In this document: piece by piece, positions 1-37,265 of the stretch | Layout: every line of letters begins with the position of its first letter | Position numbering within the stretch: the first letter of the stretch is position 1 | Source: a virus | IMG/VR virus record: IMGVR_UViG_3300023184_000295 | Span: 1-37,265 of that record | Reading direction: 5' to 3' (one strand) | Length of the DNA: 37,265 nucleotides | Notes under the pieces: model-generated | Seen by the model: only the letters and a program-made list of their open reading frames with translations | Databases searched by the model: none | Told to the model about the DNA's origin: nothing | Translations under genes and position numbers: made by a program

Positions 1-433
1 TATTGTTACCAGTATAATTGGTAGCAGTAGTAGTTGCCTGTGGTACAGTTGAATATGCTTGAGCAATCGTGAATGGTGACAATGCTTCTTGACCAGCGGA
101 CACGCTTGTGGCGGCTGCTGATGTGTCAGTCAATGACTGTGCGTAACGAACACGCAGAGTGTGAATTTGACCAACTGGGCCTGTCATTGGCTGAACGCCA
201 ACCAATTCGTTAGCGATAACGGTTGGCATAACACGACGGATAACTGGCAGAATCACACGGTTAAGTGTGGCGATGTTGCCAGATGCTGTGGAACCAGCAC
301 TTGCGTTCTCTTTCAAATACTTGCGTGTATTCTCAAGGATAACGCCCATGCTGTTGCGCTTTGAGCCGTTAAGACCTTCGAGCAATGCTTCTTTGGTCTC
401 GCCCCAGCGGCTTTCTAATAGTTCTTGTGACAT
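1..433 (-). CDS. gp23: Major capsid protein gp23, N-terminal part (runs off window)
   Basis: This is the amino-terminal 144 residues of a T4-type major capsid protein, the hexameric subunit of the head shell. The translation from ATG at 433 begins MSQELLESRWGETKEALLEG and contains the family signature VIANELVGVQPMTGPVGQI near residues 70-88, which closely resembles the ANELVGVQPM segment of T4 gp23. A good Shine-Dalgarno (AAGGAG, six bases before the ATG) supports the start. It lies directly behind the gp22 scaffold gene, as in T4. The leader before the conserved core is about 45 residues, shorter than the roughly 65-residue T4 propeptide. It carries LLE and ILE triplets that could be gp21 protease sites, which is an inference. 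The gene continues beyond base 1, so no statement can be made about the C-terminal two thirds. Confidence 0.93.
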   Translation of the reverse strand, partial: MSQELLESRWGETKEALLEGLNGSKRNSMGVILENTRKYLKENASAGSTASGNIATLNRVILPVIRRVMPTVIANELVGVQPMTGPVGQIHTLRVRYAQSLTDTSAAATSVSAGQEALSPFTIAQAYSTVPQATTTATNYTGNN

Positions 434-451
434 TTAAGTCTCCTTATTTAA

Positions 452-1540
452 TTATAACCCTGCCAGGCGCTTGAGGTCGATCACATTACTACGATCTTCC
501 TGTTGACCACTTGGAACAGATTTATCCCCAGTTGCTACTGAAACGTTTTCTGTAATCACTTTAGTGGCTTTTACAGAGCGGTCTTCCAATACTGCCGGCA
601 GATACTTTTCGAATGCGTTTTTCAAACGGGTTGTCTGTACGCTTTCAAGCAAATTACGCATAACATCTTGCTTTTCCCGGTTTAAGGGAGCCAGCAACAT
701 TTCCATGGTGCTTTCGCGCTCATTGGATTCTTTGATGATACGTATTTCACGTTCTTTTGACTCTACAACGACTTTGGCTCGTTGTGCGAGTTTGATGGCT
801 TCCGCCAATTGCTTGTCCTTGCGAGACAATGCACTATACAACTTGCGAACTTCTGCTTTCTCATTCAGGTGAGTAGCACCAAATTCACTGGCGTATGCTT
901 CAAAGATACGACGACCGAAATTGTTCTCGCGAGCAATTCGGATGTCTTCTTGCAATTGTGAAAGTTCTGTCTTTAGATGACGGCTAACTGCTTGACTCAT
1001 TTTGTGAGCACTTTCCTTAACGAAACGTGTCTTCAATGTTTCAAGTTTTGCACGGGCTTCACGGACCAAGCGGACTTTTGTTTCCACCACGTCACGTTTG
1101 TCTGCGGCAAACTCTTGAATTTCACGAGCCAATGCATGCACCATGAAGTTCTCGAGTTTAGCGAGTCCTTCTGTGTGCATCTTACGGTCTTTGCGCAATT
1201 CGCCAATTTCCTCTGCAAGTTTTGTCACCAAGAAGCCGTTGAACTTCTGTGCTGACTCTTTAATCTTGTGTTGGAAACGGACACGGTCTTCGGCCAAGTT
1301 ACGCTTTTCAGCGGCTACCTGGGCGATTTCTGCGGCCAAACCTTCTGTTACCATTTTATCCAAAGCCTCTACCATCACTGACTTGTCATGCTCATAGCGT
1401 TGTGCGAACTCTTCACGTAGTTCTGCACGAGCCTGTTCACGAGCCTCACTTAACTTGGCTTCCCAAGCTTCTGTGATCTCTTGACGAGTTTCCTCGGTGA
1501 TCAGGTTGCTATCTAGCAATGGTTTGATTGCATCTAACAT
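452..1540 (-). CDS. gp22: Prohead core scaffolding protein gp22
   Basis: A 362-residue, highly charged, almost wholly helical protein with long stretches of Glu/Lys/Arg/Ala and few aromatics, as expected for the major internal scaffold on which the T4-type prohead shell assembles. Known family members are degraded by the gp21 protease during maturation. Assignment rests on composition (coiled-coil from about residue 25 to 290), on length (T4 gp22 is of the same class, somewhat shorter), and above all on position exactly between gp21 and gp23. The start at 1540 has a clear AAGGAG nine bases upstream. The C-terminal 70 residues, after an NVSVATGDKSVPSGQQ stretch, are low-complexity and end in IDLKRLAGL, a short hydrophobic tail that may contact the shell. 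Its function is known from the family, and the assignment is mainly by synteny. Confidence 0.85.
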   Translation of the reverse strand: MLDAIKPLLDSNLITEETRQEITEAWEAKLSEAREQARAELREEFAQRYEHDKSVMVEALDKMVTEGLAAEIAQVAAEKRNLAEDRVRFQHKIKESAQKFNGFLVTKLAEEIGELRKDRKMHTEGLAKLENFMVHALAREIQEFAADKRDVVETKVRLVREARAKLETLKTRFVKESAHKMSQAVSRHLKTELSQLQEDIRIARENNFGRRIFEAYASEFGATHLNEKAEVRKLYSALSRKDKQLAEAIKLAQRAKVVVESKEREIRIIKESNERESTMEMLLAPLNREKQDVMRNLLESVQTTRLKNAFEKYLPAVLEDRSVKATKVITENVSVATGDKSVPSGQQEDRSNVIDLKRLAGL

Positions 1541-1553
1541 TAGTAGATTCTCC

Positions 1554-2189
1554 TTAGATCTTGAGTTCTCTAATGAGTTTTACAACTTCATTTTTGAGAT
1601 ACTTCTGCACTTTGTTGTCTTCGCCCGCTTCCTTGGCTACCTCTAACAGTCTATGACCGTACTTCATATTCATGAGACTTTCATATATTGCTTTAGGGTA
1701 TGCATTGGGTGCGCTGGGTTGAGCAACCACATCTATAGTGACAATTTCAAAGTCACTTACATGTCCTGTTCTGTCGTCAACGTTACCGCTGCCACGACTT
1801 GAAACTCCTAATTTCACTCCAGATGTCAACAACGTCTTGATCAACTCGCCCATGGGGGTTGGTAAAATCTTTAATTTGCCGCATCCAGCATCGCCATCCA
1901 TCCACATACCTTCAACTGAGTGACACACACGATCTAGATTAATTTTCAAATCATCTGGATGATCTACTTCACCTAACACTGAGTTACCGCTTTTGATTTG
2001 CTCATTAATTGTGTTAACTGCCTTGCTGATTTCGTGCATTGGATAAACGCGGTCATTTGCATTGCGCTTGTTGCCTTCAATACAAATACCTTTTAAATAG
2101 AGGTGCTTACCTTGGCCATCTGGTCCAGATTCTTCTAGAACCTGAATGTTGGCCTGGTTAAAGGTAAGTTGTTCTCTTAGCGTTTTCAT
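1554..2189 (-). CDS. gp21: Prohead core protease gp21
   Basis: A 211-residue serine protease of the T4 gp21 / herpesvirus-assemblin-like group. In T4 it is packaged inside the prohead and cleaves the scaffold, core proteins and gp23 during maturation. The expected motifs are present: GEVDHPDD around His77, and LGVSSRGSG around Ser130/131, which matches the catalytic Ser segment of the family. The NANDRVYP motif at 43-50 near the N terminus is also typical. It sits 13 bases upstream of gp22 and starts four bases after the gp67-like stop, with no strong Shine-Dalgarno, so translation is probably coupled to the preceding gene. Length agrees with T4 gp21 (about 212). Which of the two adjacent serines is catalytic cannot be decided from sequence alone. 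Confidence 0.92.
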   Translation of the reverse strand: MKTLREQLTFNQANIQVLEESGPDGQGKHLYLKGICIEGNKRNANDRVYPMHEISKAVNTINEQIKSGNSVLGEVDHPDDLKINLDRVCHSVEGMWMDGDAGCGKLKILPTPMGELIKTLLTSGVKLGVSSRGSGNVDDRTGHVSDFEIVTIDVVAQPSAPNAYPKAIYESLMNMKYGHRLLEVAKEAGEDNKVQKYLKNEVVKLIRELKI

Positions 2190-2192
2190 GTA

Positions 2193-3041
2193 TTAACCGC
2201 GAGCAACTGGGCTCTTTGTGTTAACACCTGTTGCTTGTGCCAAGTGTGGTTTGGTAGCAGGCTTGGGTTGTTGACCTTTGGACTGAGCAGGCGTATTGCC
2301 CACTTGACCGATCAAGTCTTTTGTAGAGTTGCTGTAAGCACCGGCTGCATCATGCTTGCCACCGCCTTCGCCACCTGCGTGAACTGGTTTGACTGTGTTG
2401 CCAACTGGACCTTTTGCACCTGCGTTGGCTGCAACCGGGCTCTTAGAATAAGCGCCTTGATCGCCAGTGACTGGCTTTGGAGCGGCTTTCAATGAAATTG
2501 CTTCCATCATTTCGCCTGTGTCATCCATTTCAATTGCGTCGCCGCCTTCGTCAGGACCAAAACCGTCGCCGTCGCCCATGTCGTCACCGCCCATCAAGTC
2601 TTCAAATTCGGCCATCAACTGGTCCAATTTGTCTTCAAGATTAAGGATGTCATCTTTGGATGCTGGCTCGCCGCCGTCTTCGTCATGCATGTCTTCGATG
2701 TCATGAGTAAGATCAGCACCGGCTTCTTCAGCGCCGTCATCAAACTCAGCGTCTGATTCTTCGCTTTCCATGCTCATGTCTTGCTCTTCATCGGCTTCAA
2801 TGTTGTCGATCAAGTCGTCACTAGCGTCGCCGCCCATGGCATCTTCATCAAGTTCTTCTTCTTCAGAATCTTCATCAAGTTCTTCCTCAGCGGCCTCGTC
2901 GAGGTCTTCTTCGGCTTCTTCTTGCATCAAGTTCTCGTAAATCTCACGGCTTTTGGCCACAACGATGTCATGGAAAAGTTCGCGAGCTTTTGCTTCTTCA
3001 TCATTGATCACGTATTCGATCAATTGTTCAAATCTGTTCAT
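2193..3041 (-). CDS. gp67: Acidic prohead core protein, gp67-like, with long C-terminal extension
   Basis: A 282-residue protein with three visible parts. Residues 1-40 (starting MNRFEQLIEYVINDEEAKA) form an amphipathic helix pattern with A-x-LF and VA-x-S-x-x-I spacing that resembles the start of T4 gp67. Residues 41-185 are extremely acidic, runs of Glu and Asp with almost no basic residues, like the acidic tail of gp67. Residues 190-282 are a Gly/Ala/Pro/Lys-rich tail with repeated GAYSKSPVA, GAYSNSTKD and NTKSPVARG segments. T4 gp67 is only about 80 residues, so this is a much expanded version and may also replace gp68, which is not seen. Position between portal and gp21 is that of 67/68 in T4. 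AGGAG seven bases before the ATG and a TGTAAATAA late-promoter-like motif upstream support the start. Confidence 0.72.
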   Translation of the reverse strand: MNRFEQLIEYVINDEEAKARELFHDIVVAKSREIYENLMQEEAEEDLDEAAEEELDEDSEEEELDEDAMGGDASDDLIDNIEADEEQDMSMESEESDAEFDDGAEEAGADLTHDIEDMHDEDGGEPASKDDILNLEDKLDQLMAEFEDLMGGDDMGDGDGFGPDEGGDAIEMDDTGEMMEAISLKAAPKPVTGDQGAYSKSPVAANAGAKGPVGNTVKPVHAGGEGGGKHDAAGAYSNSTKDLIGQVGNTPAQSKGQQPKPATKPHLAQATGVNTKSPVARG

Positions 3042-3070
3042 AAGGGAACTCCTATAGGTAAAGTGTAATG

Positions 3071-3079
3071 TTATTTACA
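3071..3079 (-). promoter_or_regulatory. Late-promoter-like motif before the gp67-like gene
   Basis: Minus strand reads GTGTAAATAACATT, with TGTAAATA one base off the late consensus, 30 bases before the gp67-like ATG at 3041 and with AGGAG in between. It lies inside a small inverted repeat (GTGTAA 3063-3068 with TTACAC 3075-3080). Confidence 0.45.
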
Positions 3080-3125
3080 CACTAGGAGAAAAACTAGCGG
3101 TTTATGGGGTCAAAATGACGATAAA

Positions 3126-3347
3126 TTACATCGCCGGTGCTTCAGGAGCAGGCGCATACTGCTGGCGCACCAATTTGAGTTTGTCTTTGTATTCAACTGT
3201 GCGGATGTCATTCATTTTGCGCAGTTTGTTCAACTGACGTAGAGTCAGATGCGTTTTACGCAAATCGCCCAGTTGTGTTTGGCTGTTGTCTTGTGCTAGA
3301 TCCTGGTAGGCTTCAGGATCTTTGTGCCAAAATTCGTGTAGTATCAT
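3126..3347 (-). CDS. Small conserved head-module protein of unknown function
   Basis: A 73-residue protein starting nine bases after the portal stop. It has an N-terminal MILHEFWHKDPEAYQDLAQD segment, a basic helical middle (THLTLRQLNKLRKMNDIRTV) and a short Pro/Ala tail ending PAPEAPAM. It occupies the slot where T4 has the small core genes 67 and 68, but it is basic rather than acidic and has no clear likeness to either. Tight spacing and same strand argue it is a real late gene translated with the portal. I do not recognise a function. A role in prohead core or portal initiation is only suggested by position. Confidence 0.7.
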   Translation of the reverse strand: MILHEFWHKDPEAYQDLAQDNSQTQLGDLRKTHLTLRQLNKLRKMNDIRTVEYKDKLKLVRQQYAPAPEAPAM

Positions 3348-3356
3348 AATGAATAT

Positions 3357-5141
3357 TTATGCTGGCGGGGCGCCTGCGCCGCCTACACCCCCGGGTACTA
3401 CAGGGCCAGCCGGTGCTGACCCCACTTCAGGTGTGCCTACACCTGCTGGTTCCATTTGAGCAATTTCTTGACCAGTGTCAATATCGGTTTGCATGGCACC
3501 TGGTGTAATGCCCACCGCACGTAGATCGCTACCGGCCACTTTGAGTTCAGGATTTTCACGTTCTTCGCGCCACATGTCTTCATTTTCTTTGACTTCGCCT
3601 TCGGTCAAGCCCAAGAAGCGTTCAAGCAAAAAGCGTTTTGACATGTAAGGCAAGGGTTCCAGTTGCATAAACGCCTGAATACGTGTGTTGTCCAGTTCAC
3701 TTTGACGGTAACTTGCAAAGTTTTGAGGGGCATTAAAACCCAATGAGAACAAGCCTGAGTCTATATTGAACCCGCGCCACTTCAAGAACATCTTGAATTC
3801 GTCGTCTAGTTTCTGCGCAATCAAGGCCTGTAAACGTTCACAATACTGGTTGAATCTGTACTCTTGTATCAAGGCCGTGCCTACTTTTCCGTCGCTCAAA
3901 GCACGGTCTGAGTCATCAGGACCGGTGGGCAAGTAACTGCTGGGCACACGCAGACCACGGGCCATTTTGTTGTTAAAGTATTTTAAATCGTCGATTTCGC
4001 CTAGATTAGCACCGCCTTGTAATGTTTCTACTGATGAGCCACGACCGTCTTGTCCTTGGGGAAAGAAGTAGTCTTCGTTGATCGAAAGTGGATTGTAACT
4101 TGAATCCATCATGTTTTGGCCGCCACCTGTTATGGTAGGGATTCTACGCTGATGCATTTCATTTTTAACACGTTCCACAAACTGCATGGCCAGGTGGCTG
4201 GGCATATTGCCCACGTCAATTTTAAAAATTCTGCGTTCTGGAGCACGGCTCACACGATAGATAAGAATAGCATCTTCCAGCAGTTCTTTCTGTTTGTAAA
4301 CCTTGTAAATCTGTTCTAGTATACTGCGTCCAAAAGGCCAAAACACATCTAAACCTTCGTTCAAACTGCAATGTACCACGTGCTTGGCATCGATAGTGGC
4401 TTCATTCATGGCATGCATAAAGCGACTATTGCCTACACCGCCACCAGCACCGCCGTTGGGCATGGTGTAGTTTGAACTGCCACTAATAGTACCTGTCACA
4501 GGATTTGTCATGTAATCTGTGGTGGTCTTGGCTGCCACAGTCATGTTTTGGAAATTGGGATTGATATCACGAATAACGTACTGTTCAGGGCGTTTGCCTT
4601 CTGATTCGTTCACAATAATACGCATGACCTTGCTCATGTCCACCCAGTACATTTCGAATGTTTCTGGATCACGCACAAACACTTGATCACCGTACTTGAT
4701 GGTGTTGCGGAACAGTTTGAAAATGCGCTGGTCTAGTTTGTTTAGTTTGACCCACTGTTGCATCTGCTTCTTGATGATTTCAATTTCGTGATCGGTGGGT
4801 TTGTCGTTGTATTTTACATCAAACGGTGTGCCGTTTGTTTCACTCAGTTGTGTGGAGAACTCAGCAATGATGTCCAAACAGGCATTGACTTCTGAGTCCA
4901 TGTCCATGTTTTCGTACTGATTGTAGCGTTCCACACGGTTAGGGTGACCTGAGTAAACTTCTGGCAGTCGGCTTGCATAGTTGCGAAACACAAAGTCTGC
5001 TTGTGTTGCACCGCTGTTGCCGTCGTTGCGGGGATAGTTTGGTAAACCAAATTGATTTGATCCCGAAATAGGACTTTGTACTCCAGAATTGTCTGCAACC
5101 TTGAAATACTTGCGCCACGAACCTTGTTGTTTATCTGCCAT
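3357..5141 (-). CDS. gp20: Portal vertex protein gp20
   Basis: A 594-residue T4-type portal protein, the dodecameric ring through which DNA enters the head and to which the neck attaches. Family features include YNQYENMDMDSEVNACLDII near residues 72-92, the KLFRNTIKYGDQVF segment near 144-157, HCSLNEGLDVFWPFGRSILE near 255-275, YRVSRAPERRIFKIDVGNMP near 296-315 and the FNNKMARGLRVPSSYLP clip/wing segment near 390-406. All are hallmarks of gp20 homologues. The length matches (T4 gp20 is 524), with an added Pro/Gly/Ala-rich tail of about 45 residues ending GGVGGAGAPPA. It is followed by the small gene, gp67-like, gp21, gp22 and gp23 on the same strand, which is T4 order. No strong Shine-Dalgarno is seen. 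A GTAAATAA motif lies just before the ATG. Confidence 0.96.
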   Translation of the reverse strand: MADKQQGSWRKYFKVADNSGVQSPISGSNQFGLPNYPRNDGNSGATQADFVFRNYASRLPEVYSGHPNRVERYNQYENMDMDSEVNACLDIIAEFSTQLSETNGTPFDVKYNDKPTDHEIEIIKKQMQQWVKLNKLDQRIFKLFRNTIKYGDQVFVRDPETFEMYWVDMSKVMRIIVNESEGKRPEQYVIRDINPNFQNMTVAAKTTTDYMTNPVTGTISGSSNYTMPNGGAGGGVGNSRFMHAMNEATIDAKHVVHCSLNEGLDVFWPFGRSILEQIYKVYKQKELLEDAILIYRVSRAPERRIFKIDVGNMPSHLAMQFVERVKNEMHQRRIPTITGGGQNMMDSSYNPLSINEDYFFPQGQDGRGSSVETLQGGANLGEIDDLKYFNNKMARGLRVPSSYLPTGPDDSDRALSDGKVGTALIQEYRFNQYCERLQALIAQKLDDEFKMFLKWRGFNIDSGLFSLGFNAPQNFASYRQSELDNTRIQAFMQLEPLPYMSKRFLLERFLGLTEGEVKENEDMWREERENPELKVAGSDLRAVGITPGAMQTDIDTGQEIAQMEPAGVGTPEVGSAPAGPVVPGGVGGAGAPPA

Positions 5142-5160
5142 AGTAGTTTATTTACCGTGA

Positions 5161-7872
5161 TCAAGTTTGCATACGCAACATCTTGTTGGAGATATCATTG
5201 TTGTCTTTTTGTGCTCGCAACAGATCATCCAGTTTGACCACTGACTGTGCTAACAACCCGTTCATAACATTGAATGCACCCATGATGTCGTTGTTGGGTG
5301 TTACTGATGCTGGACCAGTGATCAGTTCTGGCTTGCCGTTCTCTCCAGCAATGCCTAATTGCCCAGCAGGCACATTACCACCGTCCTCAAATGCCGGAAT
5401 CTCCACGTGGAAGTGTCCAGCAGTGGATTTAGAACTGGGGTTGTTGTATTCATCTATGGCTAAACTGGCACCCATTTGTTTGAGCCAGTTTGTGATTTGT
5501 TTTCCGTCTTGTGCGCTGGGTGCTTGTGCTGTGGTAAAGTCTGCGGCCAAGCCCTGTGTGTGTTTGCTGGATGATGCATTTTCTTGATGAAAACGATCGT
5601 TAAATGCCGAGAAGTATCCAAACCCTGGCACACCTGACTGTATGGCCCGGGCCATTTGGATCAGTTTGGGACTGATGCCTGCGCCGGCAGCCTGCACATC
5701 GCCTGACTTGACATTGAGTCCAAGTTTTGTTAAGTCTGCTTGTGATGTTGCTTGCAGTCCTTGACCCCCGCCCATGCCCATGATGTTTGATGCCTTGGGC
5801 ATTTGCAGGCCACCACCGCCAAACATGCCCATCATACCAGAGAACATGCGTCCTATGGTTGATCCAGCATCCTTGGGATCATTGTCTTCCACTTGGTCAA
5901 TTACATCTTTCATGAAACCGCCATAGGTATCAAAATAGCGTTTTTGCAGGTCACTAAACTGTTTCTGACGCATGGTATCCACATCAAGAGTTTTTTCTTG
6001 TGTTTTTACGTCCTTGTACATGTCTTCAATGGCTCGGGAGAAATTATCACCCACGGCAGCGCCTGTGCTGAGTCGGTTGTTAGGTACAATATCTCCAGCA
6101 TCCTTGGGTACAAAAATTTCCGGACCGTTCTCGCCCACAAGGTAAGGTGTTGACTTGCTAACAGGGCCACCCACAGCACGGCGTTCTGGACCAGATGCTT
6201 TGTCTGCTTGTTTACCTAAGGCACTACCACCAAAATAACCTGCGGCGCCCCCAACTAAACCTCCCAGTACTGCGCCAACAGCGGTGCCAATTCCTGGTGC
6301 TATAACAGTACCCAATGCCGCACCAAATTCGCCACCTGCGTAGGCTCCTGCCAGGCCAACACCTACACCTCCGGCAAGTTCTGCTTCACCTTTTTCTGCA
6401 ATCTCTCCTGATATCTTACCCAGTGCTTTAGCAGCCTCCAAACTAGCATCGGCCATTTTTTTCATGGCCCTCTGAGCATTGTCAGCATTGCTCATCAAAA
6501 TCTGCTCCATCTGGCGATTGTTTTCAATTTGCGATTGTATCAATTCAGATTGTTTGCGTGTCATTGCATCGGTTCCGGCCAACTGATTCTTTTGATCTGC
6601 TAGAATTTTATCGTAGTTCGTGACCAAGTTGCCTGTGGCCATCTGACTCAGTTTCAACTGCTCATGTAATTCACCAAATGTGTTGTTGTAGGCCCCAAAT
6701 TGTCCCAGTGTGGTACCTATAGTATTGGCTGTTTGTTTAATGGCCAATCCAGTAGTTTGTGCAGCCTCAACCTCACTCATTCTTCCTTCAATAACTAACT
6801 GACTGGTACGAAGCATTTCGCCATTGCTGGCCAAGTTGGCTTTTTGCGCATCTGCGTTTGACAAGTTGCCTGTGATTGATGCCTGGAATGCTGACGCCGT
6901 TTGTGGCCCGGCAGCTTCATAGATTGAATTTAGTTTCAGCAATCTTTCTGCGGCTTCTGCTTGGCCGTTATTTCTTAGTTCTTGAATCTTGGCCGCAAAC
7001 TGTTCTTTCTGCAACGCACGCTCACGTTGCTGTTCCATCTCTTGACGACTCTGACCTGTAAGTTTGGTCAGTGCATCTTGTTCTTTCAAGTAGGCCACAG
7101 CACCTGCAGCCAACTGCTGAGTTGTCATGTTCTGTGCTTGGCCCAGGCGTGTTTGCAGTTTAATGTATCCTGCCATACCTGCATTGATGTCTTGTGTGGT
7201 CAAGCCCAGGTTCATCAGTTCCACACGATTGCTTGCGGCTGCCTGCCCCATTTCAGCAATGCGTTTTCTACCATCACTAACTGATCCAGCAAACAACGCA
7301 AAGTCTTTGGAGTTCTCCGCAACCAACTGAACAAAACTGTCCCGTTCGTTCATGCTTAGTCCCAGTTTCTTAGCATCACCAAACAAGCCCGACATGCCAT
7401 CGGCAGCAGCTCCTCCTGCTTTGCTAAGTCCTTGATAGCCTTTGTGTAGTTTGTCCACGGCCTCTAAGGTCATTTGTGTGAACTTGATGTATGCCACAGT
7501 GGCACCAGTCACAGCCGCGGTTAACGCTTTGATTGCTATTCCGCCAGGTATCATCAAGGCCAAGGCTGCGCCTGCTGCCATAGCCGCTGACGCCATTTCA
7601 TCAAGTGCTCCATTAAAGGCTGCGGCACCTTTTTTGCCTTCGGCCATGGCTTTCATGGTACCTAAAGCGGCTCCACCTAGACTTTCTAGAGATTTGGCAG
7701 CCGATGCTGTGCCAGCACTGAAGTTGTCAATGCCATATTTGGCTTTCATCTCTGCATCTTTTTTCTGTTGAGCAGTTTCTCTAGTGACTTGCCCAAATAA
7801 GGCCAGATCACGTTGGACCGCGGTCATCGCTTCGGAAAGTTGTCGTTGTGTATCAGAGATATTTTCAGCCAT
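5161..7872 (-). CDS. Tail tape-measure-type protein with C-terminal M15-like peptidase domain
   Basis: A 903-residue protein with tape-measure architecture. It has charged coiled-coil stretches (about 10-50, 265-320, 400-490), a hydrophobic Ala/Gly segment at 92-130 and a glycine-zipper hydrophobic region at 498-555. It also has two copies of the typical tape-measure motif, YLVGENGPEIFVP at 577-589 and GIAGENGKPELI near 840-851. Between those copies lies a peptidase-like domain with SKHTQGLAADF (His771, Asp778) and GHFHVEI (His820, His822). This is the zinc-ligand pattern of M15/VanY-type D-Ala-D-Ala or L-Ala-D-Glu peptidases. It would set tail length and open peptidoglycan during injection. 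A perfect TATTTATA (TATAAATA on this strand) lies upstream. It is divergent from the gp26-type gene and directly precedes the portal, unlike T4, where the tape measure gp29 lies with gp48/gp54. Tape-measure identity is inferred from architecture. Confidence 0.78.
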   Translation of the reverse strand: MAENISDTQRQLSEAMTAVQRDLALFGQVTRETAQQKKDAEMKAKYGIDNFSAGTASAAKSLESLGGAALGTMKAMAEGKKGAAAFNGALDEMASAAMAAGAALALMIPGGIAIKALTAAVTGATVAYIKFTQMTLEAVDKLHKGYQGLSKAGGAAADGMSGLFGDAKKLGLSMNERDSFVQLVAENSKDFALFAGSVSDGRKRIAEMGQAAASNRVELMNLGLTTQDINAGMAGYIKLQTRLGQAQNMTTQQLAAGAVAYLKEQDALTKLTGQSRQEMEQQRERALQKEQFAAKIQELRNNGQAEAAERLLKLNSIYEAAGPQTASAFQASITGNLSNADAQKANLASNGEMLRTSQLVIEGRMSEVEAAQTTGLAIKQTANTIGTTLGQFGAYNNTFGELHEQLKLSQMATGNLVTNYDKILADQKNQLAGTDAMTRKQSELIQSQIENNRQMEQILMSNADNAQRAMKKMADASLEAAKALGKISGEIAEKGEAELAGGVGVGLAGAYAGGEFGAALGTVIAPGIGTAVGAVLGGLVGGAAGYFGGSALGKQADKASGPERRAVGGPVSKSTPYLVGENGPEIFVPKDAGDIVPNNRLSTGAAVGDNFSRAIEDMYKDVKTQEKTLDVDTMRQKQFSDLQKRYFDTYGGFMKDVIDQVEDNDPKDAGSTIGRMFSGMMGMFGGGGLQMPKASNIMGMGGGQGLQATSQADLTKLGLNVKSGDVQAAGAGISPKLIQMARAIQSGVPGFGYFSAFNDRFHQENASSSKHTQGLAADFTTAQAPSAQDGKQITNWLKQMGASLAIDEYNNPSSKSTAGHFHVEIPAFEDGGNVPAGQLGIAGENGKPELITGPASVTPNNDIMGAFNVMNGLLAQSVVKLDDLLRAQKDNNDISNKMLRMQT

Positions 7873-7896
7873 GTTTTTTACCCATAAGTATAGGTA

Positions 7897-7904
7897 TATT
7901 TATA
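7897..7904 (-). promoter_or_regulatory. T4-type late promoter for the tape-measure/head operon
   Basis: Minus strand reads CTATAAATATACC, an exact match to the T4 late consensus TATAAATA. It ends 25 bases before the tape-measure ATG at 7872, leaving room for a short leader. gp55, the sigma factor for such promoters, is encoded in this window. The element overlaps the ribosome-binding site of the divergent gp26-type gene (AGGTGAG at 7904-7910). Confidence 0.6.
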
Positions 7905-7912
7905 GGTGAGAT

Positions 7913-8758
7913 ATGACCCAAACTGCGAACCCGCTGAAACAATTTTTTAGACAACCAGCAATTTATTTGAGTTTGCCATCAGGTGGTCGCCATTGGCCCG
8001 CTACGGCATTGGCCATGCCCGAAAATCGAGAGTTGCCAGTTTATCCCATGACTGCCATAGACGAAATAACCTATCGCACTCCGGATGCACTTTTCAACGG
8101 ACAGGCTGTGATCAATGTGGTTCAAAGTTGTGTGCCCAACATCAAAAATGCATGGGAAATACCTGGGATTGATTTAAACGCTGTGTTAATTGCCATTAGA
8201 ATTGCCAGTTACGGGCACGAGATGGAACTGGCTACAAAATGTCCCAAGTGTGAAACTGAGTCAGACTTTGGTATAGATTTGCGCATGGTTCTTGATAGTA
8301 TCCAGGAGCCTGACTACTCAACCCCGATTCAGCATGGTGATTTAGAAATCACACTCATGCCTGTGAGTTACCGAAATCAAAATCAAGTGGGTCTCCGACA
8401 ATACGAGCAACAGCGTAGTGTGCAACAGATTCAGAATGATCCTAACATGAGCGATGAGGAAAAAATCAAACGACTCAATGAAACCATGCACCTGATCACA
8501 GAACTCACAATTGAAACGCTCAAATACAGCATTGCCAGCATACGCACACCAGATACACTGGTAACCGAAATTGAATTCATACGTGACTTCCTGGTCAATT
8601 GTGATCGTAAACTGTATCAAGAGATTCGAGATCGTGTAATTGAACTTCGAAATTCGAGTGAACTCAAACCATTCGAAGTTGTGTGCCCTGAATGCAGTCA
8701 CAAACACCAACAAACACTTACCCTGGATCAAGCCGCTTTTTTCGGGGTCGCCTCCTAA
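7913..8758 (+). CDS. gp26: Baseplate hub assembly / tail chaperone protein, gp26-type
   Basis: A 281-residue protein resembling the T4 baseplate (gp26) family. T4 gp26 acts in baseplate hub assembly. Supporting segments are the PSGGRHW motif at 23-29, the YPMTAIDEITYRTPDALFNG block at 44-63, VVQSCVPNIKNAWEIPGIDL at about 69-88, and two CxxC pairs (CPKC near 109, CPEC near 262) that look like a zinc-binding ribbon. This N-terminal block is typical of gp26-like proteins in marine T4-like phages. The start has AGGTGAG two bases before the ATG and is divergent from the tape-measure gene by 40 bases. The 3' end carries a slippery heptamer just before the stop (see separate entries), so a second, longer product of 353 residues is likely. 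Confidence 0.8.
   Translation: MTQTANPLKQFFRQPAIYLSLPSGGRHWPATALAMPENRELPVYPMTAIDEITYRTPDALFNGQAVINVVQSCVPNIKNAWEIPGIDLNAVLIAIRIASYGHEMELATKCPKCETESDFGIDLRMVLDSIQEPDYSTPIQHGDLEITLMPVSYRNQNQVGLRQYEQQRSVQQIQNDPNMSDEEKIKRLNETMHLITELTIETLKYSIASIRTPDTLVTEIEFIRDFLVNCDRKLYQEIRDRVIELRNSSELKPFEVVCPECSHKHQQTLTLDQAAFFGVAS
8737..8743 (+). promoter_or_regulatory. Candidate programmed -1 ribosomal frameshift site (T_TTT_TTC)
   Basis: In the gp26-type frame the codons are GCT TTT TTC GGG, which gives the canonical X_XXY_YYZ heptamer TTTTTTC five codons before the stop at 8756-8758. A -1 slip changes the reading to TTT TTT CGG GGT CGC CTC and joins the downstream frame, which stays open to 8973. A 7-bp perfect stem begins six bases after the heptamer. 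The resulting fusion would be 353 residues. Confidence 0.65.
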
Positions 8759-8810
8759 GCCTGTCGACTGAGGAAATTTCTGCCATGATAGACGGCATGG
8801 AAGAGGAGGC
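8750..8810 (+). promoter_or_regulatory. Stem-loop downstream of the slippery site
   Basis: GCCTCCT at 8750-8756 pairs perfectly with AGGAGGC at 8804-8810, a GC-rich 7-bp stem. The spacer from the slippery heptamer (GGGGTC, 8744-8749) is six bases, within the usual 5-9. The loop contains a smaller hairpin, TGCC 8781-8784 with GGCA 8794-8797. The loop also holds the alternative ribosome-binding site GAGGAA (8770-8775) and ATG (8785), so the structure could instead couple translation of the two genes. Confidence 0.55.
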
Positions 8811-8973
8811 AAATGATGTCCGGGCAAATTGTTTAAAAATGAGTTGGCATCTACGCGGTGGCGGCACATATGAAGATGTCATGAACATGAGTTATCAGGA
8901 ACGCACCCTGGTAGCAGAGTTGATCAAGAGCAATCTTGAAACCACACAAAAATCAAAATTAAATTTCTTCTAA
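8785..8973 (+). CDS. gp26 frameshift extension / small downstream tail-assembly ORF
   Basis: The frame is open across the gp26-type stop and ends at 8973. Translated from ATG 8785 it gives 62 residues, with GAGGAA nine bases upstream. Entered by a -1 slip at 8737-8743 it adds 77 residues beginning RGRLLSLSTEEISAMIDG to the gp26-type protein. The sequence contains MEEEANDVRANCLKMSWHL and MSYQERTLVAELIKSNLE, a helical, charged pattern like the short second component (T) of G/GT-type tail assembly chaperones. Such chaperones are commonly made by frameshifting and encoded beside the tape measure, as here. The segment between the slip site and ATG 8785 also reads like protein, which favours fusion. 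T4 gp51 occupies this genomic slot, but I see no clear resemblance to it. Confidence 0.65.
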   Translation: MIDGMEEEANDVRANCLKMSWHLRGGGTYEDVMNMSYQERTLVAELIKSNLETTQKSKLNFF

Positions 8974-9473
8974 TGGAACTGGAACAAGTACGAGCAGATA
9001 TAGAATCCTGGATTGAGAACTTTGTGGAAGTTCCACATCCTGCCTTGGGCGGTTTTCCTCCTTGTCCGTTTGCACGGTCAGCAAGACTCCGACGTACCTA
9101 TGGAGTGTTCTTGGGTGCTGACCCTTTGTATGATTTAAAGAATCGTGCCAGGTATGGCATGGAAAAGTATGAAGTTGTTATCTATGCCTATGACCCTGCA
9201 GAGTGGTCACGTGAACTGTTTGCCAACAGCATTGAACTGGCTAACAAAGAAACTTTGATCCCCAGAGACTTGATTGCCATGGAAGATCATCCTGGCGATC
9301 CAGAAATTGTCAACGGAGTCACAATGAATCAAGGTACCTATGCACTGGCATTGATACAAGGCTTGAGTGATCTCAATACCAAAGCAAAACAAATGTCTGC
9401 TCGTGGATTTTATCACGACTGGCCGGAAGAATACTTGCAAGGCCTATTCCATCATAGACAGGATCCAAGATGA
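8973..9473 (+). CDS. Conserved hypothetical protein, 166 aa
   Basis: A 166-residue soluble protein whose ATG overlaps the previous stop (TAATG), so it is probably translated by coupling. It has a notable PHPALGGFPPCPFARSARLR segment at 22-41, with a single Cys flanked by prolines, followed by an alpha/beta-looking core (EKYEVVIYAYDP near 64-75) and a helix-rich C terminus ending in YHDWPEEYLQGLFHHRQ. The CPFA motif and the acidic YAYDP motif recur in small proteins from aquatic bacteria and phages, but I do not recognise a family with a known reaction. No signal peptide or membrane segment is present. The position behind the chaperone-like genes need not mean a tail role, because the following genes look like accessory genes. 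Confidence 0.75.
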   Translation: MELEQVRADIESWIENFVEVPHPALGGFPPCPFARSARLRRTYGVFLGADPLYDLKNRARYGMEKYEVVIYAYDPAEWSRELFANSIELANKETLIPRDLIAMEDHPGDPEIVNGVTMNQGTYALALIQGLSDLNTKAKQMSARGFYHDWPEEYLQGLFHHRQDPR

Positions 9474-9904
9474 CCTATCAATTTGCCAGAATAGATTTGA
9501 GCAAGACCAACTACGAACCAACTGTAAAGTGGGAATACCTTCGTGACCCGGACATTGCAAAGTTGAATCAGATCTATAGAGATTATTGCAAATACAAACA
9601 CTTTGCCAGCGTCATGCCCATATTTGATAGTCGCTATCTAGATCCAATAACCGATGTGGTTGGCTACTACGATAACAGCAAATTGGTAGCGTTCAGTTTA
9701 ATTCGACGCTATGACAAGGAAAATGCCTTGTGCGATCAATTTGCATGGAACTATCACAATCCTCGATTGCGGTTAGGGATAGAAACAATGAAAACAGAGT
9801 GTGCTATCTACAAGGCACGAGGATACCGATACTTGTATCTTGAGCAAGCACACCTGTACAAATCTGAAATAGACGGATTTGAAATACTAGGACCACTGGA
9901 GTAA
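9470..9904 (+). CDS. Small protein, possible GNAT-fold acyltransferase-like
   Basis: A 144-residue protein overlapping the preceding gene by four bases (ATGA), with AGGA upstream. The middle and end resemble the acyl-CoA or aminoacyl transfer fold of GNAT and arginyl-tRNA-protein transferase-like proteins. There is a strand pair with VVGYYDNSKLVAFSLIRRYD at about 62-81, then CDQFAWNYHNPRLRLGIETM, then a helix, and YRYLYLEQAHLYKSEIDGFE near the end. The classical GNAT pyrophosphate loop (Q/RxxGxG/A) is not obvious, so catalytic activity is uncertain. Together with its neighbours on both sides it forms a set of three tightly packed accessory genes. The protein-coding call is firm and the family assignment tentative. 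Confidence 0.6.
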   Translation: MTYQFARIDLSKTNYEPTVKWEYLRDPDIAKLNQIYRDYCKYKHFASVMPIFDSRYLDPITDVVGYYDNSKLVAFSLIRRYDKENALCDQFAWNYHNPRLRLGIETMKTECAIYKARGYRYLYLEQAHLYKSEIDGFEILGPLE

Positions 9905-9906
9905 CT

Positions 9907-10242
9907 ATGGATTTATATACAATTTGGGCAGACAAAGAAGGCGACATATCAGATTTAGACTGGGTCAACGGAATGAAAAGTTTCTTTGACCACTTGATCA
10001 CAGAAGGCAAGATGGAATCGTATAGAATCACCCGATGCAAGATGGGCTTTCGTTCGATCGCTGACATGCCAGAATGGATGATCATCATGGAGTTCCGTGA
10101 CATGGGTCAAATGGATTCAGCATTCAAGCGAGTTGCACCACTAGAAGGCGAACTCGAAGAAAAACACAAAAGTTTCAATCAATTTGTTTCAGGCAATATA
10201 CAACATGCCTTGTTTAGAGATTGGCCAGATACTAATCTTTAA
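9907..10242 (+). CDS. Small conserved hypothetical protein, 111 aa (dimeric alpha/beta-like)
   Basis: A 111-residue protein starting two bases after the previous stop, with GGAG in the preceding gene end. The layout is strand, helix, strand, strand, helix: MDLYTIWADK, then SDLDWVNGMKSFFDHLITEG, then YRITRCKMGFR, then WMIIMEFRDMGQMDSAF. This is the pattern of small ferredoxin-like dimeric alpha/beta barrel proteins, and it resembles an uncharacterised domain family (possibly DUF6614) seen in aquatic bacteria. No catalytic residues can be named. It is the last gene of the plus-strand cluster that begins with the gp26-type gene. An 8-bp hairpin starts seven bases after the stop. Confidence 0.65.
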   Translation: MDLYTIWADKEGDISDLDWVNGMKSFFDHLITEGKMESYRITRCKMGFRSIADMPEWMIIMEFRDMGQMDSAFKRVAPLEGELEEKHKSFNQFVSGNIQHALFRDWPDTNL

Positions 10243-10248
10243 CACTCA

Positions 10249-10267
10249 AGATGTGCAACGCACATCT
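10249..10267 (+). terminator. Hairpin after the gp26-cluster operon
   Basis: AGATGTGC, loop AAC, GCACATCT form a perfect 8-bp stem seven bases after the stop at 10242. No T-tract follows (ATTAAC), so it may stabilise the 3' end of the message rather than terminate on its own. Confidence 0.4.
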
Positions 10268-10654
10268 ATTAACTTCGCTTGCGCTCGTTAATATGATTGT
10301 TTTTAAAGAGCGAAGCGATTAAGTATTCATGTAGATTAATCTAGTCAGACGGAACCGTTTGCATGGTTCCGCTTGCGTCTTCATGTGAGTATCACTAGCC
10401 AAGACTTTGGAAGTAGGTTGTTTTTATACACCGTATGCTACAGGGCTCTGACCTTTCCCCACCTACGTCGACATCGCAATTGCTTGCTACCTTAAACCTC
10501 GTTCCTAGCGTTTAAGTTTTTATAGCCGGTGTTCTCGTATGCTAACATTCATACTATATCAATGCGTCGGCCTTATGTTTCTAGCCTCAAACTCACTTCC
10601 GATTTTTCAGGATACTGGGATTTACCCAGGGGAGTGCATCAATATGTTACGTGT

Positions 10655-10678
10655 CCAGGTTTTATTTGCCTGGTTTTT
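10655..10678 (+). terminator. Candidate intrinsic terminator at the right end of the gene-free region
   Basis: CCAGGT at 10655-10660 pairs with GCCTGG at 10668-10673 around a seven-base TTTATTT loop and is followed by five T. It lies more than 400 bases after the last plus-strand gene, which suggests that the intervening plus-strand RNA is transcribed. Confidence 0.45.
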
Positions 10679-10710
10679 CCACAGCGGTATTACAAACTGG
10701 CCCGCTAACC

Positions 10711-10977
10711 TTAAGTGTTAGGATTAATATAACCTTTAGGAATCCAATTAACAAATTTGCCACCGCATGTGTTGCAGATTACTTTACCTGCATGTGGTCC
10801 GGTGGACTTGTTAACAATTTCCCAATCGTGGTCTTTGTGAATGCCTAGTTGTTGCCTGAGTTTTGTTCGTTGATTGTGCCATGCTTGATCAAATCCAGTT
10901 TTTGGGTTGGTCCAATACGGGTCGTTTAAAAAACCAGTATCGCTTTTGTTAGTTTTATTATAGTCAAGTTTTGTCAT
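10711..10977 (-). CDS. Small zinc-ribbon-like protein, 88 aa
   Basis: An 88-residue polar protein overlapping the end of the GIY-YIG gene by four bases (ATGA), so it is translated in the same message. Its C-terminal third, GPHAGKVICNTCGGKFVNWI at 60-79, holds a CxxC pair (Cys68, Cys71) with nearby His62 and His50 that could complete a zinc site, followed by a Trp-containing KFVNWIPKG strand. This single-knuckle pattern occurs in small proteins of T4-like phages, where its function is unknown. The N-terminal half (DPYWTNPKTGFDQAWHNQRT) is helical and charged. Linkage to a nuclease-like gene hints at nucleic acid work, but this is inference. Confidence 0.65.
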   Translation of the reverse strand: MTKLDYNKTNKSDTGFLNDPYWTNPKTGFDQAWHNQRTKLRQQLGIHKDHDWEIVNKSTGPHAGKVICNTCGGKFVNWIPKGYINPNT

Positions 10978-11402
10978 ATTTTGTCAATGATGTGACTGCC
11001 GTGTACCCTAACTTGGATATGCCCATTGTAATAATCTCGTGATTCTAATACTCTTCTTGAAAATTGTTCCCTAGCCTCAATGTAACTACATTCAGACTTG
11101 CTTTTGCAATAGTAAAGTATTTCTCTGGTAAAGTTTTCGGTGCCTAGTTTGATTACGTCTGCGGTTAATTCTGGGCTTGACCCATAGTACTCTCTCCAAT
11201 CACTGTCGATCTTGGAGCGTATCTTCTTCCGCTTTTTGTTGCCGTTTTTTTGTTTTACAGTCTTGTATGTGGTTTTGCTAAATTTTGCTAATTTTTTGCC
11301 TATGTACTTGCGTCCAGTGAGATTACATGTGATCAAGTAAACAAATCCCACACAGTCTTCGGGCAACGTCTCAATTGGGGTATCTTGATATAGCCATGTC
11401 AT
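10974..11402 (-). CDS. GIY-YIG family endonuclease-like protein
   Basis: A 142-residue protein with the GIY-YIG nuclease core. GFVYLITCNLTGRKYIGKK (residues 19-37) carries the two strands equivalent to GIY and YIG. A long basic insertion (KTVKQKNGNKKRKKIRSK, 47-64) and the helix DWREYYGSSPEL follow. YIEAREQF (108-115) supplies the conserved Glu at 109, and YYNGHI supplies the late Asn. In the family this domain makes single-metal DNA cuts, and phages carry it as free-standing homing endonucleases or as repair and recombination nucleases. No separate DNA-binding domain is present, so specificity may come from the basic insert or a partner such as the zinc-ribbon gene it overlaps. No intron or inserted host gene is evident beside it, so a homing role is not shown. 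Confidence 0.78.
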   Translation of the reverse strand: MTWLYQDTPIETLPEDCVGFVYLITCNLTGRKYIGKKLAKFSKTTYKTVKQKNGNKKRKKIRSKIDSDWREYYGSSPELTADVIKLGTENFTREILYYCKSKSECSYIEAREQFSRRVLESRDYYNGHIQVRVHGSHIIDKI

Positions 11403-11459
11403 AAAAGTGTAAGATTTATCCTTGCGTTATAGTTATCTCCGTTGCTGCCTTTTGTAAAA

Positions 11460-12083
11460 TTATATTGTTGATTGCTGTTGCTGTAGCGTTGTTACTTTTT
11501 GATAGATTTCTTCCAGTAAATGTTGTGTGTTTTGTTGCTCTGCTAGTTCAATCTGTTGTTGCTTTTGTGATAAAAAACTCAATACAGGTATGCCTAGTTT
11601 GATTGTCCAATTTCCATTTTCGCCCATGGTCAAACTGTGATTGGGTCCGGTATCAATCCCGTTATGCAAAAAATACTGGCGCTTGGTTGAATCAAGATCC
11701 ATAATATATGCACCTAGATCTTGATAGAGCAATTTGGTTTTCACAAGATCCACACCATTGATCACAATTTGATCAATAATCAGTTTTTGATTTTGTAAAA
11801 TTTGACCTTGATCATCAACCACAGTGTCATGATCTGTTTTATTATAATACACAATATCTAATACGCAACACTTTTGATCCTGTGTTGCTATGAATTCGTA
11901 ATCTAAACACTGGGTACCAATTATGGCACAATCTTCCAGCAGTTGTTGATTGAAACTGATCCTGACACAAGGCCAACGACCTTGTGCAGAAACTCCGGTC
12001 ATGGTCAGACTGATCTTGACCTGTTGAAAATTCAATTGGGCCCGTATTGATTCAGGAATCAACTGATGCAGTGTGTTCTTCAT
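11460..12083 (-). CDS. Unknown 207-aa protein, beta-rich, possible carbohydrate-binding-like
   Basis: A 207-residue protein whose start overlaps the end of the radical SAM gene upstream by 32 bases, so it belongs to that operon. Residues 20-165 look like an all-beta sandwich: alternating strands such as KISLTMTGVSAQGRWPCVRI (about 23-42), then CCVLDIVYYNKTDHDTVVDD (about 72-91), then QKLIIDQIVINGVDL. The YYNKTDHDTVV and IDQIVINGVDL motifs recall calcium-dependent xylan-binding modules (CBM36/60-like) and related phage proteins, but the similarity is weak. The last 40 residues are Gln-rich and coiled-coil-like. It may act with the radical SAM enzymes, or may be a virion decoration. I cannot assign a reaction. 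Confidence 0.55.
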   Translation of the reverse strand: MKNTLHQLIPESIRAQLNFQQVKISLTMTGVSAQGRWPCVRISFNQQLLEDCAIIGTQCLDYEFIATQDQKCCVLDIVYYNKTDHDTVVDDQGQILQNQKLIIDQIVINGVDLVKTKLLYQDLGAYIMDLDSTKRQYFLHNGIDTGPNHSLTMGENGNWTIKLGIPVLSFLSQKQQQIELAEQQNTQHLLEEIYQKVTTLQQQQSTI

Positions 12084-13524
12084 ATAGTCTAAGTTGATTC
12101 AATATTAAATGCAGTTCTTCTATACCATTGCTGGTCATGCCGGTACCCATCTCGTCTAGTATGACCTGGGCAACGACATGACGCCGTACTCGTTCCAACC
12201 AGGTGTTTGTGGGATCATCAACAGTGCCCCAGTCAAATGTATTGCGGTGATTGATCACGATGCCCAGTTGTTCAGCATGTTGATGAAGATATCCTTCGGG
12301 TTCAATCATCAAGGGCGGTCCCATGGCAATCTTGCTAATCACGCCGGCAGCAACATAACGATGACATCTCACAATAAACTCCAGAGTCTCAAGATAACGT
12401 TCCCAAGTTTCATTGTGAAAGCCATTCATCATGAGCAGTTGTGCCTGAAGACCGTGTTGTTCAAATTGATCTAATTCTTCAAATATGTCTTGCACAGCCA
12501 TTTTCTTTTGCATGGCTGCCAACACTGCGTTGCTGCCACTTTCGGCTCCGATGATCAAATTCACTGCACCTGATCTTTTGATCTTGTTATAGATGCCAGA
12601 TGGAATTTGTGATTGTGGCCTACAAATGTATTGTCCGTACCATGAGATTTTTTTATCAACAGGTTGTTGATCGTTGTAGTCAGCAATGATTTCTATCCAT
12701 TCATAAAAATCTCGTTGACTACCATTCACAAGACTATCAGTAAATTCAAATTTGGTAATATTATAACGCTGACTCAACTCAATCAGTTCTTGTGCCACAT
12801 TCTTTCCAGTTTTACGTCTGAAACTGCCAAACTTTCTTGGCACATTGCAAAATGTACAACTTCTAACACATCCTTTACTGCTGGTCACAGTGACCACAGG
12901 AACAGTGTGCCAAATATACTTGTCAAGTTGATAGTCATCAAAATTGGGTACCGGTACATCATTCATGTCAACAGGCAAGGATGTCAGGGCCTGGCCGGCC
13001 AAAACATCAACAATACTTTGTTCGCCTTCGCCATAGATAACATGATCTACCAACCGGTGAAATTGCATGTACTGGTCAAACTTTTTAAAATCAGCAGTCA
13101 AAAATCCCAAGAAGGTATCATCAACTGGCTCAGGAACTCCGTAGCCGCCGAGTATGATTTTGACTGCGGAAAAGGATTTGCGAAGTTCTTGACACAACAA
13201 CACACAAGCACGATGTTGAAAAGTACTAAAAACACTGAATGCCACAAACTTGGGATTTTGTTCCTGAACCAGTGTGCAAAAATCTTTGATCCATTGGTCA
13301 ATTTGCTCGGTTCTATCAAACTGGTTGTATGGTTCAAATTTTTTGCTTTGTTCGTAGTAAAGATCAAAATTTTTATTGCATTGATTGATATAAAAATTTA
13401 GCGAAAGATCTTCGGTCCTGGCAGCAAATCCCGCAGATTCTGCACAGGCTTTTAAAATTGCCGGAGCCGCAGGGGGACGATTGATCACACCAGATGGTAA
13501 ACTGCAAATCAAAACATCAATCAT
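12052..13524 (-). CDS. Radical SAM protein with N-terminal B12-binding-like domain
   Basis: A 490-residue enzyme of the class-B radical SAM type. Residues 1-210 look like a Rossmann-type cobalamin-binding-like region (MIDVLICSLP at the start, KIILGGYGVPEP near 122-133, YGEGEQSIVDV near 164-174). The usual DxHxxG cobalamin ligand motif is not visible, so base-on cofactor binding is doubtful. The radical SAM core begins at SSKGCVRSCTFCNVP with Cys219, Cys223 and Cys226 (CxxxCxxC) to hold the 4Fe-4S cluster. Later segments such as IIGAESGSNAVLAAM and QAQLLMMNGFHNETWERY fit the barrel. Relatives methylate, methylthiolate or rearrange unreactive carbons. The gene starts one base before the previous stop region (TGATATG) and shares an operon with gp46/gp47 and two other radical SAM enzymes. 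The substrate is unknown. Confidence 0.82.
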   Translation of the reverse strand: MIDVLICSLPSGVINRPPAAPAILKACAESAGFAARTEDLSLNFYINQCNKNFDLYYEQSKKFEPYNQFDRTEQIDQWIKDFCTLVQEQNPKFVAFSVFSTFQHRACVLLCQELRKSFSAVKIILGGYGVPEPVDDTFLGFLTADFKKFDQYMQFHRLVDHVIYGEGEQSIVDVLAGQALTSLPVDMNDVPVPNFDDYQLDKYIWHTVPVVTVTSSKGCVRSCTFCNVPRKFGSFRRKTGKNVAQELIELSQRYNITKFEFTDSLVNGSQRDFYEWIEIIADYNDQQPVDKKISWYGQYICRPQSQIPSGIYNKIKRSGAVNLIIGAESGSNAVLAAMQKKMAVQDIFEELDQFEQHGLQAQLLMMNGFHNETWERYLETLEFIVRCHRYVAAGVISKIAMGPPLMIEPEGYLHQHAEQLGIVINHRNTFDWGTVDDPTNTWLERVRRHVVAQVILDEMGTGMTSNGIEELHLILNQLRLYEEHTASVDS

Positions 13525-13525
13525 A

Positions 13526-14398
13526 TCAGGTTAATTCTAATTCTCTTTGCCACTGACTGCTGAATTTGGTTTCTGTGTGGTCTGTACCACAAATATCCAT
13601 GCATATGGCATTGGGTTGAGTGCTGTGCCACGAATTTTTCACAGATTCAAAATCCGTAATAAAATCCTGTTGCCTTGAACCCAGCCAACAGCAAGGACTG
13701 GTTCTTGCTTGTGCGTCAATAAAAAGACTCTGTTCCTTCAAGGCATGACAGTTTATGCTGGTGGCTTGAATCATTGATTGAGCCCAACCAGAAGGAAATT
13801 TTAGTTCGTTGGTAAATCCACGCCGCGACACCTTGGCTCTGAACCACTTGAATCCCATGTCCCGAGCCAGTTGCTCGCACTCATCTACTTGGTGTTGATT
13901 GTGTTGATATACCAGCATGTCCCAGTGCGCCGATCCACCTGCTTCAATAAAACTGCGAGCGTTGCTCATGAGTTTAGCCCAGTTCACGTTCTTGCGATAG
14001 GTAGCATTGGTTGACTCCAGGCCATCGATTGAGAATACCACATAGTCTCTTGGCTGATTGAGTATCTTGGCCAGTTCGTACCACCAGACAGTGGTTTGTA
14101 TACCACCATTGCTGTTCATGCCCAACACAATGTCAGGATTGATTTTTCTAAATGCTCTATAGATGTCCAAGGTATACTTACCAGCGGCTGGATCTCCGTA
14201 GTTGCCGCACATGAACATTTTGTCCAGTTGACGAATTTTTTCTTGATCAAATATCTGCAGAATTTTGTCCATGGCAAGATGATGCTGACGATCTTTTTTG
14301 AAGTCAGGATCAGTTTCTCTAGCACACAGAGCACATGCGGCCTGGCACACGTCTGTGGGCTCAAGATGCAGTACTTTTATGTCACGCAAGGTCCACAT
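13526..14398 (-). CDS. Radical SAM/SPASM-like protein, 290 aa
   Basis: A 290-residue radical SAM enzyme with the cluster motif close to the N terminus: LEPTDVCQAACALCARE, with Cys18, Cys22 and Cys25. FMCGNYGDPAAGKYTLDIYR (about 62-81) corresponds to the GGEP-like SAM-binding strand, and VVFSIDGLESTNATYRKN is the typical SIDG segment. The C terminus has a SPASM/twitch-type cysteine set (INCHALK, SPCCWLGSR, CMDICGTD) that would bind an auxiliary Fe-S cluster. Such enzymes commonly modify peptide or protein side chains, though carbohydrate and cofactor substrates are also known. It overlaps the end of gp46 by 17 bases and is immediately followed by the B12-type radical SAM gene. No short precursor peptide gene is visible nearby. 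Confidence 0.85.
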   Translation of the reverse strand: MWTLRDIKVLHLEPTDVCQAACALCARETDPDFKKDRQHHLAMDKILQIFDQEKIRQLDKMFMCGNYGDPAAGKYTLDIYRAFRKINPDIVLGMNSNGGIQTTVWWYELAKILNQPRDYVVFSIDGLESTNATYRKNVNWAKLMSNARSFIEAGGSAHWDMLVYQHNQHQVDECEQLARDMGFKWFRAKVSRRGFTNELKFPSGWAQSMIQATSINCHALKEQSLFIDAQARTSPCCWLGSRQQDFITDFESVKNSWHSTQPNAICMDICGTDHTETKFSSQWQRELELT

Positions 14399-16145
14399 CC
14401 GTGTTATAGGTAGTGAAACCGTTTTCTTTCACAACCTTGAGTATGTTTTCTACTCGCCCGGCCAGTTCGTCCTTGTGACTGACCAGCCAGATACTCTTGT
14501 GACGTTCTCGACTCATTTTCTTCAGTAGTCCAAGTCCGTTTTCCACGCCCTGTGAATCTAGACCGTTGTCCATGAGTTCGTCGATAAACAACAAGTTGAT
14601 AGGATGATACAAACTTTCCCAGACATCACGAAATGCCCAACTCATGCTCAAGATCAGTCTAGTGCGTTCGCCTCGGCTCAAGTTGTCAAAGTCCAGTTCG
14701 CGCCCCAGTTCTTCGATACTCACAGTGAGATCGTTCTGGAACACCACTGTATGCGGCAAGCCAATACGATCCAAATAGTGTGTGAGTCTTGCGTTCAAAT
14801 AACTCAAGTTCTGATCAATGATCTTTTTACGCACAAATGAATCTTTTGATGTCAACAGTTTGAGCAAGAATTCTTGATGATCCTGCAGTCGAGTAAGTTC
14901 GTTTAACACATCATAAGTCACAGTCTGCAGAGCCTGTCCTTGCATGTCTGAGATTTGTTCTTCGTAAGGATCCACTTCTGCGGATCTAGTGGACAAATCT
15001 TTGCGCAAAGTTTCTACGCTGTTGCGATGGTTCAGGGCCTGTTCTAATGAGTCATAAAACACTATAGGTGCCTTACCTAACACCCCAATCTGGGCAATGG
15101 TATCCTCATGCTCGGTGCGTTGTGTGTGATTAGCCAGGAGTTGTAGTGCTGTTTCTTGTACCAGAGCCTGTTTGGCCTGTTTCAATTCGTCTTGCTTGTC
15201 GTCATGCAGGTCTTGGCCACACGAATGACACTGGTGAGCATCCAATGCCGCAATTTCAGTCTTGAGTTTTTCTAATATCTTGTTTAGTTTGACATCATCA
15301 GCATCGATCTGCCGAATGTAGCGACCAGCATCGTCTAGAGATTTTTTCTTCACATGATACGCTTCGAGATCTCTGTGTGCTTGTACTTCTGCATCAATAT
15401 CGATGTGTTCAAGATCCTGAATGGCCTGTTCCAGTTTGCCCACATCTTCATCACGTTTGGCAATCCATAACCGCTGACGTTTGCGCAGACTTTCAATCTG
15501 TTCTTCGATGCGCTTGTTGGCTTCCTGTACAGCACGTATGCGGAACTCTTCTGCTTGAATAGCATCTTTGGTTTGCCGGTTGAGTTCTTTGATCGCGTCA
15601 GCACGTTCTGATAGCAAGGTAATACCCAACAACTGCTCAATGATGGTGCGTTGGTCATTGGCTTTTAAACTCAAGAATGGTTCTGTGTAGGTATTTAAGG
15701 CCAGCACATGTTTGAACATGTCATGACTCATATTCATTATCCGTTCGATCGCCTGTTGTGTTTCCCTTGAATCGCCTTGTGCTTCGTCTGTGGCAGTTTG
15801 TGCTTGATCGTTGATGTAAAATTTTAGCACATTGGGCTTACGACCACGCTCAATTCTATAAGTTTGACCTCCCACCACAAAGTCTAGACTGACCAACATG
15901 TTTTTGCCATTGGTCTTGTTTACCAGATTGTCTTTGCGTATATTGGAAAGTGCTTGCCCATACAAGGCATAACTCAAGGCATTAATGATTGTGGTCTTGC
16001 CTGTGCCGTTACGGCTTCCATCGCCGCCTAGATCCAGGTTCTCGCCCAACACAAGTGTAAGATCCGAACGATCAAAATCAATGCCTTGGGTGGCCGCACC
16101 CACACTCATGAAGTTTTTTACTGTGAGATTTTTAATTTGGATCAT
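14382..16145 (-). CDS. gp46: Recombination endonuclease subunit gp46 (Rad50/SbcC-like ATPase)
   Basis: A 587-residue SMC-type ATPase. With gp47 it forms the T4 recombination nuclease that resects DNA ends for recombination-dependent replication and host DNA breakdown. Seen in sequence: an N-terminal KNFMSVG strand, Walker A GSRNGTGKTT at 43-52, a long coiled coil (about 175-300), a zinc hook CHSCG with Cys306 and Cys309, the returning coil, the ABC signature DNLSRGERTRLIL near 487-499, Walker B INLLFIDE near 516-523, and the H-loop WLVSHKDE near 553-560. Length agrees with T4 gp46 (560). In T4 gp47 lies directly upstream apart from tiny genes. Here a 494-residue radical SAM gene is placed between them, overlapping the start of gp46 by four bases. 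Confidence 0.96.
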   Translation of the reverse strand: MIQIKNLTVKNFMSVGAATQGIDFDRSDLTLVLGENLDLGGDGSRNGTGKTTIINALSYALYGQALSNIRKDNLVNKTNGKNMLVSLDFVVGGQTYRIERGRKPNVLKFYINDQAQTATDEAQGDSRETQQAIERIMNMSHDMFKHVLALNTYTEPFLSLKANDQRTIIEQLLGITLLSERADAIKELNRQTKDAIQAEEFRIRAVQEANKRIEEQIESLRKRQRLWIAKRDEDVGKLEQAIQDLEHIDIDAEVQAHRDLEAYHVKKKSLDDAGRYIRQIDADDVKLNKILEKLKTEIAALDAHQCHSCGQDLHDDKQDELKQAKQALVQETALQLLANHTQRTEHEDTIAQIGVLGKAPIVFYDSLEQALNHRNSVETLRKDLSTRSAEVDPYEEQISDMQGQALQTVTYDVLNELTRLQDHQEFLLKLLTSKDSFVRKKIIDQNLSYLNARLTHYLDRIGLPHTVVFQNDLTVSIEELGRELDFDNLSRGERTRLILSMSWAFRDVWESLYHPINLLFIDELMDNGLDSQGVENGLGLLKKMSRERHKSIWLVSHKDELAGRVENILKVVKENGFTTYNTDVDLA

Positions 16146-17626
16146 AGTTGTTTATTATACACATATCCCATGGCATTTGCGATCTCAGGATGTGAATCTG
16201 AGAAACTTTGATTTCGTAAGGAATCAAAATGTGTGGTGAGTTTTACAAATCCTTGTCCAGTGCTATCGGGCAGGGTTGAAAGCATGGCCAGGATATTCTT
16301 CATCTCTGGCCAGGGATTGTTCCTGTGTTTGTTGATGATCAAGTGTTTGGCTTCTTTGGTCAAGGATGACAGTGCAAACATACTTGGACTCTTCACATAG
16401 TTAGGATATACAGGAATGCCATGTTCATTACCCCAATCCAACACTTCATCGATGTAAAGTATGTTCATCGCACTGATACTCAAGAAGATTCTGATTTTGC
16501 AGTTTGGTAGATTCAAATCTTGTATGGCCAGAATATTTTTTTCTACATCGGACCATTTGCCCCCGCGTTCTAGTTCAAATCTTGATCCAACAGCGTCTAT
16601 GCTGAAGTGTATGTCAACTTCTTTGAAGTGAGAGAAATACGATATTAGATTCTTTGGGTACACAGAACCGTTGCTGTTGAAGTGTAGACGTATGTTTTTG
16701 CATGCCGAAGTTTCCACAGCTTTGGCCAGCAGCTCTGGTATTTTTTTGTTCAAAAACGGCTCACCACCATAGAACTCAATGTTCCTCAATGATGGTAGCA
16801 AATCTTTTATCTGATCTATTAGGTGATCAGAAGCAGGTTGTAGATTATTTTTGATTCTGGTGTTTTTGGAATGTTCCTGTGCGAACAGCGAACTATGATC
16901 AGAATCACAGATTCTGCATTTGAAGTTGCAGGTGTTATCCAAGTTTAAATCTAAACTACGGATCTTGGGTTCATCAATGTATTGGGTCAACAAATCTTTC
17001 ATAAAAACTGTGTTGGCAAAGTTTCTAATACTGGTAATCCCAAGATTTTCATTGTTCCAGCAAGAGTTGCATGACAACGGACGCTGTCCTGCTAACATAC
17101 TTTGACGAAGTGTTTGTACTTGATCAGATTGGAATAAATCATTGAGATTTTTTTCGGTACTTCCCAACACAGTAGCACTAAGACAGCAAGACCGCACAGT
17201 GCCCACAGTGTCAACTCGTAAATTCATCCAGGGCAACGCACACATGGTGTCAGACAGAACAAAACGATCTGACAATGGTTCAGTGTTAACAAGGTCCATT
17301 GTCACTGTTTGAAAACACACAGGATCTGTTGAAAAGCGCAACGCCTCTTGTGTGAGTTCACTGCTGTCTGTGGCACAGACGATGAGAACAAAAAAGTTTG
17401 AAACATCTATTAGGTTCGCAGCCTGATAGAGATGTGCGATTAGATTGGATGTGACTGCTTCAGAAGTATACAGCACCAAACGATCGTTGGACTGGTATTC
17501 AGTTTGATAGTATTTATCAAAGAACTGATAGGCTGCTTGAGGGCTGTGCGTAAGAGTAGCAAGATCAATAAAACTTTTGAGAGTGTATTGAGTCTCTAGC
17601 CTTGCCCTGAGTTGATCAACTGTCAT
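16142..17626 (-). CDS. Radical SAM protein with N-terminal SPASM/twitch cysteines, 494 aa
   Basis: A 494-residue radical SAM enzyme of the phage twitch-type. The N-terminal 120 residues are an alpha/beta region without recognisable family. Then follows a cluster-binding segment with Cys129 (CALPWMNLRV), Cys147/148 (RSCCLSA) and Cys186/189 (LSCNSCW), which resembles a SPASM/twitch domain placed before, rather than after, the core. The core has DLNLDNTCNFKCRICDSD with Cys233, Cys237 and Cys240, NIEFYGGEPFLNKKI as the SAM-binding GGEP motif, and HFSIDAVG. It is wedged between gp47 and gp46 by four-base overlaps on both sides (ATGA), so it must be co-translated with them. Substrate unknown. Enzymes of this type are known from many uncultured phages without an assigned role. 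Confidence 0.86.
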   Translation of the reverse strand: MTVDQLRARLETQYTLKSFIDLATLTHSPQAAYQFFDKYYQTEYQSNDRLVLYTSEAVTSNLIAHLYQAANLIDVSNFFVLIVCATDSSELTQEALRFSTDPVCFQTVTMDLVNTEPLSDRFVLSDTMCALPWMNLRVDTVGTVRSCCLSATVLGSTEKNLNDLFQSDQVQTLRQSMLAGQRPLSCNSCWNNENLGITSIRNFANTVFMKDLLTQYIDEPKIRSLDLNLDNTCNFKCRICDSDHSSLFAQEHSKNTRIKNNLQPASDHLIDQIKDLLPSLRNIEFYGGEPFLNKKIPELLAKAVETSACKNIRLHFNSNGSVYPKNLISYFSHFKEVDIHFSIDAVGSRFELERGGKWSDVEKNILAIQDLNLPNCKIRIFLSISAMNILYIDEVLDWGNEHGIPVYPNYVKSPSMFALSSLTKEAKHLIINKHRNNPWPEMKNILAMLSTLPDSTGQGFVKLTTHFDSLRNQSFSDSHPEIANAMGYVYNKQL

Positions 17627-18639
17627 AGCGTCTGATAAATCTTCAACAGCAATTTGTTGTCGTAGAATTCTGACTCAATATTGGTGATCTGATCTATGAC
17701 AATTTGATCCACAGATTCAAATTTAACTTCGCCTGGTGCCATGTCAGTGTCTACTGAACTATTTTTATTTGGTATCAAAGCCATCTCTCTGAGAGCATAT
17801 TCTTTAATATACGTTTCTTTGATAAAATTTGCTTCTTCATAACTAATCTCAATATCCAATTGCACACGAACATGCATGCCTGGCGCAAGTAAAGTGGGTG
17901 CGTTGTCAATGATACTGGCCAAGCCTAACACACGGTAACGTGGTTGATCAGGCCAAGCATGAAACTCAGGTTCTCGGCCCCACTCTAGTATCATCATGCC
18001 ACGTTCATCATCTCCGGCATCAGCATAGTTGTGCGGAAAGCAATTGCCAATGTAGGTAATGTTCTTTTTGGTTTGACGTTTGTGAAAGTGTCCGGTAAAC
18101 ACATGCTCAAAGTTTCCAAAGTCTTCTCTGCGAACTTCCCCATGATCCGGCATCTCTACCATGGCGTTCATCAGGTATCCAGGTAGTTCAAAGTGCCCGA
18201 ACATGTACTTGCCCTTTAGTTTGGGAATACGTTTGTGGTCATCGGCTACAAGCCAAGGAGCAATGACAACGTCGCCACTGCTAAACCAATCGTTACATAT
18301 CTGTACACGGGGGAGATGCTTTGCCCATTCCACACTTTGTATGTCGCGCTTGTCTCGATAATACAAATCATGATTACCAGGAATGAAATACACGTTTTCA
18401 AAATTGTCATTCATGTGCTCCAGTGCCTGCAGGCTGTAGTTTAAGGTAACAATGTTTAGGCTGGCACGATTGTTGTGCCAATCACCAAGAAACAAACAGG
18501 TTTCACAGCCTTCGGCCTTTGCTTTAGCAGTTGCCCACTTGACAAAATTTAGGCAGTCCTCATTGTGTTGAGTGCTGTTGCTTTTCAAGCCAAAGTGAAT
18601 GTCGGTGAACACCGCGGCTTTACGAAATAGGTTAGTCAT
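17623..18639 (-). CDS. gp47: Recombination endonuclease subunit gp47 (Mre11/SbcD-like)
   Basis: A 338-residue calcineurin-like metallophosphoesterase, the nuclease partner of gp46. All metal-binding motifs are present in order: FTDIHFG (Asp13, His15), LGDWHNN (Asp53), PGNHDLYY (Asn89, His90), FGHFELPG (His149) and TGHFHKRQ (His184, His186). The length equals T4 gp47 (339). It sits 12 bases after the gp55 stop and overlaps the following radical SAM gene by four bases, so gp55, gp47, radical SAM and gp46 are probably one message. No mutation of a key residue is seen. Confidence 0.96.
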   Translation of the reverse strand: MTNLFRKAAVFTDIHFGLKSNSTQHNEDCLNFVKWATAKAKAEGCETCLFLGDWHNNRASLNIVTLNYSLQALEHMNDNFENVYFIPGNHDLYYRDKRDIQSVEWAKHLPRVQICNDWFSSGDVVIAPWLVADDHKRIPKLKGKYMFGHFELPGYLMNAMVEMPDHGEVRREDFGNFEHVFTGHFHKRQTKKNITYIGNCFPHNYADAGDDERGMMILEWGREPEFHAWPDQPRYRVLGLASIIDNAPTLLAPGMHVRVQLDIEISYEEANFIKETYIKEYALREMALIPNKNSSVDTDMAPGEVKFESVDQIVIDQITNIESEFYDNKLLLKIYQTL

Positions 18640-18651
18640 CCCGCTATTATA

Positions 18652-19548
18652 CTACTCATCAAGACTACTTACGACCGGTCCGGACATGGCTGCCATTGAG
18701 TGTTTGCCAGAGTTCTGACGAGTCCATGAAGGATTGAGTCCGTTCATCTCCAAGATGTCATCACGTATGTTTTGATTTTTCTTTTCGATGTTCAGGATAC
18801 GAGTGAAACTATTAGTGATAGCGGCAGTATAATACGCAAAAGGGTTCTGCGATTTCGACTCATCAAATTGCAGTCCGATTTGACTGAGTTGTAGCAGGGC
18901 TTGTCCCCGCATTTCTTCGTTGTAGGTGTATCCACGCCAGTTGCTCCTTGTTGCATATCTTTCGCATAATTTCATAAACATCAGGGCCAATTTCTTGGTC
19001 ATGTCGCCATGATCTTTGGAAAACTCCCCGGTGGCCAAATCGCCACGCCAGTGTGAGCGACCCACAATGTACGGCTTCTTTTCTTCGTCAATGCGATAGT
19101 GCTCAAACGGTGGAAAGTTCACACGCATATGATTCATGTCCAGAACAGGCACATCCACAATATCAGCCAAGGGATCTTCTTCTGTAGCATCGTCTAGGTC
19201 CAGAATGTCTTCTAGTTTGCGACGTTTGGCCTCTGCCTTGGTAATTTTTTTGGGTGCCCGGGGTATGTGATCCCAGCAGGTGATACGGAACACAATGTCT
19301 GTATTGGGTATCTTTTTGGGGTCTACAATGGTGCCTTCACGCTTGAGCCGATCTGCCCGATTGCGTCGGGCTTCTGCAATGGTACGTTGATTGATCTTGT
19401 CTATTGATGGCAAAATAATATCAAATTGGTGGTCCATTGCTCTGTCTTGGAACCAACAGTAGTTGTTTTTGCTGAGATGAATCTCTTTTAGTATATCTCT
19501 GTTGTTGAGATAGTTCACACGCGGTGCCGCTTTGGGTAGTAAAGTCAT
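18652..19548 (-). CDS. gp55: Late-transcription sigma factor gp55 with N-terminal extension
   Basis: A 298-residue protein from ATG 19548. The C-terminal half, from HGDMTKKLALMFMKLCERYA through YNEEMRGQALLQLSQIGLQF to NPFAYYTAAITNSFTRIL, is the sigma-70 region-2-like core of T4 gp55, which directs host RNA polymerase to TATAAATA late promoters with help from gp33 and gp45. T4 gp55 is 185 residues. Here about 110 extra residues precede the core, containing YLNNRDILKEIHLSKNNYC and a basic RRNRADRLKREG segment. An in-frame ATG at 19587 would add 13 residues, but 19548 is preferred because AGGAGA lies 11 bases before it and a late-promoter-like AATAAATA falls between the two. The adjacent gp47 matches T4-like order. 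Confidence 0.88.
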   Translation of the reverse strand: MTLLPKAAPRVNYLNNRDILKEIHLSKNNYCWFQDRAMDHQFDIILPSIDKINQRTIAEARRNRADRLKREGTIVDPKKIPNTDIVFRITCWDHIPRAPKKITKAEAKRRKLEDILDLDDATEEDPLADIVDVPVLDMNHMRVNFPPFEHYRIDEEKKPYIVGRSHWRGDLATGEFSKDHGDMTKKLALMFMKLCERYATRSNWRGYTYNEEMRGQALLQLSQIGLQFDESKSQNPFAYYTAAITNSFTRILNIEKKNQNIRDDILEMNGLNPSWTRQNSGKHSMAAMSGPVVSSLDE

Positions 19549-19570
19549 GAGTGACTGGGTCTCCTGTATG

Positions 19571-19578
19571 TATTTATT
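19571..19578 (-). promoter_or_regulatory. Late-promoter-like motif before gp55
   Basis: Minus strand reads ACAATAAATACATACAGGAGA: AATAAATA differs from the T4 late consensus TATAAATA at one base and is followed by the gp55 ribosome-binding site. gp55 could therefore be partly self-regulated. Confidence 0.4.
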
Positions 19579-19636
19579 GTAGCACATTTACAACAGTTGT
19601 CAACCTGTTTGTTAAAATACGCCGTTAATAAAATGG

Positions 19637-19644
19637 GTAAATAA
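19637..19644 (+). promoter_or_regulatory. Late-promoter-like motif before the baseplate operon
   Basis: GTAAATAA lies 17 bases before the ATG at 19662, with a weak ribosome-binding site AGGAA at 19650-19654. With the gp55-side motif it makes the 113-base region between the two starts (19548 and 19662) a compact divergent control region. Confidence 0.42.
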
Positions 19645-19661
19645 GTGATAGGAATAATAAA

Positions 19662-22259
19662 ATGGCTGACACTCCCACTGGCTCAGGTAGCAATGGCGGA
19701 ACAACTACAGTAGTAGCAAATCCACCTAATCCTCCTACGACCAATACAGTACCTAATACCACAACAGACGCAAAAACTGTACAGTATCAATCTGCAGTAA
19801 CTGAGTCTGTATTTGATCCACGCCAAGATGTGGGAGAAAATGTATTCGACCCAGGTGCAACATTCAATGATCCAGCAACTGAAGAGTCTGTATTTGATCC
19901 AAGACAAGACGTGGGAGAAAATGTATTTGATCCTGGCGCCGCACTTCCTAATCCATCTGTAACAACGGCAGCACAACTCAATGATCCTTATGCTGGACTC
20001 TCACCAACACAATTGCAAGATCTTGGCGGAGCAGATCCTACAGATCCTTATATTCGTGCTAGACTGGGCATACCACAACTGCCTGGATCCACGCTAAATG
20101 TCACTAGTGGATTTGGATTTGGCAATCTAAACACAGGTTTACCCAGTATAGATAATGCACTGGGCACTATCAAAGGCTTATTCAGTGGCATACTCGGAGG
20201 AGGTGCAGGCGGAGGCGCAGGACTAAGTTCACTGTTTACTAATTTCTCTGCCACTGTGGGCGGCCTGTTTGGTAGCAAGCCTACTGCTGGTGTTACAGCC
20301 GCAACCACAGGCTCAGGAGTGGCTGCCTTGGTGGCACCCGTAGGTCCCTCCACAACCTTAACACCAGTTGACGCAACCACAACAGAAGGTTTTGGTATTC
20401 AAGCCACAGTTGATCCAACTACACTGGAAGGCTTTGGTGTTCAGGCTTCAGTTGACCCAACCACGCTAGAGGGATATGGAATTCAAGCCACAGTTGATCC
20501 GACCACTTTAGAAGGATATGGAGTACCAGCAACAGTTAACAGCACTACGTTGAATGCCGATCAAGCAGATGCTTTTTACAATGGCACTGGAACATTAACT
20601 GTCGAACAACGCCTGTCGCAAGATCAAAAAACAGCCGCTGATGCCGCAAAACTTTACCCAGGCTCGAACAACGAAGCATTGCGACAAATTGATATTGGTG
20701 CTGGTCGTATTGCTGAAAATGAAATTGGTATCGCCAACGCTGAACAAATTGTTGCTAGAAACAATGCTGAACTTGCTGACCCTTTTATCTCAAATGCCAG
20801 ACGAGCAGAATTAGAAGCCAACAATGAATCACAATACGAATACATTCAAGTTGCTACAGAAAATATAGCAATACAAGAAAATGTAATTGAACAAAATGCT
20901 AACGTGTACGCGGCAGGTGGTGGTAATCCAGACAGCGGACAAGGACCAAATGAAGTCAGTGCTTTAGCAGACCCAGCAGTAGCACAAACACCAGTCGACC
21001 CAACTACTTTAGAAGGCTTTGGAGTACAAGCACCAGTTGATCCAACTACTCTGGAAGGTTATGGAATACAAGCCACAGTTGATCCGACCACAACAGAAGG
21101 CTTTGGAGTACAAGCACCAGTTGATCCAACCACACTAGAGGGGTATGGGATACAAGCCACAGTTGATCCGACCACAACAGAAGGCTTTGGAGTACAAGCA
21201 CCAGTTGATCCAACCACACTAGAGGGGTATGGGATACAAGCCACAGTTGATCCGACCACTTTAGAAGGTTATGGATTACCAACGGAGGCTCCAGCAGAGG
21301 TTAACATGGAAGGCGGCGGCGATGGGCTTGGAATAGGCCAAGGCGCCAACGATGCAATTTCTGCTGACAACGAATTTATTGCCTCTACTGAAAGTCAATT
21401 TCAAGGTAGTCAACAATCTGCTATTAAAGATCTAGCACAAAAGCAAGCCACAATCCAAGCACGTTACAAACAACCAGGCAACACTGACTGGCGAGTAAGA
21501 CTAAGTCTCGCACCAAATGCAAAGTACCTGTACAATGCTGCCGATCCAGGTATATTGGCACCCTTGGCTGCTGGTAAAGGCACCGATGGTGTGATATTTC
21601 CTTACACCCCCAGCATAACCACAACTTATTCAGCCAACTATGAACAGTACGACCTAGTGCATTCGAACTATCGTGGCCTGTTCTACAAAAATTCAAGAGT
21701 AGGTGACATTCAAATACGCGGTGTGTTTACCGCACAAAATACCACAGAAGCCAACTATCTGCTGGCGGTGATACATTTCTTTAGATCAGCAACCAAAATG
21801 TTCTACGGACAAGATCCACAACGCGGCACACCTCCACCCATATGTTTGTTGAATGGGCTTGGTGGCTATCAATTTTCAGATCATCCGGTAGTGATCAGTT
21901 CATTTAATTACACCTTGCCCAATGATGTGGACTACATAAGAACAACCAATCCCAACAACTTTGGCCTGAATTTGGCCAATCGCTACAACACATCTGGTGC
22001 CAGTTTACCGGCCGGCGGTAGCCTGGCCGGTTTAACAAGATTGGCCAATGCTTTATTGCCCAAGGGTGCGCAAAGACCACCAGCACCAGACAACACAGTG
22101 GCAGGCAGTGTCACAAACAACACACCAGCAAGTTATGTACCAACCAAGATGGAAATTGATATAACACTAATACCTGCACAGACACGCAGTCAAATCAGCA
22201 AGCAGTTCAGTCTTGAAGGCTTTGCCAATGGCAAACTGCTACAAGGAGGATTCTGGTAA
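19662..22259 (+). CDS. Baseplate tube-cap-like structural protein (gp48/gp54 type) with long repeat-rich N-terminal part
   Basis: An 865-residue protein with two halves. Residues 1-560 are low-complexity: Thr/Pro-rich start, a 27-residue duplicated ESVFDP/ENVFDP block (48-91), Gly/Ala-rich stretch (150-235), a 14-residue repeat array at 236-291, a helical Gln/Asn/Ala region at 292-440 and a second array at 445-542. Residues 590-865 are a folded domain with DWRVRLSLAPNAKYLYNA, IFPYTPSITTTYSANYEQYD, IQIRGVFTAQNTTEANYLLA, FFRSATKMFYGQD and FSDHPVVISSFNYTLPNDVD. This strand pattern is like the tail-tube fold shared by T4 gp19, gp48 and gp54. It is the first gene of the baseplate operon and overlaps the next start (TAATG). 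T4 gp48/gp54 are 320-365 residues, so the N-terminal part is extra. The specific T4 equivalent is uncertain. Confidence 0.6.
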   Translation: MADTPTGSGSNGGTTTVVANPPNPPTTNTVPNTTTDAKTVQYQSAVTESVFDPRQDVGENVFDPGATFNDPATEESVFDPRQDVGENVFDPGAALPNPSVTTAAQLNDPYAGLSPTQLQDLGGADPTDPYIRARLGIPQLPGSTLNVTSGFGFGNLNTGLPSIDNALGTIKGLFSGILGGGAGGGAGLSSLFTNFSATVGGLFGSKPTAGVTAATTGSGVAALVAPVGPSTTLTPVDATTTEGFGIQATVDPTTLEGFGVQASVDPTTLEGYGIQATVDPTTLEGYGVPATVNSTTLNADQADAFYNGTGTLTVEQRLSQDQKTAADAAKLYPGSNNEALRQIDIGAGRIAENEIGIANAEQIVARNNAELADPFISNARRAELEANNESQYEYIQVATENIAIQENVIEQNANVYAAGGGNPDSGQGPNEVSALADPAVAQTPVDPTTLEGFGVQAPVDPTTLEGYGIQATVDPTTTEGFGVQAPVDPTTLEGYGIQATVDPTTTEGFGVQAPVDPTTLEGYGIQATVDPTTLEGYGLPTEAPAEVNMEGGGDGLGIGQGANDAISADNEFIASTESQFQGSQQSAIKDLAQKQATIQARYKQPGNTDWRVRLSLAPNAKYLYNAADPGILAPLAAGKGTDGVIFPYTPSITTTYSANYEQYDLVHSNYRGLFYKNSRVGDIQIRGVFTAQNTTEANYLLAVIHFFRSATKMFYGQDPQRGTPPPICLLNGLGGYQFSDHPVVISSFNYTLPNDVDYIRTTNPNNFGLNLANRYNTSGASLPAGGSLAGLTRLANALLPKGAQRPPAPDNTVAGSVTNNTPASYVPTKMEIDITLIPAQTRSQISKQFSLEGFANGKLLQGGFW
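19803..19940 (+). repeat. 27-residue in-frame duplication with ESVFDP/ENVFDP motifs
   Basis: Protein segment ESVFDPRQDVGENVFDPGA occurs twice with an 81-base period (residues 48 and 75), giving four VFDP motifs. A further EESVFDP is found in the hub-like protein encoded at 22562 (residues 283-289). Confidence 0.85.
20367..20576 (+). repeat. First array of 42-base coding repeats (VDPTTLEGYGIQAT)
   Basis: Four clear 14-residue units start at 20367, 20409, 20451 and 20493, followed by a decayed fifth (VNSTTLNADQADA). Units alternate FG and YG forms and differ at synonymous sites, which indicates an old array. Confidence 0.9.
20994..21287 (+). repeat. Second array of seven 42-base coding repeats, with exact 84-base duplication
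   Basis: Seven units of the VDPTTLEGFGVQAP / VDPTTLEGYGIQAT type. Bases 21078-21161 and 21162-21245 are identical over 84 bases, so a two-unit block was duplicated recently, in frame. Confidence 0.93.
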
Positions 22260-22558
22260 TGGCACAATACGACGCAACCTCACCTTACTATGCAACCGGC
22301 TACAGTCAGTTCTTTCTTGAGACCATGGTCAACAGACCCATACCCAAGGAAACAGATGATTTATCATTCACTATCAATGCCACTTATCAATATAGACCAG
22401 ACCTGTTGGCATTTGACCTGTATGGCAACGCTGGCTTATGGTGGGTGTTCTATCAGCGCAACCCCAACACCTTGCAAGCACCGCCCATGGACTTTGCAGT
22501 TGGCACACTAATCTACTTGCCAAAAATTACCACGCTGAAAACAGCACTGGGGTTCTAA
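22259..22558 (+). CDS. gp53: Baseplate wedge protein gp53-like
   Basis: A 99-residue protein whose ATG overlaps the preceding stop (TAATG). The segment FDLYGNAGLWWVFYQRNPN (about 52-70), followed by VGTLIYLPK, matches the central part of T4 gp53 (YGNPQLYWVLLMCND), the wedge component that binds the gp6-gp7-gp25 complex. The same fold resembles a LysM module. T4 gp53 is about 196 residues, so this is a short form lacking the C-terminal half, as in other distant T4-like phages. In T4 gene 53 is directly upstream of gene 5. Here one large hub-like gene lies between them. Confidence 0.78.
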   Translation: MAQYDATSPYYATGYSQFFLETMVNRPIPKETDDLSFTINATYQYRPDLLAFDLYGNAGLWWVFYQRNPNTLQAPPMDFAVGTLIYLPKITTLKTALGF

Positions 22559-22561
22559 TCT

Positions 22562-25500
22562 ATGGCCTGGATTATAAATCAAAATAGAGACACCGGTGGC
22601 TGGTATGTTGAAGATACTGACACTGGCAAAAAATACTATGCCGGCGACCCTACTGCCGCAATCAGTGATGCCATACGCGAAGGCGGCATGCCAGCCTCGC
22701 TCAGAACCACTTTGAATGCCGAGGCAGCGGCAATAGCAGACAAACAAAATTCTACACAACCACAACCGCCTGCTACAGCCAGTCAAGCCGCTACCGATGA
22801 TGCAGCCAAAGGACCCAATGCACCTGCTGCCGCTGAAGTCAAAGCAGATGGTCGCATAGTCCCTCCACCAGACACCACTACACCTACCAATGCAGATGCC
22901 ACAACCACCAGTGAAAACAATCCCGATACAGGCCTAGACGCCAAAACACGCACCACCCAGCAAACCCAGGCCACCAACGGCTACGATCAAGGCATCAATG
23001 TGCGAGCCGAAGACGGCACATTGTCTAGATCTAGAATAAATCCCGAAACAGGCCAGTTGTATGATGCCAGTGGATTACCAGGCGGTGTGGATTTAAAAAC
23101 AGATCCAGGCACACCCACTAGAGATGATGCGGCCAATAATAGTAGAACCACTACCACAACTGATGTTAACAAGGCTCAGGCCAATCCCATACAAGTTACA
23201 CCACAGCCCAACATTCTAGACCGATACAACAACTATGCTTGGTCTGCATCGGTTTACTTGATGTCAAGTGCTCAGTATTCAAAACTGATGAACAGCAAAG
23301 ACAAAAAGATTGACGGATACAACTTGTTGTTTCAATCAGGCGGCGCTGGAGTCAGCGATGGTGTAATAAGACCTCCGGCTTCTACTGCAGGCAGCGGTGG
23401 CGGCGGCGAAGAAAGTGTATTTGATCCAAACGCAACCAATAGAACTACCAATACCAATTATGCTGCCGCAAATCGCAGTCCGTTTTTTACCAACGATTTT
23501 TACATCGATTCAGTCACTGTAGAGACTCAATGCGTGGGTAAAGGCACCGGCGCCGCACATCTTGCGACCAACCTTAAATTCACAGTAGTCGAACCCCAAG
23601 GTATTACTCTGCTGGATAGATTGTACGAAGCAGTGGCCAACTTTGAACCTAAAGGGGCAGATGGCAAAGTAAACTACACTGCCGCAACATATCTCATGGT
23701 CCTACGTTTTTATGGCTATGATGAAAGTGGCAACATTGTTTACCCCATCAAGGGCGGACTAGACTCTCCTACTAACACCAGTGATCCTGCAGCCGTTGTA
23801 GAAAAATTTATACCTTTTATTATTAGCAAAGTCAACTGGACTATTGGCACAAAAACAGTCGCATATGATTTTGAAGCCGCACCTGTTGGACAAAACATTG
23901 GCGGCGGGTCAAGTCGTGGAACCATACCATATGACGTGCAACTGGTAGACAGCACAGTGGGTGGGTTGTTGGGAGGCAACGCCAAGTACTCAACTGGCAC
24001 AGCACCCAATGCCAATCCAGGTAAGTCTACCACAACCCCGGCAACACAGGCATCAGTAAGAGCAGTAGATAATGCTATTGCGGCAAAGGAAGCACCTAGT
24101 GGCGATGCTGACGCACAACCAGGCGGATTTTATGGCACTGCACCGCCTTCGGCAGCCGCGGCTCCTAGTCCCAAAAAAGTAATCACCGAAGGCCTGATGG
24201 GAGCCATGAACGACTTTCAACAAGAATTAGTTCGAAGAGGAACGTATCTCATAGCCGACGAATATGCAATTGAATTTGTTGGCATACCGGGCTTGGCCAG
24301 TGCCGCTGACATCAGCGACGCCAAGATACAATTGCCTAATACCAAGAAAGATACCAAACAGTCACCGATGCAGAAGCCAACAACCACAAGCCCTAGCGGA
24401 TTGAATCAAGCCACAATTTCAGTTGACTACGAAAATCGCAATTTCAGCATCACAGCCGGCCAACAAATTTTACAAGTAATTGAACTGGTCATTAGAAATT
24501 CAAGTTATATTGGCAAACAAAAACTAGTAATAGTAGATCCTGACGGAGTACAAACACTCAATCAACAAACAACCAAAAATGTCACTTGGTTCACCATCAG
24601 CATGAGTTGTGAGCGCAAAGACTTTGACAGCAATCGCAATGACTATGCTTACAAAATTAAATATACTGTGAGTCCGTTTTTAGTAAAGAATCTAAACAGT
24701 CAATACTTTCCCACTACTAAATTCAGCGGGGTACACAAAAGTTATCCCTTCTGGTTTACTGGACAAAACACCGCAGTCAAAGACTATCAAGAAACACTCA
24801 ACACCATGTTTGTGAGTACCTTGAGTGGCAACGGCCCTGGTACCAGCGTAACTTCTCAGTTGAACAAAAAATACACCAGTAGCATGGCAGACCTGGTGAA
24901 GTATTCCTACAGTCCAAGAAGTGATGCCAGCAACTTTGGTGCTGACGGCAAAGAACTTGAGCCCAACGCCAATGCTGCCGAGATATTGTACAACCCAAGT
25001 GATCTAGCCAATACCAAGGTACGAATCATTGGAGACCCTGCCTGGATCATGCAAGGTAGTCAGTTCAAGCCAGTCACGGCAAGCACAGTATATCCAGCAG
25101 CCAGAACAGGATTTGAAGCAGACGGATCAATAAGTTTTGACAGCCAGGACATCTTGTTTGAAATGTTATGGCAACGTCCAGAAGATTATGATCTCACAAC
25201 CGGCTTGGCCGACCCTTATGTGAAACAATCTGGTCCTGACAAAAAACCTCTGCAAAGCCGAGTATACATTGCTACCAAGGTCACAAGTGAATTCAAGGGC
25301 GGCAGTTTTGAACAAACACTAGACGGAAGTCTGTATCTATTTCCAATACCATCTGGCAAGAATGCTGCCAATCCTGCGGCTGCCGCTTCCACATCTGCTT
25401 TGGTTGCAAACCCAGACAGCCAACGAACACAAAGTAACACCAAGAAGACCGGTCCCGGCTGGGTAGGAGCCGGTGGTAAAGAAACTGCTGGCAACGCCGC

Positions 25501-25906
25501 TGTTGGCAATCCAACACTGTCAGGGTCAACAGATCCCAACAATAAAAATATAAGGCCTGGCAGTTTGAGAGATCGAGCCGCACAACAACGACTCACAGCA
25601 GTCCCGTATGAACAAACAGTTTATGTTGGCGCACCAAACAGCAATGCCTATACAGATCCCAATGGTGTGGTTGTTGGTGGTGATAATTTAGATTACACAC
25701 CTCCTCCCAAGCCGCCTACTGATGGCACCGGATCCCAGGTGGCTCCAACTAACACACAAGTGGTCGAAGGCCCGCCAAAATTACCAAATACACCACAACC
25801 TGGACTGTTAGACAGATTTTTAAACAAGGTAGCAGGACAAAAGATCAATGTTGGTGAACGAGGTGCCAACACTCCTACTTCACAAATTAGACCCACAGAA
25901 CCTTAA
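22562..25906 (+). CDS. Large baseplate hub-like structural protein, 1114 aa (gp27-type suspected)
   Basis: A 1114-residue protein starting four bases after the gp53-like stop. Order of parts: a small N-terminal domain (MAWIINQNRDTGGWYVEDTD), a Thr/Pro/Asn-rich linker (about 60-215), a folded domain with YNNYAWSASVYLMSSAQYSK and NLKFTVVEPQGITLLDRLYE (about 222-465), a second linker, and then a domain with ISVDYENRNFSITAGQQIL, YAYKIKYTVSPFLVKNLNSQ, VRIIGDPAWIMQGS and YIATKVTSEFKGGSFEQTL. The last block has the look of a hub/ring protein (the family of T4 gp27 and phage D proteins), which usually precedes the spike gene, as it does here (gp5 next). A Pro/Thr/Asn-rich tail closes the protein. One EESVFDP motif (283-289) is shared with the tube-cap-like protein. 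The gp27 assignment is inferred from context and general pattern. Confidence 0.55.
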   Translation: MAWIINQNRDTGGWYVEDTDTGKKYYAGDPTAAISDAIREGGMPASLRTTLNAEAAAIADKQNSTQPQPPATASQAATDDAAKGPNAPAAAEVKADGRIVPPPDTTTPTNADATTTSENNPDTGLDAKTRTTQQTQATNGYDQGINVRAEDGTLSRSRINPETGQLYDASGLPGGVDLKTDPGTPTRDDAANNSRTTTTTDVNKAQANPIQVTPQPNILDRYNNYAWSASVYLMSSAQYSKLMNSKDKKIDGYNLLFQSGGAGVSDGVIRPPASTAGSGGGGEESVFDPNATNRTTNTNYAAANRSPFFTNDFYIDSVTVETQCVGKGTGAAHLATNLKFTVVEPQGITLLDRLYEAVANFEPKGADGKVNYTAATYLMVLRFYGYDESGNIVYPIKGGLDSPTNTSDPAAVVEKFIPFIISKVNWTIGTKTVAYDFEAAPVGQNIGGGSSRGTIPYDVQLVDSTVGGLLGGNAKYSTGTAPNANPGKSTTTPATQASVRAVDNAIAAKEAPSGDADAQPGGFYGTAPPSAAAAPSPKKVITEGLMGAMNDFQQELVRRGTYLIADEYAIEFVGIPGLASAADISDAKIQLPNTKKDTKQSPMQKPTTTSPSGLNQATISVDYENRNFSITAGQQILQVIELVIRNSSYIGKQKLVIVDPDGVQTLNQQTTKNVTWFTISMSCERKDFDSNRNDYAYKIKYTVSPFLVKNLNSQYFPTTKFSGVHKSYPFWFTGQNTAVKDYQETLNTMFVSTLSGNGPGTSVTSQLNKKYTSSMADLVKYSYSPRSDASNFGADGKELEPNANAAEILYNPSDLANTKVRIIGDPAWIMQGSQFKPVTASTVYPAARTGFEADGSISFDSQDILFEMLWQRPEDYDLTTGLADPYVKQSGPDKKPLQSRVYIATKVTSEFKGGSFEQTLDGSLYLFPIPSGKNAANPAAAASTSALVANPDSQRTQSNTKKTGPGWVGAGGKETAGNAAVGNPTLSGSTDPNNKNIRPGSLRDRAAQQRLTAVPYEQTVYVGAPNSNAYTDPNGVVVGGDNLDYTPPPKPPTDGTGSQVAPTNTQVVEGPPKLPNTPQPGLLDRFLNKVAGQKINVGERGANTPTSQIRPTEP

Positions 25907-25915
25907 AGGACACAC

Positions 25916-27454
25916 ATGGTAGATAATGTACAACGTAGCAAAGGCCGCCCGGGCAATTACAAACTAGACCGGGGTGGAGTACCTTCGGAGTTTGGTCCGT
26001 TTACTGGTGTGGTCATGAGCACCGTGGACCCAACTCGTAGCGGTCGTTTGCGTGTGTATATTGAAGCATTTGCTGATGGTGGTACACAAGATGATCCCGA
26101 AGCAGGCATGAAAAATGATGCCAAGTGGACCACAGTGAGTTACATGCCGCCTTTCTACGGTAACACTCCCAAAACCACCACCAATGGTCAAACACAGGAC
26201 AACGGCGGCTATCCCGGAACCCCCAACAGTTATGGCATGTGGTTCACTCCGCCCGATGTGGGAGTCACTGTGATTTGTATCTTTGTCAACGGTGATCGAT
26301 CACAAGGTTACTATATCGGTGTTGCTCCTGAGCAGGGCACAGGTCGCATGGTACCGGCCATCGGCTCAGTGGCCAAATCACAAGCAGAAGTACAGAATCA
26401 AAATCAAGAAACATATTTTGCCGATGCCTCGCGCTTGCCTGTGGCGGAAATCAACATCAATAACGATGAACTATTCAACGATCCAAGATTTTTTGACGGC
26501 ATAAAACCGGTGCAAAGTGTTGTGGCGCAGGCCTTGCTTCAACAAGGTCTCATAACCGACAACGAACGCGGTACCATAAATTCAAGCAGTCAGCGAGAAA
26601 CCCCCAGTGCTGTGTTTGGTATCAGCACACCTGGGACGGCTATCTATCAAGGCGGTATGAAGCCCAATGATATCAATGCCAAACTAAATGCTGGAGAAAT
26701 CAAACCCGGTGATGCAAAAGTTATTGGTCGTGTGGGTGGACATAGTTTTGTAATGGATGATGGTGATACCGAGGGCAACAATGCTCTATTAAGACTACGC
26801 ACTTCAAAAGGCCATCAGATCACCATGAGTGACACAGGAAACTTTTTTTATATTGTGCATGCCAATGGACAAACCTGGATTGAATTTGGAGTAGAAGGCA
26901 CAGTAGATGTGTATGCCACAAACTCAGTAAACATTCGTACCAAGGGCGATATCAACTTGCATGCTGATCGCGATATTAATATGTTTGCTGGACGTTACTT
27001 GAAGATGAAAAGCAAGGAAGATATGCAGTTGGAAACCGACACATTCTTGAGTGTACAAGCACAAGACGATATCACCTTGTACAGCAAAAACACAATAGGG
27101 GTCAAGGCCGACGGCACGCTTACACTCAACAGCGCATCAGGTTCATGGGGTGCGGGTTCTGCATTGGCACTACAAGCCGGTGGTATTGATCTCAACGGTC
27201 CGGCCGCAGGCACAGTGACCAATCCACAACCGCTTACTACAACATTACTAGATGATACAGAATGGGACACCAGCAAGGGTTGGATAGTCAAACCTGAAAG
27301 ACTCAAAAGCACAGTGAGTCGTGCGCCCACGCATGAACCTTATCCCTATCACAACAAGGGTGTGGATGTTGAAATTGCATTCGAAGAAGGCAAACCCAGT
27401 CCGCCGCCTGGTGCAGTACCAGTTCCTCCCGGCATAGAAATACAGGCGCAATAA
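25916..27454 (+). CDS. gp5: Baseplate central spike protein gp5-like, without lysozyme domain
   Basis: A 512-residue spike protein with AAAGGA before the ATG. N-terminal OB-fold: FGPFTGVVMSTVDPTRSGRL (26-45) and GMWFTPPDVGVTVICIFVNG (107-126), then YYIGVAPEQ, typical of T4 gp5 and VgrG/gpV proteins that join the hub. After a linker of about 110 residues comes GHSFVMDDGDTEGNNALLRL, the entry to the trimeric beta-helix needle, with strands such as VDVYATNSVNIRTKGDINLH repeating at roughly 8-residue spacing to about residue 425. The C terminus is Pro-rich. T4 gp5 has a T4-lysozyme domain between OB-fold and helix. Here that domain is absent, and the linker is too short to hold it. Cell-wall cutting may instead rest with the M15-like domain of the tape measure. 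Confidence 0.88.
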   Translation: MVDNVQRSKGRPGNYKLDRGGVPSEFGPFTGVVMSTVDPTRSGRLRVYIEAFADGGTQDDPEAGMKNDAKWTTVSYMPPFYGNTPKTTTNGQTQDNGGYPGTPNSYGMWFTPPDVGVTVICIFVNGDRSQGYYIGVAPEQGTGRMVPAIGSVAKSQAEVQNQNQETYFADASRLPVAEININNDELFNDPRFFDGIKPVQSVVAQALLQQGLITDNERGTINSSSQRETPSAVFGISTPGTAIYQGGMKPNDINAKLNAGEIKPGDAKVIGRVGGHSFVMDDGDTEGNNALLRLRTSKGHQITMSDTGNFFYIVHANGQTWIEFGVEGTVDVYATNSVNIRTKGDINLHADRDINMFAGRYLKMKSKEDMQLETDTFLSVQAQDDITLYSKNTIGVKADGTLTLNSASGSWGAGSALALQAGGIDLNGPAAGTVTNPQPLTTTLLDDTEWDTSKGWIVKPERLKSTVSRAPTHEPYPYHNKGVDVEIAFEEGKPSPPPGAVPVPPGIEIQAQ

Positions 27455-27455
27455 T

Positions 27456-29321
27456 ATGGCTGAATTTACATTTGATCTCAACCAACTCAAGAGTTCTGCA
27501 ACCGCTCTTGGTCCAGGTATCAATACCAACCTTTTTTCTCGTACTGCCGATTCAGACTTGACATATACAGGTAATGATTATATAGTTTGGGATAGGACCA
27601 ATGCTGAACGTCTGCGTCGAGGGTTACCCAGCCTCACAAGCCTTGGATATCCAAGACCACCCGAAGACACTTCTGGAGCACAAGCGCCGGCATCCTCAAA
27701 TCTAACTCAAACAACTGCTCAAGGCACGTCGTCCACGTTCTCGCTGAAAGGACCCGAAGGGCTCACTCGAGAACAAGCATTTGCAATATTTAAAAAACAA
27801 GCAGATACCGGAAGTCTAGTAGGATTTAAACCTGGAGAAAGTTTATCTGCGGCATCGCAAGCAGCCGACGGCCTTGCAAGTGCCCAGGCCGCTTTGCAAC
27901 AAGCACAAGGCAGTCTTGCAGGTGCTCTTGGTGGTGTAGGAAGCGTGGCTCCATTGGGATCAATTAGCACGGCACTCGGTGCTGCCGGGGGCGCAGGAGG
28001 AGGATCCCTAGCCGCAACCGCCGCAGGATTGACAGCGGCAATAGGTCCTGCTGTTTCAGCCATATCCGGCGCATTATCAAAGATACCCGGCGCCGCAAGT
28101 GCAGGACAGCCTTTGGTCAATGCCGCAGTCATACAAGGAAGCACAGCAGTCTCATCTATACAAACTATCAATAAAACCATAACTGGGTTTCCTGTAACCA
28201 ATCCTATCAACACTGCTGACTTTACAAAGGTTGCCAGCAGTATCACCGGTGACGGTGCAGTAAGTGGCATTGGTCCTATGAGTGTGCCTGAAGTAAATGG
28301 TGTGTTGGCACAGGCAAAGAATCTAGTGGGACAAGCATCTAGTGCTGTTAGCAACAGTAAGGGACTTGGATCATTTGGATTTGACCTAAAACAATTAGAA
28401 ACAGCCGGCTATGTCAAACCTGGAGTGGCGGCTTTGGCAGCCAAGGGTGCCAGTCTATTCGCCAATGTGGTCAAGAGTCCGGCAGCCTGGACCGGTAAAG
28501 ATGGCATCAAGAGTGCAACTGATTTGTTAGGCAATGCCGGCAAACAAAGTCAAATACAGCAAGACCTTATGACCAAAGGTGTGGCAGGACTAGGCGCAGT
28601 GGGCGTGCCTGTGCAAAACTTATCCAGTCAGGGCATTGCCGGCATGGCACTGAATGCCGCCAAAAGTCTACCCAACGCAGAAGCATTTGCCAAAGGTTTA
28701 CCTATTCCGGGAGATGCAACAGGATCAATACAAGCGGCTTTTTCGAGTGCTGTGCGTGATGGCGCTTTTGCTGTGAACTTGGTCAATACCAAGATACCCA
28801 CAGCATTCAAACAACAAGATATTCCTGTGCCCAAGATAGACACAGTGAATCGAGCCACACTGGATGCTGCCAGCACCAGAGTAGTAGGCGATCCAAAAAT
28901 CCCTGTGCCTAGTTACACAGCCAAGGCCAGCACAGGCACAGCACAAGAATACATAGACCGAGCCACAGCATATTTCAACAATTATCTTAATCCTACTGGA
29001 CAAAAGTTGGCCGCGCTGGATTCAAAATTTGCCGCCTTGGAGAATCAACAAACTATTACACAAGCACAATACGATGCACTCAACTCTGAACGTGATGCCA
29101 TCCGCAACTACTATAATATCAATGGTCTTCCTTTAGTTACAGCAATAGTTGACTCGTTCGCTACACTGCCCGCCATGGAACAGGCCACAATAAAAGGTAC
29201 AGAATTCTCAGTTGATGCCATTGCCGCAAAAGTTCAAGCCACATTGGCATTATCAACTCAACAAAAACAAAGATTGTATGCATTGAGTCAGAAAATTGAA
29301 GGGCGCGGCGAGGGTGAATAA
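27456..29321 (+). CDS. Unknown Ala/Gly-rich baseplate-operon protein, 621 aa
   Basis: A 621-residue protein starting one base after the gp5 stop, so certainly in the operon. It opens with MAEFTFDLNQLKSSATALGP, has a tyrosine-containing segment (YTGNDYIVWDRTNAERLRRG at about 37-56), and then a long Ala/Gly/Ser-rich helical part (about 125-440) with short hydrophobic stretches. It ends in a charged helical C terminus (QEYIDRATAYFNNYLNPTGQ, ALSQKIEGRGEGE). It has a second FGFDLKQLETAGYVKPG block near 307, similar to the N-terminal FDLNQLKSS, suggesting an internal duplication. I do not recognise a family. Position between spike and gp25 suggests a baseplate or tail-tip component, perhaps a second membrane-interacting or tip protein. 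Confidence 0.6.
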   Translation: MAEFTFDLNQLKSSATALGPGINTNLFSRTADSDLTYTGNDYIVWDRTNAERLRRGLPSLTSLGYPRPPEDTSGAQAPASSNLTQTTAQGTSSTFSLKGPEGLTREQAFAIFKKQADTGSLVGFKPGESLSAASQAADGLASAQAALQQAQGSLAGALGGVGSVAPLGSISTALGAAGGAGGGSLAATAAGLTAAIGPAVSAISGALSKIPGAASAGQPLVNAAVIQGSTAVSSIQTINKTITGFPVTNPINTADFTKVASSITGDGAVSGIGPMSVPEVNGVLAQAKNLVGQASSAVSNSKGLGSFGFDLKQLETAGYVKPGVAALAAKGASLFANVVKSPAAWTGKDGIKSATDLLGNAGKQSQIQQDLMTKGVAGLGAVGVPVQNLSSQGIAGMALNAAKSLPNAEAFAKGLPIPGDATGSIQAAFSSAVRDGAFAVNLVNTKIPTAFKQQDIPVPKIDTVNRATLDAASTRVVGDPKIPVPSYTAKASTGTAQEYIDRATAYFNNYLNPTGQKLAALDSKFAALENQQTITQAQYDALNSERDAIRNYYNINGLPLVTAIVDSFATLPAMEQATIKGTEFSVDAIAAKVQATLALSTQQKQRLYALSQKIEGRGEGE

Positions 29322-29326
29322 GCACC

Positions 29327-29334
29327 CATAAATA
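29327..29334 (+). promoter_or_regulatory. Late-promoter-like motif immediately before gp25
   Basis: CATAAATA ends four bases before the gp25 ATG at 29339. It matches the late consensus except at the first base. At the usual start distance the transcript would begin at or just after the ATG, so it may be non-functional or act on the downstream genes. It is also near the stop of the previous gene. Confidence 0.3.
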
Positions 29335-29338
29335 CCAT

Positions 29339-29716
29339 ATGGCACAAACATTCATTGGATTTAATACTCAAAAACAATACAAAAAGTTCACTCTCACGGA
29401 CTTTGCGCTGATCAAGCGTGACCTCTTAAACGCATTTAACATACGTCAAGGCCAACTTCCGGGGCGTCCTGCATACGGTACCACACTGTGGGACTTTTTG
29501 TTTGAAGCCCAGTTGGAAGATCTGCAGACCAACATAGTGACCGAAGTGCAACGTGTGGCCGGCGGCGACCCGCGCATATTCATCAGCGACACACAGGTGT
29601 ATCCTCAAGAGAATGGTATATTGATTGAACTTCAACTGGCAGTGGTACCCAGCACCAATGCTGAAAGATTGAGTATTTTCTTTGATCTACAACAACGTTC
29701 AGCAAGTTACGTATAA
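29339..29716 (+). CDS. gp25: Baseplate wedge protein gp25
   Basis: A 125-residue protein of the GPW/gp25 family, the wedge subunit that forms the sheath-initiating handshake and resembles T4 gp25 and TssE. Typical segments are FTLTDFALIKRDLLNAFNIR (37-ish), GRPAYGTTLWDFLFEAQLED, and the C-terminal strand pair ENGILIELQLAVVPS and RLSIFFDLQ. The family Glu-Pro-Arg-like region is here GQLPGRPAYG. Length equals T4 gp25 (132). It is followed after 48 bases by gp6, with which it interacts in the baseplate. Confidence 0.94.
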   Translation: MAQTFIGFNTQKQYKKFTLTDFALIKRDLLNAFNIRQGQLPGRPAYGTTLWDFLFEAQLEDLQTNIVTEVQRVAGGDPRIFISDTQVYPQENGILIELQLAVVPSTNAERLSIFFDLQQRSASYV

Positions 29717-29736
29717 ACTGAGCAGTTTTTAACGTC

Positions 29737-29744
29737 CATAAATA
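29737..29744 (+). promoter_or_regulatory. Late-promoter-like motif before gp6
   Basis: CATAAATA, one base off the T4 late consensus, lies 20 bases before the gp6 ATG with GAGG (29752-29755) in between. Spacing allows a normal short leader. Confidence 0.45.
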
Positions 29745-29764
29745 AACAATAGAGGCTCAGTACG

Positions 29765-32700
29765 ATGGCAAAAACAACTAGACAAACCGCGATATTTGGT
29801 GTACAAGATTGGAAACAGATCTATCAAACCTATCGCGAAGCTGATTTTCAAAGTTATGACTTTGAAACTCTGCGAAAAAGTTTTGTTGATTACCTGCGCC
29901 TGTACTACCCAGAAACATTCAATGACTACATTGAATCGTCAGAATACATTGCTCTCTTGGACGTTATTGCGTTCATGGGCCAGGCACTTGCTTTCCGTAC
30001 CGATCTAAACACCAGAGAGAACTACATGGACACGGCCGAACGTCGTGACTCAGTGGTACGTCTGGCCAATTTGGTCAGTTACACAGCCAAACGCAACATT
30101 GCCGCACAGGGGTTGTTAAAAGTATTTTCAGTTACTACAACAGAAAATGTAGTGGACTATCAGGGTGTGAATTTGGCCAACTACACCATTAACTGGGCCG
30201 ACCAGACCAATCCTGACTGGCAAGAACAATTCACAGCAGTGATCAATGCCAGCCTGGTAGACACACAAAAAGTTGGTCGTCCCGGCAACAAACAAACCCT
30301 ACTGGGAGTGGTCACCAGCGAGTACGGTATCAATCTGGTGCCCGGCTATCTGCCCATAGTACCATACACAGCCACAGTGGATGGAGTCAACATGCCCTTT
30401 GAGGCCATGACATCCACATCAGTAGGCCAAACTTATTTGTATGAGCCGCCGCCACAGGCCAATCAGCCATTCAACATCTTGTTCCGTAATGACAGTCTAG
30501 GCTTTCAATCAGCCAACACTGGTTACTTCTTTATGTTCAAACAAGGTGTGCTACAAAATCAAGATTTTAACCTAGCAGAAAAAGTCAGCAACCGTACGGT
30601 CAACATCAACATTGAAGGTGTTAACAATGAAGACCGTTGGTTGTTCCAGTTAGATAACGTTGGTAATGTCAGTCGTGAATGGGCCTACACCGAAAACATT
30701 TACTCTGCTGGTGCAGAGCAAGTGGCCACAGACCTGCGCCCTATCTACACAGTTACCAGTCGCACCAATGATCAAATTACCATGGTGTTTGGCGATGGTG
30801 TGTTCTCAGAAATTCCTGTGGGCACTTTCCGTGCTTATGTTCGTGCATCAAACGGTTTGCAATACATTATCAATCCTGCAGAAATGCAGGCAGTTCAGAT
30901 TCCAATCAGTTACATCAGTCGTGCAGGAAATCTTGAAACACTGACCTTTACTTGTGGTATCACTCAACCTGTTAGCAATAGCCAAGCACGTGAAACAATA
31001 GATGCCATCAAACAACGTGCTCCTGCACGTTATTACACGCAAGATCGCATGGTCAATGGCGAAGACTACAATCTTTTTCCATATACTCAATACAACTCAA
31101 TTGTCAAAAGCAAGGCACTAAATCGTGCCAGCATTGGTACAAGTCGCTATCTTGATCTAGTGGACAACACTGGCAAATATTCTTCAACCAATTCATTCGG
31201 CAGTGATGGTGGACTGTGGGAAGAAAATATTCTTCCCACTATACTGTTCTCCTGGACCAACCGCAATGAAATCGCGGACTTTGTTGGCAATCAAGTGCAA
31301 CCGGCCATTGCCAATACCACAATGCGACAGTTTTATTATGAAAACTTTCCCAGAGTCACATCCACCACACTACCCGCATATGGTGGTACAACTTGGATTA
31401 CAGGTGCGAGTTGGACTCAAAGTACTACACTGGCCAATGAAACCACAGGATACTTTAAAAATGCAGTTTACTCAACCACATGGCCCACAGGATCACCTAT
31501 TCCGGTAGGCTCAACCACAACCACAGCATTCAAGTATGTGGCAGTGGGCAGTTTGATCAAGTTTGTTCCGCCTACTGGTTACTATTTTGACAAAAACAAC
31601 AAGTTGCAACAAGGTGTACCTAGTTCCGCAGATCAACGTTTAGAAATCTGGGCCAGCCCTATCAGCATCCAAGGTTCGGGCTACAACAATGGTCTTGGCA
31701 ACTTGCCATCAGGTGCAGGTCCTGTTGCACTCAACAACTTTGTGCCCACTGGTGCATTGGTTGATACTATTATTCCTTTGTTTGTTACTGACCTTCCGGT
31801 GAGCATAGAACAAAGTATTGCCGAACAAATTTTGTTGAATCGTAACTTTGGCCTGGGTTATGACAACGACGGTGACATCACTGGCATACCTTATTCTTGG
31901 TATCTAATTTCCAGTACTAACTTGGCACAAGATAGTACTTGGAGTCAGCAGTACGCTGGCAACACATCGGGCACTAATCTTGATGCATCATGGTTGATAC
32001 AATTTGTAGTGCAGAATCAAAATTACACTGTGACCTTCCGTGGCCTGGCATACTCATTTGGCTCAGTGTTACAAACACGTTTTTTCTACTACGATGGTGG
32101 ACAAATTTACGACAGCCGCACAGGCACAGTGATCAAAGACTTTGTCAATGTGTTGGCAGTGAACACCCGACCTGACTCTACAGATCACTTGCCCGGAGAC
32201 ATCTACATGACCATTATCGGTCAGCCTGTAGAAAGCGACGGCTATGTCGATGACTTCCAGGTCCTGGTTGGCTATAGAGATAGCGACAACGATGGTGTGC
32301 CAGACAACCCAGATTTCTTTAATGAAATTGTTGCACCCACAGTTAACTCCACACAAAAATATATCTATCTCCAAAAGACTGTGGACTTTGATAATTTACA
32401 ACGCTACCTGTTGGTAGAACCGGGTATTGTGACCAGTGACTACGGAACTTACAACGAGATTGAATTGCAAAAAAGTGCCTGGACAGCGGGCCAAGTATTT
32501 TATGCCTATGAACAAGCGGCATTCTATCAACTGTCTTTGAGTGTTACTGGCGTAAAAACATTGATTGATGTCACAACCGAATGGATTGCCAGGACCGGCC
32601 GCCAAGGTCTGTATTTCCAATACCGCCATAACGCACCTCTTACATCTCGCATTGATCCAGGCACAACCAATATTATTGACTTGTATGTTGTGACCCTGAG

Positions 32701-33241
32701 TTATTATACTGCTTATCAAAATTGGATTCGTGATACCACAGGTACCATACCTGAACCGGATATCCCAACCATCAACGAATTGTCGACCGAGTATCAAGGT
32801 CTGCAAAATTACAAGATGTTGAGTGACAACATCATTTTGAATTCAGTTGTGTTTAAACCTTTGTTTGGGCAAAAAGCCGCACAAGAATTACGTGCCACAA
32901 TCAAGGTAATTCGTGCGCAAGGATCCACTGCCAGCACAAGTGAAATCAAGAGCAGTGTAGTAGCCGCAATGAACACATACTTCTCAATTGATAAATGGAA
33001 CTTTGGCGACACATTCTATTTTTCAGAATTGGCAGCGTACCTGCACAGAGAACTAGGAACAATTATCAGTTCGGTGGTCTTGGTGCCACTTAACAGTCAA
33101 AAGTACTTTGGTGACTTGTATGAAATACGTTCAGCACCCAACGAGATATTTGTAAATGGTGCTACAATCAACAATATTGAAGTGATTGAAGCATTGACCA
33201 GTACCAATTTGCGAACCGCACCCGGTAGCGGAGTAATTTGA
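29765..33241 (+). CDS. gp6: Baseplate wedge protein gp6
   Basis: A 1158-residue protein. The N-terminal part is unmistakable for gp6 of T4-like phages: FETLRKSFVDYLRLYYPETF (about 35-54), EYIALLDVIAFMGQALAFRT, NTRENYMDTAERRDSVVRLA and LVSYTAKRN. The middle holds a Baseplate_J-like region (ITMVFGDGVFSEIPVG near 337-352 and QRAPARYYTQDRMVNGEDYN near 417-436). The C terminus from about 1030 (KMLSDNIILNSVVFKPLFGQ) ends the wedge. In T4 gp6 (660 residues) forms the ring of dimers that holds the wedges together. The extra length lies mostly in beta-rich insertions between about 470 and 1000, as in other large marine T4-like phages. Confidence 0.93.
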   Translation: MAKTTRQTAIFGVQDWKQIYQTYREADFQSYDFETLRKSFVDYLRLYYPETFNDYIESSEYIALLDVIAFMGQALAFRTDLNTRENYMDTAERRDSVVRLANLVSYTAKRNIAAQGLLKVFSVTTTENVVDYQGVNLANYTINWADQTNPDWQEQFTAVINASLVDTQKVGRPGNKQTLLGVVTSEYGINLVPGYLPIVPYTATVDGVNMPFEAMTSTSVGQTYLYEPPPQANQPFNILFRNDSLGFQSANTGYFFMFKQGVLQNQDFNLAEKVSNRTVNINIEGVNNEDRWLFQLDNVGNVSREWAYTENIYSAGAEQVATDLRPIYTVTSRTNDQITMVFGDGVFSEIPVGTFRAYVRASNGLQYIINPAEMQAVQIPISYISRAGNLETLTFTCGITQPVSNSQARETIDAIKQRAPARYYTQDRMVNGEDYNLFPYTQYNSIVKSKALNRASIGTSRYLDLVDNTGKYSSTNSFGSDGGLWEENILPTILFSWTNRNEIADFVGNQVQPAIANTTMRQFYYENFPRVTSTTLPAYGGTTWITGASWTQSTTLANETTGYFKNAVYSTTWPTGSPIPVGSTTTTAFKYVAVGSLIKFVPPTGYYFDKNNKLQQGVPSSADQRLEIWASPISIQGSGYNNGLGNLPSGAGPVALNNFVPTGALVDTIIPLFVTDLPVSIEQSIAEQILLNRNFGLGYDNDGDITGIPYSWYLISSTNLAQDSTWSQQYAGNTSGTNLDASWLIQFVVQNQNYTVTFRGLAYSFGSVLQTRFFYYDGGQIYDSRTGTVIKDFVNVLAVNTRPDSTDHLPGDIYMTIIGQPVESDGYVDDFQVLVGYRDSDNDGVPDNPDFFNEIVAPTVNSTQKYIYLQKTVDFDNLQRYLLVEPGIVTSDYGTYNEIELQKSAWTAGQVFYAYEQAAFYQLSLSVTGVKTLIDVTTEWIARTGRQGLYFQYRHNAPLTSRIDPGTTNIIDLYVVTLSYYTAYQNWIRDTTGTIPEPDIPTINELSTEYQGLQNYKMLSDNIILNSVVFKPLFGQKAAQELRATIKVIRAQGSTASTSEIKSSVVAAMNTYFSIDKWNFGDTFYFSELAAYLHRELGTIISSVVLVPLNSQKYFGDLYEIRSAPNEIFVNGATINNIEVIEALTSTNLRTAPGSGVI

Positions 33242-36200
33242 TGGCCAACACACGTAGCGTAGATTTTCTTCCTGAAATTTTTCAGACTGACGCCAACAAA
33301 CAATTCCTGGCAGCCACACTGGACCAACTGATTCAAGAACCCAGTTTTAGAAAAACACAAGGCTTCATTGGTCGCACAGTGGGGCCTGGCATAAATCCCA
33401 ATGACAAGTATGTGGTTGAACCCACCGCCACTCGGGCCGATTATCAACTGGAGCCGGGTATTGTCAGCCTTGTGCCCGACACCGACACTATCAAAAATGC
33501 CATTACCTATCCAGGACTAAATGATGCAGTGAGTTTTCAAGGCGGCAACGGCGGTCGCCCAGATAGACTGTATTCAAGCGAATACTATACCTGGGATCCA
33601 TTTGTTGATTTTGATACATTTATAAACTTCAGTCAATATTACTGGATACCCGGCGGCCCTGACGCAGTGGATGTGGCTTCCACAGGCATTGCTACCACTG
33701 ACAATTTTGTAGTTACTACCAACAATGGTGCTTATAATTTTTCAGGAGTCAATGGCTCAGATCCTGTGATTGAACTGGTGCGCGGCGGCAGCTACACGTT
33801 TCAGGTGTCTGATCAATTTTGGATACAAGCGGCCCCGGGCATATCAGGCGTCATGCCCGCCACTCCGAATATCAGCAGTAGAGATGTTTATGGTGTGGCC
33901 AACAATGGCACAACGTCTGGCACTGTTGTGTTTAACGCTCCACTTAAAAATGCACAAAGTTTTTATTACAATCTAAACAGCATTGGGTCAATTGATCTAT
34001 TGACCACACTGCGGTTTGATCAAATCAACAATCAATCGGTATTGGGATTCAACGCAACATACGGCGGCATTGATGGAATTACCAATTTGAATGGTCGTAC
34101 TTTGATATTCACCAATCCCATCAGCGATGCCGAGGCCGGCGGTTGGCAACGCACCACTGGATTTGATCCACTGGTAGCCGGATCAGCCAACAACGGCTTG
34201 GCCGGCAGTTATGATACCACAACGTTCAGTCAAACAACAGATATTCCACCCGATGATAGATATCAAGTTTGGACCATTACCTATGTAAACAGCGGTGGCG
34301 TTGATTATATCAACCTCACCAAAACATCAACTATTGCAAATCTCAGTAAGTTTAATATCATATACGGCACCACGTACAGTAGCACACAATGGTACAAAGA
34401 TGCCACTGGCACATTTCAACAAATTCCATTGTTGACAGCAGTGCAAGATACATTGTACTATCAGTCTGGCACAAACTCAGAAATTTTTGGTCGCATTCTT
34501 TTGGTAGAACCTGGAAACAGTGGTACGCTTGATGTTGACAGCATCATCGGCAAAAAAATATATACCAGTCCCAATGGTGTGACATTTACCAATGGACTCA
34601 AAGTACGATTCACTGGAGACGTTGTGCCCGCTAGATATGGATCAGGCACCAGCAGTTTCCAATGCACAGCCACCGAGGCCGGCACAAATTATATAACCTA
34701 TTATAATGCCACTCATTTGTACGTGGGACAAGCAGTGGTATTTTTGACCCCAACCCTGGGTGGACTAGTGGCTGGCACAACCTATTACGTGAGATCAATT
34801 GCAGCCAATGGCCTCAAATTCACTGTGAGCACAGTTCCCAATGGTCCAGCAGTGATCCTGCAAAATGGCACCGGAACCATGAATTCAATTGCGGTCAGCA
34901 ATCATGAATATTATGTGAGTGGAGTTGGCACGGCAATTGAATTGTTGCCGGTAGAAAACTTTGCTGTGTATGAAAGTTATGCAACAGATTACAACGACAG
35001 TACCATTACTGTTGAACCAGCAGACATAGATTATCTAACTATCAGTCGTGCCAGTCGAGATCTAAATGCATGGTCACGTAGCAACCGCTGGTTTCATATT
35101 GATGTAATCAATGCCACTGCCAAATACAATAATACAACTGCGGTAATTGACAATAATCTTCGTGCTAAGAGACCAATCATACAGTTCCGTCCAGACATAC
35201 GTTTGTGGAACATGGGAACTCAAGGCAAAGCGCCAGTGGACATCATTGACTTCTCAGAGTCTGATGCATTTTCAAATGTAGAAGGATCAACTGGGTACAC
35301 CACCGATGGTTATACGCTGGTTGAAGGTTCACGAGTTATCTTTGCCGCGGATGAAGATTTAAATGTGCGTGATAAAATTTATGTTGTGAGTTTTGCCACG
35401 CCAGATACTGTTCCTCCTTTGATCGCACAACCGATTATTGTGTTGACCGAAGCCGCCGATGGTGCTGTACAACTTGATGAATCCACAGTTTGTATAAATG
35501 GTACCACTATTGCTGGAAAAACATTCTGGTATGATGGTACTGCCTGGATCCAAGCACAACAAAAAACTTCGGTACAACAGGCCCCCCTGTACAATGTGTA
35601 TGATACGGATGGTGTGAGTCTTGGCAATCGGGTCAAATATCAATCCAGTAATTTTACAGGATCAAAATTATTCAGTTATGCTGTGGGCGACACAACCATA
35701 CTTGACCCTATATTGCAATTCCCATTGCAATATCTCAACATCAACAATGTTGGTGACATTGTGTTTGACAACAACTTGTATGTTGACACGTTTACATATA
35801 CCACAGACAATGTCAGCAGTACCTATCCGATCAGTTCAGGAGCTGCCAGAGAATACACTGATCGAATAACATATCGCAAACTGATTGGTTGGCAAACTGC
35901 TGTGGTCAAACAGCAGATTTACCAACAATTTAAATTCACCTACACAGGACAAAGTCTTAAACTTGATATTGCGGCAATGGCACAAACATCAATTGCAGTT
36001 CCTGTGATAAAAATTTATGTTGGCAGTCAATTCATTGAACCCAGCATGTACTCTTACACTGTTGGAACAGACAGCACTGTTATTACCTTGACCAACACCT
36101 ACTTGCCCACAGATATTATTGAAGTGCTGGTGTTGAGTGATCAAACCAGTAATGTGGGGTTTTACCAGGTACCAAATAATTTGCAAAGCAACCCGCTGAA

Positions 36201-37265
36201 TGCAAACAGTCCAGCATTTACATTGGGAACCATACGCACACACTACGAAAGCATTTGCGAAAACTTATTGGCACTGGCTGGACCAATCAACGGCTCAAAC
36301 AACAGCAGAGATCTTGGTAATATTGTTCCTTATGGTTTGGAAATTCTGCAACAAAGCGGCCCGCTGACCTTGGCTGGTTATTTCATGCGCAGTCCCAGTT
36401 ACAACATATTTGCATCATTGCAATACAACAGTCGAGAATACATCAAATTCAAAGCACAAATGTTAGACGCTGTGTTGACCCAAAACAATATTGCTTTTAA
36501 AACCACAGCCACTATTCTTGATCAAGCCATACAGGACATCACACTGGGAAAAGTTGAAACCCAGCCATTTTATTGGAGTGACATGATTCCACAAGGTGTT
36601 ACCTCTTACAGCAACACCTATACTGTGGCATTGACCACTGGACCTATATTCAACACTGTGCAGGTATACAATTACACATCATCAAATTATCTTGGTCTTT
36701 GTGTTTATCTGAACAATATTATTTTAACTAGAGATCAGGATTATGTTGTGGCCACTGATGGCCCACGCCTGACAATATTGACCACTCTTGCAATTGGTGA
36801 TACTGTTACCATCAACGAGTACAGCGCCACCTATGGAAATTTTGTTCCTAACACACCTAGCAAAATGGGATTATACCCCAAGTGGCAACCTGAGATAACA
36901 ACCTTGGTAACTTCAAACGGTACAGGAGAATTTATCATTGGTCACGATGGCAGTGAAACTCCGGTGTTTGGGGACATTCGTGACCAGGTGTTGTTGGAAT
37001 TTGAAACAAGAATCTACAACAATATCAAACAAGATGGCAACCCAGTACCTCTCACTGTGGAAAATGTACTGCCCGGACAGTTCCGCGATACAGGATATAG
37101 TTTTGAAGAAATCAATAATATTTTTGCTGTTGACCTATTGAGTTACTGTGGTTGGAACAAGTTAGATTATAAATCTCAAACGTTCAGCGCAACCAACGAA
37201 TTCACTTGGAATTACAGTAATACTACCAATCGACTCAACCAACAAAATTTACTGGGCGCTTGGCG
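33241..37265 (+). CDS. gp7: Baseplate wedge protein gp7-like, 5' part (runs off window)
   Basis: The frame opens with ATG at 33241, overlapping the gp6 stop (TGATG), and stays open for 1341 complete codons to the window end. It starts MANTRSVDFLPEIFQTDANK and continues with FLAATLDQLIQEPSFRKTQG and SSEYYTWDPFVDFDTFINFS. That N-terminal block is common to very large gp7-type wedge proteins of marine T4-like phages. The rest is beta-rich with many Thr, Asn and Tyr. A helical block, HYESICENLLALAGPINGSN (about 1001-1020), is followed by YIKFKAQMLDAV, and another beta part comes at the end. T4 gp7 is 1032 residues, so this is already longer and incomplete. Identity rests on position directly after gp6, as in T4, and on size. 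Confidence 0.8.
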   Translation, partial: MANTRSVDFLPEIFQTDANKQFLAATLDQLIQEPSFRKTQGFIGRTVGPGINPNDKYVVEPTATRADYQLEPGIVSLVPDTDTIKNAITYPGLNDAVSFQGGNGGRPDRLYSSEYYTWDPFVDFDTFINFSQYYWIPGGPDAVDVASTGIATTDNFVVTTNNGAYNFSGVNGSDPVIELVRGGSYTFQVSDQFWIQAAPGISGVMPATPNISSRDVYGVANNGTTSGTVVFNAPLKNAQSFYYNLNSIGSIDLLTTLRFDQINNQSVLGFNATYGGIDGITNLNGRTLIFTNPISDAEAGGWQRTTGFDPLVAGSANNGLAGSYDTTTFSQTTDIPPDDRYQVWTITYVNSGGVDYINLTKTSTIANLSKFNIIYGTTYSSTQWYKDATGTFQQIPLLTAVQDTLYYQSGTNSEIFGRILLVEPGNSGTLDVDSIIGKKIYTSPNGVTFTNGLKVRFTGDVVPARYGSGTSSFQCTATEAGTNYITYYNATHLYVGQAVVFLTPTLGGLVAGTTYYVRSIAANGLKFTVSTVPNGPAVILQNGTGTMNSIAVSNHEYYVSGVGTAIELLPVENFAVYESYATDYNDSTITVEPADIDYLTISRASRDLNAWSRSNRWFHIDVINATAKYNNTTAVIDNNLRAKRPIIQFRPDIRLWNMGTQGKAPVDIIDFSESDAFSNVEGSTGYTTDGYTLVEGSRVIFAADEDLNVRDKIYVVSFATPDTVPPLIAQPIIVLTEAADGAVQLDESTVCINGTTIAGKTFWYDGTAWIQAQQKTSVQQAPLYNVYDTDGVSLGNRVKYQSSNFTGSKLFSYAVGDTTILDPILQFPLQYLNINNVGDIVFDNNLYVDTFTYTTDNVSSTYPISSGAAREYTDRITYRKLIGWQTAVVKQQIYQQFKFTYTGQSLKLDIAAMAQTSIAVPVIKIYVGSQFIEPSMYSYTVGTDSTVITLTNTYLPTDIIEVLVLSDQTSNVGFYQVPNNLQSNPLNANSPAFTLGTIRTHYESICENLLALAGPINGSNNSRDLGNIVPYGLEILQQSGPLTLAGYFMRSPSYNIFASLQYNSREYIKFKAQMLDAVLTQNNIAFKTTATILDQAIQDITLGKVETQPFYWSDMIPQGVTSYSNTYTVALTTGPIFNTVQVYNYTSSNYLGLCVYLNNIILTRDQDYVVATDGPRLTILTTLAIGDTVTINEYSATYGNFVPNTPSKMGLYPKWQPEITTLVTSNGTGEFIIGHDGSETPVFGDIRDQVLLEFETRIYNNIKQDGNPVPLTVENVLPGQFRDTGYSFEEINNIFAVDLLSYCGWNKLDYKSQTFSATNEFTWNYSNTTNRLNQQNLLGAW

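Follow-up and report, generated by a model that had tools for sequence, protein, structure and literature searches.

T4-type phages that encode numerous radical SAM (rSAM) enzymes have been on record since 2010, and no substrate has been found for these enzymes. The Campylobacter phages CP220 and CPt10, distant relatives of T4, carry 11-12 rSAM genes each and possess an interchangeable module of ~10 kb that consists of five rSAM genes and a glycine amidinotransferase gene and, in CP220, adjoins genes for NDP-sugar transferases (PMC2853527). A T4-like Tara phage has 12 rSAM genes (PMC5332604), and pelagimyophages carry cassettes of such genes within their host recognition cluster (PMC7029224). 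In the Mosig isolate, an rSAM cluster with a carbamoyltransferase and an ArnB-like aminotransferase adjoins the tail fibre genes. Here we analyze a stretch of viral DNA of 37,265 nucleotides (hereinafter, the window) in which three rSAM genes are interspersed with T4-type recombination genes. With moderate confidence, we propose that these are swappable cassettes in an early operon, most likely tailoring a sugar-like acceptor (glycan).

Layout of the locus and its early promoter

The locus comprises the following features, from the promoter to the final gene of the run:

19576..19603, minus strand: sigma-70 extended -10 promoter, TTGACA-N16-TACAAT with TG before the -10 element (11 of 12 consensus matches)
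18652..19587, minus strand: gp55, late sigma factor (phrog_12791, 258 bits)
17623..18639, minus strand: gp47, SbcD-like nuclease subunit (phrog_100, 214 bits)
16142..17626, minus strand: RS1, N_Twi-type radical SAM enzyme of 494 aa in the gp47/gp46 slot
14382..16145, minus strand: gp46, SbcC-like nuclease subunit (phrog_77, 331 bits)
13526..14398, minus strand: RS2, twitch-type radical SAM enzyme of 290 aa (PF04055, 34.6 bits)
12052..13524, minus strand: RS3, B12-binding-like (class B-like) radical SAM enzyme of 490 aa (PF04055, 42.5 bits)
11460..12083, minus strand: orf207, small protein accompanying RS3-type enzymes (no family match)
10974..11402, minus strand: SegE-like GIY-YIG endonuclease, the downstream end of the backbone (PF19835, 116 bits)
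10711..10977, minus strand: orf88, open reading frame with a homologue 3' of segE in three related loci (L196, L198, L210)

The order gp47, RS1, gp46, RS2, RS3 along the minus strand agrees with the preliminary description: all five ORFs are present and the three rSAM genes are intact, with RS1 inserted between gp47 and gp46 through 4-nt overlaps on both sides, RS2 overlapping gp46 by 17 nt, and RS3 following RS2 at a 1-nt gap. The CX3CX2C motifs likewise are intact (residues 233/237/240 in RS1, 18/22/25 in RS2 and 219/223/226 in RS3), and all three proteins, including RS1 with 46.8 bits, score above the cut-off of 29.5 bits for the Pfam Radical_SAM family (PF04055). The PHROG matches of gp46 and gp47 to SbcC and SbcD (331 and 214 bits, far beyond chance) identify both as T4-type. 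Judging from relatives, the true start of gp55 is likely near 19548 (MTLLPK...).

The promoter is of the host sigma-70 type, and a corresponding site is present in 33 of the 38 gp55 upstream regions of relatives. The strict promoter pattern occurs once in the window and, across 79 related loci, 34 times before gp55 and once inside gp55; the operon is likely transcribed from the gp55-upstream site alone. The conservation of this sigma-70 promoter before gp55 points to an early operon. The cassettes are probably translationally coupled. Given the tight packing with gp55, gp47 and gp46 and the sole conserved promoter, the shared timing of the rSAM genes with gp47/gp46 that had been suggested appears likely. 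An early promoter would suit modification of the host or of DNA as well as that of a glycan.

Variable slots in related phages

A census of 66 independent relatives, selected with gp46 as the sole criterion, revealed a constant backbone, gp55-gp47-gp46-segE, with three variable slots, the SegE-like gene being the next backbone gene after gp46. In the gp46-chosen loci, rSAM enzymes account for about half of the cargo (86 of 173 ORFs), with 0, 1, 2 or 4 of them per full locus. Other slot genes encode GT-B glycosyltransferase-like, SGNH-like and sulfotransferase-like proteins, an amidinotransferase, SDR and 2OG-oxygenase enzymes, as well as NDP-sugar epimerase and UDP-glucose-dehydrogenase-type proteins; there is also cargo without a glycan look (a Rieske dioxygenase pair, an AMP-ligase, TctC and a sodium symporter), and homing-type genes occupy slots too. 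In PA5oct, the nearest isolate, gp55-gp47-gp46 contains no cargo. The slot N_Twi rSAMs are polyphyletic in a tree of slot and array rSAMs (see below for the arrays). Trios similar to that in the window recur in two loci (L204 and L072) and may represent a loose association.

The preliminary description envisaged a multi-step modification pathway, or else a counter-defence, and named beforehand independent occurrence of the three genes in relatives as evidence to the contrary. The search of relatives for the three-rSAM arrangement found precisely this: the three types occur independently, in differing slots and copy numbers, or are absent. Of the 38 full gp46-chosen loci, 8 contain N_Twi enzymes and 4 contain B12-type enzymes; a single locus has both, close to what chance would give. 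This independent occurrence leads us to reject a fixed three-rSAM pathway; the three rSAM genes in the window are separate cassettes. The coupling to the nuclease genes, previously considered special, did not hold up as such either: it appears to be a property of the slot because genes of unrelated kinds (sulfotransferase-like, GT-like, homing-endonuclease and dehydrogenase genes) occupy it in the identical manner.

The position of RS2 behind gp46 merits separate consideration. In a sample selected by RS2, the gene looks universal and its spacing to gp46 is fixed in 74 of the 78 loci, yet in the gp46-chosen sample it is found in just 28 of 76 loci; RS2 was accordingly rejected as a core gene functionally tied to gp46, and is instead a common cassette that keeps a fixed position 14 nt behind it. 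The selection that had been claimed from the intact motifs was borne out for RS2, which evolves under purifying selection (median dN/dS of 0.09 over 12 pairs). When translated from the tblastn start, some RS2 copies contain a stop, but the ORF begins a few codons later and the copies are no pseudogenes. The sole genome match among bacteria and archaea, a Pacearchaeota MAG contig (L100), looks like a misbinned phage contig and was discarded as a clue to function.

Under the mechanism that we propose, the gp55-gp47-gp46-segE-like operon behind the sigma-70 promoter would serve as a cassette dock, which foreign genes would join at stop/start junctions, keeping the tight packing and thereby gaining early co-transcription.

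Enzymes of the slots and their candidate targets

RS1 is a full-score member of the N_Twi_rSAM family (NF033640, 289 bits against a cut-off of 170, residues 125-484). Its designation as twitch-type stands, with the correction that the SPASM/twitch domain lies N-terminal of the rSAM core (PF13186, residues 129-190). Beyond the fit to the family, RS1 has a feature of its own, an additional N-terminal domain of ~95 aa that is common to the GT-B slot proteins of other phages (hhalign E-value 1.4e-9); this shared domain suggests that RS1 and the slot GT-B enzyme have a common acceptor. The best fold matches of the slot GT-B protein are glycosyltransferases: T4 BGT (Z 12.0 and 11.4), TarM (11.2), FucT (10.6) and T4 AGT (10.3), with a phage GT also near, so that the resemblance to T4 BGT is about equal to that to several other GT-B enzymes. 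A PDB sequence search with this family produced no match.

RS2 is an rSAM enzyme, but its earlier assignment to the SPASM type gives way to the twitch type. A SPASM domain is a C-terminal domain with seven Cys and two auxiliary clusters, whereas a twitch domain is a C-terminal half-SPASM with about four Cys; RS2 has no PF13186 match, and in a 52-sequence alignment the invariant residues are C18/22/25 and, in the C-terminal part, only C217, C236, C266 and C270, with C237 nearly invariant. This Cys pattern and a fold like those of BlsE, MoaA, BtrN and SkfB place RS2 in the twitch type, the cluster itself being predicted. The AF2 model (pLDDT 82.7) resembles twitch/SPASM rSAM folds, and the structural neighbours, BlsE (Z 17.0), SkfB (16.3), SuiB (15.5), anSME (15.4) and DesII (14.9), are tied between sugar/nucleoside enzymes (BlsE, DesII) and peptide enzymes (SkfB, SuiB, anSME). 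Although the fold is common to RS2 and the known twitch/SPASM structures (BlsE, SkfB, MoaA, DesII, BtrN; best Z of 17.0, with BlsE), RS2 differs at the position of their GGEP motif, where it contains CGNYGDP with an invariant Cys64. A PDB sequence search with RS2 returned no match.

In the case of RS3, described earlier as B12-like, the rSAM core is confirmed, whereas the B12-binding half is a weak match (PF02310, 18.6 bits against a cut-off of 32.1) confined to residues 80-129. The best NCBIfam models for RS3 all remain under their cut-offs, including the RiPP rSAM C-methyltransferase family (TIGR03975, 92.1 bits against 281.85). The adjacent orf207 has no match among Pfam, PHROG and NCBIfam profiles; its homologues adjoin B12-type rSAM genes in four related loci (L038, L072, L234 and L239).

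Related phages encode 3-19 rSAMs each. The window covers 37 kb of its own virus, and a second locus is described from relatives: a conserved array of five paralogous N_Twi rSAMs with a carbamoyltransferase. The five paralogues form one clade each, with every clade represented in 7 of 7 arrays, and the carbamoyltransferase is present in 13 of 14 records; this array looks like a conserved core.

Each slot rSAM would use a 5'-deoxyadenosyl radical to attack a sugar-like acceptor, one carbon of which would be oxidized, epimerized, dehydrated or methylated, such that the slot enzymes would add variable tailoring to a conserved core chemistry provided by the five-rSAM and carbamoyltransferase locus. 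We draw the link to sugars because of the GT-B fold in the slot, the N-terminal domain of RS1, the sugar-type cargo, the carbamoyltransferase and the neighbours of the rSAM clusters in CP220 and Mosig. As the target, we consider a glycan of the host surface or of the virion most likely, with DNA as the main alternative. Against the glycan stand the near absence of GT2 glycosyltransferases, the tie among the structural neighbours of RS2 and the part of the cargo that does not look glycan-related. A bolder version, possible if doubtful, is that the slot rSAMs and the GT-B enzyme, fed by the five-rSAM/carbamoyltransferase array, build a new phage-specific hypermodification of DNA or a virion glycan; RS1 would then combine a radical enzyme with the acceptor-binding domain of a T4-type glycosyltransferase, and the final tailoring step would be exchanged among phages at the early recombination operon.

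Hypermodification of DNA, in line with the DNA-related chemistry surmised originally, appears unlikely. In this reading, the slot would be equivalent to the DNA-modification locus of T4: RS1, the GT-B enzyme and other enzymes would modify phage DNA while it replicates or afterwards, shielding it from host nucleases and leaving it compatible with gp46/gp47. The DNA alpha-glucosyltransferase gene of T4 indeed lies between 47 and 55, T4 BGT is the best match of the slot GT-B fold, AGT is also matched, RS1 and that GT-B family have their N-terminal domain in common, and early co-expression with recombination genes fits as well. However, TarM scores within about 1 Z of BGT, the phage GT and FucT also come close, the slot content differs wildly among close relatives, and dCMP/dUMP hydroxymethylase or thymidylate synthase (PF00303) was found in 0 of 14 long relatives (up to 337 kb, some of them fragments). 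T4-like hydroxymethyl-pyrimidine modification and 5hmC/5hmU hypermodification thus find no counterpart in these records, and this lack of a hydroxymethylase favours sugar/glycan tailoring over DNA modification. A TET/JBP search of the relatives gave no match, with an uninformative control; QueC showed marginal, weak partial matches in 2 of the 14 records.

Next in rank, and unlikely too, is modification of a virion protein or a RiPP-like peptide by the twitch/SPASM and B12-type rSAMs, with orf207 as the substrate or recognition partner of RS3. SkfB, SuiB, anSME and PqqE among the structural neighbours of RS2, the RiPP family as the best NCBIfam match of RS3, and the joint occurrence of orf207 homologues with B12-type rSAMs are consistent with this possibility, but no RiPP model attains its cut-off, the locus, with its tight segE spacing, contains no precursor-like peptide gene, and the companion genes are mostly of the sugar type. 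Host takeover or counter-defence, whereby early rSAM products would target a metabolite, a nucleotide or a tRNA of the host (viperin-like nucleotide chemistry and tRNA modification being examples), is compatible with the early promoter and a distant viperin resemblance of RS1, but is improbable: RS1 was rejected as a prokaryotic viperin (NF038283, 36 bits against a cut-off of 180; PADLOC pVip, 39 bits), given its N_Twi score, no match related to defence was obtained for RS2 or RS3, and the diverse cargo points to no single defence target. Least probable is a passive hotspot, in which homing and recombination between conserved flanks bring in genes with no functional tie to gp46/gp47: it fits the homing-type genes, the mutually unrelated cargo types and the polyphyly of the slot rSAMs, but accounts for the arrival of genes and not for the retention of rSAMs, a single superfamily that makes up half of the cargo and includes RS2 with its fixed gp46 spacing and dN/dS of about 0.09.

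Comparison with known systems

The module of CP220 and CPt10 occupies the middle of the genome, whereas the slots described here are inside gp55-gp47-gp46, and the rSAM sequences are only distantly related (for RS2, 26.5% over half its length). So far as the accessible parts of the reports go, the Tara phage and the pelagimyophages resemble the present family in being rSAM-rich and T4-type, with cassette-like gain and loss near tail fibre and surface-sugar genes (PMC5332604, PMC7029224); the same parts do not describe the gp47/gp46 slot, the early promoter or the domain common to GT-B and rSAM proteins. The open literature, to which the search was confined (subscription papers lay outside it), yielded no paper on phage rSAM arrays joined with a carbamoyltransferase.

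The agt/46.1/46.2 region of T4 (NC_000866) provides a parallel in architecture: extra genes, including those for a DNA glucosyltransferase and a homing endonuclease, are lodged between backbone genes 55, 47 and 46, with a-gt, mobB and small ORFs at the equivalent map positions, but T4 has no rSAM genes and no segE-like gene straight after gp46. That T4-type phages can be rich in rSAMs is already published, but the slot in the gp55-gp47-gp46 backbone does not figure in the literature covered. In this slot, radical chemistry takes the form of exchangeable cassettes within the early operon that is the most conserved one of the phage, behind what is likely a single early promoter, which turns 'many odd AMGs' in phages into specific, testable questions, including those raised by the two domain-sharing proteins, RS1 and the slot GT-B enzyme.

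Three radical SAM genes on a probable early message

The three radical SAM (rSAM) genes, RS1 to RS3, lie in one compact gene run, RS1 between gp47 and gp46, and RS2 and RS3 after gp46:

19603 to 10711, minus strand: putative promoter, gp55, gp47, RS1, gp46, RS2, RS3, orf207 (a small gene), a segE-like GIY-YIG gene and orf88

The preliminary description of this operon is correct in its observation: RS1, RS2 and RS3 all pass the Pfam Radical_SAM cut-off, and the junctions are as it described except that gp46 and RS2 overlap by 17 nt. The gp55, gp47 and gp46 products strongly match their own PHROG families, and other parts of the window encode a portal (phrog_213), a head maturation protease and baseplate proteins, which confirms that the phage is T4-type. 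RS1 scores as a full member of NF033640, the rSAMs with an N-terminal twitch (N_Twi). RS2, previously taken for a SPASM-type enzyme, is of the twitch type because it combines CX3CX2C with four invariant C-terminal cysteines; RS3, previously called B12-like, has the rSAM core, the B12-binding-like domain ahead of it being only a weak match.

Just before the likely gp55 start lies TTGACA-N16-TACAAT with an extended -10 TG, a site that 33 of 38 relatives share and that probably functions as a promoter. In its strict form the pattern has no other occurrence in the window, and the 79 related loci show it 34 times before gp55, once just inside the gene and nowhere else. Given the position and conservation of this site, the rSAMs are most probably transcribed early, as part of the gp55-gp47-gp46 message, in line with the shared timing proposed earlier. 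Divergently from gp55, positions 19662-22259 encode an 865-aa structural protein rich in degenerate repeats of the VDPTTLEGYGIQAT type; a single T4-type late promoter motif, TATAAATA (7897-7904, minus strand; chance expectation 0.83), lies upstream of a 903-aa gene.

Variable cargo on a constant backbone

IMG/VR searches with each rSAM protein separately yielded more than 200 close relatives of RS2 and almost none of RS1 and RS3. Among loci chosen through RS2, the order gp55-gp47-gp46-RS2-segE appeared universal, with a 14-nt distance from gp46 to RS2 in 74 of 78 (counted between the gp46 stop and a fixed codon close to where RS2 starts). A second sample, picked by gp46 alone, contradicted universality: 28 of its 76 loci contain RS2, and the others have segE directly after gp46 or another rSAM in its place.

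In 66 independent gp46-chosen loci, the junctions ("slots") are filled in 11/41 cases for gp55/gp47, 31/58 for gp47/gp46 and 49/61 for gp46/segE. By our own profiles, 86 of the 173 cargo ORFs in these loci are rSAMs; complete loci (n=38) carry none (11), one (13), two (10) or four (4). Other cargo comprises GT-B glycosyltransferase-like, SGNH-like DUF6071 and amidinotransferase/ADI-like proteins, NDP-sugar epimerase and UDP-glucose-dehydrogenase-type genes, 2OG oxygenases, SDR proteins, homing-type genes, sulfotransferase-like P-loop proteins (assigned by reading the sequence, without a Pfam match) and a Rieske ring-hydroxylating pair with AMP-ligase and TctC. The last cassette, odd and catabolic-looking for a phage, occupies the gp47/gp46 slot in L056 (1942-6216; TctC-type solute receptor) and, in whole or part, in L224 and L229. 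A twitch-type rSAM read as fused to an SDR-type dehydrogenase lies between RS2 and segE in L012 (6044-7810) and L013 (5503-7290); the SDR is a separate neighbour in L229, L230 and L234. One contig filed under a Pacearchaeota MAG (L100), with an RS2 relative (42%) and phage-like genes, is probably a misbinned phage contig. In T4, agt, mobB, 46.1 and 46.2 occupy equivalent positions, whereas the slots are empty in PA5oct, the nearest isolate (gp46 50% identical); cargo-free ancestral junctions thus exist, and the cargo genes are gains.

The gp47-rSAM-gp46-rSAM-rSAM order recurs in part: L039 and L199 have orders of the gp47-N_Twi-gp46-RS2-RS2b type; in L204, gp47 is followed by an RS1 relative, and gp46 by B12-type and twitch-type rSAMs; and the RS1 clade (window, L204, L039, L197) always occupies the gp47/gp46 slot, directly behind gp47. 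Because every type can also be found where the other two are missing, a three-gene unit is unsupported, and the multi-step pathway suggested earlier is too narrow a reading. RS3 and orf207 are a real sub-unit, since their homologues adjoin just before segE in L234 and L239.

A conserved five-rSAM array

Radical_SAM genes are found in 13 of 14 long phage records of relatives (3 to 19 each), most of which contain a second cluster of five N_Twi rSAMs, a carbamoyltransferase and further enzymes. A tree of 62 N_Twi proteins puts each of the five array genes in a clade of its own that is represented in all seven arrays; the slot proteins, on longer branches, are polyphyletic, with no fewer than four changes required by well-supported branches. 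Deep placements are uncertain owing to some long branches. This pattern marks the array as the conserved core and the slot enzymes as members of the same superfamily that were acquired later and more than once.

The arrays of orthologous rSAMs plus carbamoyltransferase (L089, L091-L096; records G002, G003, G004, G006, G007, G008, G011) have SGNH-like, amidinotransferase-like and sulfotransferase-like neighbours, in phages with up to 19 rSAM genes. One array rSAM (L094, 6433-8130; 565 aa) bears the N-terminal GT-B-type domain of RS1, which therefore also occurs in the core array. Two A-type Fe-S carrier proteins (PF01521), a feature also reported for another rSAM-rich phage, are encoded in each of the two largest records, G001 and G002 (337 and 320 kb), and in none of the other twelve searched.

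Possible substrates and known rSAM-rich phages

RS1 begins with a stretch of ~95 residues that is homologous to the N-terminal end of the GT-B family found in the slots (hhalign E 1.4e-9), and other carriers exist. The model of this family (pLDDT 78.7) has a GT-B fold, with T4 beta-glucosyltransferase as best match (Z 12.0, rmsd 4.7, 281 aligned), followed by TarM (11.2), phage HY126 GT (10.8), FucT (10.6) and T4 AGT (10.3); such closely spaced scores indicate a glycosyltransferase-like fold, not the acceptor. We give sugar or glycan tailoring by the slot rSAMs roughly an even chance; this role is testable but unproven. DNA as the target is unlikely: a T4-like modification would require a hydroxymethylase, and none of the 14 records of relatives searched has PF00303. 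The RS2 model matches BlsE (17.0), SkfB (16.3), MoaA (15.7), SuiB (15.5), anSME (15.4) and DesII (14.9), a set that does not separate sugar from peptide substrates. Protein or peptide modification is likewise unlikely. Host takeover or counter-defence is improbable, and a lack of function very improbable.

The phage is of a known, rSAM-rich kind, and its early locus is modular. CP220/CPt10 carry 11-12 rSAM genes with an interchangeable module of five (PMC2853527), a Tara T4-like phage has 12 (PMC5332604), and pelagimyophages acquire rSAM cassettes in the host recognition cluster (PMC7029224); the accessible text of these three reports states no substrate. As far as the open literature shows, four features are new: the use of the early gp55-gp47-gp46-segE operon, with its single conserved putative promoter, as a dock for rSAMs; the RS2 cassette and its constant spacing; the domain common to RS1 and the GT-B enzyme; and the orthologous core of five rSAMs and carbamoyltransferase. 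In the isolates CP220 and Mosig, related rSAM genes lie beside amidinotransferase, NDP-sugar transferase, carbamoyltransferase and ArnB-like genes.
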